64,000 bases of DNA from Stenotrophomonas maltophilia (GTDB lineage Bacteria > Pseudomonadota > Gammaproteobacteria > Xanthomonadales > Xanthomonadaceae): contig NZ_NERD01000002.1 in NCBI RefSeq assembly GCF_002799155.1, forward strand, positions 496,001 to 560,000, given 5' to 3'. Within the stretch, counting starts at the first letter, position 1. Each line of letters opens with the position of its first letter. The position numbers and the translations under genes were made by a program. Below, piece by piece: positions 1 to 64,000 of the stretch. The notes under the pieces are model-generated. The model saw nothing but the letters and a program-made list of their open reading frames with translations, was not told the origin of the DNA and did no database searches.

Positions 1-3000
1 ACGCTCAATGCAGGCGGGCTGGTGCTCGGCAATGACGCGGCGCTGGGTGCGGGGGCGCTGACTGTCGGTGGTGCTGCCACGCTGGATACCACCGGCCTGG
101 CAACGCTGGCCAACAACATTGCCCTCAATGCCGGGCTGACCGTGCTCGGCAGCAACGCACTGACACTCAACGGCATACTTTCCGGGGCTGGCAGCCTGAC
201 CAAGAATGGCGGCGCAACGCTGACCTTGAACGGCGTCAACACTTATACCGGTGGTACCAACATCAACGCCGGCACGCTGGCGCTGGGCGCCGGTGCCAGC
301 CTGGCGGCGAGCGGTACCGTGAATCTCGCCACCGGTGCCACGCTGGATCTGTCCGCGGGCAGCGGCACGCAGACCTTCGGCACCCTGGTCGGCAACGGTA
401 CGGTCAACCTGGGGGCCAACTCGATCGAGGTCGGTGGTGCCACCAACGGCACGTTCAGTGGCTCGATCGCTGGCACGGGTGGCCTGACCAAGGTCGGTTC
501 GGGCATCGAAACGCTGACCGGGACCAATACCTATACCGGCGGCACCTTCATCAACGCCGGCACGCTGGCGATTGGTCCGGGTGGCAGCCTGGCCGCTACC
601 GGTGCGGTCACCCTGGCCGCTGCGGGTACCGGCTTTGATATCTCCACCGCAGGTGCCAACCAGACCATCGGCTCACTGTCTGGCGTGGCCGGTTCAACGC
701 TGAGCCTGGGTGCACGGACGCTGATCCTCGGTGGCGTTGGCAACAGTACCTTCAACGGCGCGATTTCCGGTACCGGTGGCCTGGTCAAGAACGGTGCTGG
801 CGCACTGACGCTGGGCGGCGCCAACCTGTTCAGTGGCGGCCTGGCCCTCAATGGCGGCGGCCTGGTGGTCGGCAACAGCGCGGCGCTCGGCAGCGGGGCG
901 TTGACGGTCGGAAGCAACGCAACGCTGGATGCATCGACCAGCGTCAGCCTGGCCAACAACATCAGCCTTGCATCGGGTGCCAACCTCGACCTGCTCGGCA
1001 GCCAGGCGCTGGCTCTGGGTGGCGTGATCTCGGGTGCAGGTGGGCTGATCAAGAACGGTGCGGCCACCGTGACGCTGACCGGTGCGAACTCCTACACCGG
1101 TGGCACCACCATCAACAGTGGCACGCTGGCGATCGGCGCCGGTGGCAGCCTGGCGTCGACCGGTGCGGTGAACCTGGCCGGTACCGGTACCCTCGACATC
1201 TCGGCCGGCAACCAGAGCATCGGTTCGCTTGCCGGTGTGGCCGACAGCACGGTGGCACTGGGCGGCAGCACGCTGACCCTGGGTGGTACGGGAGACAGCA
1301 CGTTCAACGGTGCGATCACTGGCAATGGTGGCCTGATCAAGAACGGAGCAGGCGTGCAGACCCTCAACGGCGCCAGCACTTTCAGTGGTGGTGTAGCGCT
1401 CAATGCAGGCGGCCTGGTGGCCGGCAACAATGCAGCTCTGGGTACCGGGGCGGTCACGGTGGGGGGCAATGCCACGCTCGATTCGAACTCCGCGGTGACG
1501 CTGGCCAACAACTTCGTCCTCAACGCCGGGCTGACCGTGCTCGGCAGCAACAACCTCACCCTCAACGGCAGCCTGAGTGGCACCGGATCGCTGACCAAGG
1601 AGGGCGCGGCGACGCTGACCTTGAACGGTATCAATACCTATACCGGTGGTACCTTCATCAATGCCGGTACGCTGGCATTGGGCGCTGGCGCAAGCCTGCA
1701 TGCCAGTGGCATCGTCAACCTGGCCAGTGGTGCGACCTTCGATCTGTCGGCGGGCAGCGGCACGCAGCAGTTCGGTACCCTGATCGGCAACGGCACAGTG
1801 AACCTGGGCGGCAACACCTTGACCATTGGTGGCCCCGCCAATGGCACGTTCAGTGGCTCGGTGGGGGGGACCGGTGGGCTGGTCAAGGAAGGCACCGGCA
1901 CCCAGACCCTGACCGGTACCAATACCTTTACCGGTGGTACCACCATCAATGCGGGCACGCTGGCGATTGGCGCCGGAGGAAGCCTGGCATCCACTGGCGC
2001 GGTGACATTGGCCAACGCTGGAACGGCGTTCGATATTTCTGCCGGTGGTGCGCAGAGCATCGGGTCACTGGCCGGTGTTGCCGGCAGCACGGTCGCGCTC
2101 GGTGGCAGCACGCTGACACTCAACGGCGTAGGGAACACGACCTTCGCTGGTGACATTACGGGTACCGGTGGGCTGGTGAAGAATGGCGCGGGTGTGCAGA
2201 CCCTGACCGGCACGAATACATTCAGTGGCGGTGTGGCGCTCAATGGCGGTGGCCTGACACTGGGCAATGGTGGTGCGCTGGGTACCGGTACGCTGACGGT
2301 GGGCGGCAATGCCACGCTGGATGGCACCGCCGCATTGACCGTGGGCAACAACGTGCAACTGGGCAGCGGCACGCTGACCCTGGCGGGCAGCAACGCGCTC
2401 ACGTTGAATGGTGCGATCAGTGGTGCGGGTGGTCTGCTCAAGGATGGCGCAGCGACCGTCACTCTTGGCGGTACCAGCAGCTATGGCGGTGACACCACGA
2501 TCAACAGCGGCACGATGGCGGTGGCGGCCGGTGGCAGCCTGTCCGGTGCCAGCACGGTGAACCTGGCCGGCGCCGGCACGTTGGACATCAGTGCCGGTGG
2601 CAGCCAGAGCATCGGTGGCCTGGCTGGCGTGACCGGATCCAGCGTGGTGCTGGGCGGTGCAACCCTGACCACCGGCGGCAACAACGCCACCACCACCTTC
2701 GGCGGCGTGCTCAGTGGCACCGGCGGCCTGGTGCAGAGTGGCAGCGGCACGCTGACCCTGAGCGGCGCCAACGTCTATACCGGCGGCACTACCATAAATG
2801 GTGGCAGCACGCTGCAGATCGGCAACGGTGGCAGTACCGGCTCGGTGCTGGGCGACATCACCAACAACGGCAACCTGGTCTACAACCTGGGCACGACGGC
2901 AACCGTGGGCGCGGTGGTCAGTGGCAGCGGCGGCCTGACCCAGGCCGGCAGCGGCACGCTGGTGCTGACCGGCAACAACACCTACACCGGTGGCACCACC

Positions 3001-6000
3001 ATCAATGCCGGCGGCACGTTGCAGGTGGGCAACGGTGGTGCGACCGGTGCGATCGTTGGCGACATCATCAACAACGGCGCGCTGGTGTCGAACGTGGCCG
3101 GCAACACCACGCTGGGTGGCACCATCAGCGGCAGCGGTGGCCTGACCCAGGCCGGCAGCGGCACGTTGACCCTGACTGGCAACAACACCTATACCGGCGG
3201 CACCACCATCAATGCCGGAGGCACGCTGCAGGTCGGCAATGGTGGAGCGACCGGCGCGATCACCGGCAATGTCGCCAACAACGGCAGCCTGGTCTTCGAC
3301 GTCGCGGGCAACACTACCGTCGGTGGCGCGATCAGTGGCAGTGGCGGCCTGACGCAGGCCGGCAGTGGTGTGTTGACCCTGGTCGGCAACAACAGCTACA
3401 GCGGCGGTACCACCATCAATGTCGGCGGCACGCTGCAGGTGGGCAATGGCGGTACAACCGGCGCCATCGCCGGCGACATCACCAACAACGGTGCGTTGAT
3501 TTCCAACGTGGCCGGCAACACCGCGCTGGGCGGCACGATCAGCGGCAGTGGCGGCCTGACCCAGGCCGGCAGCGGTACGCTGCTGCTGACCGGCACCAAC
3601 ACCTACACCGGCGGTACCACCATCAACGCCGGCGGCACGCTGCAGCTGGGTAACGGTGGTGCGAGCGGCTCGATCGTCGGCGACGTCATCAACAATGGCA
3701 CGCTGGTGTCCAACGTGGCGGGCAACACCACGCTGGGCGGCACCATCAGCGGCAGCGGCGGCCTGACCCAGGCCGGCAGTGGCACACTGACCGTGACCGG
3801 CAACAACACCTATACCGGCCCGACCACCATCAACGCTGGTGGCACCCTGCAGGTCGGCAATGGCGGTGCCACCGGCGCGATCGGCGGCACTGTGACCAAC
3901 AACGGCAGCCTGGTATTCAACGTGGGGGGCAGCAGCACCGTCGGCGGCGCCATCAGTGGCAGCGGCGGCCTGACCCAGGCCGGCAGCGGTACGCTGATCC
4001 TGGGTGGCAACAACACCTACACCGGCGGAACCACCATCAACGCCGGTGGCACGCTGCAGGTCGGCAATGGTGGCGCGAGCGGTGCGATCACCGGCAACGT
4101 CAGCAACAACGGCAGCCTGGTGTTCAACGTGGGGGGCAACACCGCGGTGGGTGGCACCATCAGCGGCAGCGGTGGCCTGACCCAGGCCGGTACCGGCACG
4201 GTGACCCTGACCGGCAACAATACCTACACCGGCGGCACCACCATCAATGCCGGCGGCACCGTGCAGATCGGCAACGGCGGGGCCAGCGGCGCGATCACCG
4301 GCAACATCACCAACAACGGTGGCCTGGTGATCAACACCGGCGGCACCACCACGCTCGGCGGCAGCATCACCGGCGTCGGCAGCATCGTGCAGGCCGGCCC
4401 GGGTGGCCTGAATCTCGGCGGCAACAGTGGTGGTTTCAGCGGCACCGGCCAGGTCACCGGCGGTGGCCTGAATGTCACCGGCACCATCGGCGGCCAGTGG
4501 ACCATCGGCAGCGGCACGACCCTGTCCGGCACCGGTACCATCGGCGGCACCGGCGGCGGCGTGACGGTGTCCAGTGGTGGCGTGCTGTCGCCGGGCAATG
4601 GCCCGGGCAACGGCAGCGGCGCAGGCAATGGCACCGGCACGATCACGGTGGGTGGCAACCTGACCCTGTCGCCGGGCAGCACGCTGGGTATCGATCTCGG
4701 TGCCAGCGGCAGCGACACGGTGCAGGTGGGCGGCAGCGCCAACGTGGGCGGAAGCACGGTGCAGGTGAACACCATTTCGCCGAGCACCAGCTACCAGCAG
4801 GGCCAGCAGTACACCGTGGTCAATGCGGGCGGTGGGGTGAACGGGCAGTTCGCGGAAGGAAGATCCACCTCGGCGTTCCTCTCCGTCACTCCGGTCTACA
4901 CCGCCAACACCGCCAACCTGCAGATCGACGTGGCGCAGACGGCGGCGTTCACTACCGTGGCCAACACGCGCAACCAGTACAACACCGCCGCGGCGCTGGA
5001 CAGCCTGCCGCAGAGTGGCGCGGCGCTGGGCCTGTACAACACGGTGCTGATGTATGACGCCGGCACTGCGCGCAGCGCATTCGACCAGCTCTCCGGTGAA
5101 GTGCACGCGGCCAGCCGCGCGGTGCTGCTGTACGACAACTACCTGGAAGAGGGCATCCGCCAGCGCCTGGGCAGTGAGCTGCCGACCGTGCGTGGCGAGC
5201 GCGCCTCGGCCTGGCTGGCCGGCAGTGGCAAGGTGTTCAAGCAGGATGGCGATGGCAACGGTGATGAGATCCGCTCCAACCGCAATGCGCTGATGGCGGG
5301 CGTGGACTGGCAGCTGGGTGAACATGTGGTGCTGGGTGCGGCGGCCGGCAACGAGCGGCTGGATACGCGCCTGTACGATCGCAGTTCGCGCGCCCGCCTG
5401 CGTGGCAACACGTTCGGCCTGTATGCACAGGGACAGTGGAACAACGGCTTTGCGGTCGGTGGCAGCGTGTCGCGCGGTGACTACCGCACGCGCACCACGC
5501 GTGAAGTGCCGCTGCTGGGCCAGACCCTGTACAGCCGCCAGGATTCGGACGTGACCATCGCCCAGGTCGAAGGCAGCTGGACCTGGACCCATGGCAGGAC
5601 CCAGCTGCAGCCGTACGTGCAGTTCACCAAGCACTGGGTCGACAGTGATCGCGCGGTGGAGCAGGGCGGCAGTGCCGCACTGGTGCTGGAAGGCGGCAAG
5701 GACACGCTCGACGTCAGCACGGTGGGCGTGCGGGGCCGCTGGGACGTCGGCAGCGGCGAGCGCTTCCCGGCGCAGCTGACCGTCGGCCTGGGCTGGCAGC
5801 ATGCGTCGGGTGACACTGATGTGGCCAGCCGCAACCGCTTCGCGGTCGGTGGTGATGCCTTCGATGTCTACAGTGCGGTGATGGCGCGCAATGCGCTGGT
5901 CAGCCAGCTCGGTGTGGCGGTCGGCCTTGGCCGCAACAGCCAGCTGTCGATGTTCGTGCAGGGCCAGCACGGTGATGGCCGCCGCGATGTCGGCGGGCAG

Positions 6001-6024
6001 ATCAACCTGCGGGTAGGCTTCTAA
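1..6024 (+). CDS. Autotransporter with PATR beta-strand repeats (5' truncated)
   Basis: Type V secreted surface protein. The frame is open from base 1, so the signal peptide and part of the passenger lie upstream of the window; about 2,007 codons are visible. The passenger is a long beta-helix built of Gly/Asn/Thr-rich strands with recurring GGLTK(N/A)G, TLTLTG and YTGGT(T)IN motifs, as in the autotransporter-associated beta-strand repeat (PATR) family. From about 2770 to 4395 it becomes eight near-identical 68-69 residue units. After a linker rich in Ser, Gly and Asn comes an aspartate/valine segment, and from about 5200 the C-terminal autotransporter barrel of about 270 residues, ending LRVGF with the terminal Phe expected for BAM recognition. 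No passenger catalytic domain is visible; adhesion or biofilm function is inference. Similar strain-to-strain repeat variation is likely. Confidence 0.93.
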   Translation, partial: TLNAGGLVLGNDAALGAGALTVGGAATLDTTGLATLANNIALNAGLTVLGSNALTLNGILSGAGSLTKNGGATLTLNGVNTYTGGTNINAGTLALGAGASLAASGTVNLATGATLDLSAGSGTQTFGTLVGNGTVNLGANSIEVGGATNGTFSGSIAGTGGLTKVGSGIETLTGTNTYTGGTFINAGTLAIGPGGSLAATGAVTLAAAGTGFDISTAGANQTIGSLSGVAGSTLSLGARTLILGGVGNSTFNGAISGTGGLVKNGAGALTLGGANLFSGGLALNGGGLVVGNSAALGSGALTVGSNATLDASTSVSLANNISLASGANLDLLGSQALALGGVISGAGGLIKNGAATVTLTGANSYTGGTTINSGTLAIGAGGSLASTGAVNLAGTGTLDISAGNQSIGSLAGVADSTVALGGSTLTLGGTGDSTFNGAITGNGGLIKNGAGVQTLNGASTFSGGVALNAGGLVAGNNAALGTGAVTVGGNATLDSNSAVTLANNFVLNAGLTVLGSNNLTLNGSLSGTGSLTKEGAATLTLNGINTYTGGTFINAGTLALGAGASLHASGIVNLASGATFDLSAGSGTQQFGTLIGNGTVNLGGNTLTIGGPANGTFSGSVGGTGGLVKEGTGTQTLTGTNTFTGGTTINAGTLAIGAGGSLASTGAVTLANAGTAFDISAGGAQSIGSLAGVAGSTVALGGSTLTLNGVGNTTFAGDITGTGGLVKNGAGVQTLTGTNTFSGGVALNGGGLTLGNGGALGTGTLTVGGNATLDGTAALTVGNNVQLGSGTLTLAGSNALTLNGAISGAGGLLKDGAATVTLGGTSSYGGDTTINSGTMAVAAGGSLSGASTVNLAGAGTLDISAGGSQSIGGLAGVTGSSVVLGGATLTTGGNNATTTFGGVLSGTGGLVQSGSGTLTLSGANVYTGGTTINGGSTLQIGNGGSTGSVLGDITNNGNLVYNLGTTATVGAVVSGSGGLTQAGSGTLVLTGNNTYTGGTTINAGGTLQVGNGGATGAIVGDIINNGALVSNVAGNTTLGGTISGSGGLTQAGSGTLTLTGNNTYTGGTTINAGGTLQVGNGGATGAITGNVANNGSLVFDVAGNTTVGGAISGSGGLTQAGSGVLTLVGNNSYSGGTTINVGGTLQVGNGGTTGAIAGDITNNGALISNVAGNTALGGTISGSGGLTQAGSGTLLLTGTNTYTGGTTINAGGTLQLGNGGASGSIVGDVINNGTLVSNVAGNTTLGGTISGSGGLTQAGSGTLTVTGNNTYTGPTTINAGGTLQVGNGGATGAIGGTVTNNGSLVFNVGGSSTVGGAISGSGGLTQAGSGTLILGGNNTYTGGTTINAGGTLQVGNGGASGAITGNVSNNGSLVFNVGGNTAVGGTISGSGGLTQAGTGTVTLTGNNTYTGGTTINAGGTVQIGNGGASGAITGNITNNGGLVINTGGTTTLGGSITGVGSIVQAGPGGLNLGGNSGGFSGTGQVTGGGLNVTGTIGGQWTIGSGTTLSGTGTIGGTGGGVTVSSGGVLSPGNGPGNGSGAGNGTGTITVGGNLTLSPGSTLGIDLGASGSDTVQVGGSANVGGSTVQVNTISPSTSYQQGQQYTVVNAGGGVNGQFAEGRSTSAFLSVTPVYTANTANLQIDVAQTAAFTTVANTRNQYNTAAALDSLPQSGAALGLYNTVLMYDAGTARSAFDQLSGEVHAASRAVLLYDNYLEEGIRQRLGSELPTVRGERASAWLAGSGKVFKQDGDGNGDEIRSNRNALMAGVDWQLGEHVVLGAAAGNERLDTRLYDRSSRARLRGNTFGLYAQGQWNNGFAVGGSVSRGDYRTRTTREVPLLGQTLYSRQDSDVTIAQVEGSWTWTHGRTQLQPYVQFTKHWVDSDRAVEQGGSAALVLEGGKDTLDVSTVGVRGRWDVGSGERFPAQLTVGLGWQHASGDTDVASRNRFAVGGDAFDVYSAVMARNALVSQLGVAVGLGRNSQLSMFVQGQHGDGRRDVGGQINLRVGF
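121..2760 (+). repeat. Higher-order ~1.4-kb internal duplication in the passenger
   Basis: A block beginning LNAGLTVLGSN near 121 recurs near 1519 with the same order of sub-motifs (LTLNG, NTYTGGT, TLALGAGASL, FDLSAGSGTQ, GNGTVNLG, ANGTFSGS, AGTLAIG). The period is about 1.4 kb (about 465 residues). The copies have diverged more than the short repeats downstream, suggesting an older duplication. Confidence 0.75.
2770..4395 (+). repeat. Eight tandem ~207-bp coding repeats in the autotransporter passenger
   Basis: Eight consecutive units of 204-207 bp, each encoding about 68-69 residues of the form SGSGGLTQAGSGTL..TGNNTYTGGTTINAGGTLQVGNGG..., with NNG and VGG/LGG spacers. One unit has YSGG and another YTGP instead of YTGG. 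The frame is kept throughout, so unit gain or loss would not break the protein. Confidence 0.9.
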
Positions 6025-6044
6025 GGGGAGCGGGCCAGCGGTGG

Positions 6045-6067
6045 ATCCACGCGCTGCGTGGATCTAC
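6045..6067. repeat. SMAG-like palindrome
   Basis: Arms ATCCACGC and GCGTGGAT around GCT, followed by CTAC, which reads GTAG on the other strand. This matches the S. maltophilia GTAG (SMAG) REP-like element. It sits 21 bp after the autotransporter stop and could act as a transcript-end stem-loop. Confidence 0.75.
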
Positions 6068-6209
6068 CGGTGCGGCGGGAGTGAGTGCTGATCCATGGCG
6101 CCGCTGTGCCGCGCAGACCGCTCAGTTCACCGCATCCTGCGTGCGTCGACGCAACCCGGCTGGCGGGGGCTCGCGCGCACTGCGGACATCGTCGATCCGT
6201 GCGTCTGCA

Positions 6210-6548
6210 TCATGAACGCACCTGCTTCATCAATTCGTTGCAGACTTCGCTGGTGGGCTTGTACTGGCCCTTCTTCCAGGCATCGGTGATCTTCTTCTGT
6301 GTCTGTGCTTCGGCCGTGTCATAGGCCTGGTCGAAGCCTGCTTCGGTACCGAACACGGTTTTTGCCTGCGCCTTGTGGCTTGCGCGCAGCTTGGCCGCCT
6401 GTTCCGGGGTAGCGCCGCACGCCAGGGCGTTGCCTGCATGCGTGCCTCCCAGTGCGCCGAACTGCGCCGCACCGCCGCCTTGTGCGACTGCGGTGCCGCT
6501 GCCGATCAGCAAGGCGGAGGTGATCACTAGCTTCGTCATGAAATACCG
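6210..6548 (-). CDS. Small secreted protein of unknown function
   Basis: A protein of 112 residues. An N-terminal signal peptide is clear: MRYFMTK, a hydrophobic stretch, then a cut after AVAQ. The mature part is small, Ala/Lys/Gln-rich and mostly helical, with two cysteines (in ALACGATPEQ and SEVCNEL) that could form a disulfide. I chose the ATG at 6548 because AGGA lies 8 bases upstream; an in-frame start at 6566 would add six residues. It stands alone, convergent with the autotransporter and divergent from the dnaX side. I do not recognise a named family; periplasmic location is inferred from the signal peptide. Confidence 0.75.
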   Translation of the reverse strand, partial: RYFMTKLVITSALLIGSGTAVAQGGGAAQFGALGGTHAGNALACGATPEQAAKLRASHKAQAKTVFGTEAGFDQAYDTAEAQTQKKITDAWKKGQYKPTSEVCNELMKQVRS

Positions 6549-6748
6549 CATGTTGATGTTCCTCATCCGGCCCGTTGGCGGGCATCAATCCCCTGTGCCC
6601 CGAGCATAGCAACAGGCAGTGAGTGCCAGCGTGTCGTTGCATCGCGACAGCGTGGTCAGTGGTGAGGGAGGGGGTGGGGTGCCGCGACGCGGGGCAGGTC
6701 CTGTCGTTGAACGGCCGTCGAACGTGGACGCGGGGTGGCCGGCCCGGC

Positions 6749-6771
6749 ATCCACGCATGGCGTGGATCTAC
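6749..6771. repeat. SMAG-like palindrome
   Basis: ATCCACGC-ATG-GCGTGGAT followed by CTAC. The 23-bp core is identical to the element at 26008-26030, as expected for a dispersed REP-like family. Confidence 0.8.
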
Positions 6772-6870
6772 CGATGGATCAGGAGCGGGGAGAGGCCGGC
6801 AAGGGGAGGCGCCCGAACGTTGCGCAGCAAGGTTTGGGCGAGCCGCGTGCAGCGCACTTCGCGTCCCCGG

Positions 6871-6921
6871 CCAGATAACTGAAAAAGGCCGCCCAGAGGG
6901 CAGCCTTTTTCAGTTATCTGG
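6871..6921 (-). terminator. Displaced tRNA-type terminator (long inverted repeat)
   Basis: Perfect 19-bp arms (left 6871-6889, right 6903-6921), each containing a run of five A or T. It is built like the terminator of the intact tRNA-Ser at 7063-7115, and its right arm likewise ends in TCTGG, joined directly to tRNA 3'-end sequence. On the minus strand it would terminate transcripts leaving the tRNA direction. Confidence 0.65.
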
Positions 6922-6937
6922 CGGAGAGAGGGGGATT
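6917..6937 (-). repeat. 21-bp copy of the tRNA-Ser 3' end (candidate att scar)
   Basis: Identical over 21 bp to 7111-7131, which covers the CCA end, discriminator, acceptor 3' strand and part of the T-arm of tRNA-Ser. The rest of a tRNA is missing, so this is a fragment and not a second gene. The layout tRNA, terminator, 120-odd bp, 3'-end copy, second terminator fits a lost integrative element. Confidence 0.7.
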
Positions 6938-7062
6938 GTCGGGTGCATCCATGCACCCGATCCCGATGCGCGTTGCTCCTCGGGACCCGCCTGCGGCGGT
7001 CCGGTTCTGCTCCTGCAGAACCGTCGAACCCCGGCGTGGCTTCTCACCACCCATCCCATCCG

Positions 7063-7115
7063 CCAGACAAACGCAAAAGGGCCGCCTTGTGGGCGGCCCT
7101 TTTGCGTTTGTCTGG
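7063..7115 (-). terminator. Rho-independent terminator of tRNA-Ser
   Basis: Perfect 24-bp arms (7063-7086 and 7092-7115) around a 5-base loop. The minus-strand 3' arm contains a CCCTTTTG tract. The stem begins within the CCA end of the tRNA, so processing must cut at the stem base. Confidence 0.7.
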
Positions 7116-7205
7116 CGGAGAGAGGGGGATTCGAACCCCCGAAGCGCGGTTTAGACGCTTACACACTTTCCAGGCGTGCTCCTTCAACCACTCGGACACC
7201 TCTCC
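7113..7205 (-). tRNA. serV: tRNA-Ser(GGA)
   Basis: Read on the minus strand: acceptor GGAGAGG pairs with TCTCTCC, then discriminator G and an encoded CCA. The anticodon loop CTGGAAA gives anticodon GGA (complement at 7169-7171). A long variable arm, as in class II serine tRNAs, precedes a T-arm GGGGG-TTCGAAT-CCCCC. Length is 93 nt including CCA. The symbol is only by analogy. Confidence 0.93.
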
Positions 7206-7366
7206 GGATCCCTGCCATCGGCAAACGCCTCAGCAGGGGCGCAGATTCTAGCGGGCGGCGCGGCCGGACACAAGCACCCCGATCAAGGGCGTATCCATGG
7301 CAATGGGTGGCGAGGGGGCTGGACAGGCATGGCACAATGGAACATCCGATGGAAAACGGTGGCCTG

Positions 7367-9415
7367 ATGTCCTATCTCGTCCTTGCCCGCAAGTGGCGTC
7401 CGAAGCGTTTTGCCGAGCTGGTGGGCCAAGAACACGTGGTCCGTGCGCTCAGCAACGCGCTGGACAGCGGCCGGGTCCACCACGCGTTCCTGTTCACCGG
7501 CACCCGTGGCGTGGGCAAGACCACCATCGCGCGCATCTTCGCCAAGTCGCTGAACTGCGAGCAGGGCACCAGCGCCGACCCGTGCGGCCAGTGCGCCGCC
7601 TGTCTGGACATCGACGCGGGGCGTTACATCGACCTGCTGGAAATCGACGCCGCGTCCAACACCGGCGTGGACGACGTGCGCGAGGTGATCGAGAACGCGC
7701 AGTACATGCCCTCGCGCGGCAAGTACAAGGTCTACCTGATCGACGAAGTGCACATGCTGTCCAAGGCGGCGTTCAATGCGCTGCTGAAGACGCTGGAAGA
7801 ACCGCCGGAGCATGTGAAGTTCCTGCTGGCCACCACCGATCCGCAGAAGCTGCCGGTCACCGTGCTCAGCCGCTGCCTGCAGTTCAACCTCAAGCGCCTG
7901 GATGAAGACCAGATCCAGGGCCAGATGACCCGCATCCTGGCGGCCGAAGAGATCGAGGCCGACGGCAGCGCCATCGTGCAGCTGGCCAAGGCTGCCGATG
8001 GCAGCCTGCGTGACGGCCTGTCACTGCTGGACCAGGCGATCGCCTATGCCGGCGGCGCGCTGCGCGAGGACGTGGTGCGCACCATGCTGGGTACCGTGGA
8101 CCGCACCCAGGTGGCGGCGATGCTCGATGCGCTGGCCGAGGGCGATGGCCCGCGCCTGCTGCAGGTGGTGGCCGCGCTGGCCGAGTTCTCGCCGGACTGG
8201 AGTGGTGTGCTGGAAGCGCTGGCCGAAGGGCTGCACCGCATCCAGGTGCAGCAGCTGGTGCCGGGCGCCGCCGCCGCGGAAGGCCTGGATGCCGCGGCAT
8301 TCGCCGAGCGCCTGCGCCCGGAAGTGGTGCAGCTCTGGTACCAGATGGCCCTGAATGGCCGGCGCGACCTGCCGTTGGCACCGAGCCCGCGCGCAGGCTT
8401 TGAAATGGCGGTACTGCGCATGCTGGCGTTCCGTCCGGCCGCAGCGGTACCGCCGGTGCCGAAGGGGGGCGACGGTGCGATGGGCGGCGCGCCAGGCGGC
8501 AACGCTGCCGGTGGTGGTGCCGGTACCGGTAGCCACGAAGCGACGCCGGCCGCTGCCGCAACCTCGGCCAGCCCGACCGTGGCGCCGCAGGTGGCTGCCA
8601 CCGCGCAGGCCGCACCACGCGAACCTGAACCCGAACCCGAGCCGGCCCCGCAACCGGAGCCGGATCCGACGCCTGAGCCCGAGCCGGTTCCGGTGGAAGA
8701 GCCCGTGTCACCGCCGCCAGTGAAGGTCGAGGCAGAAGCGCCGGCGCCTGCCGTCACTGCAGAGTCAAGCGACGACCTGCCGCCCTGGGCCACCGGCGAA
8801 GCCGAGGCGCGTGACGAGGCGTTGGCGGCCGAGATGTCCGGCCCGGACGCCGCCATGGCTGCGCCCTGGCACGAACCGCCGGCTCCCGTCGCGGCTCCCA
8901 GCGAGCCTGCGCTGCCCGAGCGCCCGTTCCGCGCCGAAGGCATTGCCATTGCCCCGGCCGAACATGCCGAGCCGGCCCCGGCGCATGCCGCCGCACCGCA
9001 GGACGGTGTCAGCGAGCTGGCCACTGCCGAAGACTGGCTGGACCTGGTCGCCAACAGCGGCCTGAGCGGCCCCTCGCGGCAGCTGGCCGCCAACGCCGCG
9101 TTCATCAGCTGCCAGCATGGGACCTTGAAACTGGGCCTTTCGCCCGGATTTGAATACCTGCGCTCGGAGCGCGCGCTGGCTGCCCTGGGCGAGATGCTGC
9201 AGAAGGCCCTCGGCCAGGCGCCGAAGATCGTGGTTGAGACCGTGGAAACCGAACACGTTCCGGCCGAAACCCTGCATCAGCGGGCCGACCGCCAGCGTGG
9301 CGAGCGGCAGCAGGTGGCAGAGGCTGTTTTCATGGACGACCCGGAAGTGCAGGTGCTGATCCAACAGCATGGCGCACGGGTTGTTTCCGATTCCATCCGT
9401 TCTTTTGACGAGTAA
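7367..9415 (+). CDS. dnaX: DNA polymerase III subunits tau/gamma
   Basis: Clamp-loader ATPase of the replisome, 682 residues. Walker A GTRGVGKT at 45-52, zinc cysteines C64, C73, C76 and C79, Walker B VYLIDEVH at about 122-129, and sensor SRC at 168-170. After domain III there is a long low-complexity stretch (about 360-520) of alternating Glu-Pro repeats, then a conserved C-terminal domain that in tau binds the polymerase. I chose the ATG giving MSYLVLARKW, the conserved family start; the frame stays open upstream only because it crosses non-coding DNA. No A-rich slippery heptamer was seen, so a frameshift-made gamma is not supported. It is followed after six bases by ybaB. Confidence 0.97.
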   Translation: MSYLVLARKWRPKRFAELVGQEHVVRALSNALDSGRVHHAFLFTGTRGVGKTTIARIFAKSLNCEQGTSADPCGQCAACLDIDAGRYIDLLEIDAASNTGVDDVREVIENAQYMPSRGKYKVYLIDEVHMLSKAAFNALLKTLEEPPEHVKFLLATTDPQKLPVTVLSRCLQFNLKRLDEDQIQGQMTRILAAEEIEADGSAIVQLAKAADGSLRDGLSLLDQAIAYAGGALREDVVRTMLGTVDRTQVAAMLDALAEGDGPRLLQVVAALAEFSPDWSGVLEALAEGLHRIQVQQLVPGAAAAEGLDAAAFAERLRPEVVQLWYQMALNGRRDLPLAPSPRAGFEMAVLRMLAFRPAAAVPPVPKGGDGAMGGAPGGNAAGGGAGTGSHEATPAAAATSASPTVAPQVAATAQAAPREPEPEPEPAPQPEPDPTPEPEPVPVEEPVSPPPVKVEAEAPAPAVTAESSDDLPPWATGEAEARDEALAAEMSGPDAAMAAPWHEPPAPVAAPSEPALPERPFRAEGIAIAPAEHAEPAPAHAAAPQDGVSELATAEDWLDLVANSGLSGPSRQLAANAAFISCQHGTLKLGLSPGFEYLRSERALAALGEMLQKALGQAPKIVVETVETEHVPAETLHQRADRQRGERQQVAEAVFMDDPEVQVLIQQHGARVVSDSIRSFDE

Positions 9416-9421
9416 GACACT

Positions 9422-9742
9422 ATGCGCGGCAATATCGCCCAACTGATGCAGCAGGCCCAGAAGATGCAGGAAAACCTGCAGAAGGCCCAGGAAGAAATCG
9501 CCAGGATCGAAGTGACCGGCAGCGCTGGTGGCGGCATGGTCAGCGTGACCCTGACCGGCGCCAAGGAATGCCGCAAGGTGCGCATCGATCCGTCGCTGGC
9601 CAGCGATCCGGAAATGCTGGAAGACCTGATCGCCGCCGCCTTCAACGATGCCTCGAACAAGATCGATGCCGAATCGAAGTCGAAGATGGGTTCGGCCACC
9701 GCCGGCATGCAGCTGCCGCCGGGCATGAAGCTGCCGTTCTGA
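9422..9742 (+). CDS. ybaB: YbaB/EbfC nucleoid-associated protein
   Basis: A 106-residue protein starting [16 protein letters not shown], the helical N-terminus of the YbaB/EbfC family, followed by the beta segment around [14 protein letters not shown] and the C-terminal Gly/Met-rich tail LPPGMKLPF. Known members are dimeric DNA-binding proteins. The dnaX-ybaB-recR order is widely conserved and links it to DNA replication and recombination. Confidence 0.95.
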
Positions 9743-9810
9743 TCTTCAGCGTGGCACTTGCGCAAGCGGGTGCCACGTAGCATCGAACTGTTCGACGGTT
9801 CCAGCCCTCA

Positions 9811-9832
9811 GTCGAGCATGGCTCGGCTCTAC
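9811..9832. repeat. SMAG-like palindrome between ybaB and recR
   Basis: GTCGAGC-ATG-GCTCGGC followed by TCTAC; one arm position is a G-U pair. It is the GTCGAGC version of the GTAG-ended palindrome also seen at 17213 and 24473, lying inside a co-directional gene cluster. Confidence 0.6.
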
Positions 9833-9845
9833 AAAGCATGCCGCC

Positions 9846-10445
9846 GTGTCCGCACCCCTGCTTGAACAATTGATCGACGCACTGCGGGTGCTGCCTGGCG
9901 TCGGCCAGAAGACCGCGCAGCGCATGGCCTACCACCTGCTCGAGCGCGAGCGCGAAGGTGGCCAGCGCCTGGCCGAAACCCTGGCTTTGGCGGTGGAGCG
10001 TATCGGCCACTGCGCGCAATGCCGCGACTTCAGCGAAACCGAACTGTGCCCGACCTGTGCCAACAGCAGCCGCGAGCGCAGCCAGCTGTGCGTGGTCGAA
10101 TCGCCGGCCGACCGCCTGGCCATCGAGAACGCCACTGGCTTCCGCGGTGTCTACTTCGTACTGCAGGGGCGGCTGTCGCCACTTGATGGCGTCGGCCCGC
10201 GCGAGCTGGGCCTGGAGCAGCTGGAGCAGCGGCTGGCCGAAGGCGAGGTGCAGGAGCTGATCATCGCAACCAGTGCCACCGTCGAAGGCGAAGCCACCGC
10301 GCACTACCTGGCGCAGCTGGCGCGCGCGCGCAAGGTGCAGCCCAGCCGGCTGGCGCAGGGCCTGCCGCTCGGTGGCGAGCTCGAATACGTTGACCGCGGC
10401 ACGCTGTCGCACGCGTTCGGCACGCGCAGCGAATTCCGCGACTGA
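9846..10445 (+). CDS. recR: Recombination mediator protein RecR
   Basis: A 199-residue RecR that works with RecF/RecO in loading RecA at gaps. An N-terminal helix-hairpin-helix ([17 protein letters not shown], about 12-28), the four-cysteine zinc finger C56, C59, C68 and C71, then a Toprim domain opening [10 protein letters not shown]. The start is GTG at 9846; the nearby ATG is out of frame. It is third in the dnaX-ybaB-recR block, separated from ybaB by about 100 bp holding a palindrome. Confidence 0.96.
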
Positions 10446-10511
10446 GCGCTGTCCGGGCAGCGTCCGGCGTGTCCGGCCTACAATGCGGAGGACATCCCGC
10501 CGAGGCCGACC

Positions 10512-10871
10512 ATGAGCAACGAAACCCTCTTCAGCAAGATCATCCGTCGCGAGATCCCGGCCACCATCGTCTACGAGGACGACGAGGTGCTGGGCTTCAA
10601 GGACATCGCACCGCAGGCGCCGGTGCACGTACTGTTCATTCCGAAGAACGAGATCATCCCGACCCTGGACGACCTGCAGCCGTCGCAGGCGCACCTGATC
10701 GGCAAGCTGGCCCTGGCCGCCGCCGAGTACGCGCGCCGCGAAGGTCTCGCGCAGGACGGCTACCGCATCGTGATGAACTGCCGCGAGCATGCCGGGCAGA
10801 CCGTGTTCCATATCCACATGCACCTGCTGGCCGGTGGGCCGCTGGGGCATTTCGGTACGCCGGGCCGCTGA
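10512..10871 (+). CDS. hinT: HIT-family nucleotide-binding hydrolase (HinT-like)
   Basis: A 119-residue histidine-triad protein. The triad is HIHMH near residue 105, after FKDIAPQAPVHVLFIPK and NCREHAGQTVFH, all typical of bacterial HinT, which hydrolyses purine nucleoside phosphoramidates. It is followed by a palindrome and a strong bidirectional terminator facing the convergent slp-like gene. Confidence 0.93.
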   Translation: MSNETLFSKIIRREIPATIVYEDDEVLGFKDIAPQAPVHVLFIPKNEIIPTLDDLQPSQAHLIGKLALAAAEYARREGLAQDGYRIVMNCREHAGQTVFHIHMHLLAGGPLGHFGTPGR

Positions 10872-10880
10872 GCACCCGGC

Positions 10881-10899
10881 ATCCACGTCATGCGTGGAT
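10881..10899. repeat. SMAG-like palindrome without GTAG end
   Basis: ATCCACG-TCATG-CGTGGAT, abutting the terminator at 10901. The arms match the ATCCACGC type, but the CTAC tail is replaced by the terminator A-run. Confidence 0.6.
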
Positions 10900-10900
10900 G

Positions 10901-10928
10901 AAAAAGGCCGCCCAGGGGCGGCCTTTTT
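10901..10928. terminator. Bidirectional rho-independent terminator
   Basis: Perfect 12-bp stem AAAAAGGCCGCC / GGCGGCCTTTTT with a CAGG loop. A- and T-runs lie on both sides, so it serves both the HIT gene and the convergent slp-like operon. Confidence 0.9.
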
Positions 10929-10951
10929 CCATTACGCAAGCCTGGTGGCGA

Positions 10952-11479
10952 TCACCACCAGCCCCAGCGGCCATAACCGCCCCAGTACGGGCCATACGGG
11001 CCTGGGCCCCACGGGCCATAGGGGTAGGGCACCACATCGACCTGGCGCTGTTCCGGCCACAGGTAGATCACGTCGGCCGACAGCTTCGGCAGGCGGTAGT
11101 CGTACTCGCCGATGCGGGTGTTCTGGTAGCCGTCGATCTTGCCGATGAAGGTCACGTCGCGGCCCGCTTCAAACACGGCCGGATCGTAGAACCCGGCGCG
11201 GCAGGCAATGAAGCGGCCATCGCTGGCGTCGGACGAGGTGGTGTTCGGGCGGCCGCTGGCGTTGAGCGGGCGCGAGATCATCTGGAAACAGGTCTCGCCC
11301 TGGCCGGGCTTGGTCTCGATGATGCGGCCGCCCCAACGGACCGGCGTGCCGACCTGCTGGGTGGCGACCGAGTCGCGCGGGGAGACCAGGCTGAACTGTC
11401 CCTGCAGCGGCTTGGGGGCCGTGGCGCAGGCCGACAGGGCCAGCGTGGCCACAGCGGTGAGGAGGAACTTGGTGTTCAT
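10952..11479 (-). CDS. Slp-family outer membrane lipoprotein
   Basis: A 175-residue lipoprotein: signal peptide MNTKFLLTAVATLALSAC with lipobox LSAC. The body has the Slp pattern VRWGGRIIETKPG, GRFIACRAGFYDPAVFEAGRDVTFIG and LSADVIYLWPE. The tail is rich in Gly, Pro, Tyr and Trp. Slp proteins are starvation or acid-stress lipoproteins; the exact role is unknown. The start codon overlaps the transglutaminase stop (ATGA at 11476-11479), so it is the last gene of a translationally coupled minus-strand operon. Longer upstream frames were rejected because they read through the transglutaminase. Confidence 0.88.
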   Translation of the reverse strand: MNTKFLLTAVATLALSACATAPKPLQGQFSLVSPRDSVATQQVGTPVRWGGRIIETKPGQGETCFQMISRPLNASGRPNTTSSDASDGRFIACRAGFYDPAVFEAGRDVTFIGKIDGYQNTRIGEYDYRLPKLSADVIYLWPEQRQVDVVPYPYGPWGPGPYGPYWGGYGRWGWW

Positions 11480-13425
11480 GGGGAGGCTCCGGAAGTCGGG
11501 CGATGCCTGCGCAGGTCCCGCAATAATGAAGCGAGGTCGGTGCAAGTTCCAGCGTAACGCGCGTCGGCGAAACGCTGGCTGAGTGCCAGCAGGGCGGGGT
11601 CGGGGTGCTGGGCGTGTACCCGCCGTGCCCAGTCGCATGCCGTCTCGTTGGGTTCGCGGGCCAGGCCAAGGCGCGCATAGCGGCGCCCCAGCCGGTGCCA
11701 GGCGCGCAGCAGCGGGTCGCGCTCGCGCTCGCCGCGGGCCAGCAACCAGGCCATCCACGCCAATGCCAGCAGCGCGGCGACCACGAAGCCGGCCACCAGC
11801 TGTGCCGGCCCGAGATCACCCAGCCCGAGCGGCTTGAGCAGCTGCTGCTGGCGGCGTGCGTCGAAGGAAAGCACCAGGTCGTTCCAGCCGCGGCGCAGCC
11901 AGTCACCCATCTGCCCCAGCTGCAGCCAGCGCTGCTGCAGCGGGGTCTCCGTGCCGGCCTGCAGGCGGTCGTCCAGCGTGTCCAGGATGCGTTCCGGTGC
12001 CACGGCCGCAGTCGGGTCGACCCGGACCCAGCCGCGTTGCGGCAGCCACACTTCGGCCCAGGCGTGGGCATCCATGCGCCGCACCACCCAGTAGTCGCCG
12101 ATGCGGTTGCGGGTGCCGCCTGCGAAGCCGGTCACCACCCGGGCCGGAATGCCGGCGTTGCGCATCAGCACCACGAAGGCCGAGCTGAAGTGCTGGCAGA
12201 AGCCGGCCTTGTAGTTGAACAGGAAATCGTCGACCGGATCGCGCCCGGCCACCGGGGTTTCCAGCGTGTAGGAGAAGTCGCGGGTGATCCACTGCAGCGC
12301 GCGGCGGACGATGGCTTCGTCATCATTGCCGGCCTCCTGCCGCCATTGCCGTGCCAGCTGGGCGGTGCGCGGATTGAAGCCGGGCGGAAGCTGCAACGCG
12401 GCGCGGCGCAGATAGGGCGACAGATCGGTGTCGAACCGTTGCGGCGGCGCCGAATGCAACCGCCAGCGGCTGAGCGCGGACAGCGTGCGGTCGCTGCGCA
12501 GGCTCATGTCCGCATCGAAGCTGCTGCCCTCCGGTGCGCGGCTGGGCAGGTCCAGTGCCACCAGCAGGCGACGGTCGGTGGGCTCGTAGTCGATCTGGTA
12601 GTCCCATCCCTGTGCGGCGGCTTCGACCATGGGGGCGGGGCGCCGGGCCGTCGCGCGATCGCGGCTCCAGCGGTGGCCGTCGAACGACGTCAGCACCGGG
12701 CCGCGCCAATAGCGCTGCGCGGGCTCGGGCACCGCACCGAAGAACTGCACGCGCAGCGCCGGGGTGTCGTCGGCCATGAGGTCCAACCATTGGTCCGGCG
12801 CCATGCTGTCAGCCAGGCCCGGTGTACCCACCGCTCGTTCGGGGACGCCCCACAACGGCGTGGACAAGCGCGGGAACAGCCAGAAGCAGGCCAGTGCCAG
12901 CGGCAGGCCGAGGCCAAGCAGGCGGCCGACGCCGCGCAGTTGGCCGCGCAGTGGCAGGCCTGGGCTGCGACCCTCGTCCTGGGCCAGGCGCTGCAGGGCC
13001 AGCAGTGCGGCAACCGCGGCCAGCGCCGCCAATCCGGTGGTCAGCGGCCCCTGGTCGAGCAGGAAGGCCGCGAAGGGCGAGAACAGCGCGAAGCCCAGCA
13101 GGCTGCGCGCATCGCGCAGGTTGCGCAGTTCGCTGGATTTGATCGCCAGCATCGCTGCCAGCAATGCACAGCCGGTATCACGGCCCGGCCGCACCATGCC
13201 CATCTGCCAGACGATGGTGGCGAGCATGGCCAGCACCAGCAGCAGGCGAACCGGCATCGGCAGCACACGCCGCCACGAAAGCGCAGCGGTCAGCACGGCG
13301 GCGATCGCGATCACCACGGCCAGTGCCGGCGGCAGCTGCAGCAGGAGTGGCAGCAGCGCCAGCGCCGCGCTGGCCAGGGTCCAGCTGCGGGCGTTGCGAT
13401 CGAGCAGGACGGCAGGCTCAGTCAT
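11476..13425 (-). CDS. DUF3488/transglutaminase-like membrane protein (TgpA type)
   Basis: A 649-residue protein with an N-terminal membrane domain (DUF3488, several helices within about 15-185), then a periplasmic transglutaminase-core domain. The papain-like triad is visible as C410 (YKAGFCQHF), H454 (MDAHAWAEVW) and D470 (RVDPTAAV). One more membrane segment lies near 560-580, with a short C-terminal domain behind it. In Pseudomonas aeruginosa the homologous TgpA is important for viability; the substrate is not established. It overlaps the upstream DUF58 gene by 8 bp and is coupled to the slp-like gene downstream. The MoxR-DUF58-transglutaminase trio is a recurrent gene set. Confidence 0.92.
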   Translation of the reverse strand: MTEPAVLLDRNARSWTLASAALALLPLLLQLPPALAVVIAIAAVLTAALSWRRVLPMPVRLLLVLAMLATIVWQMGMVRPGRDTGCALLAAMLAIKSSELRNLRDARSLLGFALFSPFAAFLLDQGPLTTGLAALAAVAALLALQRLAQDEGRSPGLPLRGQLRGVGRLLGLGLPLALACFWLFPRLSTPLWGVPERAVGTPGLADSMAPDQWLDLMADDTPALRVQFFGAVPEPAQRYWRGPVLTSFDGHRWSRDRATARRPAPMVEAAAQGWDYQIDYEPTDRRLLVALDLPSRAPEGSSFDADMSLRSDRTLSALSRWRLHSAPPQRFDTDLSPYLRRAALQLPPGFNPRTAQLARQWRQEAGNDDEAIVRRALQWITRDFSYTLETPVAGRDPVDDFLFNYKAGFCQHFSSAFVVLMRNAGIPARVVTGFAGGTRNRIGDYWVVRRMDAHAWAEVWLPQRGWVRVDPTAAVAPERILDTLDDRLQAGTETPLQQRWLQLGQMGDWLRRGWNDLVLSFDARRQQQLLKPLGLGDLGPAQLVAGFVVAALLALAWMAWLLARGERERDPLLRAWHRLGRRYARLGLAREPNETACDWARRVHAQHPDPALLALSQRFADARYAGTCTDLASLLRDLRRHRPTSGASP

Positions 13426-14362
13426 GGGGCATCAACGCCAGTGCGCGCAGGCACAGGTGGTGGTGGCTGGCGCCCTGGCCGGGCCCGAGCGTGGGATGGG
13501 CCGGAAGCAGCAGCGTGTAGCGGCGGCCTTCGCGCTCGGCCATGTCGACCCAGCGCGCCAGCCGCGCGATGCGCGCTTCATGGCCCATCGGCGCCAGCGC
13601 GCGCCAGTCCAGCACCACGTCGATGCCGATCGGCTTTTCGTACTCGCGTACCAGCAGGCTGTCGCGGCGTGCCGAGTGTTTCCAGGCAATGCTGCGCGGG
13701 GCGTCGCCGGCACGATAGGGGCGCAGCTGATGCAGCTCATCGCCACTGGCATGGGCACGGGTGTGCAGTGGATCGCTGCCACTTTCCGGAAGGGGTGGTG
13801 CCAGAGCCTCGGCAAGCGGATAGACCAGCAGCGGCTGCTCGGGCCATACCCATGACCATGCCCGCACCAGTCCCAGCGGCTGCGTGCTCGACAGGCGGAT
13901 GCGGGGTAGTTCCAGCCAGCCGCGGCGCTCGCTGGGGACATCCAGCTCCACTTCGCCGCGACCGTGTGCAGGCAGTGCGACCCAGGCCTCGCTTGCGCCC
14001 AGCTGCAGGTGCAGCCCATGGCGCGCGCGCGGGTCGCGCAGCGACAGGTCCAGGCGCAGGCGCAGGGGGTGCCCGGCCGGCACCGGTTCGGCGGAGATTG
14101 CATCGATCTGTATGCCGGACAGCTGCAGATGCGCGGCGATGGCGCTGGCGATCGCCGCTGCAGCCAGCAACAGGGCCAGCAGCAGCGCAGGGTTGTTGTT
14201 GTAGTTCAATGCGCCCAGCAGCATCGCCGACAGCAGGGTGGCGACGAACAGGCCGAAACGGGTCGGCAGTACATAGATGCGATGGCGATCCAGCCGCTGC
14301 GGCAAGGCTTCGGGCCTGCGTGGGCGTGCCAGCAGCTGCATGCGTGCCCAGCGTGTGGCCAC
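13418..14362 (-). CDS. DUF58 domain protein
   Basis: A 314-residue protein with two N-terminal membrane segments (about 33-70) and a C-terminal DUF58 region whose signature GDELHQLRPYRAGDAPRSI and WKHSARRDSLLVREYE is present. DUF58 proteins have a von Willebrand A-like fold and accompany MoxR ATPases. The start is GTG at 14362, two bases after the MoxR stop; ATG at 14341 is an alternative. The role is inferred to be an accessory in a MoxR-dependent envelope complex. Confidence 0.88.
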   Translation of the reverse strand: MATRWARMQLLARPRRPEALPQRLDRHRIYVLPTRFGLFVATLLSAMLLGALNYNNNPALLLALLLAAAAIASAIAAHLQLSGIQIDAISAEPVPAGHPLRLRLDLSLRDPRARHGLHLQLGASEAWVALPAHGRGEVELDVPSERRGWLELPRIRLSSTQPLGLVRAWSWVWPEQPLLVYPLAEALAPPLPESGSDPLHTRAHASGDELHQLRPYRAGDAPRSIAWKHSARRDSLLVREYEKPIGIDVVLDWRALAPMGHEARIARLARWVDMAEREGRRYTLLLPAHPTLGPGQGASHHHLCLRALALMPHD

Positions 14363-14364
14363 CT

Positions 14365-15342
14365 TCAGTCCACCGCGACGGTCTGCAGGATCGCCCGTGC
14401 CAGTGCAGGCCCGGAGCTGGATTCGGCCTCTGCCACCAGGCGATGGCCGGCCACCGCTATGAAAAGGGTCTGCACGTCTTCGGGCACCACATGCCCACGG
14501 CCGAGCAGCAGCGCGTGGGCCTTGGCCGCGCGCAGCAGGGCCAGCCCGGCACGCGGTGACAGGCCCACACGTACGCCGGCATGCTGGCGGCTGCGGGTCA
14601 GCAATGCCTGCACGTAGTCGATCAGCGCATCGCTGGCGTGCACCTGGCCAACGGCTTCACGCAATGCACGCACCTGGGTGTCGTCCAGCTTCGGCACCGC
14701 GCGTGCGATGAGGTCGCGACGATCGCTGCCACGCAGCAGCTCGCGCTCGGCCTGCGCGCTCGGATAGCCCATCGCCAGCCGCAGCAGGAAACGATCCAGC
14801 TGCGAATCCGGCAACGGGAAGGTGCCGGACAGGTCGACCGGGTTCTGCGTGGCGATCACGAAGAACGGGTCGGGCAGCGGATGCGTCTGTCCATCCAGGG
14901 TGACCTGCTGCTCGGCCATCGCTTCCAGCAACGCGCTCTGCGTGCGCGGTGGTGCACGATTGATCTCATCGGCCAGCAGCACGTGAGTGAACACCGGGCC
15001 GGGGTGGAACTGGAACTGACGGCTGCCAGCCTCGTACACCGATACGCCAAGCACATCGGCCGGCAACAGGTCGGATGTGAACTGCACGCGCTGGAAACTG
15101 AGCCCGAGGCTGCTGGCCAGTGCATGCGCAAGTGTGGTCTTGCCCAGGCCGGGCAGATCCTCGATGAGCAGGTGGCCGCCGGAAAGCAGGGCGACAAAGG
15201 CCAGCCTGACTTCCGGCACCTTGCCCAGCACCAGTGCGTTCACCTGATCCTGTGCCTCCCGCAGGGCCTGGCGCAGTTGATCGGTTAGCATGCTGGGATT
15301 GGGGGACGAGGCAGGCATGATCGTCTCAGGTCTGGAATCCAT
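14365..15342 (-). CDS. MoxR-family AAA+ ATPase
   Basis: An AAA+ chaperone-like ATPase of about 325 residues. Walker A GLGKTTLAHAL, Walker B LLADEINRAPPRTQSALLEAM, a sensor region FVIATQNP and the pre-sensor LPDSQLDRFLLRL are all present. MoxR proteins are thought to assemble or activate partner proteins with VWA folds, here the DUF58 gene. The start is uncertain: in-frame codons at 15366, 15354, 15342 and 15318 are possible. I prefer 15342 or 15318 because the divergent glycosyltransferase begins at 15361 and space is needed for its ribosome site. It is first in the four-gene minus-strand operon. Confidence 0.92.
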   Translation of the reverse strand: MDSRPETIMPASSPNPSMLTDQLRQALREAQDQVNALVLGKVPEVRLAFVALLSGGHLLIEDLPGLGKTTLAHALASSLGLSFQRVQFTSDLLPADVLGVSVYEAGSRQFQFHPGPVFTHVLLADEINRAPPRTQSALLEAMAEQQVTLDGQTHPLPDPFFVIATQNPVDLSGTFPLPDSQLDRFLLRLAMGYPSAQAERELLRGSDRRDLIARAVPKLDDTQVRALREAVGQVHASDALIDYVQALLTRSRQHAGVRVGLSPRAGLALLRAAKAHALLLGRGHVVPEDVQTLFIAVAGHRLVAEAESSSGPALARAILQTVAVD

Positions 15343-15360
15343 TCGATTATCCATAGAGCA

Positions 15361-17196
15361 ATGCAAGGCGAACAGCGCGCGCGGACAATATTTCTCTGGT
15401 TATGGACGCTGATCACAGCGGCCAAGCTGGTGGTGGCTGCGCGCCTGCCCCTGTTTGTCGACGAGGCGTTCTATTGGCAGGAGGGCCAGCACCTGGCCGC
15501 CGCCTATTCCGACCTGCCAGGGCTGACGGCGTGGCTGGCGCGCCTGGGCGTGGAGATCGGTGGCCATCACGTGCTCGCATTGCGCCTGCCGTTCCTGGCC
15601 ATCGGTGCGCTGCTGCCGTTGCTGGTGGTGCGCATCGCCACGCGCTGGTTCGGCAACGTCGCCGGGTGGCAGGCGGGCAGCCTGACCCTGCTGATGCCGC
15701 TGTCGGCCACCCTGGGCCTGCTGGCCGTACCGGATGTGCCGATGGCGCTGGCGGCGGTGATCTGCCTGCACGCCGGTGCACGCCTGCTGCACAGCGTGGA
15801 TGCGTCGTCGGCGATGAAGCTGGCGCTGGGCCTGCTGATCGGCGCGCTCAGCCACTACCGTTTCATTGGTGTCATCGGTGTCGGCTTCATTGCGTTGCTG
15901 GCGCTGCCGCAGGGCCGCCGCATGCTGGCCGACCCGCGCGTATGGGTGGCGATCGCAGTGGGCGTACTGGCCTGGCTGCCGTTGCTGGCCTGGAATGCGG
16001 ACAACCATGATGCCGGCCTGAAGTTCCAAGTGGTCGAGCGCCACCCGTGGACGTTCGAGTGGGAGGGGCTGTGGTTCCTGGTGATCCAGCCGATGCTGGT
16101 GACGCCGATCCTGTGCATCGCGATGTGGAAGGTCGCCCTGGCGGGTACCCGCAGCGGTGGTGGTGCGCGGGTGCAGTGGCGCTATTTCGGCCTGGTGGGT
16201 GGGGTGTCGACGCTGGGCATCTTCCTGCTGGGCTTCTTCACCGATGTCGAGCGGATCAGTTTCCACTGGCCGTTGCCGGGCTACCTGGCGCTGCTGGTAG
16301 CCGTGCCGGTGGTCCTCAATGGCTGGCCGCGCTGGTTGCGCCGTACCGGCTGGTGGCTGGCGGCTGCAGGTACCGTGCTGGCCTTCGGCTACTACCTGAT
16401 GGCGTCCACGCCGGCACTGCGCGAGCAGATGGCCGGCAGCAAGTATTACCCGCGCAACTTTGCCGGCTGGCAGCCACTGGCCGTGGCGGTGCGCGACGAA
16501 CTGCGGCAGATGCCGCCGGGCACGCGTGTGCTGGCGGGCAACTTCAAGGTCGGTGCCGAACTGGGCTTCCAGCTGGGCAGTGGTGATATCGAGGTGTTGC
16601 CGCATCCGCTCAACGACAAGCATGGGCGGACCGCACAGCTGGCGCAGTGGGGCCTGCTGCACGAGGGCCCGCGCCGCGCGCCGATGCTGCTGGTGCTGTC
16701 GCCCAGCGACCAGCGCTACCGTGAGCTGCTGGCGCGCTATCACGCCATCTGCGAGCAAGTGGGGCCGCTGCCGTCGCCGCGCGTGGTCAGCAGCGATCAT
16801 GGCTTCCAGCGCTTCCTGCTGTTCCGGCTGCCGGTGCAGCGTGCGCAGGGGCCGTGCGTGACGCCGGCGATGGCCTGGCTGGATGCGCCGTCCAACGGCG
16901 AAAAGGTCTCCGGGACGCTCGCCATCAAGGGCTGGGCATTCAAGGATGGCGTCGGGTTGGCGCGCATCGAAGTGCTGGTCGATGGCCGTTCGATCGGTGA
17001 TGCGCGCTACGGGCGCATGTTCGACATCCGCCACACCTGGCCGGACAGCACCGATCCGCAGCATCCGGCGGTGGGCTTCGATGCATCGCTGGATACCACC
17101 ACGCTGGCGCCGGGCCGGCATTGGCTTGGCCTGCGCCTGCACGGGCGCGACGGCAGTGTGGAGCAGTGGCAGGAGCAGCCGTTCGAGGTTCGTTGA
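15361..17196 (+). CDS. GT39/ArnT-like membrane glycosyltransferase with C-terminal beta domain
   Basis: A 611-residue integral membrane protein with about ten hydrophobic segments in the first 350 residues. The first periplasmic loop carries the acidic motif FVDEAFYWQEGQHLAAAYSDLPG typical of the PMT/ArnT superfamily that uses polyprenyl-phosphate sugars. The last 110 residues (from about PAMAWLDAPSNGEKV) look like an added Ig-like beta-sandwich, which is unusual for the family. Sugar and acceptor cannot be told from sequence. It is divergent from moxR and stands alone. Confidence 0.82.
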   Translation: MQGEQRARTIFLWLWTLITAAKLVVAARLPLFVDEAFYWQEGQHLAAAYSDLPGLTAWLARLGVEIGGHHVLALRLPFLAIGALLPLLVVRIATRWFGNVAGWQAGSLTLLMPLSATLGLLAVPDVPMALAAVICLHAGARLLHSVDASSAMKLALGLLIGALSHYRFIGVIGVGFIALLALPQGRRMLADPRVWVAIAVGVLAWLPLLAWNADNHDAGLKFQVVERHPWTFEWEGLWFLVIQPMLVTPILCIAMWKVALAGTRSGGGARVQWRYFGLVGGVSTLGIFLLGFFTDVERISFHWPLPGYLALLVAVPVVLNGWPRWLRRTGWWLAAAGTVLAFGYYLMASTPALREQMAGSKYYPRNFAGWQPLAVAVRDELRQMPPGTRVLAGNFKVGAELGFQLGSGDIEVLPHPLNDKHGRTAQLAQWGLLHEGPRRAPMLLVLSPSDQRYRELLARYHAICEQVGPLPSPRVVSSDHGFQRFLLFRLPVQRAQGPCVTPAMAWLDAPSNGEKVSGTLAIKGWAFKDGVGLARIEVLVDGRSIGDARYGRMFDIRHTWPDSTDPQHPAVGFDASLDTTTLAPGRHWLGLRLHGRDGSVEQWQEQPFEVR

Positions 17197-17212
17197 GTCC
17201 TGCTGTGGTGGA

Positions 17213-17229
17213 GTCGAGCCATGCTCGAC
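17213..17229. repeat. SMAG-like palindrome
   Basis: GTCGAGC-CAT-GCTCGAC, perfect, 17 bp after the glycosyltransferase stop; the same core occurs at 24475-24491. Confidence 0.65.
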
Positions 17230-17310
17230 TGCTTCTGTTCCGGAGGGCAGGGGCCAGCAAAAGCAACCGTGGCTCGACTCTGCCGTTCGGGGCGGCGCGA
17301 ATCCCGCTGT

Positions 17311-17880
17311 TCAGGGCACGGCGAACCCCGCCTGGCGCAGCAGGCCGCACAGCGCGATCAGCGGCAGGCCGACCAGCGCGGTCGGGTCGCGGTTGTCGAT
17401 CGCCTCGAACAGGCTGATGCCCAGGCCCTCGCACTTGAAGCTGCCGGCGCAGTCCAGCGGCTGCTCGGCCGCGACGTAGCGGGTGATCTCCTGCGGGTCC
17501 AGCGCGCGGAAGCGCACTTCGGTCAGGTCCAGGGCGGCGAGGCATTCTCCATCACGCCTGAGACTGATCGCTGTGTGAAAGCGCACCGTCTGCCCGGACA
17601 TCGCCATCAGCTGCGCACAGGCCGCATCGACGGTGCCGGGCTTGCCCAGCGGCTGGCCGTTCAGGTCCGCCACCTGGTCCGAGCCGATTACCCAGGCACC
17701 CGGGTAGCGGGCGGCCACTTCGGCGGCCTTGGCGGCGGCCAGGCGCGTGGCCAGGGCCAGCGGAATCTCGGCGCCCAGAGGGGTTTCATCCACGTCCGGG
17801 CGTGCACAGTCGAAGGGCAGGCCCAGCCGTTCCAGCAGTTCGCGACGGTAGCGGGAGGTGGAGGCCAGGACCAGTGGCAT
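17311..17880 (-). CDS. yceF: Maf-like nucleotide pyrophosphatase (YceF type)
   Basis: A 189-residue Maf/YceF protein. The start MPLVLASTSRYRRELLERLGLPF carries the S-T-S-x-x-R signature, followed by DVDETPLG, VIGSDQVADLNG and CAGSFKCEG, with LEA-type ISLFEAIDNRDPTALVGLPL near the end. YceF-type members hydrolyse m7GTP; housekeeping of modified nucleotides is inferred. I start at the ATG at 17880; a longer frame to 17922 lacks family similarity. It is divergent from yceD, the usual neighbour in gammaproteobacteria. Confidence 0.93.
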   Translation of the reverse strand: MPLVLASTSRYRRELLERLGLPFDCARPDVDETPLGAEIPLALATRLAAAKAAEVAARYPGAWVIGSDQVADLNGQPLGKPGTVDAACAQLMAMSGQTVRFHTAISLRRDGECLAALDLTEVRFRALDPQEITRYVAAEQPLDCAGSFKCEGLGISLFEAIDNRDPTALVGLPLIALCGLLRQAGFAVP

Positions 17881-17993
17881 GCGACAATACCGGGGCAGGG
17901 CACGGCAGTCTGGCCCCTTCACGACGCCAGCGGCAAGCCCTGTATGGCGGGCATTTGACAGCGGACGACGCGATCCTTAGTATTCAGCGGCTT

Positions 17994-18503
17994 ATGTCCG
18001 CGAACGTGCCCGAAACGCTGGATGCCTGGCGGATGGTTGTAGCGCGAAGGCGCTTCGACGGTCAGGTCTCCCTGGCTGAATTGACCCGCCTGCAGGGGTT
18101 GGTCGCAGATACCGACGGCGAGTGTGCCTACTCGCTTGAATTCGGTCGCGACGACGTCTTGCGGGTATCCTATGTGGAACTGACCATCGACACCGCGTTG
18201 CCGCTGACCTGTCAGCGCAGCATGCAGCGATTCCTGTTGCCGGTGAAGGTGACCCAGAGGCTTGGCCTGATCCGCGACGAGGACGAGGAATCGTCCCTGC
18301 CGGAGGAATACGAGGCGTTGCTGGTGCCCGAAGACGGCCAGCTCCGCCCGCTGGACCTGGTCGAGGACGAGTTGGTGCTGGCGGTGCCTGTGGTGCCGCT
18401 GTCGCCCGACGGTGAGGCAGTCGACAAGGACTGGGCGCCGAGCGAAGAAGAAACGAAGAAGGCCAACCCGTTTGCGGCGTTGGCAGCACTGAAGAAACAA
18501 TAG
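17994..18503 (+). CDS. yceD: YceD/DUF177 protein
   Basis: A 169-residue acidic protein of the DUF177 family, conserved next to rpmF. It contains a two-part CxxC-less core ending [38 protein letters not shown], where [12 protein letters not shown] is the family signature. The family has been implicated in 23S rRNA metabolism. I start at ATG 17994 ([10 protein letters not shown]); upstream frame extensions overlap the maf gene in antisense. Confidence 0.93.
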
Positions 18504-18610
18504 CAGCCGGATTGTCGTCGGCGGCTGCGGCGAAAGCGAAAGTGTGCTGGGCGCTGGCGTCCTGCGCGACGATACGACGAAGCAAATCGAACCGAGTTTG
18601 GAGCAATCCC

Positions 18611-18805
18611 ATGGCTGTGCAGAAATCCCGTGTCACCCCGTCCCGCCGCGGCATGCGTCGTGCCCATGACGCCCTGAGCGCCAAGCAGCTGTCGACCGAC
18701 CCGACCACCGGCGAAGTGCACCTGCGTCACCACATCACTGCCGATGGTTTCTACCGCGGCAAGAAGGTCATCCAGACCAAGACCTCGGCCGTCGAAGAAG
18801 ATTGA
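18611..18805 (+). CDS. rpmF: 50S ribosomal protein L32
   Basis: A 64-residue basic protein [20 protein letters not shown]..., the L32 pattern; the C-terminal half [15 protein letters not shown] lacks the zinc cysteines found in some bacteria. GGAG lies 7 bases before the ATG. A GC-rich terminator follows at 18815. Confidence 0.97.
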
Positions 18806-18814
18806 TGTGCCGGG

Positions 18815-18845
18815 AAGGCCGCTGCCTCCGGGCAGCGGCCTTTGC
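18815..18845 (+). terminator. Terminator or attenuator after rpmF
   Basis: Perfect 12-bp stem AAGGCCGCTGCC / GGCAGCGGCCTT with a TCCG loop, then TTTG. It may separate ribosomal protein from fatty-acid gene expression, with partial read-through into fabH. Confidence 0.75.
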
Positions 18846-18896
18846 CTTCTTTCCCGGGTGTGCCGGTGATCGGCGGCCCGCGCAACAGGAAACATG

Positions 18897-19874
18897 ATGA
18901 GCAAGCGGATCTATTCGAGGATCGCGGGCACCGGTAGCTATTTGCCGGAAAAAGTCCTGACCAACGCCGACCTGGAAAAAATGGTCGAAACCTCGGATGA
19001 GTGGATCCAGTCGCGCACCGGAATTCGTGAACGGCACATCGCGGCCGAAGGCGAAACCACCAGCGACCTTGGCTACAACGCCGCCCTGCGCGCGCTTGAA
19101 GCCGCAGGCATCGATGCCTCGCAGCTCGACATGATCGTGGTCGGCACGACCACCCCTGATCTCATTTTCCCGTCCACCGCGTGCCTGATCCAGGCCAAGC
19201 TCGGTGTGGCCGGGTGCCCCGCCTTCGACGTCAACGCAGCCTGTTCGGGCTTCGTGTTCGCGCTGGGCGTGGCCGACAAGTTCATCCGTTCCGGCGACTG
19301 CAGGCACGTGCTGGTGATCGGCACCGAAACGTTGACCCGCATGGTCGACTGGAACGATCGCACCACCTGCGTGCTGTTCGGTGATGGCGCTGGCGCTGTC
19401 GTGCTGAAGGCCGACGAAGAGACCGGCATCCTCAGCACCCACCTGCATGCCGATGGCAGCAAGAAGGAGCTGCTGTGGAACCCGGTCGGCGTTTCGACCG
19501 GCTTCAAGGACGGCGCCAACGGTGGTGGCACCATCAACATGAAGGGCAACGACGTGTTCAAGTACGCCGTCAAGGCGCTGGACTCGGTCGTGGACGAGAC
19601 CCTGGCCGCCAACGGCCTGGACAAGTCCGACCTGGATTGGCTGATCCCGCACCAGGCCAACCTGCGCATCATCGAAGCGACCGCCAAGCGGCTGGACATG
19701 TCGATGGACCAGGTCGTGGTGACCGTCGACAAGCACGGCAATACTTCGTCCGGCTCGGTGCCTCTGGCACTGGATGCCGCCGTGCGTTCGGGCAAGGTCG
19801 AACGTGGCCAGCTGTTGCTGCTGGAAGCCTTTGGCGGCGGCTTCACCTGGGGTTCGGCCCTGTTGCGCTATTGA
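18897..19874 (+). CDS. fabH: Beta-ketoacyl-ACP synthase III
   Basis: A 325-residue KAS III that starts fatty-acid chains by condensing acyl-CoA with malonyl-ACP. The catalytic triad is C116 (NAACSGF), H252 (IPHQAN) and N282 (HGNTSSG). I prefer the second of two adjacent ATGs (18897) because AGGAA is five bases away; 18894 would add one Met. plsX, usually found between rpmF and fabH in many proteobacteria, is not here. A strong stem-loop follows at 19906. Confidence 0.97.
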
Positions 19875-19905
19875 TAGTGCAAGTTACGACAATGTGAAGC
19901 TTTGT

Positions 19906-19932
19906 CGTTGCGGCCCCTTTGGGGCCGCAACG
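19906..19932 (+). terminator. GC-rich stem-loop after fabH
   Basis: Perfect 12-bp arms CGTTGCGGCCCC / GGGGCCGCAACG with a TTT loop. There is no clear U-tract, so it may be an mRNA stabiliser or weak attenuator more than a full terminator. Confidence 0.55.
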
Positions 19933-19951
19933 CGTTTGAGGAGGACCTGTC

Positions 19952-20734
19952 ATGGTTGAGCCCATCGTCATCGAAGGGCAGCGTGCCTGGCTGAAGCAGT
20001 ACGGCAAGGGAAGCCGAGCATTGGCCCTGGGCCTGCTCAATTTCGTCGCCCGCCGTTTCCATCTCGATGCCCTGCGCCCGCCACCGCATCGCGGCGGCGA
20101 CGCCGCACGCGCAACCGAAGCCCGCCGCCTGGGGGAACTGCAGGCACAGGGCGTGAACGTGCCTGGCGTACTGGGCACCGGCCATGCCGCGCTGGTGATC
20201 GGCGACAACGGCAGCTCGTTCAATACCTGCCTGCGTGAAGCCGATGAGGCCGGTCGCGATCGGCTGGTGATGGCGGCAATGCAGGCCATTGCTGAAGCGC
20301 ATGCCCGCGGTGCCTATTTCGGGCAGCCGTTGCCGCGCAACCTCACCTGGGACGGCGAGAAGGTCGGTTTCATCGACTTCGAGGAAGATCCGCTGGAAGT
20401 GATGGATCTGTCCGAAGCGCAGGCCCGCGACTGGCTGATGTTCGGCTATGGCGTGGCCAAGTACTACGCAGACCGCCCTGAGCGTCTGCAGGGGATGATG
20501 GCCGAAGCGATGGGCGACGTTCAGGCGCCGGTGCGCGAGCACGTGCATGCGGTCAGTGGCCGCCTGCGCAGCCTGGCCAGAGTGTGCATGAAGCTGGGCC
20601 GTTCGGCGCGCGCGCTGGCCCATTCGATCTTCATCACCCATGGCGCCAGTACTGCAGGCGTTCTGATGCTGCTGGGCCTGTGCGTGGATTTCCTCGCCGA
20701 CGGCGATCTGGACGTCCTGCAGCTGTTCTGCTGA
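19952..20734 (+). CDS. Protein-kinase-fold protein inside the fab cluster
   Basis: A 260-residue protein not among the standard fab genes. Motifs resemble the atypical kinase/LPS-kinase fold: K15 (AWLKQY) as a possible ATP-binding Lys, E57 (TEARRL) as its ion-pair partner, a catalytic-loop-like H117...N130 (AHARGAYFGQPLPRN), and D142 in GFIDFEED, equivalent to the metal-binding Asp. The usual loop Asp (HxD) is not evident. One hydrophobic segment lies at about 233-249. AGGAGG stands 7 bases before ATG 19952. The position between fabH and fabD suggests a link to lipid or envelope metabolism, for example a lipid kinase; this is inference. Confidence 0.7.
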   Translation: MVEPIVIEGQRAWLKQYGKGSRALALGLLNFVARRFHLDALRPPPHRGGDAARATEARRLGELQAQGVNVPGVLGTGHAALVIGDNGSSFNTCLREADEAGRDRLVMAAMQAIAEAHARGAYFGQPLPRNLTWDGEKVGFIDFEEDPLEVMDLSEAQARDWLMFGYGVAKYYADRPERLQGMMAEAMGDVQAPVREHVHAVSGRLRSLARVCMKLGRSARALAHSIFITHGASTAGVLMLLGLCVDFLADGDLDVLQLFC

Positions 20735-20743
20735 TGGCTGATA

Positions 20744-20784
20744 GGGGTCAGATCCCTTTTCCTGCTGAAAAGGGATCTGACCCC
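20744..20784. repeat. 17-bp perfect inverted repeat
   Basis: Arms 20744-20760 (GGGGTCAGATCCCTTTT) and 20768-20784 around CCTGCTG. This is a long-stem element with T/A runs at the loop side; a second long element of similar architecture occurs at 48579. It may terminate transcription between the kinase-like gene and fabD. Confidence 0.8.
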
Positions 20785-20894
20785 GTTGCGCTTGCCCGGC
20801 CGCCCACCATACGCGTGCATACGCGCACGTACAGACGACACGGCATGTTCCCCCTTATGATGGCCCGCTTCGATTGCAACAAGCGGATGACCGC

Positions 20895-21839
20895 GTGACC
20901 GTATCCACCCTCGCTTTTGTCTTCCCCGGCCAGGGCTCGCAGTCTGTGGGCATGGTGGCCGAGCTGGCCGAACTGCACCCGCAGGTGCGTGAAGCCTTCA
21001 CCGAGGCATCCGATGGTGCCGGCGTCGACCTGTGGGCGCTGTCCCAGGGTGGCCCGGAGGAAATGCTCAACCGTACCGAATACACCCAGCCGGCCCTGCT
21101 GGCCGCCAGCATCGGCGTGTGGCGCGCCTGGAGCGCCGTGGGCGGTCCGCGCCCGTCGGTGCTGGCCGGCCACAGCCTGGGCGAGTACACCGCCCTGGTC
21201 GCCGCGGGCGCATTGAGCCTGCATGACGGTGCGCACCTGGTGCGCCTGCGCGGCCAGCTGATGCAGGACGCCGCACCGGCCGGTGTCGGTGCCATGGCCG
21301 CCGTGCTCGGCGCCGAGGACCAGTTGGTGCTGGACGTCTGTGCTGAAGCGGCAGGCAGCCAGGTGGTGGTGCCGGCCAACTTCAATTCGCCGGGCCAGAT
21401 CGTGATCGGTGGCGACGCCGACGCCGTTGACCGTGCGCTGGCGCTGCTGGCCGAAAAGGGCGTGCGCAAGGCGGTCAAGCTGGCCGTGAGCGTGCCCTCG
21501 CACACCCCGTTGATGCGCGAAGCCGCCAACCGCCTGGCCGAAGTGATGGCCGGCCTGGCCTGGCAGGCGCCGCAGCTGCCGGTGGTGCAGAACGTCGACG
21601 CCAAGGTGCATGACGGCATTGACGCGATCCGTACCGCGCTGGTGCAGCAGCTGTACCAGCCGGTGCAGTGGACCGGATGCGTACAGGCGCTGGCCGGCCG
21701 TGGCGTCACCCAGATCGCCGAGTGCGGCCCGGGCAAGGTGCTGACCGGCCTGGTCAAGCGCATCGACAAGGCCATCGACGGCCGTTCACTGGCCACTCCG
21801 GGCGACTTCGAAGCTGCCCGCGAGGCATGGTCGGCCTGA
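20895..21839 (+). CDS. fabD: Malonyl-CoA:ACP transacylase
   Basis: A 314-residue FabD. The nucleophile S94 is in AGHSLGEY, with R119 (RLRGQLMQ) binding the malonyl carboxylate and H203 (VPSHTPLM) as base; QPALLAAS and GPGKVLTGL are conserved. I start at GTG 20895 (TVSTLAFVFPGQGSQ); the TTG upstream has no family support. It supplies malonyl-ACP to FabH and FabF. Confidence 0.96.
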   Translation: MTVSTLAFVFPGQGSQSVGMVAELAELHPQVREAFTEASDGAGVDLWALSQGGPEEMLNRTEYTQPALLAASIGVWRAWSAVGGPRPSVLAGHSLGEYTALVAAGALSLHDGAHLVRLRGQLMQDAAPAGVGAMAAVLGAEDQLVLDVCAEAAGSQVVVPANFNSPGQIVIGGDADAVDRALALLAEKGVRKAVKLAVSVPSHTPLMREAANRLAEVMAGLAWQAPQLPVVQNVDAKVHDGIDAIRTALVQQLYQPVQWTGCVQALAGRGVTQIAECGPGKVLTGLVKRIDKAIDGRSLATPGDFEAAREAWSA

Positions 21840-21921
21840 TACCCCCTGTTCCTGCCGCCCGTGCCGGTGGCCGCTGCAAGCGGCACGGGTGCGGCGGCCG
21901 TCCCAGCCTGAGGAAAACATC

Positions 21922-22665
21922 ATGAGCAAGCCCCTGCAGGGTGAAATCGCACTGGTCACCGGCGCCAGCCGTGGCATTGGTGCCGCCACTGCCGATCTGC
22001 TGGCCGCCCAGGGCGCCACCGTCATCGGCACCGCCACCACCGAATCCGGCGCTGCCGCGATCGGTGAGCGCCTGGCCGCCCACGGCGGTCACGGCCGCGC
22101 GCTGAACGTCACCGACGCCGCCGCGCTGGACAGCGTGCTCGATGGCATCGCCAAGGAATTCGGCCCGATCTCGATCCTGGTCAACAACGCCGGCATCACC
22201 CGCGACAACCTGCTGATGCGCATGAAGGACGAGGACTGGGCGTCGATCATCGACACCAACCTGACCAGCGTGTTCCGCACCAGCAAGGCGGTGATGCGCG
22301 GCATGATGAAGGCGCGCAAGGGCCGCATCATCAACATCGCATCGGTGGTGGGCGTGACCGGCAATGCCGGCCAGGCCAACTACGCTGCGGCCAAGGCCGG
22401 CATCATCGGCTTCAGCAAGTCGCTGGCCAAGGAAATCGGTTCGCGCGGTGTCACCGTCAATGTTGTCGCACCCGGCTTCATCGACACCGACATGACCAAG
22501 GCGTTGCCGGAAGAAGCGCGTACCGCGCTGATCAACGACATCGCCCTCGAACGCCTGGGTTCGCCGGAAGACATCGCCCATGCGGTGGCCTTCTTGGCCG
22601 GACCGGCTGCCGGCTACATCACCGGCGAAACCCTCCATGTGAACGGCGGCATGTACATGCCGTAA
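21922..22665 (+). CDS. fabG: 3-oxoacyl-ACP reductase
   Basis: A 247-residue classical SDR. The NADP-binding motif TGASRGIG (13-20), NNAG (88-91), and catalytic S141, Y154 and K158 are all present. The end TGETLHVNGGMYM is FabG-like. GAGGAAAA precedes the ATG at 21922. It reduces beta-ketoacyl-ACP in each elongation round. Confidence 0.97.
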   Translation: MSKPLQGEIALVTGASRGIGAATADLLAAQGATVIGTATTESGAAAIGERLAAHGGHGRALNVTDAAALDSVLDGIAKEFGPISILVNNAGITRDNLLMRMKDEDWASIIDTNLTSVFRTSKAVMRGMMKARKGRIINIASVVGVTGNAGQANYAAAKAGIIGFSKSLAKEIGSRGVTVNVVAPGFIDTDMTKALPEEARTALINDIALERLGSPEDIAHAVAFLAGPAAGYITGETLHVNGGMYMP

Positions 22666-22817
22666 GCAAGGGGCGCAGGGATTGCGCCGCAAGTGGTTGA
22701 TCTGCGAGGGTTTTTGCTGCAATGCAAGGCCGCGTCGGTTTCCACTACACTATCCCACGGCCATCGCCTTTGATGGCGACCACTTTTGAACCACAACTCC
22801 ATCTGGAGCGAGATCCC

Positions 22818-23057
22818 ATGAGCACCATCGAAGAACGCGTCAAGAAAATCGTCGTCGAACAGCTTGGCGTCAAGGAAGAAGAAGTCACCAACAGCGCATC
22901 GTTCGTCGATGACCTGGGCGCTGACTCGCTGGACACCGTTGAGCTGGTGATGGCCCTGGAAGAAGAATTCGAGTGCGAGATCCCGGACGAAGAAGCCGAG
23001 AAGATCAGCACCGTGCAGGCCGCCATCGACTACATCAAGGCCCACGTCAAGGCCTGA
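22818..23057 (+). CDS. acpP: Acyl carrier protein
   Basis: A 79-residue acidic ACP. The phosphopantetheine site is S37 in [19 protein letters not shown]. The start is ATG 22818 ([10 protein letters not shown]); the 150-bp gap after fabG is enough for a separate promoter, usual for this highly expressed gene, but I could not place a convincing one. Confidence 0.98.
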
Positions 23058-23109
23058 TGTCAGACGGCAGTGCGCGCGCGGGCCACGCTCGCCGCGCACC
23101 GCACCCCAT

Positions 23110-23129
23110 GGGGCCGCTGTTGCGGCCCC
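23110..23129 (+). terminator. Stem-loop after acpP
   Basis: GGGGCCGC-TGTT-GCGGCCCC followed by GTGTGTTTG. It is an imperfect terminator or a 3' stabiliser for the abundant acpP message; fabF begins 70 bp later. Confidence 0.55.
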
Positions 23130-23199
23130 GTGTGTTTGAGCATCACACCGAAGCAAACCGAGTTGCCCGTTGAAATCATCCGGGCCAGGAGAATCAGCA

Positions 23200-24462
23200 A
23201 TGAAGCGTCGCGTCGTCGTAACCGGCCTGGGTATCGTCTCGCCGTTGGGCAATGATCTGGCCAGCAGCTGGGAAGGCATCACCCAGGGTCGTTCGGGCAT
23301 CGGTCCGCTGACCAACGTTTCTGATGCCTATCTGGATCGGTTCACCACCAAGATTGCAGGTGAGGTCAAGGGATTCGACATCACCGCCGACAATGAACTG
23401 TTCGGCAAGTTCCGGGTCAGCGGCAAGGATGCCAAGAAGATGGACCCGTTCATCCATTACGGCCTCGGTGCCTCGTTCATGGCCCTGCATGACTCGGGCC
23501 TGGAAATCACCGACGCCAATGCCGATCGCATCGGCGCCATTGTTGGCGCCGGCATCGGCGGCCTGCTCGGCATCGAAGAGCAGACCATCGAGTTCCACGA
23601 GGGCAAGAAGATCTCGCCCTTCTACGTGCCCAAGACCATCATCAACATGCTGCCGGGCCAGCTGAGCATCATCACCGGCCTGAAGGGCCCGTCGTTCTCG
23701 GCGGTGTCGGCGTGCGCGACCTCGAACCATTCGATCGGTACCGCGATGCGCATGATCCAGTACGGCGATGCCGACGTGATGGTGGTCGGCGGTGCCGAGC
23801 GTGGCTCCTCGCCGACCGCGGTGGGCGGATTCTGCGCGATGAAGGCCATGAGCACCCGCAATGACGCTCCGGAACAGGCTTCGCGCCCGTGGGACAAGGA
23901 CCGCGACGGCTTCGTGCTGGGCGACGGTGCCGGCATCCTGATCCTGGAAGAGTACGAGCATGCCAAGGCGCGCGGCGCGAAGATCTACTGCGAACTGGCC
24001 GGCTTCGGTGCCAGCTCCGACGCGTACCACATGACCGCACCGAGCGAGAACGGCGAAGGCGCCGCCCGCTGCATGGTCATGGCCATGAAGGACGCCGGTG
24101 TCACCCCGGAACAGGTCGGTTACCTCAACGCGCACGGCACCTCCACGCCGCTGGGCGACCTGGGCGAGACCATGGCGATGAAGACCGCCTTCGGCGACCA
24201 CGCCTACAAGATGATGGTCAGCTCCACCAAGTCGATGACCGGCCACCTGCTGGGCGCTGCCGGCGGCGTGGAAGCGATCTTCTCGGTGATGGCGCTGCAG
24301 GACAACGTCATTCCGCCGACCATCAACCTGCAGCAGCCGGGCGAAGGCTGCGACCTGGACTACGTGCCCAATGAAGCACGCCAGGCCAAGGTCGACGTGG
24401 TGATGTCCAATGGCTTCGGTTTTGGCGGCACCAACGGCACGCTGATCTTCAAGCGCGTCTGA
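23200..24462 (+). CDS. fabF: Beta-ketoacyl-ACP synthase II
   Basis: A 420-residue KAS II. The catalytic residues are C172 (VSACATSNH), H312 ([11 protein letters not shown]) and H349 with K344 ([14 protein letters not shown]). The start is ATG 23200 after CCAGGAGAATC; the in-frame TTG at 23170 is rejected. It elongates acyl-ACP and helps set membrane fluidity. Confidence 0.97.
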
Positions 24463-24472
24463 CCGAGTTGTA

Positions 24473-24493
24473 CAGTCGAGCCATGCTCGACTG
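24473..24493. repeat. SMAG-like palindrome
   Basis: CAGTCGAGC-CAT-GCTCGACTG, perfect 9-bp arms. It is followed by two further small hairpins, GTGCG-TTA-CGCAC (24498-24510) and GCCGCC-GCAA-GGCGGC (24516-24531), in the fabF-pabB gap. Confidence 0.65.
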
Positions 24494-24563
24494 AACGTGC
24501 GTTACGCACGAGGAGGCCGCCGCAAGGCGGCTTCCGTGCATCTGAACCCCTGAGCTGGCTGCC

Positions 24564-25928
24564 ATGACCCACGCACCGCTGATCCACCCGCTGCCGCACC
24601 CGATCGATCTGCTGGCCCTGCAGCAGCACGACCCGGCACGCTTCCCGCTGCTGATGGAATCCACCGCCTCGGGCACCGCCCAGGGCCGCTGGAGCCTGCT
24701 GCTGGCCGCGCAGGGCGATGGCCTGCGGCTGGATGCCGATGGCCAGGTGCGCGACCAGCACGATGCGGTACACGCCGGCAGCTTCCTGCAGGTGCTGGAT
24801 CGTGCCTGGCAGCGCGAACGCCTGCCGCATGATGGCAGCCACAGCCTGCCGTTCCGCGGCGGCTGGGCGTTGATGCTCGATTACGAAGTGGCCAGCCAGA
24901 TCGAACCGGTGCTGCCGGCGCGTGCGCGCGAGGACGGTCGCCCGACCGCGCTGGCGCTGCGCTGTCCGGCCGCGGTGCTGCACGACCACCACAACGAGGC
25001 CAGCTTCGTCATCGCCGAAGCCGGCGAGCAGGCGTTGCTGGATGCGCTGGTGGCACTGGCCTCGGCCACGCTGCCCGAAGCCGGGCAGGGCTGGCAGCCG
25101 CCGCAGTCGGTGGGCGAGGATGCGCCGCAGCGCTTCACCGACGGCGTGCGCCGGGTGATCGAGTACCTGCGTGCCGGCGACGTGTTCCAGGTGAACCTGT
25201 CACGGCGCTGGAGCGCGCAGTTCGCCGCCCCGGTCAGCCCGCAGGCGCTGTACGCGCAGCTGCGCCGCGCCAACCCGGCACCGTTCGCCGGCCTGTTCAG
25301 CGCGCACGGCCGCCATGTGGTCAGTTCCTCGCCAGAGCGGCTGGTGTCGGTGCATGCCGGCCATGCGCAGACCCGTCCGATTGCCGGCACGCGTCCGCGG
25401 TTTGAAGGCGATGACGATGCCGCGCGCATCCAGGAGCTGGTCGGCCACCCCAAGGAGCGTGCCGAGCATGTGATGCTGATCGACCTGGAACGCAACGACC
25501 TGGGCCGCATCTGCCTGCCCGGCACCGTGGTGGTCGATGAGTTGATGACGGTGGAGAGCTACGCGCATGTGCACCATATCGTCAGCAACGTCAGCGGCCA
25601 CCTGCGCCCGGAGGTCACTCCCGGCGAGGTAATCGCCGCCACGTTCCCCGGCGGCACCATCACCGGCTGCCCCAAGGTGCGCTGCATGCAGATCATCAGC
25701 GAGCTGGAGCAGGTGCCGCGCGGCGCCTACACCGGCGCGTTCGGTTGGTTGAACCGCGATGGCGACCTGGACCTGAACATCCTGATCCGCACCGCCGAAG
25801 TGGATGGCCACGAGGTGCGCTTCCGCACCGGCGCCGGCATCGTGGTCGATTCGGACCCGGACAAGGAGCTGGACGAGACCCGCGCCAAGGCCCGCGGCCT
25901 GCTGCGCGCGCTGGGCCAGCAGGGGTAG
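24564..25928 (+). CDS. pabB: Aminodeoxychorismate synthase component I
   Basis: A 454-residue chorismate-utilising enzyme of folate synthesis, working with a PabA glutaminase encoded elsewhere. The C-terminal catalytic domain has SSSPERLV, GHPKERAEHVMLIDLERNDLGR, FPGGTITGCPKVRCMQII and the end motif RTGAGIVVDSDPDKELDET. The active-site motif reads PIAGT (272-276) with Ala274, where E. coli PabB has Lys274. The neighbourhood fabF-pabB-mltG, where pabC is usual in enterics, supports the PabB assignment over TrpE. The stop codon overlaps a GTAG palindrome. Confidence 0.88.
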   Translation: MTHAPLIHPLPHPIDLLALQQHDPARFPLLMESTASGTAQGRWSLLLAAQGDGLRLDADGQVRDQHDAVHAGSFLQVLDRAWQRERLPHDGSHSLPFRGGWALMLDYEVASQIEPVLPARAREDGRPTALALRCPAAVLHDHHNEASFVIAEAGEQALLDALVALASATLPEAGQGWQPPQSVGEDAPQRFTDGVRRVIEYLRAGDVFQVNLSRRWSAQFAAPVSPQALYAQLRRANPAPFAGLFSAHGRHVVSSSPERLVSVHAGHAQTRPIAGTRPRFEGDDDAARIQELVGHPKERAEHVMLIDLERNDLGRICLPGTVVVDELMTVESYAHVHHIVSNVSGHLRPEVTPGEVIAATFPGGTITGCPKVRCMQIISELEQVPRGAYTGAFGWLNRDGDLDLNILIRTAEVDGHEVRFRTGAGIVVDSDPDKELDETRAKARGLLRALGQQG

Positions 25929-26082
25929 TGTCGGCCGCTGGCCGGCAACCCCATTCCCCCACGGTGGGTGCCGACCTTGGTCGGCGCGGATGCCTCCATG
26001 GCCGTTCATCCACGCATGGCGTGGATCTACTGATGGCCGCGCCGGATGGGGCGCTTGGTGGGTGCCGACCGTTGGTCGGCAC
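25925..26082. repeat. Cluster of four palindromes between pabB and mltG
   Basis: GTAG plus TGTCGGCC-GCT-GGCCGGCA (25925-25947); GTGCCGACC-TT-GGTCGGCGC (25968-25987); the SMAG ATCCACGC-ATG-GCGTGGAT-CTAC (26008-26030); and GTGCCGACC-GTT-GGTCGGCAC (26062-26082). The first two and the last share CGGCC or CCGACC arms, so two palindrome types alternate in 160 bp. Confidence 0.7.
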
Positions 26083-26159
26083 GGGGGTGTGTCCCCGGTC
26101 ATGACCCCAATCCACCGGCACGGTATCCTGCACGACGGAATCGAGTTCAGAGGTAGTCC

Positions 26160-27221
26160 ATGGCGGGAGCCAAGCGCGGGTGTCTGTTCGTGGTAACGCT
26201 GGTGGTGGTGCTGGCCGCCGTCGTGGCCGGTGCGGGCGCGTGGTTCTTCTACCAGCAGACCCGGTTCGCCGACGCCCCGATCACCCCGACCGCCGAGAGC
26301 ATGGTCATCGCCAGCGGCGATGGCATGAACAGCGTGCTGCGCAAGCTGCGCGATGCCGGCGTGGACGAGGGCCAGGACACCCAGTGGCAGCTGTTGGCGC
26401 GCCAGCTTGATGCCGCCGGCAAGCTGAAGGTGGGTGAGTACGCGCTCAGCGGCGACCTGACCCCGCGCGAGCTGCTGCTGCGCATGCGCGCCGGCAAGGT
26501 GCTGCAGCACCGCGTCACCATCGTGGAGGGTTGGAACATCCGCCAGCTGCGTGCCGCGCTCAAGCGCGCCGAGCCGCTGCTGCACACCACCGACAATCTT
26601 GATGACGCCGCGTTGATGCAGCGTCTCGGTTTCGGTGGCCAGCATCCGGAAGGCCGCTTCCTGCCGGAGACCTACGTCTACCAGCGCGGCGACAGCGACC
26701 TGGACGTGCTCAAGCGCGCCCACGCCGCGATGGAAAAGGCACTGGATGAAGCCTGGGAAAGCCGCGCGCCAGACCTGCCGATCAACACGCCCTACGAACT
26801 GCTGACGATGGCGTCGATCATCGAGAAGGAAACCGCGTTGGCCAGCGAACGCCCGCAGATTGCCGGCGTGTTCATGCGCCGCCTGAAGATCGGCATGCGC
26901 CTGCAGACCGATCCGACCGTGATCTACGGCATCGGCGCTGCGTATGACGGCAACATCCGCCGCCGCGACCTGACCACCGATACGCCCTACAACACCTATA
27001 CCCGTGCCGGCCTGACCCCGACCCCGATCGCCATGCCCAGCCGCGATGCGCTGATGGCGGCTGCACAGCCGGCACCGGGCGACGCGCTGTACTTCGTCGC
27101 CGTGGGCGATGGCAGTGGCGCGCACGTGTTCTCGCCCAGCCTGGACCAGCACAACGCCGCAGTGGCCCGCTACCTGCAGCAGCTGCGCCAGCAACGTACC
27201 CAGGAGACCCCGGCGCAATGA
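26160..27221 (+). CDS. mltG: Endolytic murein transglycosylase
   Basis: A 353-residue YceG/MltG that cuts nascent glycan strands. There is one N-terminal membrane segment (about 9-30). The catalytic Glu is E222 in MASIIEKET, followed by MRLQTDPTVIYG, YNTYTRAGLTPTPIAMPS and DALYFVAVGDGSGAHVFSPSLDQHN. It overlaps tmk by ATGA (27218-27221), so translation is coupled. Confidence 0.96.
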   Translation: MAGAKRGCLFVVTLVVVLAAVVAGAGAWFFYQQTRFADAPITPTAESMVIASGDGMNSVLRKLRDAGVDEGQDTQWQLLARQLDAAGKLKVGEYALSGDLTPRELLLRMRAGKVLQHRVTIVEGWNIRQLRAALKRAEPLLHTTDNLDDAALMQRLGFGGQHPEGRFLPETYVYQRGDSDLDVLKRAHAAMEKALDEAWESRAPDLPINTPYELLTMASIIEKETALASERPQIAGVFMRRLKIGMRLQTDPTVIYGIGAAYDGNIRRRDLTTDTPYNTYTRAGLTPTPIAMPSRDALMAAAQPAPGDALYFVAVGDGSGAHVFSPSLDQHNAAVARYLQQLRQQRTQETPAQ

Positions 27222-27883
27222 GTCCCGCGCTGCTTCGCCACCCGCGTTTCGTCAGCCTGGAAGGCGGCGAGGGCGCGGGCAAGACCACCGCCATCAATGC
27301 CATCCGTGACTGCCTGCGCAGCCACGGCCACGAGGTGGTACTGACCCGCGAGCCGGGCGGTACGCCGCTGGCCGAGCGCATCCGCGGCCTGGTGCTGAAG
27401 CCCGATGCCGAGATCGCTGCCGAACCGCTCAGCGCCGAAGCCGAGCTGCTGCTGGTGTTCGCTGCACGTGCGCAGCACGTGCGCCAGGTGATCCAGCCGG
27501 CACTGCAGCGCGGTGCCTATGTGCTGAGCGATCGCTTCACCGATTCCAGCTATGCCTACCAGGGCGGTGGCCGCGGGCTCGATCCGCAGTGGATTGCCGA
27601 CCTGGAACGACGCGCGGTGGGCCTGCTGCCGGGCCTGACCCTGCTGCTGGACGTGGACGTGGCAGTGGGCCGCGCACGCGCCAATGGCCGCGACCTGTGG
27701 CCGGACCGCATCGAGAGCGAACAGGACGATTTCTTCCAGCGCGTGCGCGAAGTGTTCCGCAGCCGCGCGCAGCAGGACCCGCAGCGCTTTGCGTTGATTG
27801 ATGCGGGCCAGGAGCAGGCGCGCGTGGCCGCTGATGTGGTCGCGCGTGTCGAACGCTGGCTGCAGGAAGGGGAGGGCGCATGA
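27218..27883 (+). CDS. tmk: Thymidylate kinase
   Basis: A 221-residue dTMP kinase. The P-loop GGEGAGKT is at 16-23, the DR(Y/F) motif is in DRFTDSSYAYQG (105-116), and TREPGGTPLAE binds dTMP. Its start and stop codons overlap mltG and holB by 4 bp each. Confidence 0.97.
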   Translation: MSPALLRHPRFVSLEGGEGAGKTTAINAIRDCLRSHGHEVVLTREPGGTPLAERIRGLVLKPDAEIAAEPLSAEAELLLVFAARAQHVRQVIQPALQRGAYVLSDRFTDSSYAYQGGGRGLDPQWIADLERRAVGLLPGLTLLLDVDVAVGRARANGRDLWPDRIESEQDDFFQRVREVFRSRAQQDPQRFALIDAGQEQARVAADVVARVERWLQEGEGA

Positions 27884-28836
27884 GTCCCTTTTCACCATGG
27901 CAGCAGCGCGCGTTCGACCAGACCGTGGCCGCGCTCGATGCCGGTCGCCTCGGCCATGGCCTGCTGATCTGCGGTCCGGCCGGGCTGGGCAAGCGCGAGG
28001 TGGCGTTGGCATTGGCCGACCACGTGCTGGCGCGCGGCGATGCCGCGCATGCCACGCGCACGCGCCAGCTGATCGCTGCCGGTACCCATCCTGACCTGCA
28101 GCTGGTCAGCTTCATTCCGAACAAGAGCGGCGACAAGCTGCGCACCGAGATCGTCATCGAGCAGGTGCGCGAGATCACTGACAAGCTGGCGCTGACCCCG
28201 CAGTACGGCGTGGCGCAGGTGGTGATCGTCGACCCCGCCGATGCGATCAATCGCTCGGCGGCCAACGCGTTGCTGAAGACGCTGGAAGAGCCGCAGCCCG
28301 GCCGCTACCTGTGGCTGATCAGCAGCGACCCGGCGCGCCTGCCGCAGACCATCCGCAGCCGTTGCCAGCGCCTGGAATTCAAGCTGCCGCCGCCGCACGA
28401 AGCGCTGGGCTGGCTGCAGCAACAGGGCCACAGCGAAGCATCGGCGCGCGAAGCGCTGGAGGCTGCGCGCGGCCATCCCGGCCAGGCCGACAACTGGCTG
28501 CGCGAAGATGGCCTGAGCCTGCGCCGTGAAGTGGGCCGCGAGCTGGAACAGCTGGCCGCCGGCAAGACCGGCGCGGTGGAGCTGGCGCAGAAATGGTGCG
28601 GTGATGACAACGTGGCGCTGCGCCTGCGCTTCGCTGCCGACCTGGCGCTGGCCCAGGCCAGCACCGATGCCTTGACCACGCCGGAACGATTGCACAAGCT
28701 TGCAGCCTGGTTCGACGCTGCCAACCGCACCCGCGACCTGCTGCGCACCACGGTGCGCGCAGACCTTGCGGTGGTCGAGTTGCTGCTGGCCTGGAACAAG
28801 GTGAACGAGCGGCCTGCCGCAAGGGGAAATCGATGA
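27880..28836 (+). CDS. holB: DNA polymerase III subunit delta'
   Basis: A 318-residue clamp-loader subunit. It has the P-loop-like GPAGLGKR (32-39), LLKTLEEPQPGRYLWLISSDPARLPQTIRSRCQRLEF with the SRC motif, and a helical C-terminal domain. The four zinc-binding cysteines of the E. coli protein (SCGHC...C) are absent at the equivalent place (about 50-65, ARGDAAHATRTRQL). It is coupled to tmk and pilZ. Confidence 0.94.
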   Translation: MSPFSPWQQRAFDQTVAALDAGRLGHGLLICGPAGLGKREVALALADHVLARGDAAHATRTRQLIAAGTHPDLQLVSFIPNKSGDKLRTEIVIEQVREITDKLALTPQYGVAQVVIVDPADAINRSAANALLKTLEEPQPGRYLWLISSDPARLPQTIRSRCQRLEFKLPPPHEALGWLQQQGHSEASAREALEAARGHPGQADNWLREDGLSLRREVGRELEQLAAGKTGAVELAQKWCGDDNVALRLRFAADLALAQASTDALTTPERLHKLAAWFDAANRTRDLLRTTVRADLAVVELLLAWNKVNERPAARGNR

Positions 28837-29186
28837 GTGCCAGCAACGCCCGCCAGGGCATCCTGTCCCTGGCCGTGAAGGACAAAGCCGCGCTGTACAG
28901 CGCGTACATGCCGTTCGTGAAGAACGGTGGCATCTTCGTGCCCACGCCCAAGCGCTACTTCCTGGGCGACGAGGTGTTCCTGCTGCTGACCCTGCCCGAT
29001 TCCAGCGAGCGCCTGCCGGTGGCCGGCAAGGTGATCTGGGTGACCCCGGCCGGCGCACAGGGCAACCGTACCGCCGGCATCGGCGTGCAGCTGGCCGACG
29101 GTGCCGAAGGCGAGGGCGTGCGCCACAAGATCGAGACCCTGCTGGCCGGGCTGACCGGCTCGGACAAGCCGACCCATACGATGTGA
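28833..29186 (+). CDS. pilZ: PilZ-domain type IV pilus protein
   Basis: A 117-residue PilZ protein starting right inside the holB stop (ATGA). Conserved pieces are ILSLAVKDKAALYSAYMPFVKNGGIFVPTPK, LGDEVFLLLTLPD, VAGKVIWVTPAGAQ and GIGVQL. The c-di-GMP-binding RxxxR motif is missing, as in the founding PilZ, which acts through partners such as FimX and PilB in pilus assembly. Confidence 0.94.
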   Translation: MSASNARQGILSLAVKDKAALYSAYMPFVKNGGIFVPTPKRYFLGDEVFLLLTLPDSSERLPVAGKVIWVTPAGAQGNRTAGIGVQLADGAEGEGVRHKIETLLAGLTGSDKPTHTM

Positions 29187-29252
29187 TCGCGGTTGCGCCG
29201 GATCATACCCGGCGGCGTGTGGGAACGCGCATGAACACGAATGTGAAAAGTG

Positions 29253-29280
29253 TTGACGGCCTCTGAAAAGCCCCTATAAT
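29253..29280 (+). promoter_or_regulatory. Sigma70 promoter of tRNA-Val
   Basis: -35 TTGACG (29253-29258), 16-bp spacer, consensus -10 TATAAT (29275-29280), 20 bp ahead of the tRNA. Confidence 0.85.
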
Positions 29281-29300
29281 GAGCGGCTCAGCAACACACC

Positions 29301-29375
29301 GGGCGGTTAGCTCAGCGGTAGAGCATTGCCTTCACACGGCAAGGGTCACAGGTTCGATCCCTGTACCGCCCACCA
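29301..29375 (+). tRNA. valT: tRNA-Val(CAC)
   Basis: Acceptor GGGCGGT pairs with ACCGCCC, discriminator A and an encoded CCA. The anticodon stem TTGCC/GGCAA encloses the loop TTCACAC, anticodon CAC. T-arm CAGGTTCGATCCCTG. 75 nt. The symbol is by analogy. Confidence 0.95.
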
Positions 29376-29398
29376 TTTAAAATCAGTGTGTTGCGAAG

Positions 29399-29422
29399 AA
29401 GCCGGCCTTGAGCCGGTTTTTT
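29399..29422 (+). terminator. Terminator of tRNA-Val
   Basis: Stem CCGGC-CTTGA-GCCGG (extended by A-T and G-T pairs) followed by TTTTTT at 29417-29422. Right after it, GTAAGTGCA occurs twice with 11-bp spacing (29424 and 29435). Confidence 0.8.
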
Positions 29423-29547
29423 CGTAAGTGCAAGGTAAGTGCATTAGCAAGGCCAATGCTCGCCACCCAGTTGGCGCCGAATCACTTCCCTGCTTCAATC
29501 AAAGTGCGCAATGACGCGCTATGCGATTGAAGGACGCAGGGGGATCG

Positions 29548-29823
29548 ATGGCCACTTACATGGTTGGTTATGACCTGAACAAGCAGGGCAAGAACTACGA
29601 TGGGTTGATCGCCAAGATCAAGGAAATAAGCAACGGCTTCTGGCATCACCTTGATTCGACTTGGCTCATCGGCCATGCCGGCAACGCAATCACGATCCGC
29701 GAGGCTCTTGAGCCGTACTTGGATGCTGATGACGAACTCCTGGTTGCGCTGTTGACCAAAGGTGACTGGGCTTCGTTCGGTATCAAGGAATCTGGCGCGA
29801 CCTGGCTTCACAACCACCTTTGA
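29548..29823 (+). CDS. Orphan Cas2-fold-like small protein (SinR/VapD-like)
   Basis: A 91-residue protein. The predicted order beta-alpha-beta-alpha-beta (YMVGYDL, YDGLIAKIKEI, HHLDSTWLIG, AITIREALEPYL, ELLVALLT) resembles the ferredoxin-like fold of Cas2 and related small proteins annotated SinR family. The catalytic-type Asp at the end of strand 1 (GYDL) is present. There is no CRISPR array or other cas gene nearby, so a CRISPR role is not supported. I start at ATG 29548, preceded by GGGGG; ATG 29521 would add nine residues. Base composition differs from the core genome. A terminator hairpin follows. Possible nuclease or toxin role is inference. Confidence 0.65.
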   Translation: MATYMVGYDLNKQGKNYDGLIAKIKEISNGFWHHLDSTWLIGHAGNAITIREALEPYLDADDELLVALLTKGDWASFGIKESGATWLHNHL

Positions 29824-29831
29824 ATGAAAGC

Positions 29832-29867
29832 AGGCCCTGCCATGGACGTGCATGGTAGGGCCTTCTC
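29832..29867 (+). terminator. Terminator after the Cas2-like gene
   Basis: 13-bp arms (29832-29844 and 29851-29863, one G-U pair) around GACGTG, followed by TCTCT. A second hairpin AAATCACC/GGTGATTT is at 29869-29892. Confidence 0.75.
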
Positions 29868-29892
29868 TAAATCACCCTCTTTCCGGTGATTT

Positions 29893-30011
29893 ACCGATTG
29901 AGCGATACCCGCAGTGCGCGGCTCCCGGATGCGTCCCACGCTGTGTCGTGACGACCCCCAGTCAGTCCAACCGATCCGCCGCCTGTGCGCCAGACTCTCC
30001 CATGAGCCGAG
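29893..30011. other. Intergenic spacer, nothing recognised
   Basis: Together with the flanking signals it forms the 307-bp gap between the Cas2-like gene and the NdpA-like gene. I see no ORF, RNA or repeat in this part. Confidence 0.5.
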
Positions 30012-30052
30012 TGTAGGGTTTTACCTACATCAGATCAGGGGCTCTACCTACA
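30012..30052 (+). promoter_or_regulatory. Candidate operator upstream of the NdpA-like operon
   Basis: Inverted repeat TGTAGG-GTTTTA-CCTACA (30012-30029) with a third half-site CCTACA at 30047-30052; TACCTACATC occurs twice, 23 bp apart. It lies about 80-120 bp before the first gene of the operon. A regulator is not known. Confidence 0.5.
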
Positions 30053-30130
30053 TCTACTCGTGAAGAAGCTGCATCAGACTGACAACGACTCTACGCCGAT
30101 AGAGTACGTATCCACTGATAAGGGGGCAGC

Positions 30131-31186
30131 ATGGGTTTTCTGAGTGACGAGGAGATTGCATCTCTTCGGATTGCAAAGATGAACTATCAGATCGTTGGCG
30201 ATGAGGAGTTCGCTCCTCGGCGACCGATGGCAAATGTCGAGTTCGAGCACTTCTTCTTGGCTCGCATTGCGGACATGGACGCATCATCGCTGTTTAGGTT
30301 CTCAGAGCACTCCGCTGCCCGTGATCTCGTTCAACGCATTGCCTCGGAACGTGTTCAGTTTGCCCAGGGTGGCGTGCAGCTGGCGCGAGATTTTCATGGC
30401 CGTCATGTGGGGCAAAGTTCGTCTGGGGCATTCTTCTTCTTTGAGCTGCATGTGGCAGACGAATCGGTCCGCCTGTACTCAATGCTCAAGTACGACTATC
30501 GCGAGGTTCTTGCACCGTCCAGATCGAATGGCTCCAGGCAGCTGAGGAAGATCGTTGAGGCTTTCGTTCAGGATAAGCGCGCCCTGCAGAAGTCATGCTT
30601 GATAAGAGTAAGGGACGGGATTGCAGAGGATGAGATTTCGGCACGTGATCGAAATGGGAAGTCGCCCGATATCACTGACTTCTTCTCCGCCTTTCTCAGC
30701 GTAGAGAGATCACGAGACGACAAGGAGCTTAATCAGCAGGTCTATTTGGCCCTCACAGATGTTCTAAAGAGTCACCAAGAACTTCTACCGGAGGGGGGCA
30801 TATCGCAGGCCCTTGCGGTGGCTAGAGAGCGGCTTCGCACTGCGTCAGTGATCAGTGATTCAACGGCGCTTGACGCGCTGATGCTGGCAGCGGGGCGTCC
30901 GAGTGAGCCGGAATTTGCTGAGTCGCTGGAGAAGGCTCTGCAGCGTTCCATGAAGAGGCGCAAAGTCTCAGGCCTTGAGTTTGCGCCAGACGAGAATGTC
31001 CTGAAGAAATCGGTTAGGAAGAAGCTCTCCACCAAGGAAGGGGTCAACCTGGATTACCCTCAGTATCTGGAGGGATCACGTGTAACAATGGAGGACCTTC
31101 CGACAGGTGGACGCAAGATCACTATCACGACCGACCGCCTGGAGGTCGACAAAGTTGTCTCCGAGACCGCTCGCGCGCTTCGTTAA
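30131..31186 (+). CDS. NdpA/YejK-like nucleoid-associated protein
   Basis: A 351-residue protein that I match by eye to the 37-kDa nucleoid-associated (NdpA/YejK, PF04245) family. Resemblances are an N-terminal region with FFFFELHVADESVRLYSMLKYD, the central DFFSAFLSVERSRDDKELNQQV (YejK: DFF..FLG..), and the C-terminal LSTKEGVNLDYPQYLEGSRVTMEDLPTGGRKITITTD (YejK: GGLTINFDAMLLGERIFWD). Known members bind double-stranded DNA. Codon use, with many AGA, AGG and ATA-type codons and TTT/ATT, and lower GC suggest transfer. AGGGGG precedes ATG 30131. It overlaps the next gene by 32 bp, so the pair is probably translationally coupled. A role in defence is inference. Confidence 0.65.
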   Translation: MGFLSDEEIASLRIAKMNYQIVGDEEFAPRRPMANVEFEHFFLARIADMDASSLFRFSEHSAARDLVQRIASERVQFAQGGVQLARDFHGRHVGQSSSGAFFFFELHVADESVRLYSMLKYDYREVLAPSRSNGSRQLRKIVEAFVQDKRALQKSCLIRVRDGIAEDEISARDRNGKSPDITDFFSAFLSVERSRDDKELNQQVYLALTDVLKSHQELLPEGGISQALAVARERLRTASVISDSTALDALMLAAGRPSEPEFAESLEKALQRSMKRRKVSGLEFAPDENVLKKSVRKKLSTKEGVNLDYPQYLEGSRVTMEDLPTGGRKITITTDRLEVDKVVSETARALR

Positions 31187-32462
31187 CAACCTGCTCGCTG
31201 CCCAAGCGGCATCCGTCACTGAAACCGGTGACGGTCCGCTAGTACTGCATGGAGTCAGCTTGCAGGCCGCTGCCGACCTGCGGGAATTAGCGGAGGACAT
31301 TGGTTGGTCGTGCACTTTGGTCGATTGCTCGGACATGGAGGTCACTCTCGGTGACTTGAGTGATTACTGCGAGCCTTTTGATGTACGAATAGAGAAGATT
31401 GGTTCGCCTGACGAGCTTCTCTTTATCTCGGCGCCTGGATTCCGAGAATGGTTGGAGGGGCGCCCTTGCGGTAAAGCTCGTTATGCAGGAGCCACAGTTG
31501 GCTTTGAGACCGAGTCCTTTCTGCTCTTGGCGGCGGAGGATGAATCGCGCGAATTCACGCCAGGCTTAGAGCGTAGGAGTCCGAGGGCGGTCGTCAAATC
31601 CATGGGTGAAACGCCTTTGCTCGCTGCGGACATTCGGCCGTACATTCTTGTGGGCTCGAATCATCCATGGTCGCAGCCGGCGTTCGGTATTTGGCTCGAG
31701 GTTGCGCTGCCGCGGCTAATGGTCGCATTGGCTACGGAGGTGAACTACGTCAGTTCAGAGATAGATTTTGCCGGTCCACCCAAAGTCACGCTTGAAGGGA
31801 TCGACGTGTATGAGCCGGCAAAACTAGGCGCGGATGCCTTTCTTGCGTTGCAGTCTGCCGCCAAGTGGGTCTACGAAGTTGACCGAGAGGTCGAGACCCG
31901 GAAGAAGCTCTTCGGGATCGAGTTCGCAAGATCCATCAAGAGCCGCGCAAGGGCGTATGGCGCTTTTGGTGAGGGATGCAGCGATGCACTCGAAGGGGCA
32001 AGGATCGCACATCAGTTTGGACTTGCTGAAGTAAGCAGAGACGCATTGAAGTCTATGGCGGATCTCAGAAAGTCCGTAGCAGATGAGACAACGAAGATCG
32101 CGGATGCGACGCGTCAGCTCTCACTGAGCATTGCGGGTGCAATGTTCTACGGTCTGGGTTTGATTGCTGCACGCCTAGGGTCTGCTACCAACCTATATCT
32201 GCTTGATGCCATGGCGGTTGTTGGCTTGGGATACGTGGCGGCAATCATATGGATCACTCATAAGAATCTGAAGCAGCAAGAGGACTTGCGCAAAAGATGG
32301 AGGGGTAAGTTCTACGAGTTTCTTCGTACGGAGGACTACAGGACCATGGTCACAGAGCCTCTAGAGAAGTCCGAGGGCTCACTGCGATTCGCAATGATGT
32401 GCGCTGGGGCTTTGTCGTTCTTGTTGTTCCTCGTGGTGGTTGTACACAATCACGTTGCTTGA
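31155..32462 (+). CDS. Unknown protein with three C-terminal membrane segments
   Basis: About 435 residues; no family recognised. I place the start at TTG 31155, which has GGAGG nine bases upstream (31141-31145) inside the NdpA-like gene; GTG 31107 would add 16 residues and lies deeper in the overlap. The first 320 residues are soluble and mixed alpha/beta, with a charged helical stretch (DREVETRKKLFGIEFARSIKSRARAYGAF) and a likely coiled segment (ALKSMADLRKSVADETTKIADATRQL). Then come membrane helices LSIAGAMFYGLGLIAARL and YLLDAMAVVGLGYVAAIIW, a basic loop (KNLKQQEDLRKRWRGK), and a last helix AMMCAGALSFLLFLVVVV. The design, a cytosolic sensor or enzyme with a membrane end, resembles effectors of abortive-infection systems; that is inference. 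Confidence 0.7.
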   Translation: MSPRPLARFVNNLLAAQAASVTETGDGPLVLHGVSLQAAADLRELAEDIGWSCTLVDCSDMEVTLGDLSDYCEPFDVRIEKIGSPDELLFISAPGFREWLEGRPCGKARYAGATVGFETESFLLLAAEDESREFTPGLERRSPRAVVKSMGETPLLAADIRPYILVGSNHPWSQPAFGIWLEVALPRLMVALATEVNYVSSEIDFAGPPKVTLEGIDVYEPAKLGADAFLALQSAAKWVYEVDREVETRKKLFGIEFARSIKSRARAYGAFGEGCSDALEGARIAHQFGLAEVSRDALKSMADLRKSVADETTKIADATRQLSLSIAGAMFYGLGLIAARLGSATNLYLLDAMAVVGLGYVAAIIWITHKNLKQQEDLRKRWRGKFYEFLRTEDYRTMVTEPLEKSEGSLRFAMMCAGALSFLLFLVVVVHNHVA

Positions 32463-32520
32463 TTAACCAGGGAGGCCGAGCGGGGCCGCCAGGTCGCCAG
32501 CGCTAGGTGCGCGGATCCGC

Positions 32521-32829
32521 TCAGATCTCCCTCGCCGCGTCGACTGGCTCAGTGGAAGTGCTGTTCGTCCGGGTCTTCATCTTCAAGCGGATGGCAGACC
32601 TGGACTCATCGGTCGGCGTGGCCCCGAGCTTGGAGAGCATCGCGCTGAGCGCGTGCGTGGACGATACGCTCAGGTCCTCGCCCGTCTCCATGCGTGCGGC
32701 GAGGATGCACACCTGGCGTAGCAATAGGCGGTGGGCGGCATTGAACCAGGGCATGTTCGAGACGCACTCCTTCCAAACCCGAACCTGTGCGGCGGTCATG
32801 CCTTTGTAGGGCGTACCGATGGGGGCAGG
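32521..32829 (-). pseudogene. Truncated phage terminase small subunit (P27-like) remnant
   Basis: The frame is open from 32829 (after an in-frame TGA at 32830-32832) to 32521; the first ATG is at 32799. It reads PIGTPYKGMTAAQVRVWKECV, then HRLLLRQVCILAARMETGE and ALSAMLSKLGATPTDESRS, the pattern of P27-type terminase small subunits. The usual N-terminal DNA-binding part is missing, and no large subunit or other phage gene follows. I read it as debris of a prophage that brought the preceding genes or neighboured them. Confidence 0.55.
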
Positions 32830-32858
32830 TCAGGATTCAGCCGCAAGCGCACATCGCA

Positions 32859-33422
32859 TCAGCCGTGTCCGTCCAGCAGCTCGCGCGCGATCATCGCCGT
32901 TGCATCCAGCAGGTCGTGGCCGCCGCCGGCCTGCACCACCACCGCCAACAGGCTACGGCCCACCTCGGCATTGCCGCTGGTGAGCTCCATCTCGCCTTCA
33001 AAGCACAGATCGGCCAACCATTCGTGGGCCTGCTGCAGCCCGCGCTTGCGGACGCGGCGGAACTCCGAGAGCAGCTTGGCCTGGCCGGCCTCCTGCTCAC
33101 CATCTGCAAGCAGGGCGATGGCACCGCCGTGCGCCGCGCGCCAGATGGCCGGTAGCGGGCGACCGTTCGCGCCCACCACGTCCGCCGAGAACTGCGCGCA
33201 GTACATCTCGTAGCGCTTGCCCGCCGTGCTGCTGGGCGCGATGCCGGCCTCGGCCAGCAGGCGTTCGGCTTCATCCAGTTTGCTGAACTTCAAGCGCAGC
33301 AGTGCAGGGCGGCTCAGTTGTTGTGCCAGCGCGTGCTGGTTGGCGGCGAACCAGACGTTCCAGCCCACGGTTGCGCGGCCTTCCAGTGCGGCCTTGAAGT
33401 ATTCCAGGTGTTCGGCATCCAT
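32859..33422 (-). CDS. Hypothetical protein, mostly helical
   Basis: A 187-residue protein beginning MDAEHLEYFKAALEGRATVGWNVWFAANQHAL. The start ATG 33422 has AGGAG seven bases upstream; the longer frame to 33488 lacks a site. It is helical, leucine-rich and acidic, with no signal peptide or membrane segment and no motif I can name. The LLRLKFSKLDEAERLLAEAGI stretch looks like a degenerate helical repeat. GC and codon use match the core genome. It lies 52 bp behind the next minus-strand gene and may be co-transcribed with it. Confidence 0.7.
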   Translation of the reverse strand: MDAEHLEYFKAALEGRATVGWNVWFAANQHALAQQLSRPALLRLKFSKLDEAERLLAEAGIAPSSTAGKRYEMYCAQFSADVVGANGRPLPAIWRAAHGGAIALLADGEQEAGQAKLLSEFRRVRKRGLQQAHEWLADLCFEGEMELTSGNAEVGRSLLAVVVQAGGGHDLLDATAMIARELLDGHG

Positions 33423-33474
33423 TGCGGTCTCCTGCGCTCCCTGCGCGATTGTAGCGGGCGCACATCCGGGCCGG

Positions 33475-33882
33475 TCAGGCATCGCCACTGGAGAGGCAAT
33501 GATGTGCCTCGCGCACCAGTTGTCGTGCGGCCACGATCAGCCCGTCGGTGTGGAAAGCGCCCAACTGTTCGTCCGGGCCGCCTTCGTTACGCGAGCGGTC
33601 GGCGGCCTGCAGCAGATCGAGCACTGCGCTGAGCCCAGACATCGAACGGCGAAGCGAGGCGTGGTTGCTGGCACCGAGGGTGAGGCTGTTGCACGGCAGT
33701 CCGTCATCGCCGTCGGCATGGTTGATGGCATTGAGGCAAGTGAAGAACGTGGCCGACTGCGTTGGCAGGTTCTGTTCGTTCAGGGCGGACTCGATCTCGC
33801 GTGCGAGGTCATCGGGCACTTCGGCGGCGACGTCGCCGATAAGCGCGTGCAGGCGGGGATGGATGGCGGTGCGGTTGGTCAT
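33475..33882 (-). CDS. Hypothetical protein with structured leader (DUF3077-like context)
   Basis: A 135-residue soluble protein starting MTNRTAIHPRLHALIG. GAGGG is 8 bases before ATG 33882. The C-terminal half SMSGLSAVLDLLQAADRSRNEGG...DGLIVAARQLVREAHHCL recalls small DUF3077-type proteins of pseudomonads that follow leaders with a similar hairpin, but I cannot confirm the family. The frame stays open far upstream to 34146, across the leader hairpin; I think this is an untranslated leader. Confidence 0.6.
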   Translation of the reverse strand: MTNRTAIHPRLHALIGDVAAEVPDDLAREIESALNEQNLPTQSATFFTCLNAINHADGDDGLPCNSLTLGASNHASLRRSMSGLSAVLDLLQAADRSRNEGGPDEQLGAFHTDGLIVAARQLVREAHHCLSSGDA

Positions 33883-33905
33883 AGCGAAACCCTCACTGGC
33901 GTAGG

Positions 33906-33929
33906 GCCACCTTCCGGAGTGAAGGTGGC
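33906..33929 (-). promoter_or_regulatory. Leader hairpin upstream of the 33.5-kb gene
   Basis: Perfect 9-bp arms GCCACCTTC / GAAGGTGGC around a 6-base loop, 24 bp before the start codon on the minus strand. TACGCCA occurs on both sides of it (GGTACGCCAACCCGC upstream, CCTACGCCAGTGAGGG next to the ribosome site), so it may be an RNA regulatory element. Confidence 0.5.
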
Positions 33930-34448
33930 GGACGGTGCGGGTTGGCGTACCAAGGCAAACGAACTCCCATCGAGAAGAAGGCCTGGCGGATCTGTCGATC
34001 CCCACGCACCGGCCGCCATGGAAGGCAATCGGTGCATTCTCTCTGCTGCGACGTAAACCGCAGCGATGGGTGTTCATTCGTTTATTCGAGACGCCAATCC
34101 CGGCCAAGGCGTCTTGCCTCGGCGCGGCGATCTTCAAGCCGGGCAATCACATCGGTCTGTAAGGAAAATTCTCAACTGTCCCTAGGCAGGCCAGACATTT
34201 CCCGTTGTGTGCCGTCCGACACCCGCGAGTAGTGCGGCCCATCACTGATGGCGCACATCGCCGCCCCTGCCGACCGTGCACGAGATGACTCCAGAGCGGC
34301 GCCGCCACGGCAATCGCGTCACCCCGCGCGGCGGAGACGGGACCATGCCACGCATGGAGCCAGAGGGTTCCATCCCTGCGCTGTCCCGCCGCCCCGGGCA
34401 GGCGTAGTCTCAGTCCGTTGCCGTGCCCACCCACTCTGGAGTGCCACC
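33930..34448. other. Leader and spacer without recognised gene
   Basis: About 520 bp. The part up to about 34150 reads on the minus strand as the long leader of the 33.5-kb gene. The rest, up to the tautomerase start at 34449, shows no convincing ORF, RNA gene or repeat. Confidence 0.5.
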
Positions 34449-34829
34449 ATGCCGCTCGCCCGCATCGATCTTCGCAAAGGTAAATCCGCCGACTACCTGC
34501 AACGCGTCGGCGAAACCATCTACCAGGCCATGCGCGCGGTGGGCGTGCCGGAGAACGATCGCTTCCAGATCTTCCAGGAACACGCGCCTGGCACGCTGAT
34601 CTACGACCCCGGCTACCTGGGCGTGGACCGCACCGACGATTTCATCTGCATCCAGATCACCTGGAACGAAGGGCGCACGCTGGAGCAGAAGAAGGCGCTG
34701 TACGCGGGCATCGCCGAGGGACTGCACGCGGCGGTGGGCATCCGCCGCGAGGATGTGTTCATCAACCTTGTGGAAATGAAGAAGGAGAACTGGTCCTTCG
34801 GTAATGGCGTGGCGCAGTACGTGAGTTGA
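34449..34829 (+). CDS. Tautomerase-superfamily enzyme
   Basis: A 126-residue protein starting MPLARIDLRKGKSADYLQRVGETIYQAM. Removal of Met exposes the catalytic N-terminal Pro of the 4-oxalocrotonate tautomerase superfamily. The length fits the fused-type Tautomerase_2 family, with FICIQITWNEGRTLEQKKALYAGIAEGLHAAVGIRREDVFINLVEMKKENWSFGNG. The substrate is unknown. It stands alone, convergent with the effector gene. Confidence 0.88.
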   Translation: MPLARIDLRKGKSADYLQRVGETIYQAMRAVGVPENDRFQIFQEHAPGTLIYDPGYLGVDRTDDFICIQITWNEGRTLEQKKALYAGIAEGLHAAVGIRREDVFINLVEMKKENWSFGNGVAQYVS

Positions 34830-34863
34830 CGCGGGAACGGCGTCTGCGCCTGACGCGGTTTGG

Positions 34864-35961
34864 TCAGGCCATGCGCGGCGATGCCTGCTGTTGTGCCTGT
34901 TGTTCGTCCTGCGTCGGTCGGCTTGCGTCGCGGGATTGCTGCTGCACGTTGGCCTGCTGATACAGCGTATCCGCGTCGCCCTGCTGCGTATCGAGCAGGG
35001 ACAGGCGCTGGCGATTGGCGGCAGGGTCCGGCGAGGCGGTGTCGCCGCTGCGATGCAGGAATACGTAGCCGGGTACCTCGGCGGTGCTGTTTGAACTGAA
35101 TGCCACGTGCAGCGTGTCCTTTTCGCTGAAGCCGGCCTGCACCGCCGCGTGGGTCAGATGGCCGGCCAGGCGTTCATGCTCCTGTCCGGGGGGCAGTCCC
35201 TGCTGTTCGCTGGCCTGGACGAGTGCGGTGCGCACCTTCTGGTCCAAGGCATGAAGGCTGTGCCCCGGTGCGCGCGCGTCCGCAGCCAGACGCTCGCCCA
35301 AGGGGCCATCAATGCCATCGGTTTCGCTGAGCAGACGCTGCTTCAAGCTGCGCTCGGGCAGGGGATGAGTGATGGTGCGGTTGAGTTCGCTGTTGGGGAA
35401 AGGGGGCTCAATGCTGTCCACGCCATGGATGTTGCGCAGCGGACGATAGCCGTCCTTGCCCTGTGACTGGACGCCCAGCGGAATGCGGACATCGGGCAGC
35501 AATTGCCCAACAGGGCCGCCGATGCTGTTCACGTCCAGGCTCTGCTTGCGCTGGATACCCGCATGATTCAATGCACCCCAGGTGAAGTCCACGCAGTTGT
35601 GACGCACGTCGGCATAGTGCTTGCTGAAGCCGTGCGCTACTGGATCGTCGCCGAACGCTTTGAGCTTGTTGTACTGTGCTTCGGTGATTTCCAGAGAGCG
35701 CGTGTAATGCGGGTTCTTATAGGTCTTTGCATCGTTGACTACGATGTCACCTGGGCCGTTCATGCTGCCGTGCTCGATCGGTGCAAAGCCGTAGCTTGCC
35801 GGATCCTTTCCCGGTGCTCGAAGGACGTAGAACATGTGTCCCGGCCCGGACGTCTGCGCCGAGCCATCAGGATTGCGCAGCGGTTGCTGCGTAACGGGGT
35901 GGAGAAGAGGTGTTCCCGGTGCCGCAATGACGATATCGACGATGTAGCGTGGCTTGTCCAT
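34864..35961 (-). CDS. Putative Xanthomonadales T4SS effector (XVIPCD)
   Basis: A 365-residue protein of two parts. The N-terminal part has H42 (GPGHMFYVLR) and C123 (VRHNCVDFTWGALNHAGI), an order that fits a circularly permuted papain/NlpC-like fold, so a peptidase or amidase activity is plausible. The C-terminal region (about 234-345) fits the XVIPCD secretion signal: GHSLHALDQKVRTAL, QEHERLAGHLTHAAVQAGF, HVAFSSNSTAEVPGYVFLH and a Gln-rich tail. Such X-Tfe proteins are injected into rival bacteria by the VirB/D4 system. AGGAGG precedes the ATG at some distance. The lipoprotein gene directly upstream is the likely immunity partner. Confidence 0.8.
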   Translation of the reverse strand: MDKPRYIVDIVIAAPGTPLLHPVTQQPLRNPDGSAQTSGPGHMFYVLRAPGKDPASYGFAPIEHGSMNGPGDIVVNDAKTYKNPHYTRSLEITEAQYNKLKAFGDDPVAHGFSKHYADVRHNCVDFTWGALNHAGIQRKQSLDVNSIGGPVGQLLPDVRIPLGVQSQGKDGYRPLRNIHGVDSIEPPFPNSELNRTITHPLPERSLKQRLLSETDGIDGPLGERLAADARAPGHSLHALDQKVRTALVQASEQQGLPPGQEHERLAGHLTHAAVQAGFSEKDTLHVAFSSNSTAEVPGYVFLHRSGDTASPDPAANRQRLSLLDTQQGDADTLYQQANVQQQSRDASRPTQDEQQAQQQASPRMA

Positions 35962-36002
35962 GTGCGTGGTGATCCTCCTGGAAGGTGTACGAAGGCGCTG
36001 CG

Positions 36003-36578
36003 CTACTTGGCGAGCGGACGCGATTCGTGAATCAGTATCCTGGCGCTTGCGCCACGAAGTGGTGCGATGTCTTCAACCGTGCTGATCTGTACGCGGTAGC
36101 GATTTTGCGCCTGCAACGGCAGCAGCGCGACATGGAGTCGATAGGCCCCATCGCTGCCTCGTTGGGTCTGGGCGTAGTTCAGGCCCTTACCGCGGTGCCA
36201 GTCTGGCAGTGGCTGGCCAGATTGCGACTGTGCGATCTGGTAGGCGTCGGGGCTTGCCAGCGACTGCCAAGTGCCGCCGGACCATTGCTGAAGTCCAACG
36301 CGTAAAGGAATGTGCAGGTCGCGTGGAGAAGCAGCATCTGGCGATGAGGAAACGTGCTGCAGATCCAGCTCCACCGCATATGTACGGTAGCTGGCAAAAT
36401 TGCGCGCCGTGGTCTCGAACTCGAACTGCAGCTGCTGGCCGGGCGTGTCCACGGCGATGGGCTGTGAGAGTTCCAGCGGCTCTGGCGGTGGGGGCGGCCC
36501 CTTGTCGGCGCAGGCGGCAAGCAGCGCGGTCAGGCCGAGCAGGCTGATGCGCAGCCGGCGTGTGATGCGGGTGGTCAT
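36003..36578 (-). CDS. Lipoprotein, probable immunity protein (X-Tfi)
   Basis: A 191-residue lipoprotein: MTTRITRRLRISLLGLTALLAAC with lipobox LAAC, then a Pro-rich linker and a beta-rich domain (LQFEFETTARNFASYRTYAVELDL, YRLHVALLPLQAQNRYRVQIS). AGAGGGATCCGC stands before ATG 36578. It is 41 bp upstream of the effector in the same direction. X-Tfi immunity proteins are typically periplasmic lipoproteins beside the effector, so this is the expected partner; the sequence itself carries no family name I recognise. Confidence 0.72.
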   Translation of the reverse strand: MTTRITRRLRISLLGLTALLAACADKGPPPPPEPLELSQPIAVDTPGQQLQFEFETTARNFASYRTYAVELDLQHVSSSPDAASPRDLHIPLRVGLQQWSGGTWQSLASPDAYQIAQSQSGQPLPDWHRGKGLNYAQTQRGSDGAYRLHVALLPLQAQNRYRVQISTVEDIAPLRGASARILIHESRPLAK

Positions 36579-36768
36579 GCGGATCCCTCTGGCTCCTTGC
36601 CGTTGCCATCTGAACCCTAACGTTGGCGAGGCGGTGCCTGCAAGCGCCGGGACCGCGGTGCGGTGCATTCACATGTCACCGCTGGAGGCGAGCCCCTGCG
36701 TCACCGTGTCGCAGGGGACAAACCCTGAACGGGGTCCAAGGTTGATCGTGGCCCCGTAGAATGGCGGC

Positions 36769-37215
36769 GTGCGTCGTTCTGCTCTCCACCGCCGGTTCCA
36801 GGCCCTGGCATGGCTTGCCATGCTGCTGGTGCTGCTCGCCCCGTTGGTGAGCCGCTGGCTGGCACAAGGCCACGTGGTCGCTGCCGCACCGGTGGCAGCC
36901 ATGGGCCACGCGACGCACGCAGAGCATGCGCAGCACGCGATGGAGGGCCACCGCGGCCATCACGCGATGGCGATGCGGCACGCTGAACCAGCGCCGAAGC
37001 CGGCTGCCGATCCACACGCCGACCATGGGATGGGCGTGGACTGCGATTACTGCCTGATCGCCGCGCGGTTGATCACCCTGCTGGTGGCCGCATTGCTGCT
37101 GCTGGCGCCGATGGAACCGGTCTGCCGCGCGTTGCGCGGTGCAGTGCGGGCGTTGCCGCAACGGATCAGCGGCACATTGGGAGCGCGCGGACCGCCGGCC
37201 TTCATGGCCGCCTGA
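36769..37215 (+). CDS. DUF2946-like membrane protein with His-rich loop
   Basis: A 148-residue protein with an N-terminal membrane segment (ALAWLAMLLVLLAPLVSRWL), a His/Met-rich periplasmic stretch (GHATHAEHAQHAMEGHRGHHAMAM and DPHADHGMG), the CDYC motif and a second membrane segment (LIALITLLVAALLLLAP-like). This is the DUF2946 pattern, often beside metal or copper uptake genes. The start is GTG 36769; the ATG at 36761 is out of frame. It is the first gene of the cluster with the receptor and PepSY protein, suggesting metal handling. Confidence 0.75.
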   Translation: MRRSALHRRFQALAWLAMLLVLLAPLVSRWLAQGHVVAAAPVAAMGHATHAEHAQHAMEGHRGHHAMAMRHAEPAPKPAADPHADHGMGVDCDYCLIAARLITLLVAALLLLAPMEPVCRALRGAVRALPQRISGTLGARGPPAFMAA

Positions 37216-37344
37216 GCCGCACGCGCGCTGCATTGATCTTCCATCCATGAGGTTGCCGGCCATGGCCGGCGCCCGCACGCGCGTGTTTGTCACTTTCTGA
37301 TTGCTGCCCTGCCATCGCGGGGTGGCCTTGCATGCCGTGAAAAA

Positions 37345-39483
37345 ATGAAAACGACCCCCAACTCCACGCGCCTGCGCCGGGCGACGCTGCCTGTTCTGTG
37401 CGCGTTGCTCCTGCATGCCGCGCCCCTGCTTGCCGCCGACGCGGCACCACCGACGACGCTGGATACCGTGCGCGTGGTCGACACCCGCAGCGGCGAACTG
37501 TCGTCCACCGCCAGCGCCGGTTCCGCGCTGGGCCTGAGCGTGCTGCAGACACCGGCGAGCTTGACCGTCATCTCGCGCGAACAGCTGGAGCAGCGCGGTG
37601 ACACGAACCTCAACGATGCGATCAGCCGGGCAGGCGCGATCAGTGCCATGCCGCACCCCGGCAACGGCCTGAGTGCGTTGTCCAGCCGCGGCTTCACCGA
37701 CGGGGCCTCGGTGATGCGGCTGTATGACGGGTTGCGCCAGTACGGGGGCGTCGGCATCACCTTTCCGTTCGATACCTGGTCGATCGAACGCATTGAAGTG
37801 CTGCGTGGACCGGCCTCGGTGATCCATGGCGACGGTGCGATCGGCGGCGTGGTCAACATCGTGCCGAAGAAGCCCACGCGCGGTGCGATCGAGAACGAGA
37901 TCAGCGTAACCGTGGGCAGCGAGGACACCGCGCGCCTGGGCTTCGGCAGTGGGGGCGCACTGACGCCCGAGCTGGCCTACCGGCTGGATGTGAGTGGTAA
38001 TTACGGCGGTGGCTGGGTTGACCGTGGCCGCAACAGTGACGCCACCTTCTCCGGTGCCTTGTTGTGGCAGCCGCGTGCGGACCTGCAGCTGACCCTCACC
38101 CATGCGCAGGGCTACCAGAAACCGATGCGCTATTTTGGCACGCCGCTGGTGGATGGCCGCCAGCTGGAGGCGCTGCGCCATCGCAACTACAACGTGGATG
38201 ACAGCGAGATCCGCTATCGCGACCGCTGGACCCAGCTCGATGCACTGTGGACGCCGACCGCGAACGTCGAATGGCGCACGCGCCTCTACCAGATCGACAG
38301 CCAGCGCGATTGGCGCAATGCCGAGGCCTATGTCTACAACCGCGCCACCGGTCTGATCGATCGATCGGGCAATACCGAGATCACCCACAACCAGGACCAG
38401 ACCGGGCTGACCTCAACGCTGCGTGTGCAGGGCAATGTGGGCGGTTGGGCGAACAGCTTGGCGGTGGGCCTGGATGCCAACCGCGCGCACTTCAAGCACA
38501 CCAACAACAGCTATGCCGGCAGCTCGGGTCCGGTCGATCCGTTCGATCCGATTCCGGGCCAGTTCACCAGCGACGCGCCGAACCTGCCGCGCTACCGCAA
38601 CCGTGCCGAGCAATACGCGCTGTTCGTGGAGGACCGGCTGGCATTGAGCGAACGCTGGTCGGTACTGGGTGGGCTGCGCCACGACCGCGCGCGCATCGAT
38701 CGCGCCGATCTGATCGGCGGCCAGAACGCGTTCTCGAAGACCTACAGCAGCACCGGCTGGCGCGCAGGTACGGTGTTCGCGTTGCAGCCGACGCTGAGCC
38801 TGTATGCGCAGTACTCGCAGGCGGCAGACCCTGTCAGCGGACTGCTGATGATCAGCCCGGCCAACGGAGCGTTCGACCTGGCAAAGGGGCGGCAGATCGA
38901 AGTGGGCCTGAAGCAGGCCTTCGACGGCGGCGAGTGGACGTTGGCCGCGTATCGCATCCGCAAGACCGGACTGCTCAGCCGCGATCCGCTGGTGCCGGAT
39001 CGCCGCGTGCAGGTGGGCGCGCAGACCTCGCGTGGCATAGAGGCCTCCTTGAACTGGAACATCGCGCCGCACTGGTCACTCGACGCCAACGCCACGGTGC
39101 TGAAGGCCGAGTTCGAGGACTTCCTGGAGACGACCGGCTCGCCGCCGATGCTGGTGTCGCGTGATGGCAACGTGCCGCCGAACGTAGCCGAACGCCTGGC
39201 CAATGCATGGTTGAGCTGGCAGTTCCTGCCGGACTGGAGCGCGGCGGCCGGCGTCCGCTATGTCGGCAAGCGCTATGCCGACAATGCCAACACGCTGGAA
39301 CTGCCCGGCTACAGCACCACCGACCTGGCGCTGACCTGGCAGGCAGCACCGCGCACGCGATTGTCTGCGCGCCTGTTCAACGTGTTCGACAAGGCGTACT
39401 ACGCCACCGCGTACTACACCAGCACGCAGTGGCTGCTGGGTGCGGACCGGCGCATTGAATTCACCGTCGACCATCGCTTCTGA
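37345..39483 (+). CDS. TonB-dependent siderophore/metal receptor
   Basis: A 712-residue outer-membrane receptor. A signal peptide ends in LLAADA; a plug domain runs about 45-180 (SVLQTPASLTVISREQLEQRG, GFTDGASVMRLYDGLRQYG, IERIEVLRGPASVIHGDGAIGGVVNIVPKKP); and a 22-strand barrel ends in VDHRF. The family is the siderophore-receptor type. Its ligand is unknown; the His-rich DUF2946 gene before it and the PepSY gene after it suggest iron or copper. The PepSY gene starts 11 bp later. Confidence 0.92.
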   Translation: MKTTPNSTRLRRATLPVLCALLLHAAPLLAADAAPPTTLDTVRVVDTRSGELSSTASAGSALGLSVLQTPASLTVISREQLEQRGDTNLNDAISRAGAISAMPHPGNGLSALSSRGFTDGASVMRLYDGLRQYGGVGITFPFDTWSIERIEVLRGPASVIHGDGAIGGVVNIVPKKPTRGAIENEISVTVGSEDTARLGFGSGGALTPELAYRLDVSGNYGGGWVDRGRNSDATFSGALLWQPRADLQLTLTHAQGYQKPMRYFGTPLVDGRQLEALRHRNYNVDDSEIRYRDRWTQLDALWTPTANVEWRTRLYQIDSQRDWRNAEAYVYNRATGLIDRSGNTEITHNQDQTGLTSTLRVQGNVGGWANSLAVGLDANRAHFKHTNNSYAGSSGPVDPFDPIPGQFTSDAPNLPRYRNRAEQYALFVEDRLALSERWSVLGGLRHDRARIDRADLIGGQNAFSKTYSSTGWRAGTVFALQPTLSLYAQYSQAADPVSGLLMISPANGAFDLAKGRQIEVGLKQAFDGGEWTLAAYRIRKTGLLSRDPLVPDRRVQVGAQTSRGIEASLNWNIAPHWSLDANATVLKAEFEDFLETTGSPPMLVSRDGNVPPNVAERLANAWLSWQFLPDWSAAAGVRYVGKRYADNANTLELPGYSTTDLALTWQAAPRTRLSARLFNVFDKAYYATAYYTSTQWLLGADRRIEFTVDHRF

Positions 39484-39494
39484 GGACGCGCACC

Positions 39495-41000
39495 ATGTCG
39501 CTGCGATCCACTGCCAAGCGTTGGACCTACCTGGTGCACCGCTGGCTCGGCATCGGCGGATGCCTGTTGATGCTGCTGTGGTTCGTCAGCGGCATGGTGA
39601 TGTTGTTCATCGGCTACCCGAAGCTGACGCCCGGTGAACGTCTGGCGGCATTGCCGGTGCTGCCGGAGGCCCGCGATCTGAACGGGCTGTCAGTGCTGCC
39701 TGTAGCCGTGCAGGCCGAGCCGGAGACCGTGGCACTGACCACGCTGCGTGGCGAGCCTGTGTATGTGGTGCGCACGGGAAGCAACGTGGGGGCGTGGTCA
39801 GCCGCCACCGGGCAGGCCCTGCTGCCGGTGTCGGCACAGCGTGCCGAAGCATCCGCTGCACAGTTCGCCGGCGGCCAGGCCTTCGTAGGCGCGACGCGCG
39901 TGGACGAGGACCGCTGGACCCATTCGCGCGCGCTGGACGTGCACCGGCCGCTGTACCGGGTGGAGGTGGGTGGCGCACGGCCCGGCGACCTGTATGTATC
40001 TTCGCGTACCGGTGAAGTGGTGCTGGACGCACCGCATGTGCAGCAGCGCTGGAACTACGTGGGTGCCTGGCTGCACTGGTTGTACTTCCTGCGCATGCAG
40101 TCGGTGGACCCGGTGTGGACGTGGGTGGTGATCGTGCTGTCCGCGCTGTGCACGCTGGCGGCGATCAGCGGCATCGTGGTGGGTGTGTGGCGCTGGCGTT
40201 TCCGGGGGCACTATCGGTCCGGTGCGAGGACGCCGTACGTCGAGCCGTGGATGCGCTGGCACCATCTGATCGGATTGTGTGCTGCGGCCTTCGTGTTCAC
40301 CTGGATCTTCAGCGGGCTGATGTCGATGAATCCACTGGGCATCTTCAGCAGTACGCGTGAAGCGATCGACAGCGGGCGCTATCGTGGCGGCGTGGTGGCG
40401 GTGGATGGCGCGCTGGGTGAGCCGGCGACACTTCTGGCCGCAGCCGATGCCGAGCGCTTCCGGCCGGTGGAGATCCAGTGGCGCCGCGTCGGAGGCGAGC
40501 TGTTCGCAGTGCTGCTGGACGGTCAGGGCGATACCCGCATCGTGTCCGGCAGCGATGGGCATCTGCAGGTTGCGCGCCTGCTGCCGGCGGCGTGGCTGCA
40601 GCAGAAGGTGCGGGCGCTGTCCGATGCGCCGATGCAGGAGTTCGTGGTGCAGCATGCAGCGGACGCCTACTTCTATCCGCGTGCGCCCGAGGCCATGAAT
40701 GGCGCAGCGGTACGGCGCTTCCCGGTAGCCGTGGTGGACTTCGGCGATGCCGAGGCGACGCGCGTCTATCTCGACCTGGCCACCGGTGATCCGTTGCTGA
40801 CGATGGGGCATCGCGAGCGGGTGGGGCGCTGGCTGTTCTACTTCCTGCACAGCTGGGATCTGCCCGCGATGTTGCGCCAGGAAGGTGCCCGGCTGGCGGT
40901 GTTGCTGCTGCTGAGCGCTGCCGGCACCGCGTTGTGTGCCACGGCGACGGTGATCGGCTATCGGCGATTGCGGATGACACTGCGGCGCAGGCGGCGCTGA
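39495..41000 (+). CDS. PepSY-associated membrane protein
   Basis: A 501-residue inner-membrane protein with four clear membrane segments: about 13-38 (LGIGGCLLMLLWFVSGMVMLFIGY), 195-225, 255-280, and the end (AVLLLLSAAGTALCATATVIGY). Conserved His residues occur in the motifs HRWLG, NYVGAWLHWLYFL and RWHHLIGL, and VGRWLFYFLHSWDLP is near the end, the pattern of PepSY-TM proteins that reduce or process siderophores next to TonB receptors. It is third in the operon-like cluster. Confidence 0.87.
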   Translation: MSLRSTAKRWTYLVHRWLGIGGCLLMLLWFVSGMVMLFIGYPKLTPGERLAALPVLPEARDLNGLSVLPVAVQAEPETVALTTLRGEPVYVVRTGSNVGAWSAATGQALLPVSAQRAEASAAQFAGGQAFVGATRVDEDRWTHSRALDVHRPLYRVEVGGARPGDLYVSSRTGEVVLDAPHVQQRWNYVGAWLHWLYFLRMQSVDPVWTWVVIVLSALCTLAAISGIVVGVWRWRFRGHYRSGARTPYVEPWMRWHHLIGLCAAAFVFTWIFSGLMSMNPLGIFSSTREAIDSGRYRGGVVAVDGALGEPATLLAAADAERFRPVEIQWRRVGGELFAVLLDGQGDTRIVSGSDGHLQVARLLPAAWLQQKVRALSDAPMQEFVVQHAADAYFYPRAPEAMNGAAVRRFPVAVVDFGDAEATRVYLDLATGDPLLTMGHRERVGRWLFYFLHSWDLPAMLRQEGARLAVLLLLSAAGTALCATATVIGYRRLRMTLRRRRR

Positions 41001-41009
41001 TGCCACGGG

Positions 41010-42143
41010 CTACACCCGCAGCCAACGCGTGGAGACGGCCACCAGCAACAAGGCCGTGGCCACGCCGATGAACGCAGCGATCAGGCCGAAATGGTTGGCG
41101 GCAAAACCGATCAGCGCCGGTCCGGCAAGGATGCCGGCGAAGCCCAGCGTGGAAACGGCGGTGATTGCCAGTGCGCCGGGCATGCGGGTCTGGTGGCCGG
41201 CCAGCGAGAACAACGCCGGTGCGATGTTGGCGCAGCCAAGGCCGACCAGCACATAGCCGAGCAGTGACGCCTGCCACGGCGTGACCAGGGTCAGCACGAG
41301 CACGCCCGCGGCGGCGAGCAGCGCGCCGAACACGATCGCGCGCTCACGGCCTGCGCGCGCCACCAGCGCATCGCCGAACAGGCGCGCGACGGTCATGGTC
41401 AGGGTGAAGGTCACATAGCCGATACCGGCGAGGCTGGCATCGACGCGACGCACATCGCTGAGGAAGACCGCGCTCCAGTCGAGCATCGCGCCTTCGCCGA
41501 GGAAGGCAACGAACGCCAGCACGCCGATGAACAGCACGATGCCGTGCGGCAGGGCCAGCATCGGTGTGTCGTGTGGCGTGCGTTCGCTGTGCCAGTGCGC
41601 GGCCGAGAGCAGCATCACCAGCAGCATGGCGCCGACGCCGATCATCACCGATGCCAAAGGGGGCAACTGTGCGGACAGCAGCACGGTCATGATGGCCGCG
41701 CCGAGGAAGCCGCCGATGCTGAAGAAGGCATGGAAGCCGGACATCATCACCCGCCGTGCTTCGCGCTCGACGATGACGGCCTGTACGTTCATCGTGCAGT
41801 CCATCGCGCCCACGGCGGCGCCGAACACGAACAGCACCAGGCCCAGCGTCCAGGCCGAACCGCCCAGCGCCAGGCCGGGCGCGGTCAGGCAGATCAGCAG
41901 GCTGCTGGCCACCATCACCCGGCGGCAACCGAGGCGCGCGGCCAGCACGCCGGACAAGGGCATCGCCAGCAGCGAGCCGGCACCAAGGCAGAGCAGCACC
42001 AGGCCCAGCGTGGCGTCATTGATGCCGGTGCGCGCCTTGGCGAACGGCACCAAGGTGGCCCACAGCGCGGTGGCGAAGCCGGGAATGAAGAATGCAGCGC
42101 GGGTCGCGTGCTGTTCGGCACGCGCGCGGTTGGCAAGGGACAT
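41010..42143 (-). CDS. MFS transporter, probably SmqnrR-controlled
   Basis: A 377-residue major facilitator with about 12 hydrophobic segments; FFIPGFATALWATLVPFAKARTG and LGCRRVMVASSLLI are N-terminal hallmarks of the YbjJ-like branch. It starts 11 bp after the DeoR-type regulator gene in the same direction, so the two are likely co-transcribed. From memory, published work reports that SmqnrR also controls a transporter-type gene, smtcrA; whether this is that gene I cannot confirm. Substrate unknown. Confidence 0.85.
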   Translation of the reverse strand: MSLANRARAEQHATRAAFFIPGFATALWATLVPFAKARTGINDATLGLVLLCLGAGSLLAMPLSGVLAARLGCRRVMVASSLLICLTAPGLALGGSAWTLGLVLFVFGAAVGAMDCTMNVQAVIVEREARRVMMSGFHAFFSIGGFLGAAIMTVLLSAQLPPLASVMIGVGAMLLVMLLSAAHWHSERTPHDTPMLALPHGIVLFIGVLAFVAFLGEGAMLDWSAVFLSDVRRVDASLAGIGYVTFTLTMTVARLFGDALVARAGRERAIVFGALLAAAGVLVLTLVTPWQASLLGYVLVGLGCANIAPALFSLAGHQTRMPGALAITAVSTLGFAGILAGPALIGFAANHFGLIAAFIGVATALLLVAVSTRWLRV

Positions 42144-42154
42144 GAGCGGTACGG

Positions 42155-42931
42155 TCAGGGAGGCGTGGGGTGCACCGCGATGCCGGCGGCGCGGAAGCGT
42201 GCGGCCAGCGCAGGCGGTGCCGAGGTGGTCAGGACCAGGTCGTCGATCTCGTCGAGGCTGGCAATCTGCCAGTTGCCGCGTGCACCGAGTTTTTCAGTGG
42301 TGGCGGCGACGATGACGCGGCTGCTGCACGCCACCATCGCGCGCTTCAGCGTGGCCTCTTCCGCATCCATCGCCCACACGCCGGTGTCGCCGTCCACCGC
42401 GCAGGGGCCGGGCAGGTACACGTCGGCCCGCAGGCGCTGCACCTGGGCCAGTGCTTCGGCGCCGACCGCACCACCACCGTTGGCCAAACGCCCGCCGATC
42501 AGCTGCACCGAGGTGCCTTCGAGCATGCTGGCGGCGGTGGCGATCTGTGGCGCGTTGGTGATCACCGTCAGGCCGAGGGCGGCCGGCAACTGCTGGGCGA
42601 CCGCCAGGTTGGTCGAGCCGGCGTCGAGCAGTACCACCTGGCCGGGCTGCAGCAGCGCGCAGACGCGGGCGGCCAGCTCGGCCTTGTCGCCGCGGTCGCG
42701 GGTCAGGCGCTCGCGCAGCGGGCGTTCCTTTGGCGGCGGCAGCACGGCGCCGCCGTAGACGCGCTGGCACAGGCCTTGTGCCGCCAGCTCGCGCAGGTCG
42801 CGGCGGATCGAATCTTCGGAGATGGCATAGCGGCGCGCCAGCTCGGCGGCGACCACGCGGCCCTGCTGGCGCAGTTCCTCAAGGATCTGCTGGGTGCGCT
42901 GGGCGGGGAGGGGGCTGGGATCGGAGCTCAT
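42155..42931 (-). CDS. smqnrR: DeoR-family repressor of Smqnr
   Basis: A 258-residue DeoR-type regulator. The N-terminal winged helix (QRTQQILEELRQQGRVVAAELARRYAISEDSIRRDLRELAAQGLCQRVYGGAV) ends in the family RVYGGA motif. The sugar-phosphate-sensing domain holds VVLLDAGSTNLAVAQQL, VITNAP, LIGGRL and the acidic DGDTGVW. I start at 42931 (MSSDPS); 42946 would add five residues. It is divergent from Smqnr; a DeoR-type SmqnrR is reported to repress Smqnr in S. maltophilia. Three phased GTGCA repeats lie just upstream. Confidence 0.88.
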   Translation of the reverse strand: MSSDPSPLPAQRTQQILEELRQQGRVVAAELARRYAISEDSIRRDLRELAAQGLCQRVYGGAVLPPPKERPLRERLTRDRGDKAELAARVCALLQPGQVVLLDAGSTNLAVAQQLPAALGLTVITNAPQIATAASMLEGTSVQLIGGRLANGGGAVGAEALAQVQRLRADVYLPGPCAVDGDTGVWAMDAEEATLKRAMVACSSRVIVAATTEKLGARGNWQIASLDEIDDLVLTTSAPPALAARFRAAGIAVHPTPP

Positions 42932-42941
42932 GACGCAAGTC

Positions 42942-42975
42942 TGCACGTTTGTGCATTAACGTGCAACAACGTGCA
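42942..42975. promoter_or_regulatory. Candidate SmqnrR operator: three GTGCA repeats at 10-bp spacing
   Basis: GTGCA at 42951, 42961 and 42971, exactly 10 bp apart, plus an inverted TGCAC at 42942-42946. The half-sites fall on one face of the helix, next to the regulator start and about 105 bp from Smqnr. Confidence 0.7.
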
Positions 42976-43079
42976 TTTGGCGGGAGTGGACACAGAACGG
43001 CTGGATTGCCGGTGAACCGGCCCGCGCCCGGCGTCTATGGATCACCTTTGCGGCCCGGCATCATGGCGGGGCCCTTGGC

Positions 43080-43739
43080 GTGGAATCCACGATGTCCCCC
43101 ACCGTTCACCGCAAGCTGCGCATCGGCGCGGACCAGTACACCGGCCAGAAAGTGGTCGACCAGCAGTTCCATGAGTGCGACTTTTCCGGTGCCGACCTGA
43201 CCGCGACCGAGTTCATCAACTGCAGCTTCTACGACGCCGACAGCCGCGCCGGCTGCCGCTTCAATGGCGCCACGCTGAAGGAAGCCAGCTTCCGCAGCTG
43301 CGACATCAGCATGTGCCATTTCAGTTTCATCAAGGCACTGGGCCTGGAGATCAGCGAATGCCGCGCGCAGGGCGCGGATTTCAGCAACGCCAGCTTCATG
43401 AACCAGGTCACCACGCGCAGCTGGTTCTGCAGTGCGTTCATCAAGAAGTCGAACCTGCGCTATGCCAATTTCTCGCGGGTGACATTGGAGAAGTGCGAAC
43501 TGTGGGAGAACCGCTGGGATGGCGCGAACCTGAGTGGCGCCAGCTTCGCCGGTTCGGATCTGTCCGGCGGCCAGTTCGAGGGCATCGACTGGAACAGCGC
43601 CAACTTCACCGACTGCGACCTGACCCGCTCGGAGCTGGGCGAGCTGGACCTGCGCAGCACCAACCTGCGCGGCGCCACGCTGGACGTGCAGCAGGTAGCG
43701 CTGTTGATGCAGCGCATCGGCATTACCGTAGTGCCGTAG
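43080..43739 (+). CDS. smqnr: Qnr pentapeptide-repeat protein (quinolone protection)
   Basis: A 219-residue right-handed quadrilateral beta-helix protein. Repeats such as FHECDFSGADLTATEFINCSF, ADFSNASFMN, NLRYANFSRVTLEKCELWENRW and DLTRSELGELDLRSTNLRGATLD show the A(D/N)LXX periodicity; the end LLMQRIGITVV parallels QnrB. It binds DNA gyrase and topoisomerase IV and lowers fluoroquinolone susceptibility. GTG 43080 gives 219 residues, the length reported for Smqnr; ATG 43092 would give 215. It is divergent from smqnrR. Confidence 0.93.
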   Translation: MESTMSPTVHRKLRIGADQYTGQKVVDQQFHECDFSGADLTATEFINCSFYDADSRAGCRFNGATLKEASFRSCDISMCHFSFIKALGLEISECRAQGADFSNASFMNQVTTRSWFCSAFIKKSNLRYANFSRVTLEKCELWENRWDGANLSGASFAGSDLSGGQFEGIDWNSANFTDCDLTRSELGELDLRSTNLRGATLDVQQVALLMQRIGITVVP

Positions 43740-43742
43740 GCA

Positions 43743-44417
43743 TCATCCGGCGTACGCCACCCAGCCCTTGAAGCTGAAGCCGGCATAGAACAGCTCGATG
43801 CTCTCGAAGCCGGCTTCCTGCAGCAGTGCCACTTCCTGTTCGGGAGCCAGCAGCGGCAATCGCTCGGCAATGGCCTCGATCGCGCGCTGAGCATCGGCGT
43901 GGGCAACGCCAGAGGCTTCGGCGAACGCTGCGTAGCGCTGCAACCAGCGCAGCTTGCCGGCCGGATCCTGCGGCACGCTGTGGTGCGCCAGCACCAGCGG
44001 CGCGCCGGGCTGCAGGCGCCGGTGCAGTTCGCGCAGCGTGTGCAGGCGCTGCGTAGCGTCGAGGAAGTGCAGGGTCAGCAGGCAGCTGGCACCATCGAAG
44101 CGCACGTCCGGGGCATCGTCGATGTAGCCTTCCAGCAGCTCAACGCGTGCGTTCAACGGGCCCAGCGTCTGCTCGGCCAGGGCCAGCATCGGCGCGGCCG
44201 GGTCCACGCCCAGCAGCTGCCAACCCGGTTGCGCCTCGGCGAAGGCTTTCAGCTCCAGCCCGCCACCGGCACCGAGTACCAGCACGCGGCCCTGCGCGGG
44301 GACACGTTCGGCCAGCAGCAGACGGCTCATCTGCTGCAGGGCGAGGAAACCCGGCACCTGGCGCAGTGGCGCTTCGGCATAGCGGGCCACCGCCTGCGGA
44401 TCGGAGAACGTGGACAT
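43743..44417 (-). CDS. SAM-dependent methyltransferase
   Basis: A 224-residue class I methyltransferase. Motif I is VLVLGAGGGLELKAFAE, the acidic SAM ribose contact is in LLGVDPAAPML, and YIDDAPDVRFDGASCLLTLHFLD is motif IV-like. I start at ATG 44417 (MSTFSDPQAV) with AGGA upstream; the longer frame is not supported. It is convergent with smqnr (3 bp between the stops). Substrate unknown. Confidence 0.88.
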   Translation of the reverse strand: MSTFSDPQAVARYAEAPLRQVPGFLALQQMSRLLLAERVPAQGRVLVLGAGGGLELKAFAEAQPGWQLLGVDPAAPMLALAEQTLGPLNARVELLEGYIDDAPDVRFDGASCLLTLHFLDATQRLHTLRELHRRLQPGAPLVLAHHSVPQDPAGKLRWLQRYAAFAEASGVAHADAQRAIEAIAERLPLLAPEQEVALLQEAGFESIELFYAGFSFKGWVAYAG

Positions 44418-44504
44418 GCGCGGATTCCTGCGGCGGGGGACATACCACTGTAGCGCGGCGCGCAAGAGGCATTGCGCGCCGCTGCCGCACGGGCAGGACA
44501 GGGA

Positions 44505-45203
44505 TCAGGCCGCCGCGGCCCCGAGTACGTCCTGCAGTCGTACCTCGCCGAGGAAACCACCGCTGCTGGTTGCCGGCTGCTGCGCCTCGATGGCGTGGGC
44601 GAACTGCACGCCGGCGTCGTCCTGCAGGCGCTCGAACAGCTGCTGCACCCTGGGGAACTCGCGACGATCAACCACCTGGTGGTAATCGTTCCAGCGCGCG
44701 ATGCCGGCGAAGTAGGCATCGGCGAAGCTGCGCTGTGCGCCCAGCAGCCACGGGCCCGTGCCGATCATCTGCTCCAGTGCCTGATGTGCGTGGCGGACCT
44801 TGGTCGTGCCGTACGTACGCAGCGCTTCACCTTCGGCACCCTCCGCGTGTTCCAGTGCATGCCAGAGCGGGGCGTAGGCACCGAAGAAGCTGGTGTTGAG
44901 ATAGGCCAGCCGGTGGTTGAGGCGATCGAAGCCGGGCGTGCCCTGTGCGAAGCCCAGGCCCTGCGCGATGCCCTTCGCGGCCAGATGGTTGAGGATGGCC
45001 AGGCTTTCGCTGAGCAGTTCGCCCTGCGCGGTGCGCAGGGTCGGGGTTTCGCCCAGTGGATTGAGGCGGCGGTAGTCTTCGCCCTGCACCTGGCCGGGCA
45101 TGTCGATGCGGCACAGCTGGTAAGGCTGGCGCAGCCACTCCAGGGCAACGATGGAGCCGAACGAGCAGCCCGAGGGCACGCCGTAGAAGAGGATCGGGGT
45201 CAT
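44505..45203 (-). CDS. Glutathione S-transferase family protein
   Basis: A 232-residue GST. The N-terminal thioredoxin-like part begins MTPILFYGVPSGCSFGSIVALEWL, with ETPTLRTAQGELLSESLAILNHLA holding the cis-Pro and glutathione-binding Glu-Ser. The helical C-terminal domain has ARWNDYHQVV. Divergent from a LysR regulator 116 bp away that likely controls it; a palindrome lies between. Confidence 0.88.
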   Translation of the reverse strand: MTPILFYGVPSGCSFGSIVALEWLRQPYQLCRIDMPGQVQGEDYRRLNPLGETPTLRTAQGELLSESLAILNHLAAKGIAQGLGFAQGTPGFDRLNHRLAYLNTSFFGAYAPLWHALEHAEGAEGEALRTYGTTKVRHAHQALEQMIGTGPWLLGAQRSFADAYFAGIARWNDYHQVVDRREFPRVQQLFERLQDDAGVQFAHAIEAQQPATSSGGFLGEVRLQDVLGAAAA

Positions 45204-45295
45204 GGCAGGTTTCCGGTTCAAGCCGCGATGCGGCGGGTGAGGAAAGCGTGCCTGCGTGGACATTGCCCCGGAAGCCGTCAGAATGGCATCCTGAA

Positions 45296-45311
45296 GTCCA
45301 CATCTGTGGAC
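45296..45311. promoter_or_regulatory. 16-bp palindrome between GST and LysR genes
   Basis: GTCCACA-TC-TGTGGAC, perfect. It is 8 bp before the LysR start and about 93 bp before the GST start. The T-N11-A type layout and position fit a LysR autoregulatory site. Confidence 0.6.
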
Positions 45312-45318
45312 GTTGCGC

Positions 45319-46263
45319 ATGCTCAATCTCAACGATCTGGCCCTGTTCGTGACCGCAGTGGAGCAGGGCGGGTTCGCGGCTGGTGGCCGCCATCTGGGCT
45401 TGCCGCGCTCGACCCTGAGCAAGCGCGTGGCGCTGCTGGAAGAACACCTCGAGGTGCGGCTGCTGCAACGCAGTTCGCGTCGCTTCGCGTTGACCGAGGT
45501 CGGCCAGGCGTTCTTCGAACGCGCACGCACGGCCCTGTCTGAAGTGGAGGCCGCCGAGGCCATCGTCCGCGACCGCCAGGCCGAACCCAGCGGCACCGTG
45601 CGCATCAGCGCTTCGATTCCGGTGGTGCAGGGCGAGCTCGCCGCGTGCCTGCCTGCACTGGCCCGCCGCTATCCACGGCTGCGGATCGAAGTTGAAGCAA
45701 GTGATCGTTTCATCGATCTGGCTCAGGAGGGCATCGACATCGCCCTGCGCAGCCACTTCGGTCCGCTGCCGGATTCGGGGTTGGTGCAACGCGCGTTGGG
45801 GAGCGAACGCATCGTGCTGGTCGCGTCCCCTGGCTATCTGGCAGCTGCACCAGCATTGGTGGCACCAGAGCAACTACGCGCGCATGCCGGCCTGCTCACC
45901 GCGCGCCACGCCACGCGATGGACGCTGCACGGCCCCGACGCCCGCACCGTGCAGGTGGAGCCGCAGGTGGCAATGGTCGGCAATGAATCGCAGCTGCTGA
46001 TCGCGGCGGCCGAGGCGGGCCTTGGCATCACCGTGCTGCCCTACAGCCTGTGTGCTGCGGCTCTTGTGGCCGGTCGCCTGCAGCAGGTGCTGCCGGCGTG
46101 GCATGCCGGCGAAGTGACCACCAGCGTGCTGCTGCCACATCGTCGCGGCCAGTTGCCAGGCGTGCGCGTGGTGGTGGATGCGCTGGTCGCGCATTACCAG
46201 CTCAACGCAACTCCCGCGCCAGCACCTGCCAGATCCGTGCGTCCTGGCACTGCGAAACGTTGA
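45319..46263 (+). CDS. LysR-family regulator
   Basis: A 314-residue LTTR with N-terminal winged helix (LNDLALFVTAVEQGGFAAGGRHLGLPRSTLSKRVALLEEHLEVRLLQRSSRRFALTEVG) and a substrate-binding domain starting GTVRISASIPVVQ. The start is ATG 45319. It is divergent from the GST gene, its likely target; the inducer is unknown. The stop converges with the MocR gene, overlapping its tail by 62 bp. Confidence 0.9.
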   Translation: MLNLNDLALFVTAVEQGGFAAGGRHLGLPRSTLSKRVALLEEHLEVRLLQRSSRRFALTEVGQAFFERARTALSEVEAAEAIVRDRQAEPSGTVRISASIPVVQGELAACLPALARRYPRLRIEVEASDRFIDLAQEGIDIALRSHFGPLPDSGLVQRALGSERIVLVASPGYLAAAPALVAPEQLRAHAGLLTARHATRWTLHGPDARTVQVEPQVAMVGNESQLLIAAAEAGLGITVLPYSLCAAALVAGRLQQVLPAWHAGEVTTSVLLPHRRGQLPGVRVVVDALVAHYQLNATPAPAPARSVRPGTAKR

Positions 46264-47581
46264 AGCGCAGATAGTCGGCCGCGCGCTGCGACTGGCTGAA
46301 CGCGTTGCCCGGCGCCAGCACGATGCCTTCGCGCAGGCACTGCCGCGCCAGCGCGGCGGCATCGCGGCCATCCGGCAGTTGGCACCACAGGAACAGTCCG
46401 GCTTCTGGCTGCAGCCACGGCGTGATGCCAAGCGTGTGCAGCTTGCGCAGCGTGTGCCGGCGCGCATCGGCCAAACGCGAACGCACCGATTGCATGTGGC
46501 GTCGGTAGCCGCTGTCGGTCAGCGCGATGTGCATCAATTGTGCGGCCAGATGGCCACCGCCGAAGCTGGTCGCCAGCTTCAGGTCGGTCAACGCCTCGAT
46601 CCAGTCATGGCGCGCAGCGATGTAGCCGCAGCGCGAGGCCGCCGACAGCGTCTTGGAAAAACTGCCGACGTGGATCACCCGTGACAGCCCATCGAGTGCG
46701 GCCAGGCGCGGTGCCGGCTGCAGTTCGAAGTCGGCGAAGATGTCATCCTCGACGATGATCAGTTCGCTGCGTTCGGCCAGGCCCAGCAAGCGATGTGCGG
46801 TGCTGGCCGAAAGCACCGCACCGGTCGGGTTGTGCAGGCCGGAGTTGGTGATGTACAGCCGCGGCGAATGGTCCTGCAATGCGCGTTCGAACGCTTCGAG
46901 GTCCGGGCCGGTGGGCGTGTACGGCACACCCACTGCCTGTACCTGGTGCGCCTTCAGCAACGCGTGGTAATTGAAGTAACTTGGGTCATCGACCAGCACG
47001 CAGTCGCCGGGCTTGAGCAGGAAGCGGCAGATCAGGTCGACCGCGTGCGTACCGGATTCGGTCAGCACGATCTGCTCCATCGGTGCATCGATGCCCAGCG
47101 TAGCGCTTCGCCGTTGCAGCAGCTGGCGCAACGCGGGCAGCCCGAGTGGGCCGGCGTAGTCGGCCAGATGCATGGCATCGGCGCGCGCCAACCGACGCAG
47201 GCCGCGCCGCACGCCGTCGTGGTACAGCCAGTCACTGGGCATCCAGCCGCACCCGGGCTTGAGGTGGCCCGGCGGGGTTTCCAGCGACTGCCGCGACACC
47301 CACAGCGGGTCCACGGCGCGGTCCAGCCGGGGCTCCATCTCGGCCAGTGCCAGCGGTGCGGCGGGCCCGCTGACGTAGAAGCCGGATCCTGCGCGCGCAG
47401 TGATCAGGCCTTCGGCCGCGAGGCGCTCGTAGGCTTCGACCACGGTGGAGACCGACACTCCCATCGCAGCCGCCTGCGCGCGCACCGAAGGCAGGCGGGA
47501 GCCGGGACCATCCACGCGTGCGGTGATGCGGTTGCGGACGGCCTGGATGACCGATTCGATGCGGGTAAGCGGACGTGACAT
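46202..47581 (-). CDS. MocR-type regulator (GntR helix plus aminotransferase domain)
   Basis: A 459-residue protein with an N-terminal GntR winged helix (TRIESVIQAVRNRIT...LPSVRAQAAAMGVSVSTVVEAYERLAAEGLI) joined to a class I aminotransferase domain. The PLP lysine is K310 in VGSFSKTLSAASRCGYI, with IVEDDIFADF and NPTGAVLS conserved. MocR proteins sense PLP-linked amino compounds. It is divergent from an EamA transporter, the likely target, with a perfect inverted repeat between. Confidence 0.92.
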   Translation of the reverse strand: MSRPLTRIESVIQAVRNRITARVDGPGSRLPSVRAQAAAMGVSVSTVVEAYERLAAEGLITARAGSGFYVSGPAAPLALAEMEPRLDRAVDPLWVSRQSLETPPGHLKPGCGWMPSDWLYHDGVRRGLRRLARADAMHLADYAGPLGLPALRQLLQRRSATLGIDAPMEQIVLTESGTHAVDLICRFLLKPGDCVLVDDPSYFNYHALLKAHQVQAVGVPYTPTGPDLEAFERALQDHSPRLYITNSGLHNPTGAVLSASTAHRLLGLAERSELIIVEDDIFADFELQPAPRLAALDGLSRVIHVGSFSKTLSAASRCGYIAARHDWIEALTDLKLATSFGGGHLAAQLMHIALTDSGYRRHMQSVRSRLADARRHTLRKLHTLGITPWLQPEAGLFLWCQLPDGRDAAALARQCLREGIVLAPGNAFSQSQRAADYLRFNVSQCQDARIWQVLARELR

Positions 47582-47606
47582 GGCAGCACTGTAGTGGAAG
47601 TGTGGG

Positions 47607-47632
47607 CAGTACAGTTATTTGGGACTGTACTG
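47607..47632. promoter_or_regulatory. Candidate MocR operator
   Basis: Perfect 9-bp inverted repeat CAGTACAGT / ACTGTACTG with 8-bp spacer, 26 bp from the MocR start; another ACTGTA half-site lies at 47588. It fits a MocR binding site that controls both divergent genes. Confidence 0.68.
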
Positions 47633-47713
47633 GATTGTAGCTGGGGTGGTTCCGCGCTGGATGCTTCCATACAGGCTCCGCCAGGCGTCGCCCGGCACTT
47701 CAGGATTACAGGC

Positions 47714-48577
47714 GTGGAACGGTCGGCGAGTGGTTGGATCAATGGCTTCATTGGTGTGGTGATCTTCGCAGGCTCATTGCCGGCCACCCGTCTGGCGGTG
47801 CTGCAGCTGGATGCGGGGTTCGTCACCGCCGCCCGCGCCACCATCGCCGCTGTGCTTGGCCTGGGGCTGCTGGTGCTGCTACGCCAGCCGCGGCCGCGAC
47901 GTGGCGACCTGCCGGGGTTGCTGGTGGTTGGCCTCGGCGTTGTGGTCGGCTTTCCGCTGCTGACCGCGCTGGCCCTGCGCCATGCCTCATCAGCGCACAC
48001 CATCGTGTTCCTGGGCTTGTTGCCGCTGAGCACCGCGGTATTCGGCGTGCTGCGCGGTGGCGAACGGCCGCGCCGGGCGTTCTGGTTGTTCTCGTTGCTG
48101 GGCAGCGCCTGCGTGGTCGGCTATGCAGTGCGCAACGGCATCGAGGCGTCATTGCAGGCCGACCTGCTGATGCTGGCGGCAATCGTGGTGTGCGGGTTGG
48201 GCTATGCCGAAGGCGGCCGGCTCGCCCGTCATCTGGGCGGCTGGCAGGTGATCAGCTGGGCGTTGCTGCTGGCGTTGCCGGTGATGCTGCCGTTGGCAGT
48301 GCTGATGCGCCCGGCCTCGTTCGCGGCAGTCGGCGCTTCGGCGTGGTGGGCGCTGGGCTACGTGGCGGTGTTCAGCATGCTGATCGGTTTCCTGTTCTGG
48401 TACCGCGGGCTGGCCCAGGGTGGCATCGCCGCTGTTGGCCAGCTGCAGTTGCTGCAGCCGTTCTTCGGCCTGGCCCTGGCCGCGCTGCTGCTGCACGAAG
48501 CGGTCAGCCTCAGCATGGTGCTGGTGACCGTGGTCGCGGTGATCTGCGTGGCAGGCGCGCGCCGCTTCAGCCGCTGA
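47714..48577 (+). CDS. EamA/DMT-superfamily transporter
   Basis: A 287-residue inner-membrane protein with ten hydrophobic segments in two EamA halves (WINGFIGVVIFAGSLPATRLAV starts the first; YVAVFSMLIGFLFWYRGLAQGG and LLHEAVSLSMVLVTVVAVIC lie in the second). I start at GTG 47714; the frame is open from 47594, but a start there would lie over the operator. Export of an amino acid or metabolite under MocR control is inference. Confidence 0.83.
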   Translation: MERSASGWINGFIGVVIFAGSLPATRLAVLQLDAGFVTAARATIAAVLGLGLLVLLRQPRPRRGDLPGLLVVGLGVVVGFPLLTALALRHASSAHTIVFLGLLPLSTAVFGVLRGGERPRRAFWLFSLLGSACVVGYAVRNGIEASLQADLLMLAAIVVCGLGYAEGGRLARHLGGWQVISWALLLALPVMLPLAVLMRPASFAAVGASAWWALGYVAVFSMLIGFLFWYRGLAQGGIAAVGQLQLLQPFFGLALAALLLHEAVSLSMVLVTVVAVICVAGARRFSR

Positions 48578-48578
48578 A

Positions 48579-48654
48579 AAAAGGGGACGGAGGGGATTAA
48601 GTCGCAACTGACCCTGCTGTGCCTGAAGCGACTTAATCCCCTCCGTCCCCTTTT
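48579..48654. repeat. 27-bp perfect inverted repeat
   Basis: Arms 48579-48605 and 48628-48654 with a 22-bp loop. The outer ends are AAAAGGGG and CCCCTTTT, so on either strand it makes a long stem ending in a T-run and can stop transcription. Layout resembles the element at 20744-20784. Confidence 0.85.
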
Positions 48655-48732
48655 CTTGTGATAGCGCGGGCGTATCGTGGGCGGTGGTCAACGGTATTGG
48701 CCGGGGCGGTGCGCTTGGCTGAAGCTGTGCCG

Positions 48733-49614
48733 ATGCAGCCAATTTCTCGTATTTCCTTCGAGGGCCAGGTGGGCCTGGTGACGGGTGCCGCCGGAGGACT
48801 GGGCCTGGCCTACAGTCGCTTGCTGGCCGAGCGCGGTGCGCAGGTGCTGATGCATGACATCGGTGCTGGCACCGACGGCCGCGGCGCCGATCCGCAGCGC
48901 ATCCTGCGCAGCGTCGAAGCGTTGCAGGCGCGGGGGCTGACGGTGCAGGCCGCAAGCGGTCCCATCGATCATCGCGCCGGTTGCCATGCGCTGGTGCAGG
49001 AACTGCTGCAGGCTCACGGCCGCATTGACTTCCTGATCCACAACGCGGGCTGGGTCGAGTACCAGGCGCTGGAAGTGATTGAGGACGAGGCGCTGGAGCA
49101 GATGCTGTGCCTGGCGGCGAAGACGCCGCTGTGGTTGGCGCAGGCGGCGTGGCCGGCAATGCGCGCGGCGGGTGGTGGGCGCATCGTCATCACCACCTCC
49201 GATCGCGCGCTGTATCCGCAGTACGCACAGCGCGGGCTGTCCGCTTACGCGATGGGCAAGCTGGCCGCGCTGGGCCTGGTCAATGTGCTGGCGCTGGAAG
49301 GCGCCGGGCATGGCATCGTGGTCAATGCGGTTTCGCCGGTGGCGAAGACGCGCATGTGGGGCATCGAAGGTGAGCCGGACGAGCTGCATCCTGATGCGGT
49401 CGCGCAGGGCGTGGCCTATCTGGCATCCACGCGCTGCCAGGAGGGAGGGTGGGTGCTGCGCGCGAGCAACGGGCAGTTCCATGCACTGCGCCTGCAGGAA
49501 GCGGAGCATGTGGCCTACCCACGGGATCTGCGCGCGGTGCCTGCCGACAGTATTGAATCGGTCGCGCTGCAGTGGCCTGCCATCGCGCGTGCCAGCATGG
49601 ACGCGCGCAGCTGA
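48733..49614 (+). CDS. Short-chain dehydrogenase/reductase
   Basis: A 293-residue SDR. Nucleotide motif VTGAAGGLGLAYSR, HNAGWVEY in place of NNAG, catalytic Ser in VITTSDRAL, and YxxxK in LSAYAMGKLAALGL. The region after 240 resembles hydroxysteroid/MFE-type SDRs but lacks added domains. The start is ATG 48733. Downstream LysR begins 38 bp later in the same direction and may regulate it. Confidence 0.88.
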   Translation: MQPISRISFEGQVGLVTGAAGGLGLAYSRLLAERGAQVLMHDIGAGTDGRGADPQRILRSVEALQARGLTVQAASGPIDHRAGCHALVQELLQAHGRIDFLIHNAGWVEYQALEVIEDEALEQMLCLAAKTPLWLAQAAWPAMRAAGGGRIVITTSDRALYPQYAQRGLSAYAMGKLAALGLVNVLALEGAGHGIVVNAVSPVAKTRMWGIEGEPDELHPDAVAQGVAYLASTRCQEGGWVLRASNGQFHALRLQEAEHVAYPRDLRAVPADSIESVALQWPAIARASMDARS

Positions 49615-49652
49615 GCGCGTACCCTAGGCAGGTTCCCACTGCCTGCACCGAG

Positions 49653-50531
49653 ATGATCGACCTGCGCCTGCTACGCCAGTTCGTGGCCGTGGCCGAAGAG
49701 CTGCATTTCCACCGCGCCGCCGCCCGCCTGCACATGTCACAGCCGCCGCTGACGGCGGCGATACGACGGCTGGAAGACGCGCTTGGAAGTGAACTGATCG
49801 TGCGTGGCAACCGTACCCTGGGCCTGACCGTGGCCGGGCAGACGCTGCTGGTGGAGGCGCGGGCAACACTGCAGCAGGCGGAGCAGGCACTACAGCGCAC
49901 CCGTGAAGCCGCCGCCGGGCAGTCTGGCAGCCTGCGCGTGGGTTATGTCGGCAGTGCGCTGTATGGCCGGTTGCCGGGCTTGATCCGCCGCTTCCGCCAG
50001 CAGTACCCGCAGGTGCAACTGCATCTGCAGGAGGCGACGTCGCGCCAGCAGCAGCTATGGCTACGCGAGCAGCGCATCGACGTCGGTGTGCTGATCCCAC
50101 CGATTCCCGCCGCCGAGCTGCTGCTGCACGACTTCGACCACGATCGCCTGGCGATTGCGCTGCCGCGTGCACACGCGCTGGCCAATGTGCCGCAGGCCAG
50201 TGTGGCGATGCTGGCAGACGAACCGTTCGTGTCGTGGCCGGCGGGCGAGGGCATCGGCTTCCATGCACAGGTGCTGGGTTTGTGCACCGTTGCGGGCTTC
50301 ACCCCGCGCGTGGTGCAGGAAGCGCAGGGCATGCATGCCGTGCTATCGCTGGTGGCGGTCGACGCCGGCGTGGCGATCGTGCCGGCCAGCATGGCCAGCT
50401 TCCGTCCGCAGGAGATCGTCTATCGCGTGCTGCAGGGCGAAGCAGCGCGCTTCAGCCTGCAGTTCTGCATGCGCCCGGAACAACTGTCGCCCGTGCTGGG
50501 CAATTTCCTGCAGATGGCGGGTGCGAACTGA
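49653..50531 (+). CDS. LysR-family regulator (CatR/BenM-like)
   Basis: A 292-residue LTTR; the N-terminus IDLRLLRQFVAVAEELHFHRAAARLHMSQPPLTAAIRRLEDALGSELIVRGNRTLGLT is typical of the aromatic-catabolism branch, and the sensor part starts GSLRVGYVGSALYGRLP. The start is ATG 49653. It is followed by a LysR remnant on the other strand. Target unknown; the preceding SDR is a candidate. Confidence 0.9.
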   Translation: MIDLRLLRQFVAVAEELHFHRAAARLHMSQPPLTAAIRRLEDALGSELIVRGNRTLGLTVAGQTLLVEARATLQQAEQALQRTREAAAGQSGSLRVGYVGSALYGRLPGLIRRFRQQYPQVQLHLQEATSRQQQLWLREQRIDVGVLIPPIPAAELLLHDFDHDRLAIALPRAHALANVPQASVAMLADEPFVSWPAGEGIGFHAQVLGLCTVAGFTPRVVQEAQGMHAVLSLVAVDAGVAIVPASMASFRPQEIVYRVLQGEAARFSLQFCMRPEQLSPVLGNFLQMAGAN

Positions 50532-50544
50532 TCCTGTGGATCCG

Positions 50545-50690
50545 CTATGCGGGGTCGCCGCGGAACAGGTTCGCAACGGCATAGTCGATGAACACCCGCA
50601 GGCGTGCACTGGGATGGCGCCCACCGGGCCATAGCAACGAGAACTGCCCTTGGTGCGTGGGCAGTGCAGGCAGCAACTGCTGCTGCGGTG
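50545..50690 (-). pseudogene. LysR C-terminal remnant
   Basis: On the minus strand the frame reads LPALPTHQGQFSLLWPGGRHPSARLRVFIDYAVANLF then RGDPA and stop at 50545-50547, the end of an LTTR sensor domain. An in-frame stop lies about 48 codons upstream and no N-terminal part is present, since the receptor gene stop lies at 50708. It looks like the last piece of a deleted regulator. Confidence 0.65.
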
Positions 50691-50707
50691 GTCAGCGCCG
50701 GCAATGC

Positions 50708-52801
50708 TCAGAACCGATAGCTGATGGTACCGGTCACTACGCGCGGGTAGCCGGCGAAGCAGTCGCCGAAGGTACGGCACGGTGCGTAGTAGCGCTTGTC
50801 GGTGAGGTTGGTGATGTTCAACGCCATCGTCCAGTCAGTCACCTGTACTTCCACCAATGCGTCTGCCAGCGTGTAGCTGGGGGTGATGATGCGCCCGCCA
50901 TTGCCCAGCGACACCGTATTGCCGACGTGGCGCACACCCAGGCCCAGGCGCAGGCGTGCGGCATCGTCCAGCTGGAAGCCCTTCGAAACCCAGGCCGAGG
51001 CCAGGTCCTGCGGGGTGTCGTTGAGGCGCTGGCCGACTTCCAATGCGAAGTTGCTGCGGCTGACCTCGGCCTCGTTGCGCGCAACGGCAGCGGTGATCGT
51101 GAGGTCGTTGGCGAACTGGAACTGGCCTTCCAGCTCGATGCCCTTGGAGCGGATCTGCCCGGTCTGCACCACGTTCAACACGTTGTCCGGGTCGTTGGTC
51201 TGCCGGTTGGTTTCGATGATGCGATACGCTGCCATCGTCAGCAGCAGGTTGCGTGCGGGTTGCCACTTGATGCCTGCCTCGCTCTGGCGGCCACGCATCG
51301 GCTTGAAAGCCTGGCCGAACAGGTCCTGGCCAGTGACCGGCAGGAACGACTCGCTGTAGCTCAGGTAGGGCGACACCCCTGCACCCAGTTCGCCAATCAG
51401 GCCGGCGCGATAGGTGGTGGCGTTGTCGGTCTGGCTGGGCTGCCCCTCTGTCTTCGAGCGTGCATGGTCGCGGCGCGCGCCCAGTACCAGCGAGACGCGG
51501 TCGGCCCAGCGGATCTGATCCTGCACGTACAAACCCAGCTGGGTGGAGGTCTGGTCGGGTTGGCGGTCCCAGCCACGGACCGTCGGCGCCACCGATACCG
51601 GGGTGTAGATGTCGATCGGCGTGCCGGTGGCGTCCAGCCGCTGCAGCTGCTCCTTGTACTGGCTGTAGTCCACGCCGGCCAGCAACAGATGCTGGAAGGC
51701 ACCGGTGGCGAAGTCGAACTGCAGCGCATTGTCGGCGCTGAAGATCTGCACGTCGGGGCGGGTGCCGTAGGCCGTGCGGTTGACCACGCGCCGCTCGGCG
51801 TCGATGAAGGGATCGGCCGGGTTGCTGTAGCTGTCCACGTACATCTGCTGCAGCGTGGTCCTGCCATCGATATAACGCACCGCCGAGCGCAGGCTGAGCG
51901 TGTCGCTGAAGCTGTGATCGAACAGCGCTGTCAGGCTGTACACGCGCGAGTCGATGCGGTCGAAACCAGGATCGCCGATGAAGGTGGACGGGTCGAGGCG
52001 GCGTCCGGGCGGGGCCAGCAGGGTCGCGGCCAGCGGCAGGAACTGCTGGCTGGAGCCGGTCCTGTCGTGCTGGTAGCTGGCCAGCAGGGTCAAGGTGCTG
52101 CGTTCGCCGCGCCAGCTGATCGACGGTGCCAGATAGACGCGGTCATCCTTCAATACATCGGTCTGCATGTTCGATTCGCGCACCAGCCCGACGAAGCGGC
52201 CGGCAAGCGTACCGGCATTGTTCAAGGCGCCGCCGATATCACCCTGCAGCTGCCTGCGGTCGAAACTGCCGAGCTGCACGCCGACCTCGCCGTTGGGGGC
52301 GCCGAAGGTCGGGCGCTTGCTCATCGCATTGATGATGCCGCCGGTGGCGCCGGCACCGTACAGCACCGAGGACGGGCCGCGCAGTACTTCCACACGTTCC
52401 AGGCCATAGATTTCCGGGCGGGCGAGGGGGCTGAACCCGTAGCTGCGGCGCAGGCCGTCCTGGTACTGCACCGGGTCCAGCCCGCGCACCGAGGTCGCAT
52501 CGTTGCGGGTATCCAGGCCCCAGGCATCGGCGGTGACGCCGGCGCTGTAGCGCAGCACTTCCTGCAGGTTGTGTGCGCCGCGATCGGTGAACAGCTGCTG
52601 GGTGACCACGCTGATCGCCTGCGGTGTCTCGGCCAGGGCGGTGTCGGTCTTGGTCGCGGTGCTGGCCCGCTCGGCCACCACCGTTACCTTGTCCAGAGTG
52701 CGCGCCGCCGGGTTGTCCTGGGCCTGGGTGATGGCCGAGGCCAGCAGGGGGGGCAGGGCAAGCGTGTACAGCAGCGGGCGGCGCGGCGACAGGGCGGGCA
52801 T
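50708..52801 (-). CDS. TonB-dependent siderophore receptor
   Basis: A 697-residue receptor of the FhuA/FpvA type. Signal peptide to SAITQAQD; plug with LAETPQAISVVTQQLFTDRG, VRGLDPVQYQDGLRR and LERVEVLRGPSSVLYGAGATGGIINAMSKRP; long barrel ending VVTGTISYRF. There is no signalling extension at the N-terminus. A Fur-box-like sequence lies about 60 bp upstream. Ligand unknown. Confidence 0.92.
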   Translation of the reverse strand: MPALSPRRPLLYTLALPPLLASAITQAQDNPAARTLDKVTVVAERASTATKTDTALAETPQAISVVTQQLFTDRGAHNLQEVLRYSAGVTADAWGLDTRNDATSVRGLDPVQYQDGLRRSYGFSPLARPEIYGLERVEVLRGPSSVLYGAGATGGIINAMSKRPTFGAPNGEVGVQLGSFDRRQLQGDIGGALNNAGTLAGRFVGLVRESNMQTDVLKDDRVYLAPSISWRGERSTLTLLASYQHDRTGSSQQFLPLAATLLAPPGRRLDPSTFIGDPGFDRIDSRVYSLTALFDHSFSDTLSLRSAVRYIDGRTTLQQMYVDSYSNPADPFIDAERRVVNRTAYGTRPDVQIFSADNALQFDFATGAFQHLLLAGVDYSQYKEQLQRLDATGTPIDIYTPVSVAPTVRGWDRQPDQTSTQLGLYVQDQIRWADRVSLVLGARRDHARSKTEGQPSQTDNATTYRAGLIGELGAGVSPYLSYSESFLPVTGQDLFGQAFKPMRGRQSEAGIKWQPARNLLLTMAAYRIIETNRQTNDPDNVLNVVQTGQIRSKGIELEGQFQFANDLTITAAVARNEAEVSRSNFALEVGQRLNDTPQDLASAWVSKGFQLDDAARLRLGLGVRHVGNTVSLGNGGRIITPSYTLADALVEVQVTDWTMALNITNLTDKRYYAPCRTFGDCFAGYPRVVTGTISYRF

Positions 52802-52856
52802 TGTCAGGAATCCGGGAAGGGCGGTGACGGCGGATTATCCGGATGCCCGCTCACAA

Positions 52857-52872
52857 ATACAAATGATTCCCA
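52857..52872 (-). promoter_or_regulatory. Candidate Fur box
   Basis: On the minus strand TGGGAATCATTTGTAT, similar to the Fur core TGAGAATCATTCTCAT (12 of 16 by eye), 56 bp before the receptor start. Confidence 0.5.
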
Positions 52873-52900
52873 AATGCGATTGTGTCGTCCGGGCGCTGTG

Positions 52901-54286
52901 TCAGGGCAGGCCGTCGGTCGCGCCGCGGATGCTCATCCAGGCGCCGCCGCCGGGGGCGCTGCCGGCACGGACACGGAAGCCGTGAAGGCCGGCGATGGCG
53001 GCCACGATCGACAGGCCCAGGCCGAATCCTGGTCCCTGGCTGGCGCTGCTGGTGCCGCGGAAGAAGCGCTGGTAGATCAGCGTGCGGTCCTGTGGCGGAA
53101 TGCCTGGCCCGTTGTCGATCACATCGATCCTCGGGGCGCCGTGATCATCGACTGCACGCAGCAGGATGCGGCCGTGTGCCGGGGTGAACTGCAGGGCGTT
53201 GGACAGCAGGTTGGCCAATGCTTCGAACAGCAGCTCGCGGTCGCCACGCAGCGGGCCCAGCTTCGGGTCCACCTGCAGCTCCAGCAACTGCTGCTTTTCC
53301 TCGGCCAGCGGCAGATAGAACTGGTGCAGTTCCTGCAGCAGCTCGGTGATGTCGACCGCGTCGAAGGCCGAACGCCGCTGGTGGCTCTCCAGTTCGGATA
53401 CCCGCAGCAGCGCGGCGAAGCGCGCCATCAGCATGTCGGTCTCGGCCAGCGCTTTGTCCAGTGGAACAGCGTGCGGGTCCCGTTCTTCCAGGCCTACGCG
53501 CATGCGGTACAGGTGGGCACGCAGGCGGGTCAGGGGCGTACGCAGATCGTGGGCGATGCTGTCGCACACGCCCTTGACCTCGGTCATCAGCTGTTCGATG
53601 CGCTCCAGCATGGCGTTGACGATGCTGGACAGCCGGTCGATCTCGTCGCGGCGGCTGGAGACCGGCAAGCGCTGGCCAAGGTCACCGGCCACGATGCGGT
53701 TGGTGGCCGCTTCGATCTGCTGGATCCGCTTCAGCGGGCGCCGGCGCAGCAGATGCCAGCCCACCAGGCCGGGAATGACGGTCAACGACACGCCCCACAG
53801 CAGTGCATCGAGAATGATGCTGTTGACCGCCATGAGCTTGCCATTCTGGCGCACGAACACCAGCGTCCGCCCATCGCGGGTCACCACGCCGAGTGCGCTG
53901 CCACCGCTCTCGTGGGGACCATCGGCCAACGTCCAGCCGTCCACCGGATGCGAATTGCCATCCAGCGGCAGCCCCTCGGGAATGGCGGCCAGTGCGCCAG
54001 CCATCGGCATGCCGGTGTTGTCGAACAACCCGTACGTATAGACCTGGTGCAGGTCGAAGCGTTGGCTGTCGCGCAAAGCTTCATCCAGTGCCGGCCCGTC
54101 GAAGCTCATGAACAGGTGGGCGCGCTGCTGCAGTCCCGATTCGGTCAGGTCACTCAGGTAATCCGAGATGCGCCAGTACATCACGCCCAGCAGCAGGCTC
54201 GACCACGCCACGAACAGGATGCAGTACAGGCCCAGCAGTCGGCTGCTGGAGGAACGCCAGTGGTCAGGATTGCGCGTCGAAGACAT
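52901..54286 (-). CDS. Sensor histidine kinase
   Basis: A 461-residue kinase: membrane segments at about 18-38 and 157-180 with a periplasmic domain between, HAMP at about 181-235, H246 in CDSIAHDLRTPLTRLR, then the ATPase domain with NLLSNALQFTP (N box), DNGPGIPPQD (G1) and GFGLGLSIV (G2). The start is ATG 54286, inside the regulator tail (23-bp overlap), so the two are coupled. The pair diverges from an RND pump and probably regulates it. Confidence 0.93.
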   Translation of the reverse strand: MSSTRNPDHWRSSSSRLLGLYCILFVAWSSLLLGVMYWRISDYLSDLTESGLQQRAHLFMSFDGPALDEALRDSQRFDLHQVYTYGLFDNTGMPMAGALAAIPEGLPLDGNSHPVDGWTLADGPHESGGSALGVVTRDGRTLVFVRQNGKLMAVNSIILDALLWGVSLTVIPGLVGWHLLRRRPLKRIQQIEAATNRIVAGDLGQRLPVSSRRDEIDRLSSIVNAMLERIEQLMTEVKGVCDSIAHDLRTPLTRLRAHLYRMRVGLEERDPHAVPLDKALAETDMLMARFAALLRVSELESHQRRSAFDAVDITELLQELHQFYLPLAEEKQQLLELQVDPKLGPLRGDRELLFEALANLLSNALQFTPAHGRILLRAVDDHGAPRIDVIDNGPGIPPQDRTLIYQRFFRGTSSASQGPGFGLGLSIVAAIAGLHGFRVRAGSAPGGGAWMSIRGATDGLP

Positions 54287-54947
54287 AGCCGGTTCCACGT
54301 ACGGTCATGATCGGCTGCGGCCGGCCAGGTTGTTCGATGCGCTTGCGCACGCGGCCGATATGCACGTCGATCAGGTTGGTGCCCGGATCGAAGTGGTAGC
54401 CCCAGACTTCCTGGAACAGCATGCTGCGGGTGACCACCTGGCCGGCGTTGCGGACCAGGAATTCGAGCAGCTTGAACTCGGTCGGCAACAGCGCGATTTC
54501 ATGCCCGCCGCGTCGCGCCGAACGGGTCATCAGGTCCAGTTCCAGGTCACCGGCGCGCAGCACGTTGTCGATGGCGCCGGTCGAGCCCTGGCGCCGGACC
54601 AGCACTTCCACGCGTGCGGCCATCTCATCGGAGGCGAACGGCTTGGTCAGGTAGTCATCCCCTCCCGCACGCAGGCCGCGCACGCGCTCATCCACGTCAG
54701 ACAGGGCACTGATCATCAACACCGGCGTGGTGATGCCTTCACGGCGCAACCGGGTGACCAGGGCCAGCCCGTCGATGCCGGGCAGCATGCGGTCCAGGGT
54801 GATCACCGCGTAGTCGCCTGTACGTGCCATCGCCAGGCCGTTGCTGCCGTCGCTGGCAACGTCCACGTCGAAACCGTGGCTGCGCAGTTCGGTGGCGATT
54901 TCCTCTGCGGTGACAAGATCGTCCTCGATGGTGAGTACGCGCGGCAT
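54264..54947 (-). CDS. OmpR-family response regulator
   Basis: A 227-residue regulator. Receiver with acidic pair E8-D9-D10, phospho-acceptor D52 (ITLDRMLPGIDG), T/S in VLMISAL and K in LTKPFASDE; C-terminal winged helix ending IMTVRGTGYVFDAQ. The start is ATG 54947 (MPRVLTIEDD); in-frame ATG 54977 is an alternative. Order regulator-kinase, divergent from MFP-RND, matches arrangements such as SmeRySy with smeYZ in S. maltophilia; I cannot assign which Sme pump this is. Confidence 0.93.
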   Translation of the reverse strand: MPRVLTIEDDLVTAEEIATELRSHGFDVDVASDGSNGLAMARTGDYAVITLDRMLPGIDGLALVTRLRREGITTPVLMISALSDVDERVRGLRAGGDDYLTKPFASDEMAARVEVLVRRQGSTGAIDNVLRAGDLELDLMTRSARRGGHEIALLPTEFKLLEFLVRNAGQVVTRSMLFQEVWGYHFDPGTNLIDVHIGRVRKRIEQPGRPQPIMTVRGTGYVFDAQS

Positions 54948-55004
54948 GGGCCAGTGTGCAGAGTGGGACAGGGGCATCGTCGCAATCGCGGGCAGCGACT
55001 GCAA

Positions 55005-55020
55005 ATGAAAAATGTTTCAT
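55005..55020. promoter_or_regulatory. Candidate operator between regulator and RND operon
   Basis: Inverted repeat ATGAAA-AATG-TTTCAT. TATATT at 55055-55060 could be the -10 of the efflux operon, but no good -35 is visible. Confidence 0.45.
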
Positions 55021-55099
55021 GCGCCATTTAGCAGGATCGTGCCGCCGCGTCTTCTATATTCGGCGCCGAACGCTCCCCCACGCGTGGAACCTGCAGCCG

Positions 55100-56278
55100 A
55101 TGATCCTTCCGAATTCCTCCCGTGCTTGCCGCGCCTGGCGGCTGCCGCGTACCGCGGGCCTGCCGCTGCTGGCGCTTGCCCTGGCCGGCCTGCTCAGCGC
55201 CTGCGGCAAGGACGCGCCCAAGCCTGCCGCCACGACGCCTGAGGTGACGGTGCTGACCCTGCGCAGCCAGCCGCTGGCACTGCAGCAGGAATTGCCTGGG
55301 CGCAGCGTCGCCTCGCAGGAATCGGATGTGCGCCCGCAGGTGGATGGCGTGCTGGTGAAGCGGTTGTTCGAGCAGGGCCAGTGGGTGAAGGCCGGGCAGC
55401 CGTTGTTCCAGATCGAGCCCGCGCTGTACCAGGCGGCGCTGAACGAGGCACAGGCCAACCTGAAGACGGCCGAGGCCGCTGCGGTGACCGCGCGCCTGCG
55501 GGCGCAGCGCATGCAGGCGCTGGGCAAGGACCAGTTGGCCGCGCGCCAGGACGTGGATGATGCGGTGGCCAGCGACCAGCAGGCCGCTGCCGCCGCGCAG
55601 GCCGCACAGGCGGCACGTGACACGGCCAGCACACGGCTGGGGTTTGCCACGGTGACTTCACCGATTGCCGGGCGCATCGGCCGCGCGCTGTTCACGCCGG
55701 GGGCGCTGGTCACCTCAGGCCAGGCCGATCCACTGGCACGGGTGCAGCAGATGGACCCGATGAACGTGGACATCACCCAGTCCAGCAATGAGTACCTGGC
55801 ACTGCGCCGCGCCATCGCCGACGGTGGCGTGCAGGCCGATACAGCGCCGGTGCGGCTGCGCCTGTCCGATGGCACCGACTACCCGTTGCCGGGCACGCTG
55901 GAATTCGCCGACGTGGACGTTCAGCAGGAAACCGGCAGCATCACCCTGCGCGCGCGTTTCCCCAATCCGGACGGGCAGCTGCTGCCGGGCATGTACGTGC
56001 GCGCGCTGGTGGGGCAGGGTACCCGCCAGCAGGCGCTGCTGGTGCCACAGGCTGCGGTCGATCGCAGCCCCAAAGGCGAGGCGCAGGCGTGGCTGGTGGA
56101 CAAGGATGGGAAGGCACGGCTGCGCCTGTTCCGCACCGCGCGTGCGGTGGGCGATCAGTGGCTGGTGCTCGATGGCCTTTCCGCCGGTGAGCGGGTGGTG
56201 GTGGCCGGCGCGCAGGGCCTGGCCGATGGCATGGCGGTGCGGGTGAAGCCTGCGCCGGCGCCGGCCGGGAAGGACTGA
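55100..56278 (+). CDS. RND efflux periplasmic adaptor (MFP)
   Basis: A 392-residue lipoprotein adaptor. Signal peptide with lipobox LLSAC; barrel-sandwich and hairpin pieces VRPQVDGVLVKRLFEQGQWVKAGQPLFQIEPALYQAAL, TVTSPIAGRIGRALFTPGALVTSG and LLPGMYVRALVGQG are typical of AcrA/MexA relatives. The start is ATG 55100. It ends four bases before the RND pump gene. Confidence 0.93.
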   Translation: MILPNSSRACRAWRLPRTAGLPLLALALAGLLSACGKDAPKPAATTPEVTVLTLRSQPLALQQELPGRSVASQESDVRPQVDGVLVKRLFEQGQWVKAGQPLFQIEPALYQAALNEAQANLKTAEAAAVTARLRAQRMQALGKDQLAARQDVDDAVASDQQAAAAAQAAQAARDTASTRLGFATVTSPIAGRIGRALFTPGALVTSGQADPLARVQQMDPMNVDITQSSNEYLALRRAIADGGVQADTAPVRLRLSDGTDYPLPGTLEFADVDVQQETGSITLRARFPNPDGQLLPGMYVRALVGQGTRQQALLVPQAAVDRSPKGEAQAWLVDKDGKARLRLFRTARAVGDQWLVLDGLSAGERVVVAGAQGLADGMAVRVKPAPAPAGKD

Positions 56279-56282
56279 GCAG

Positions 56283-59200
56283 ATGCTGCCGCGCTTTTTC
56301 ATCCATCGCCCGGTATTCGCCTGGGTCCTGGCGATCTGCATCATGGCCTTCGGCACCATTGCAGTGACCCAGCTGCCGGTGGAGCAGTATCCGGACATCG
56401 CGCCGCCGCAGGTCAACATCACCGCGAACTACACCGGTGCCTCGGCGCAGACGGTGGAGGACAGCGTCACCCAGGTGATCGAGCAGCAGATCAAGGGCAT
56501 CGACCATCTGCTGTATTTCTCATCCACCAGCTCGTCATCGGGGCAGGCGCGCATCACAGTCACTTTCGACCAGAGCGCCAATCCGGATATCGCCCAGGTG
56601 CAGGTGCAGAACAGCGTCAACCAGGCCATCAACCGGCTGCCGCAGGAAGTGCAGCAGCAGGGCGTGACGGTCGCCAAATCCCAGGGCGATTCGCTGATGG
56701 TGGTCTCGCTGTACGACACCAGCCGGCGCATGGAGCGCGTGGACGTCTCCGACTTCCTGGTCAGCAACGTACAGGACCCGATCAGCCGCATTCCCGGCGT
56801 GGGCGAGATCAACGTGTTCGGCTCTGCCTATGCGATGCGCGTCTGGCTGGACCCGCACAAGCTGCGCGCCTACGACCTGATGCCGTCGGACGTGCGCACA
56901 GCGATCCAGGCGCAGAACACGCAGGTGACGGCGGGCGAGCTGGGCGCAATGCCGTCCAGTCCGGCGCAGAGCCTCAACGCCACGGTGACCGCGCAGTCGC
57001 GCCTGCAGACCCCCGAACAGTTCCGCGCGATCATCCTGCGCACCCTGCCCAATGGCGCGGCGGTGTTGCTGGGCGACGTCGCACGGGTCGAGATCGGCGC
57101 GGAGAACTACCAGACCAGCAGTTATCTCAATGGCTATCCGGCGGCCGGTTTCTCGGTCACCCTGGCCTCCGGTGCCAACGCATTGGCCACTGCCGACGCG
57201 GTGCGCGCGGAGATCGAACGGCTGCGGCCGACCTTCCCGCCGGGGCTGCAGGTGGCTTATCCGCGCGACAGCACACCGTTCGTGCGGGTCTCGATCGAGG
57301 GGGTCATCCATACCCTGGTCGAAGCCATCGTGCTGGTGGTCGTGGTGATGTTCCTGTTCCTGCAGAACCTGCGTGCCACGTTGATCCCGGCAATCACGGT
57401 GCCGGTGGTGCTGCTGGGCACCTTCGGCGTGCTGGCGGTCGCCGGATTCACCATCAATACGCTGACCCTGTTCGCGATGGTGCTGGCGATCGGCCTGCTG
57501 GTCGATGATGCGATCGTGGTGGTGGAGAACGTGGAGCGCATCATCCACGACGAGCATCTGTCGCCTCGCGAGGCCACCGAAAAATCGATGGGCGAGATCA
57601 CCGGCGCGCTGATCGGCATCACCGTGGTGCTGGGCGCGGTGTTCCTGCCGATGGCCTTGTTCGGTGGTTCCACCGGCATCATCTACCGGCAGTTCTCGAT
57701 CACGATTGCATCTGCCATGGCATTGTCGGCGCTGGTGGCGCTGACGCTGACCCCGGCGCTGTGCGCGACCCTGCTCAAGCCGTCTTCGGCGCAGAAACCG
57801 CAGGGCCGCTTCTTCCGGGCGTTCAACCGGGGCGTCGAGCGCAGCCAGTTGGCCTACCAGGGAAAGCTCGGTGGCGTCGTTACCCGGCCGCGGCGCTGGA
57901 TGGCGTTGTACCTGCTGCTGGTGGTCGCCATGGTCGCGCTGTACGCGCGCATGCCCACCGGCTTCCTGCCGGTGGAGGACCAGGGCCAGGTGACCTTCCA
58001 GTTCTCCACGCCGGAAGGCACGCCGATGGCACGTACCGAAGCGCTGGGCGAGCAGATCAGCCGCTACTTCATGGAGCACGAGAAGCAGAACCTGGATGTG
58101 GTGTTCGTAGTGGTCGGCCGCAACAATGCCGGTACCGGCCAGAACGCCGGGCAGGGCTTCCTCGCACTGAAACCCTGGAATGAGCGCACGGGTGACAACA
58201 CCGCTGCGGCGATCATCACGCGGGCCAATGCCTACTTCCGCAGCCTGCCCGATGCCAGGGTCAACGTACTGGCACCGCCGGCGGTGCGTGGACTGGGCCA
58301 GTCCAGTGGTTTTGAACTGTGGTTGCAGGACACCAGCGCGGCCGGACGCGTGGCGTTGCAGGCGGCGCAGGAGCAGGTGGTGCGTGCGGCCGGCGAAGAC
58401 GACGGGCTCACCTCGGTGCGCCTGAACGGCCTGGGCGACAAGGCCGAGCTGCGGCTGGACATCGACCATGCGCAGGCCAGCGCGCTGGGCCTTGCGCAGG
58501 CCGACATCAATTCCACGCTGTCGGCGGCCTGGGGCGGCAGCTACATCAACGACTTCCTCGACCGTGGCCGGGTCAAGCGGGTCTACATGCAGGGTGATCA
58601 GCCCTACCGCAGTGTGCCCGACGACATCGGCCAGTGGTATGTGCGCGGTGGCAACGGCCAGATGGCGTCGTTCGCCAGCTTCGCCAGCAGCCACTGGGCG
58701 CGCGGCCCGCAGCTGCAGCAGCGCTTCAACGGCCTGCCGGCGATGCAGATCCAGGGCAGTGCCGCCGAAGGGCGCAGCTCGGGCGAGGCGATGCAGCGCA
58801 TGCAGGCGCTGGTTGCCGATCAACCCGGGTTCGACCTGCAGTGGAGCGGCCTGTCCTACCAGGAACAACTGGCCAGCAACCAGACATTGTGGCTGTACAC
58901 CGCCTCCATTGCCTTCATCTTCCTGTGCCTGGCAGCGCTCTATGAGAGCTGGACGGTGCCGGTGGCGGTGGTGCTGGTGATCCCCCTGGGTGTCATTGGT
59001 ACCGTGCTGGCGACCACCGTGGCCGGGTTCGTCAATGACATCTATTTCCAGGTCGGTCTGCTGACCACCATCGGCCTGTCGGCCAAGAATGCGATCCTGA
59101 TCGTGGAGTTCGCCGAAGCCCGCTATCGCGCTGGCAGTTCGGCGGTGGAGGCGGCGCTGCAGGGCGCGCGCCTGCGCCTGCGCCCGATCGTGATGACATC

Positions 59201-59384
59201 TCTGGCCTTCGTGGCCGGTGTGATTCCATTGGCGCTGGCCACCGGTGCGGGTGCGGTCAGCCGCCGCGAAATCGGCATGAGCGTGATCGGCGGCATGGTC
59301 TCCGGCACCGTGCTGGCGGTGGTGCTGGTGCCGCTGTTCTTCGTGCTGGTACGCCGCCTGGGCCGGTCGCGGCCGCAGGACTGA
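56283..59384 (+). CDS. RND multidrug efflux pump (AcrB/HAE1 type)
   Basis: A 1033-residue inner-membrane antiporter closely matching AcrB across its length: MLPRFFIHRPVFAWVLAI start, GAEQ-like porter regions, the proton-relay acidic pair in MVLAIGLLVDDAIVVVENVERI, and GLSAKNAILIVEFAEARYRAG near the end. It forms the operon with the adaptor; no outer-membrane channel gene follows, so it probably uses a TolC-like protein encoded elsewhere. Confidence 0.95.
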   Translation: MLPRFFIHRPVFAWVLAICIMAFGTIAVTQLPVEQYPDIAPPQVNITANYTGASAQTVEDSVTQVIEQQIKGIDHLLYFSSTSSSSGQARITVTFDQSANPDIAQVQVQNSVNQAINRLPQEVQQQGVTVAKSQGDSLMVVSLYDTSRRMERVDVSDFLVSNVQDPISRIPGVGEINVFGSAYAMRVWLDPHKLRAYDLMPSDVRTAIQAQNTQVTAGELGAMPSSPAQSLNATVTAQSRLQTPEQFRAIILRTLPNGAAVLLGDVARVEIGAENYQTSSYLNGYPAAGFSVTLASGANALATADAVRAEIERLRPTFPPGLQVAYPRDSTPFVRVSIEGVIHTLVEAIVLVVVVMFLFLQNLRATLIPAITVPVVLLGTFGVLAVAGFTINTLTLFAMVLAIGLLVDDAIVVVENVERIIHDEHLSPREATEKSMGEITGALIGITVVLGAVFLPMALFGGSTGIIYRQFSITIASAMALSALVALTLTPALCATLLKPSSAQKPQGRFFRAFNRGVERSQLAYQGKLGGVVTRPRRWMALYLLLVVAMVALYARMPTGFLPVEDQGQVTFQFSTPEGTPMARTEALGEQISRYFMEHEKQNLDVVFVVVGRNNAGTGQNAGQGFLALKPWNERTGDNTAAAIITRANAYFRSLPDARVNVLAPPAVRGLGQSSGFELWLQDTSAAGRVALQAAQEQVVRAAGEDDGLTSVRLNGLGDKAELRLDIDHAQASALGLAQADINSTLSAAWGGSYINDFLDRGRVKRVYMQGDQPYRSVPDDIGQWYVRGGNGQMASFASFASSHWARGPQLQQRFNGLPAMQIQGSAAEGRSSGEAMQRMQALVADQPGFDLQWSGLSYQEQLASNQTLWLYTASIAFIFLCLAALYESWTVPVAVVLVIPLGVIGTVLATTVAGFVNDIYFQVGLLTTIGLSAKNAILIVEFAEARYRAGSSAVEAALQGARLRLRPIVMTSLAFVAGVIPLALATGAGAVSRREIGMSVIGGMVSGTVLAVVLVPLFFVLVRRLGRSRPQD

Positions 59385-59484
59385 GTGGGGGCGCGGCTGT
59401 CATCTGGCTGCCGCGGTACCCTCACCCGTTCTTTGCCCAGGCGTCGCTAACGTAGGTCGTCCCCGTCCCCCACGGAGACCCGCC

Positions 59485-59658
59485 ATGTGGCTGCTTGACC
59501 ATCTCTGGCCCAGCCGTAGACCGCTTCCTCCCCCGGTTGCGGACGCACCGCAGGGGCCGCCACGCCGTCCCTGGCTGAAGCGTCCGGCGCGGGCCGGGCG
59601 CAGCGGCATGGCGCCCTGGCAGAAGGTCGCCACGCCGCTACGGCGCACGCGCCACTAG
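59485..59658 (+). CDS. Small basic Pro/Arg-rich ORF
   Basis: A 57-residue ORF, MWLLDHLWPSRRPLPPP... to PLRRTRH. GGAG lies 9 bases before ATG 59485. It is very basic and Pro-rich, with no membrane segment; two clear Trp-containing ends. Its stop overlaps that of the convergent GFA gene by four bases. Function unknown; it could be a spurious high-GC ORF. Confidence 0.4.
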   Translation: MWLLDHLWPSRRPLPPPVADAPQGPPRRPWLKRPARAGRSGMAPWQKVATPLRRTRH

Positions 59659-60059
59659 CCGGTGCGGTCGGCGGGGTGGTTGACCCCGTCGTTGACCGGG
59701 ATCACACCCAGCGCGAACGGGTCGATGCCCTCCAGGCAGGCCACGTTGTAACCGTACTGTTCCGGGTTGGAGCGGCGCCGGTGATGGGTGTAGATGCCGC
59801 ACACGCCGCAGAAGTAGTGCTCGGCCACATGGGTGTTGAACTGGTACAGCTGCAGGTGGTTCTGTCCGCGCACCACCTGCAGGCCCGCGCGGCTGACGCT
59901 GGCGGCAATGGCCCCCCGGCGGCGGCACATCGAGCAGTCGCAGCGGCGCGGGTCGACGATGCCGTCCGGCAGGTCCAGCAGCAGTTCGACCGTGCCGCAA
60001 TGACAGGTGGCGCGGTGCTGGGGTTGGACCGGAACGCCGGCCACGGAAGTAATGCCCAT
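59655..60059 (-). CDS. GFA/CENP-V-fold zinc protein
   Basis: A 134-residue protein of the glutathione-dependent formaldehyde-activating fold. The zinc cysteines are in CHCGTVEL, CDCSMCRRRGA and FCGVCGIYTHH, with GLQVVRGQNHLQLYQF and the end YNVACLEGIDPFALGVIPVNDG. Activity is doubtful for many family members. Divergent from DUF4105. Confidence 0.9.
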   Translation of the reverse strand: MGITSVAGVPVQPQHRATCHCGTVELLLDLPDGIVDPRRCDCSMCRRRGAIAASVSRAGLQVVRGQNHLQLYQFNTHVAEHYFCGVCGIYTHHRRRSNPEQYGYNVACLEGIDPFALGVIPVNDGVNHPADRTG

Positions 60060-60164
60060 CGTTGCTCCTGTGAGGTGAATCCGGCCGCATGGGCCGCCGC
60101 CGACGGTGCGCCGGCGTGCCTGAACGGGCCGTAGATGCCACCGTGAACCGGCTTGTGGCTAACT

Positions 60165-61205
60165 ATGCGGCTTCGGGACCGCACCAGGATGCCAGTGAAA
60201 GCCGCAGGACGTTGGATGACAGGAAGTGCCATGGCGCTGGCAGCGCTGTGGGTGACCGGGCTGTTGGCCTATCAGATGCCGGGGCCGGGTTGGCTGGCCA
60301 ACGGCGTCGCCGGGCTGTGGCTGCTGGTTGCGCTGTGGGCGTCATGGCGGGTCGCGCGGGGCCGCGCCTCGTGCCGCCTGGGCCTGGCGTTCGGTGCATC
60401 GCTGGCACTGGCCGGCCTGTGGTGGCTGCTGCTGACCCCTCGCCAGGACCGCATATGGGCCGATGACGTGGCCCAGCGCCTGCATGTGGTGTCCTTCGAT
60501 GGCCGCCATGTGGTGCTGGACAACGTGCGCGACTTCAGCTGGCGCAGCGAAACCGACTACGACGCGCGCTGGGTACGCCGCGAGTACGATCTGGACCAGC
60601 TGCGCTCGGCCGACCTGGTGCTGTCGTACTGGATGGGGCCGGCGATTGCCCACACCCTCATCTCATTCGGTTTCGAGGATGGCCGCCACGTGGTGTTCTC
60701 GCTGGAGATCCGCAAGGAGCGTGGCGAATCGTTCTCGGCGCTGGGTGGCTTCTTCCGCAAGTTCGAGATGACCCTGGTGGCCTCGGAAGAGACCGATATC
60801 ATCCGCACCCGTACCAACGCGCGCGGCGAGGATGTCTACCTGTACCGCCTGCATGGCATGGACCGCGCGCAGCTGAAGGAACTGTTCACCGCCTACATCG
60901 CGCAGGCGCGTGAGCTGGATGCGAAGCCGGGCTTCTACAACACGCTCACCAGCAACTGCACCACCATCGTCTTCGACCTGGCCCGGCACATTGCGCCGCG
61001 CCTGCCGCTGGACTACCGCCTGCTGCTGTCCGGCTACCTGGCCGAGTACGCGCAGGAGGTCGGTGCGCTCGCTCCGGGTGTGCCGTACGCCGAGCTGCAT
61101 GACAAGGGCCGCATCACCCAGCGTGCGCTGGACCAGGGTAGCGGCGACCACTTTTCCACCGTGATCCGCCAGGGCGTGCCTGGTACCGAGCAGGACCCGC
61201 AGTAA
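60165..61205 (+). CDS. DUF4105 membrane protein with papain-like domain
   Basis: About 346 residues: two or three N-terminal membrane segments (AMALAALWVTGLLAY, LWLLVALWASW, LGLAFGASLALAGLWWLLL), then a periplasmic DUF4105 domain. SGTN-like TSNCTTIVFDLARHIAP carries the likely catalytic Cys, with SYWMGPAIAHTLISFGFEDGRHVVFSLEIRKE before it. The start is uncertain (60153, 60165 or 60189). It joins the next gene by TAATG, so the two are coupled. Confidence 0.8.
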   Translation: MRLRDRTRMPVKAAGRWMTGSAMALAALWVTGLLAYQMPGPGWLANGVAGLWLLVALWASWRVARGRASCRLGLAFGASLALAGLWWLLLTPRQDRIWADDVAQRLHVVSFDGRHVVLDNVRDFSWRSETDYDARWVRREYDLDQLRSADLVLSYWMGPAIAHTLISFGFEDGRHVVFSLEIRKERGESFSALGGFFRKFEMTLVASEETDIIRTRTNARGEDVYLYRLHGMDRAQLKELFTAYIAQARELDAKPGFYNTLTSNCTTIVFDLARHIAPRLPLDYRLLLSGYLAEYAQEVGALAPGVPYAELHDKGRITQRALDQGSGDHFSTVIRQGVPGTEQDPQ

Positions 61206-63229
61206 TGACCCGACTCTTCCTGATCCGCTGGCAGCGCGCGCTGCCGGTGTTGTTCGCCGCCTTCCTGCTGCTGGGCAGCAGCGGCTGCGCGATGGTGACC
61301 GTCAAGCAGGTCACGTCCAGTGATTCGCTGGTCAACAAGCGTGCCGACGTGCTCAACACTGGCAAGCTCAGCCCGGCCGCGCGTGAAACGCTCAGCGCGG
61401 CGGGCCTGGACGAATCGCAGTGCGAGAAGGACTTCCTGGTCTGCCGCAGCACGCTGCTGATGACTGATGACCTCAATGTCGAGCAGCGGCTGTCGGCGCT
61501 GTCCGAGCTGTGGGTGAAGGCTGCACTGGCGCTGACGCCGAAGAAGACCACCGCCGGCGATCCGCCGATGAGCGATGCAGCGCTGGACGCCTGGCTGGAA
61601 GCCGCGCGCTATGCCTATGCCTACCTGTTCTACAGCGGGCGTTCGCCGTCCGACCGCGCCTTCGAAGACCGGCAGACGCAGGTGCGCGACTACTACAACT
61701 ACGCGGCCGAGAAGGCGGCAGTGGTGCTGTTCGTGCGCGCACGCGCCGCTGCGCTGGCGGGCGAGGACTATACGAAACCGCTCACGGTCGGCAGCTGGTC
61801 GCTGGCCTCCAACTACCAGCAGTTGAACCTGAAGAGCATTCCTGCGCAGCTGGTGCCGGCCGGCACGGTCAGCTTCGTCGGCCTGCGCAGTACCTATCGC
61901 CGCGATGGCTTCGGTGCCGAGCTGGTGATGGTGATGGATCCGCCCAAGCTGGTTGCGCCGGTGATCGCACCGGATGGCCCGAAGGCCGAAACCACGCAGG
62001 ACGACGAGGGCGACGAGCGCCGTGGCCGCCGCCATCGCCATGATGATTCGGTGCCCGAGTTCAGTGAGATGTCCTCGATCAACGTCACAGCGCTGTTGCG
62101 GTTCGAGGGCAGCAGTCTCGAAGACGTGATGCGCACGCGCCGGGTCGAGCTCGATGCCTATTCGCCGGAAGCCACCGAGCGCATCACCCTGCATGGAGAA
62201 CAGGTGCCGCTGGCCGGCAACTTCACCGCGGCTTACGGCCTGTGGCTGGCGCAGAGTGGCTTCGCCCGGCAGTCACTGCGGACGCTGTTCGGCATGAGCG
62301 AAGGCATCGGCGAACCCCACATCTACCTGATGCAGCCGTGGGACCCGAACCGCCGCATCATCTTCATGCTGCATGGCCTGGCCAGCAGCCCGGAAGCGTG
62401 GGTGAACCTGGCCAACGAGATCATGGGCGATCCCGAGCTGCGCCAGCAGTTCCAGGTGTGGCAGGTCTACTACCCCACCAATGCCCCGATCGCGTTGAAC
62501 CGCTACGAGATCGCCAACGCGTTCAACGACACGCTCAAGCATTTCGACCCCAACGGCAGCACGCGTGCGTCGAAGGACATGGTCTACATCGGCCACAGCA
62601 TGGGCGGTGTGCTGGCCCGGCTGCTGGTGAGCAACTCCGGTGATGTACTGTGGAACGACCTGCTGGCCAATTACGATCTGAAGGGCGAGCGCCTGAAGCG
62701 CGTGCAGACCAAGCTGGGGCCGCTGCTGCACTTCAAGGCACAGCCCAACGTGGAGCGCGCGATCTTCATCGCCGCGCCGCACCAGGGCACCGATATCGCC
62801 GGTAACAAGGTCGGTCGCCTGATCGGTCGCCTGGTGCGGCTGCCACTGACCATCCTTGGCAAGTTCGAGGATGTGTTCATGGCGCTGGCGCAGGCCGAGC
62901 AGCAGGTCGACGGTACCGCCAAGCCGAAGATCCCCAACAGCATCGACAACCTCAAGGCCAGCGATCCGTTCGTGAAGGCCACCGCGCAGTTGCCGATCGA
63001 AGCAGGCCTGAAGTACCACTCGATCATCGCCCAGCGCAAGCCGGAGCTGCCAGTGGAGAAGTCCGATGATGGGCTGGTGCCGTACTGGAGCGCGCACCTG
63101 CAGGGCGCGCTGTCGGAGAAGGTGATCATTTCCGGCCACAGCGTGCAGGAAACCCCGCAGGCGGTGCTGGAAGTGCGGCGCATCCTGCACCGGGACATCG
63201 ATGACACGGGGGCCGCTGCAAATCCCTGA
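61205..63229 (+). CDS. Lipoprotein with alpha/beta-hydrolase domain
   Basis: A 674-residue protein. Signal peptide with lipobox LGSSGC; about 350 residues without a known domain, including an Asp/Arg/His-rich stretch (DDEGDERRGRRHRHDD); then an alpha/beta hydrolase: FMLHGLASSPEAW oxyanion segment, nucleophile S465 in YIGHSMGGVLARLL, probable Asp in EKSDDGLVPYWS and His in SGHSVQETPQAV. Lipase or esterase activity at the envelope is plausible. Coupled to DUF4105 upstream. Confidence 0.85.
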   Translation: MTRLFLIRWQRALPVLFAAFLLLGSSGCAMVTVKQVTSSDSLVNKRADVLNTGKLSPAARETLSAAGLDESQCEKDFLVCRSTLLMTDDLNVEQRLSALSELWVKAALALTPKKTTAGDPPMSDAALDAWLEAARYAYAYLFYSGRSPSDRAFEDRQTQVRDYYNYAAEKAAVVLFVRARAAALAGEDYTKPLTVGSWSLASNYQQLNLKSIPAQLVPAGTVSFVGLRSTYRRDGFGAELVMVMDPPKLVAPVIAPDGPKAETTQDDEGDERRGRRHRHDDSVPEFSEMSSINVTALLRFEGSSLEDVMRTRRVELDAYSPEATERITLHGEQVPLAGNFTAAYGLWLAQSGFARQSLRTLFGMSEGIGEPHIYLMQPWDPNRRIIFMLHGLASSPEAWVNLANEIMGDPELRQQFQVWQVYYPTNAPIALNRYEIANAFNDTLKHFDPNGSTRASKDMVYIGHSMGGVLARLLVSNSGDVLWNDLLANYDLKGERLKRVQTKLGPLLHFKAQPNVERAIFIAAPHQGTDIAGNKVGRLIGRLVRLPLTILGKFEDVFMALAQAEQQVDGTAKPKIPNSIDNLKASDPFVKATAQLPIEAGLKYHSIIAQRKPELPVEKSDDGLVPYWSAHLQGALSEKVIISGHSVQETPQAVLEVRRILHRDIDDTGAAANP

Positions 63230-63277
63230 CCGCTACGCTCGCCGGGTCGTGCCCGGCGGAAGCGCAATGCTGGGCCC

Positions 63278-64000
63278 CTACACCCGCCGTGCGATCACCG
63301 TAGCCAGCACGGCCAGCCCGCAGGTGATCGCCAGGCACAGCAGGTAGCCCGTGTGCGGCGCGCTTTCCACGAACATGGCGAACAGCGCGCCGGAAACCGC
63401 CAGCGCGGTGGCCACCGACAACGCCTCGCTCAGCTGCAGGGCAGAGGTATTGGTGCCCTGCTCATGCGGCGCTGACAGCGACAGGGTCAGCACCGACAGG
63501 CTGGCGTAGATCATGCCCATGCCGAAACCGGTCACGGCCCAGCCAACCAGCGCGACCGGCAATGGCATCCGCTTGAACAGCACTGCCAGCGTTGCGGCGA
63601 TGCCGACCGTCATCATCGCCGTGCCAACGCGCAACAGCTGCTGCCGTGACCAGCCGCGCTGCTGGTGGCCCTGCAGCCAGGAGCCCGCGAACCAGCCCAG
63701 CGCACCGAGGCTGAGCACCGCGCCGGCCCAGCTGGGCGAGAGTCCACGTTCGCGCTGCAGCAACAGCGGCAGATAGGCCTCGCAGGCGAAGAAGGCCGCT
63801 GCAGCGATGCCGCGCAGCGCGATCACGCTGGGCAGGCCGCGGCGCAGGACCAGTGTTCCGGCCGGCAGCAGCCGGTGCACGCAGAACAGCAGCGCCAGCA
63901 TCGCCACACCGATGCAGGGCAGGGCGGCCATGCCCTGTTGCTGGCCACCGACGTAGAGCAGCAGCGCGGCCAGCGAGGCACCACTGGCCCAGCGCACCAC
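63278..64000 (-). CDS. MFS transporter (N-terminal part outside window)
   Basis: The visible 240 residues are the C-terminal half of a major facilitator, about seven hydrophobic segments, with LRGIAAAAFFACEAYLPLLLQRERGLSPSWAG as a typical inter-domain region and GFGMGMIYASLSVLTLSLSAPHEQG near the end. The frame is open to base 64000, so the gene begins beyond the window. Substrate unknown. Confidence 0.85.
   Translation of the reverse strand: MVRWASGASLAALLLYVGGQQQGMAALPCIGVAMLALLFCVHRLLPAGTLVLRRGLPSVIALRGIAAAAFFACEAYLPLLLQRERGLSPSWAGAVLSLGALGWFAGSWLQGHQQRGWSRQQLLRVGTAMMTVGIAATLAVLFKRMPLPVALVGWAVTGFGMGMIYASLSVLTLSLSAPHEQGTNTSALQLSEALSVATALAVSGALFAMFVESAPHTGYLLCLAITCGLAVLATVIARRV

Follow-up and report, generated by a model that had tools for sequence, protein, structure and literature searches.

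Two coupled genes behind a tRNA-Val gene of Stenotrophomonas maltophilia, one coding for an NA37/YejK-family protein and the other for a predicted membrane protein, probably form a mobile, two-component anti-phage defence system. The pair travels among distant bacteria, phages and plasmids and in several places adjoins known defence genes, which together point to a two-part immune system directed against phages. This reading derives from sequence comparisons and predicted structures. Coordinates refer to the window, i.e. the whole stretch of 64,000 nucleotides that was analysed.

Gene 1 (30131..31186, forward strand, stop codon included) starts with ATG and encodes a 351-residue protein. Both Pfam and Foldseek place it in the NA37/YejK family: it matches PF04245 (NA37) with 37.6 bits, above the curated cut-off of 24.6, over profile positions 44-299 of 325, and its model has the YejK fold, with YejK itself (9be2) as the best match (Foldseek E-value 1e-8). 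The preliminary description of this DNA, based on the letters alone, had already called the protein NdpA/YejK-like. It is the sole NA37 match in its own genome and has a net charge of approximately -1. NA37/YejK proteins are nucleoid-associated proteins and topoisomerase regulators whose function is little known. As for direct DNA binding, the accessible part of one report indicates that NdpA2, a member of the NA37 family in Pseudomonas aeruginosa, shifted no DNA on its own (PMC8565334).

Gene 2 (31155..32462, forward strand), delineated from its homologues, an AlphaFold2 model and hydropathy, encodes a protein of 435 residues starting at a TTG codon. A longer version would start at GTG 31107 and overlap gene 1 by 80 bp, but the relatives favour TTG 31155. 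The protein comprises an N-terminal part (residues 1-265), a long helix (267-342), three predicted membrane segments and a conserved loop (around 368-411); the model has a mean pLDDT of 86.9 and a pTM of 0.66. At a lenient hydropathy threshold the membrane segments are predicted at 321-339, 349-367 and 412-430, in agreement with the three C-terminal helices described earlier, and an additional weak segment at 176-194 is a helix of the N-terminal part in the model. Among 40 homologues, that of the window included, three segments are predicted in 29, four in nine, two in one and five in one. Gene 2 has no credible family match in Pfam, NCBIfam, PADLOC or PHROGs, and no housekeeping family claims it; known pore and TM-effector families likewise gave no match, and no enzyme motif was recognised. 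Structurally, its helical part is most similar to helical bundles of designed or generic type.

The two genes overlap by 32 bp in shifted frames (31155..31186, forward strand), and a GGAGG ribosome-binding site for gene 2 lies within gene 1 (31141..31145, forward strand). These features had been read as signs of tight coupling, and the relatives agree: the relative frame of the two genes is identical in all 44 rows, of which the window is one, and a Shine-Dalgarno-like motif precedes the gene 2 start in many of them. Overlap lengths were counted with a rule that took starts within 15-47 bp, of which the frame count is independent. The shifted-frame overlap, a feature of the main clade, is also present in 10 of 14 further loci. 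Divergent relatives retain both genes together, though not in every case the overlap.

That the two genes belong together, as supposed from this DNA alone, is borne out in other genomes. An NA37 gene is found directly upstream of gene 2 in 43 of 44 genome loci, the exception being a truncated remnant, and the shifted frame is the same in all 43. Because it recurs so consistently, the overlapping arrangement reflects more than chance. The distances between gene 1 proteins and those between gene 2 proteins are strongly correlated (r 0.966, n=40, 0/5000 permutations; two broken and two duplicate loci, L007, L029, L038 and L046, were left out), in keeping with joint inheritance. The pair is rare. 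It is mobile, being present in four of four viral contigs, in the Mu-like Thiobacimonas phage vB_ThpS-P1 (genes 052/051) and on plasmids. In ten further loci, the NA37 gene accompanies all three gene 2 copies used as entry points, and the gene 2 profile matches in six of the seven loci found via NA37; the seventh harbours a TM/coiled-coil ORF in the place of gene 2. Wherever gene 2 is complete among the loci examined, gene 1 accompanies it; L042 and the plasmid copy of L067 lack the beginning of gene 2. The neighbours of the pair vary between loci and no third gene is kept beside it, near-duplicate loci apart. When three plasmid relatives were used as DNA queries against E. coli genomes, a search of low power at such divergence, no match emerged.

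In the window, the pair is part of a 3.46-kb insert of low GC content (29376..32830) bordered on the left by tRNA-Val(CAC) (29301..29375, forward strand; ARAGORN, Rfam). The right edge is approximate and was placed with the insert-free relatives L154 and L163, in which the right flank follows about 60-65 bp after tRNA-Val. The GC content of the insert is 0.559 versus 0.672 for the remaining window, and the GC3 of both genes is 0.60-0.61, compared with 0.92, 0.84 and 0.82 for the flanking genes at 28833, 27880 and 32862, and with 0.74 for an XVIPCD gene at 34864. The accessory insert of deviating composition that had been proposed is thus real. The phage debris said to lie beside the pair comes down to one weak 92-aa ORF (32521-32799, reverse strand) with a sub-threshold Terminase_7 match (17.2 bits versus a cut-off of 27). 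We recognised no transfer or integration gene in the insert, nor does the tRNA end recur as a clear direct repeat that might mark attachment sites. Promoter and terminator scans gave no more than shuffles yield, and the RNA-family search produced no hit at its cut-off other than the tRNA. Upstream of gene 1, the palindrome TGTAGG-N6-CCTACA (30012..30029) may serve as an operator; it occurs once in the genome, and GTAGG-N6-CCTAC is found upstream of gene 1 in L003 as well, making two of 44 loci with the window.

The tRNA-Val gene is an integration hotspot in the genus. Of 61 genomes of the genus, 59 match it together with its left flank and the remaining two over a tRNA only, and the cargo behind it varies. 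A DRT4/6 reverse transcriptase, a type IV restriction/HEC-06 gene and PDC-M04A occupy the same site in related genomes.

Near the pair itself, named defence systems are found in at least six of the 33 loci scanned, in line with the defence role first surmised: Gabija A and B (L041 and L031), Septu A and B (L013), PtuA with a type II methylase (L034), type I M and R (L008), and an AriA-like protein with PDC-S73 (L032). On the plasmid of M. heyeri, the pair lies next to two DUF262 genes and to genes with anti-phage annotations. Control regions revealed no Gabija, Septu or restriction-modification genes among 125 ORFs; the comparison, at least 6/33 loci against 0/11 regions, gives a p value of about 0.16 by hand with a small control (11 of 30 regions scanned, plus one ORF of a twelfth). 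These scans covered ORFs of 165 to 1000 aa and the 25 commonest families, with E-value thresholds of 1e-10 for sets A4 and A5 and 1e-20 for set A6, the latter limited to 5.5 kb and 18 loci and leaving out L003, L015, L020, L033 and nine further ORFs. Family-level matches to AbiEi, PDC-S21, a second PtuA/PtuB set and SspA/DndA, assigned to no locus, are not part of the count of at least six.

How might such a system operate? The NA37 protein would be the nucleic-acid-side component, engaging phage DNA as it comes in or replicates, or else a shift in DNA topology. The gene 2 product would be its membrane partner, with a cytosolic domain, a long helical stalk, three membrane helices and almost no periplasmic part. 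The two proteins probably form a complex at the inner membrane. In the leading model, which is Kiwa-like, the membrane protein would keep the NA37 protein at the entry point of phage DNA, whose copying or transcription would then be blocked by NA37 binding. If the pair is indeed a defence system, we lean towards this blocking at the membrane, without giving it a majority of our confidence. Nearly as likely under the same assumption, engagement of the NA37 protein would convert its membrane partner into a cell-arresting effector.

The latter scenario, the one put forward in the preliminary description, amounts to abortive infection: the NA37 protein would sense phage DNA or altered topology and release or activate the gene 2 protein, whose helices would permeabilise or depolarise the inner membrane and so stop the cell. 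The pairing of a sensor with a membrane effector is common among abortive systems, and the three membrane segments that follow a long helix, the short loops on one side, the lack of a recognised enzyme motif and the proximity of defence genes all fit. Against it stand the lack of a match of gene 2 to known pores or TM effectors and the designed or generic nature of the bundles that its helical part resembles. All readings considered, abortive infection appears somewhat unlikely, and its share is contained in the probability that we grant to defence. A non-immune function is less probable still. Were the pair to regulate or maintain mobile elements instead, the NA37 protein would alter silencing or topoisomerase activity for the expression or movement of the element, and gene 2 would modulate it from the membrane. 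NA37 proteins do act in the transfer of an integrative and conjugative element (ICE) (NdpA2/TprA of PAPI-1 in P. aeruginosa, as far as the available text of PMC8565334 goes) and on topoisomerases (YejK and StaR; PMC10053502), and the pair resides on phages and plasmids and in a tRNA insert. Nevertheless, this insert has no recognised transfer or integration gene, and as neighbours differ between loci, the pair serves no one element type. Moreover, a role in mobility would leave the defence neighbours unexplained, and we consider it unlikely.

The strict pairing and coupling, the candidate operator and the absence of complete gene 2 copies without gene 1 are also what a toxin-antitoxin or addiction pair would display, with gene 2 as a membrane toxin kept in check by the NA37 protein and the overlap fixing their ratio. 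Both proteins are large for such a role (351 and 435 aa), neither matched a toxin-antitoxin family, and the palindrome is confined to the two loci mentioned, all of which makes this explanation improbable. Lastly, two unrelated accessory genes might overlap fortuitously. The insert is a mosaic, with other pieces recurring separately in other inserts at this tRNA, and L003 has the pair in common with the window but little of the DNA that precedes it. Conservation of the pair in one frame in nearly all genome loci, and its maintenance on plasmids, a phage and viral contigs, already refute this idea.

In the NA37 alignment, eight of the nine remotest relatives (P0085-P0093, P0089 excepted) stop before the tail that overlaps gene 2. 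The three highest-scoring NA37 loci (L059-L061) have no membrane-protein ORF directly behind them on the same strand. The genome of L061 contains a second NA37 copy (L062), and 15 bp further on comes a 382-aa ORF that is dissimilar to gene 2 in sequence and has hydrophobic stretches at about 279-312 and 354-384. The gene 2 profile found no match in these four loci, which the gene 1 profile missed too. The outgroup thus consists of three loci without such a partner and one with an unrelated partner. One could tentatively envisage, as a possibility that we hold below even, a widespread and uncatalogued type of immunity in which a nucleoid-associated protein senses phages through DNA or its topology and acts only via a dedicated membrane protein, the gene for which lies adjacent and in most cases overlaps. 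Recruitment of unrelated membrane partners, as in L062, may have happened repeatedly.

If that possibility is correct, the pair would link nucleoid proteins to membrane-based immunity in a new way, through a membrane-protein family unlike any described. The pair, which phages, plasmids and tRNA inserts spread, is in any case a tangible unit of two genes that can be cloned, and with it one can test nucleoid proteins as phage sensors and ask whether the blocking of DNA at the membrane, as in Kiwa, has evolved repeatedly. The tRNA-Val site of Stenotrophomonas is a hotspot worth mining for defence genes.

Among known systems, YejK, NdpA and StaR share their Pfam family with gene 1, and YejK is the closest in fold. 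NdpA2-TprA of the ICE PAPI-1 is likewise a two-gene unit on a mobile element with the NA37-family gene first; according to the accessible part of its description, its partner is a ribbon-helix-helix transcription factor, not a membrane protein, and its role is in ICE transfer (PMC8565334). The preliminary description knew of no system with exactly this pair. Our literature search, which included Kiwa and covered subscription journals in part, indeed found no paper on it. The claim must nonetheless be tempered, as the available portion of a 2026 report on DefensePredictor lists a 'YejK nucleoid-associated domain' among newly validated domains in phage-protective E. coli units (PMC13092281). That system and our pair have a YejK-type domain in common; a membrane partner is possible there too, since the figure legend, in the portion available, defines TM and coiled-coil labels. 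Membership in Kiwa is rejected on sequence. In Pfam or PADLOC, gene 1 has no match to KwaB (PF16162; PADLOC model) and gene 2 none in PADLOC, KwaA included, at E <= 1. PF16162 is not found in the genome of the window, although the same search is positive in 11 of 299 genomes elsewhere, and KwaB was not found in 30 genomes holding the pair. An hhalign comparison of NA37 with KwaB gave no match, in a run that also failed on the high-scoring NA37 set and was therefore underpowered. Kiwa nevertheless offers a parallel in organisation. From what is accessible of its description, KwaB is recruited by the membrane part to the site of injection and binds DNA there without cutting it (PMC12904381). Like KwaA and KwaB, our two genes are predicted to combine a membrane protein with a cytosolic partner on the DNA side, and the best reading is that the pair is Kiwa-like in layout while standing outside the Kiwa family.

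The low-GC stretch that directly follows the tRNA-Val gene (29301-29375) is 3.46 kb long, with a GC content of 0.559 versus 0.672 in the rest of the window, and it carries two overlapping genes. Gene 1 (30131-31186) codes for a 351-aa protein that matches the Pfam family NA37 with 37.6 bits, against a cut-off of 24.6, and is the sole NA37 match in its own genome. Gene 2, whose 435-residue product has a soluble N-terminal part followed by three predicted membrane segments, starts at a TTG codon at 31155 and overlaps gene 1 by 32 bp; the GGAGG motif preceding it lies within gene 1. Searches of the gene 2 product against Pfam, NCBIfam, PADLOC and PHROGs yielded no credible family (best E 0.12).

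The preliminary description of the two genes as a coupled, overlapping pair was confirmed by comparative analyses. A scan of genome contigs with a gene 2 profile returned 44 loci, hereafter the main clade, in records with titles including Stenotrophomonas, Pseudomonas, Rhodanobacter, Rhizobium, Sphingomonas and Devosia, among others. The set includes near-duplicates (L037/L038 and L031/L046) and split genes (gene 1 of L007, gene 2 of L029). An NA37 gene is present directly upstream on the same strand in 43 of the 44 loci, and in the lone locus devoid of it, L042, gene 2 is a truncated remnant. The frame of gene 2 relative to gene 1 is shifted identically in all 44 scorable rows, window included. 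When starts were picked inside 15-47 bp of overlap, the overlap measured 32 bp in 19 rows, 23 bp in seven, 38 bp in six, 35 bp in four, 29 bp in four, 44 bp in three and 17 bp in one, with 28 TTG, 15 ATG and one GTG start codons. The pairwise distances of the two proteins are strongly correlated (r 0.966 over 40 loci, with none of 5000 permutations as high), a value to which shared host phylogeny contributes.

The pair also occurs beyond the main clade. Ten further genome loci were collected, and an NA37 gene was present in all three of those found via gene 2. The other seven came from a search based on NA37 (7/250 genomes), and the gene 2 profile matched in six of them with 21-116 bits; in the remaining one, L112, the place of gene 2 is taken by a 491-aa ORF that has a coiled-coil as well as membrane segments. 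Both genes are found in four viral contigs. In the Thiobacimonas phage vB_ThpS-P1, which has Mu-like genes, they are genes 052/051, near a Cro/CI regulator. In the viral contig L104, a repressor-like ORF of 208 aa (3280-3906 of that contig) directly precedes the pair, and a repressor-like gene is likewise found upstream of the pair position in L112, as expected of prophage cargo. As for plasmid records, relatives of gene 2 were detected in eleven and relatives of gene 1 in twelve. Five of the eight plasmid regions inspected harbour both genes (Pantoea, Rhizobium, pKAZ5, Methylocystis and Xanthomonas, the latter with a gene 2 score of 31 bits only). In the Klebsiella plasmid gene 2 sits behind an IS26 and gene 1 is absent, in the Bradyrhizobium plasmid gene 1 is broken and gene 2 absent, and gene 2 of the Sinorhizobium plasmid is broken. 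The main-clade frame is kept in 10 of 14 further loci checked and differs in L069, L105, L117 and L118; several of the most divergent loci have 4-bp overlaps or short gaps between the genes. The long overlap is thus a mark of the main clade, and the pairing itself is older.

L059-L062, four loci whose NA37 genes score highly against the family, served as an outgroup. No membrane-protein ORF was found directly behind the NA37 gene on the same strand in L059-L061. The L061 genome has a second NA37 copy, L062, on the reverse strand, and 15 bp behind it begins a 382-aa ORF in which a long soluble part precedes two hydrophobic stretches close to the end; this ORF does not resemble gene 2 in sequence (E 0.07, negative score). 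L062 is thus possibly an independent NA37-membrane pair, a hint that accessory NA37 genes have acquired differing membrane partners.

The tRNA-Val(CAC) site of Stenotrophomonas is a hotspot with variable cargo. Of 61 genus genomes, 59 matched the tRNA gene together with its left flank; in the other two, G015 and G041, the match covered a tRNA only. We compared the regions behind this tRNA in 20 relatives. The right flank follows directly in L154 and L163 and lies 1.9-13 kb away in L149, L150, L152, L153, L156 and L160; in the remaining relatives part of the flank is lost or has no close match. A scan of ten ORFs from four inserts gave three matches: L153 encodes a DRT4/6 reverse transcriptase (E 4.5e-184), L149 a type IV restriction/HEC-06 protein and L160 a PDC-M04A protein. 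The single ORF scanned in L152 had no match. The opening ORFs of the L156 insert are the same as those of L149.

A gene 2 relative at 81% identity is found in L003, a contig of a S. maltophilia MAG (probably the same-genus genome G015), where the pair is located at the same tRNA. The DNA that separates gene 1 from the tRNA is for the most part unrelated there, indicating that the pair itself is shared, not its surroundings. A perfect palindrome upstream of gene 1, TGTAGG-N6-CCTACA (30012-30029), is the sole copy in the genome and is partly retained in L003; a second inverted repeat lies at 30088-30105. Between the tRNA and the pair, a 91-aa ORF on the plus strand (29548-29820) matches phrog_1090, of unknown function, over nearly its whole length (E 4e-22), and was not seen at the corresponding place in L003; we presume that it resembles Cas2-like/SinR-type small proteins. 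On the minus strand, a 92-aa ORF (32521-32799) has weak, sub-threshold similarity to phage terminases. Its DNA (32548-32820) recurs behind tRNA-Val in L152 and L160 at ~85% identity, so it may be a common module of the elements at this site. Farther along, the minus strand (34864-36668) encodes an X-Tfes XVIPCD domain protein, of the T4SS effector type, with an adjoining lipoprotein-like ORF (36003-36668), an arrangement like that of antibacterial effector-immunity pairs.

At the thresholds used, and with its own genome included, gene 2 is rare, being present in 2/101 relatives, 4/398 genomes of the phylum and 1/369 of the class. PADLOC was run on the ORFs neighbouring 33 loci, 140 of them at 15 loci and 128 at the other 18. 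Named defence neighbours were traced in at least six of the 33 loci: L041 and L031 each have Gabija A and B, L013 has Septu A and B, L034 has PtuA with a type II methylase, L008 has type I M and R subunits, and L032 has an AriA-like gene with PDC-S73. In 27 loci none was traced. The distance behind gene 2 is 0.2 kb for type I R-M, 0.5 kb for Septu and 1.5-2 kb for Gabija. Control ORFs from the same genomes (125 from 11 regions and one of a twelfth) matched seven PADLOC families (best E 2e-38, mad3), with no Gabija, Septu or R-M among them. The difference, 6/33 versus 0/11, corresponds to p ~0.16 by hand calculation, with a control too small to stand alone; the neighbourhood evidence draws its weight from which systems the neighbours belong to and how near they lie. 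The pair on the Methylocystis plasmid has two DUF262 genes and annotated anti-phage genes as immediate neighbours. An integrase domain was found in 10 of the 268 neighbour ORFs (5/140 and 5/128). The pair is a well-supported candidate anti-phage defence system; abortive infection would be one of two possible outcomes within this reading.

Our literature search found no paper describing this pair. For one Acidithiobacillus genome, the consulted part of a report (PMC10561277) places an NdpA gene on an element at tRNA-Met, with a helicase, a methylase and an addiction module close by. In the sections consulted of the DefensePredictor study, the YejK nucleoid-associated domain is found in protective E. 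coli units and is listed among ten domains that have a defined function but had no earlier validation in defence (PMC13092281). As the legend of the figure with this group of units defines the terms 'transmembrane' and 'coiled-coil' (PMC13092281), the YejK unit could be a cousin of the pair.
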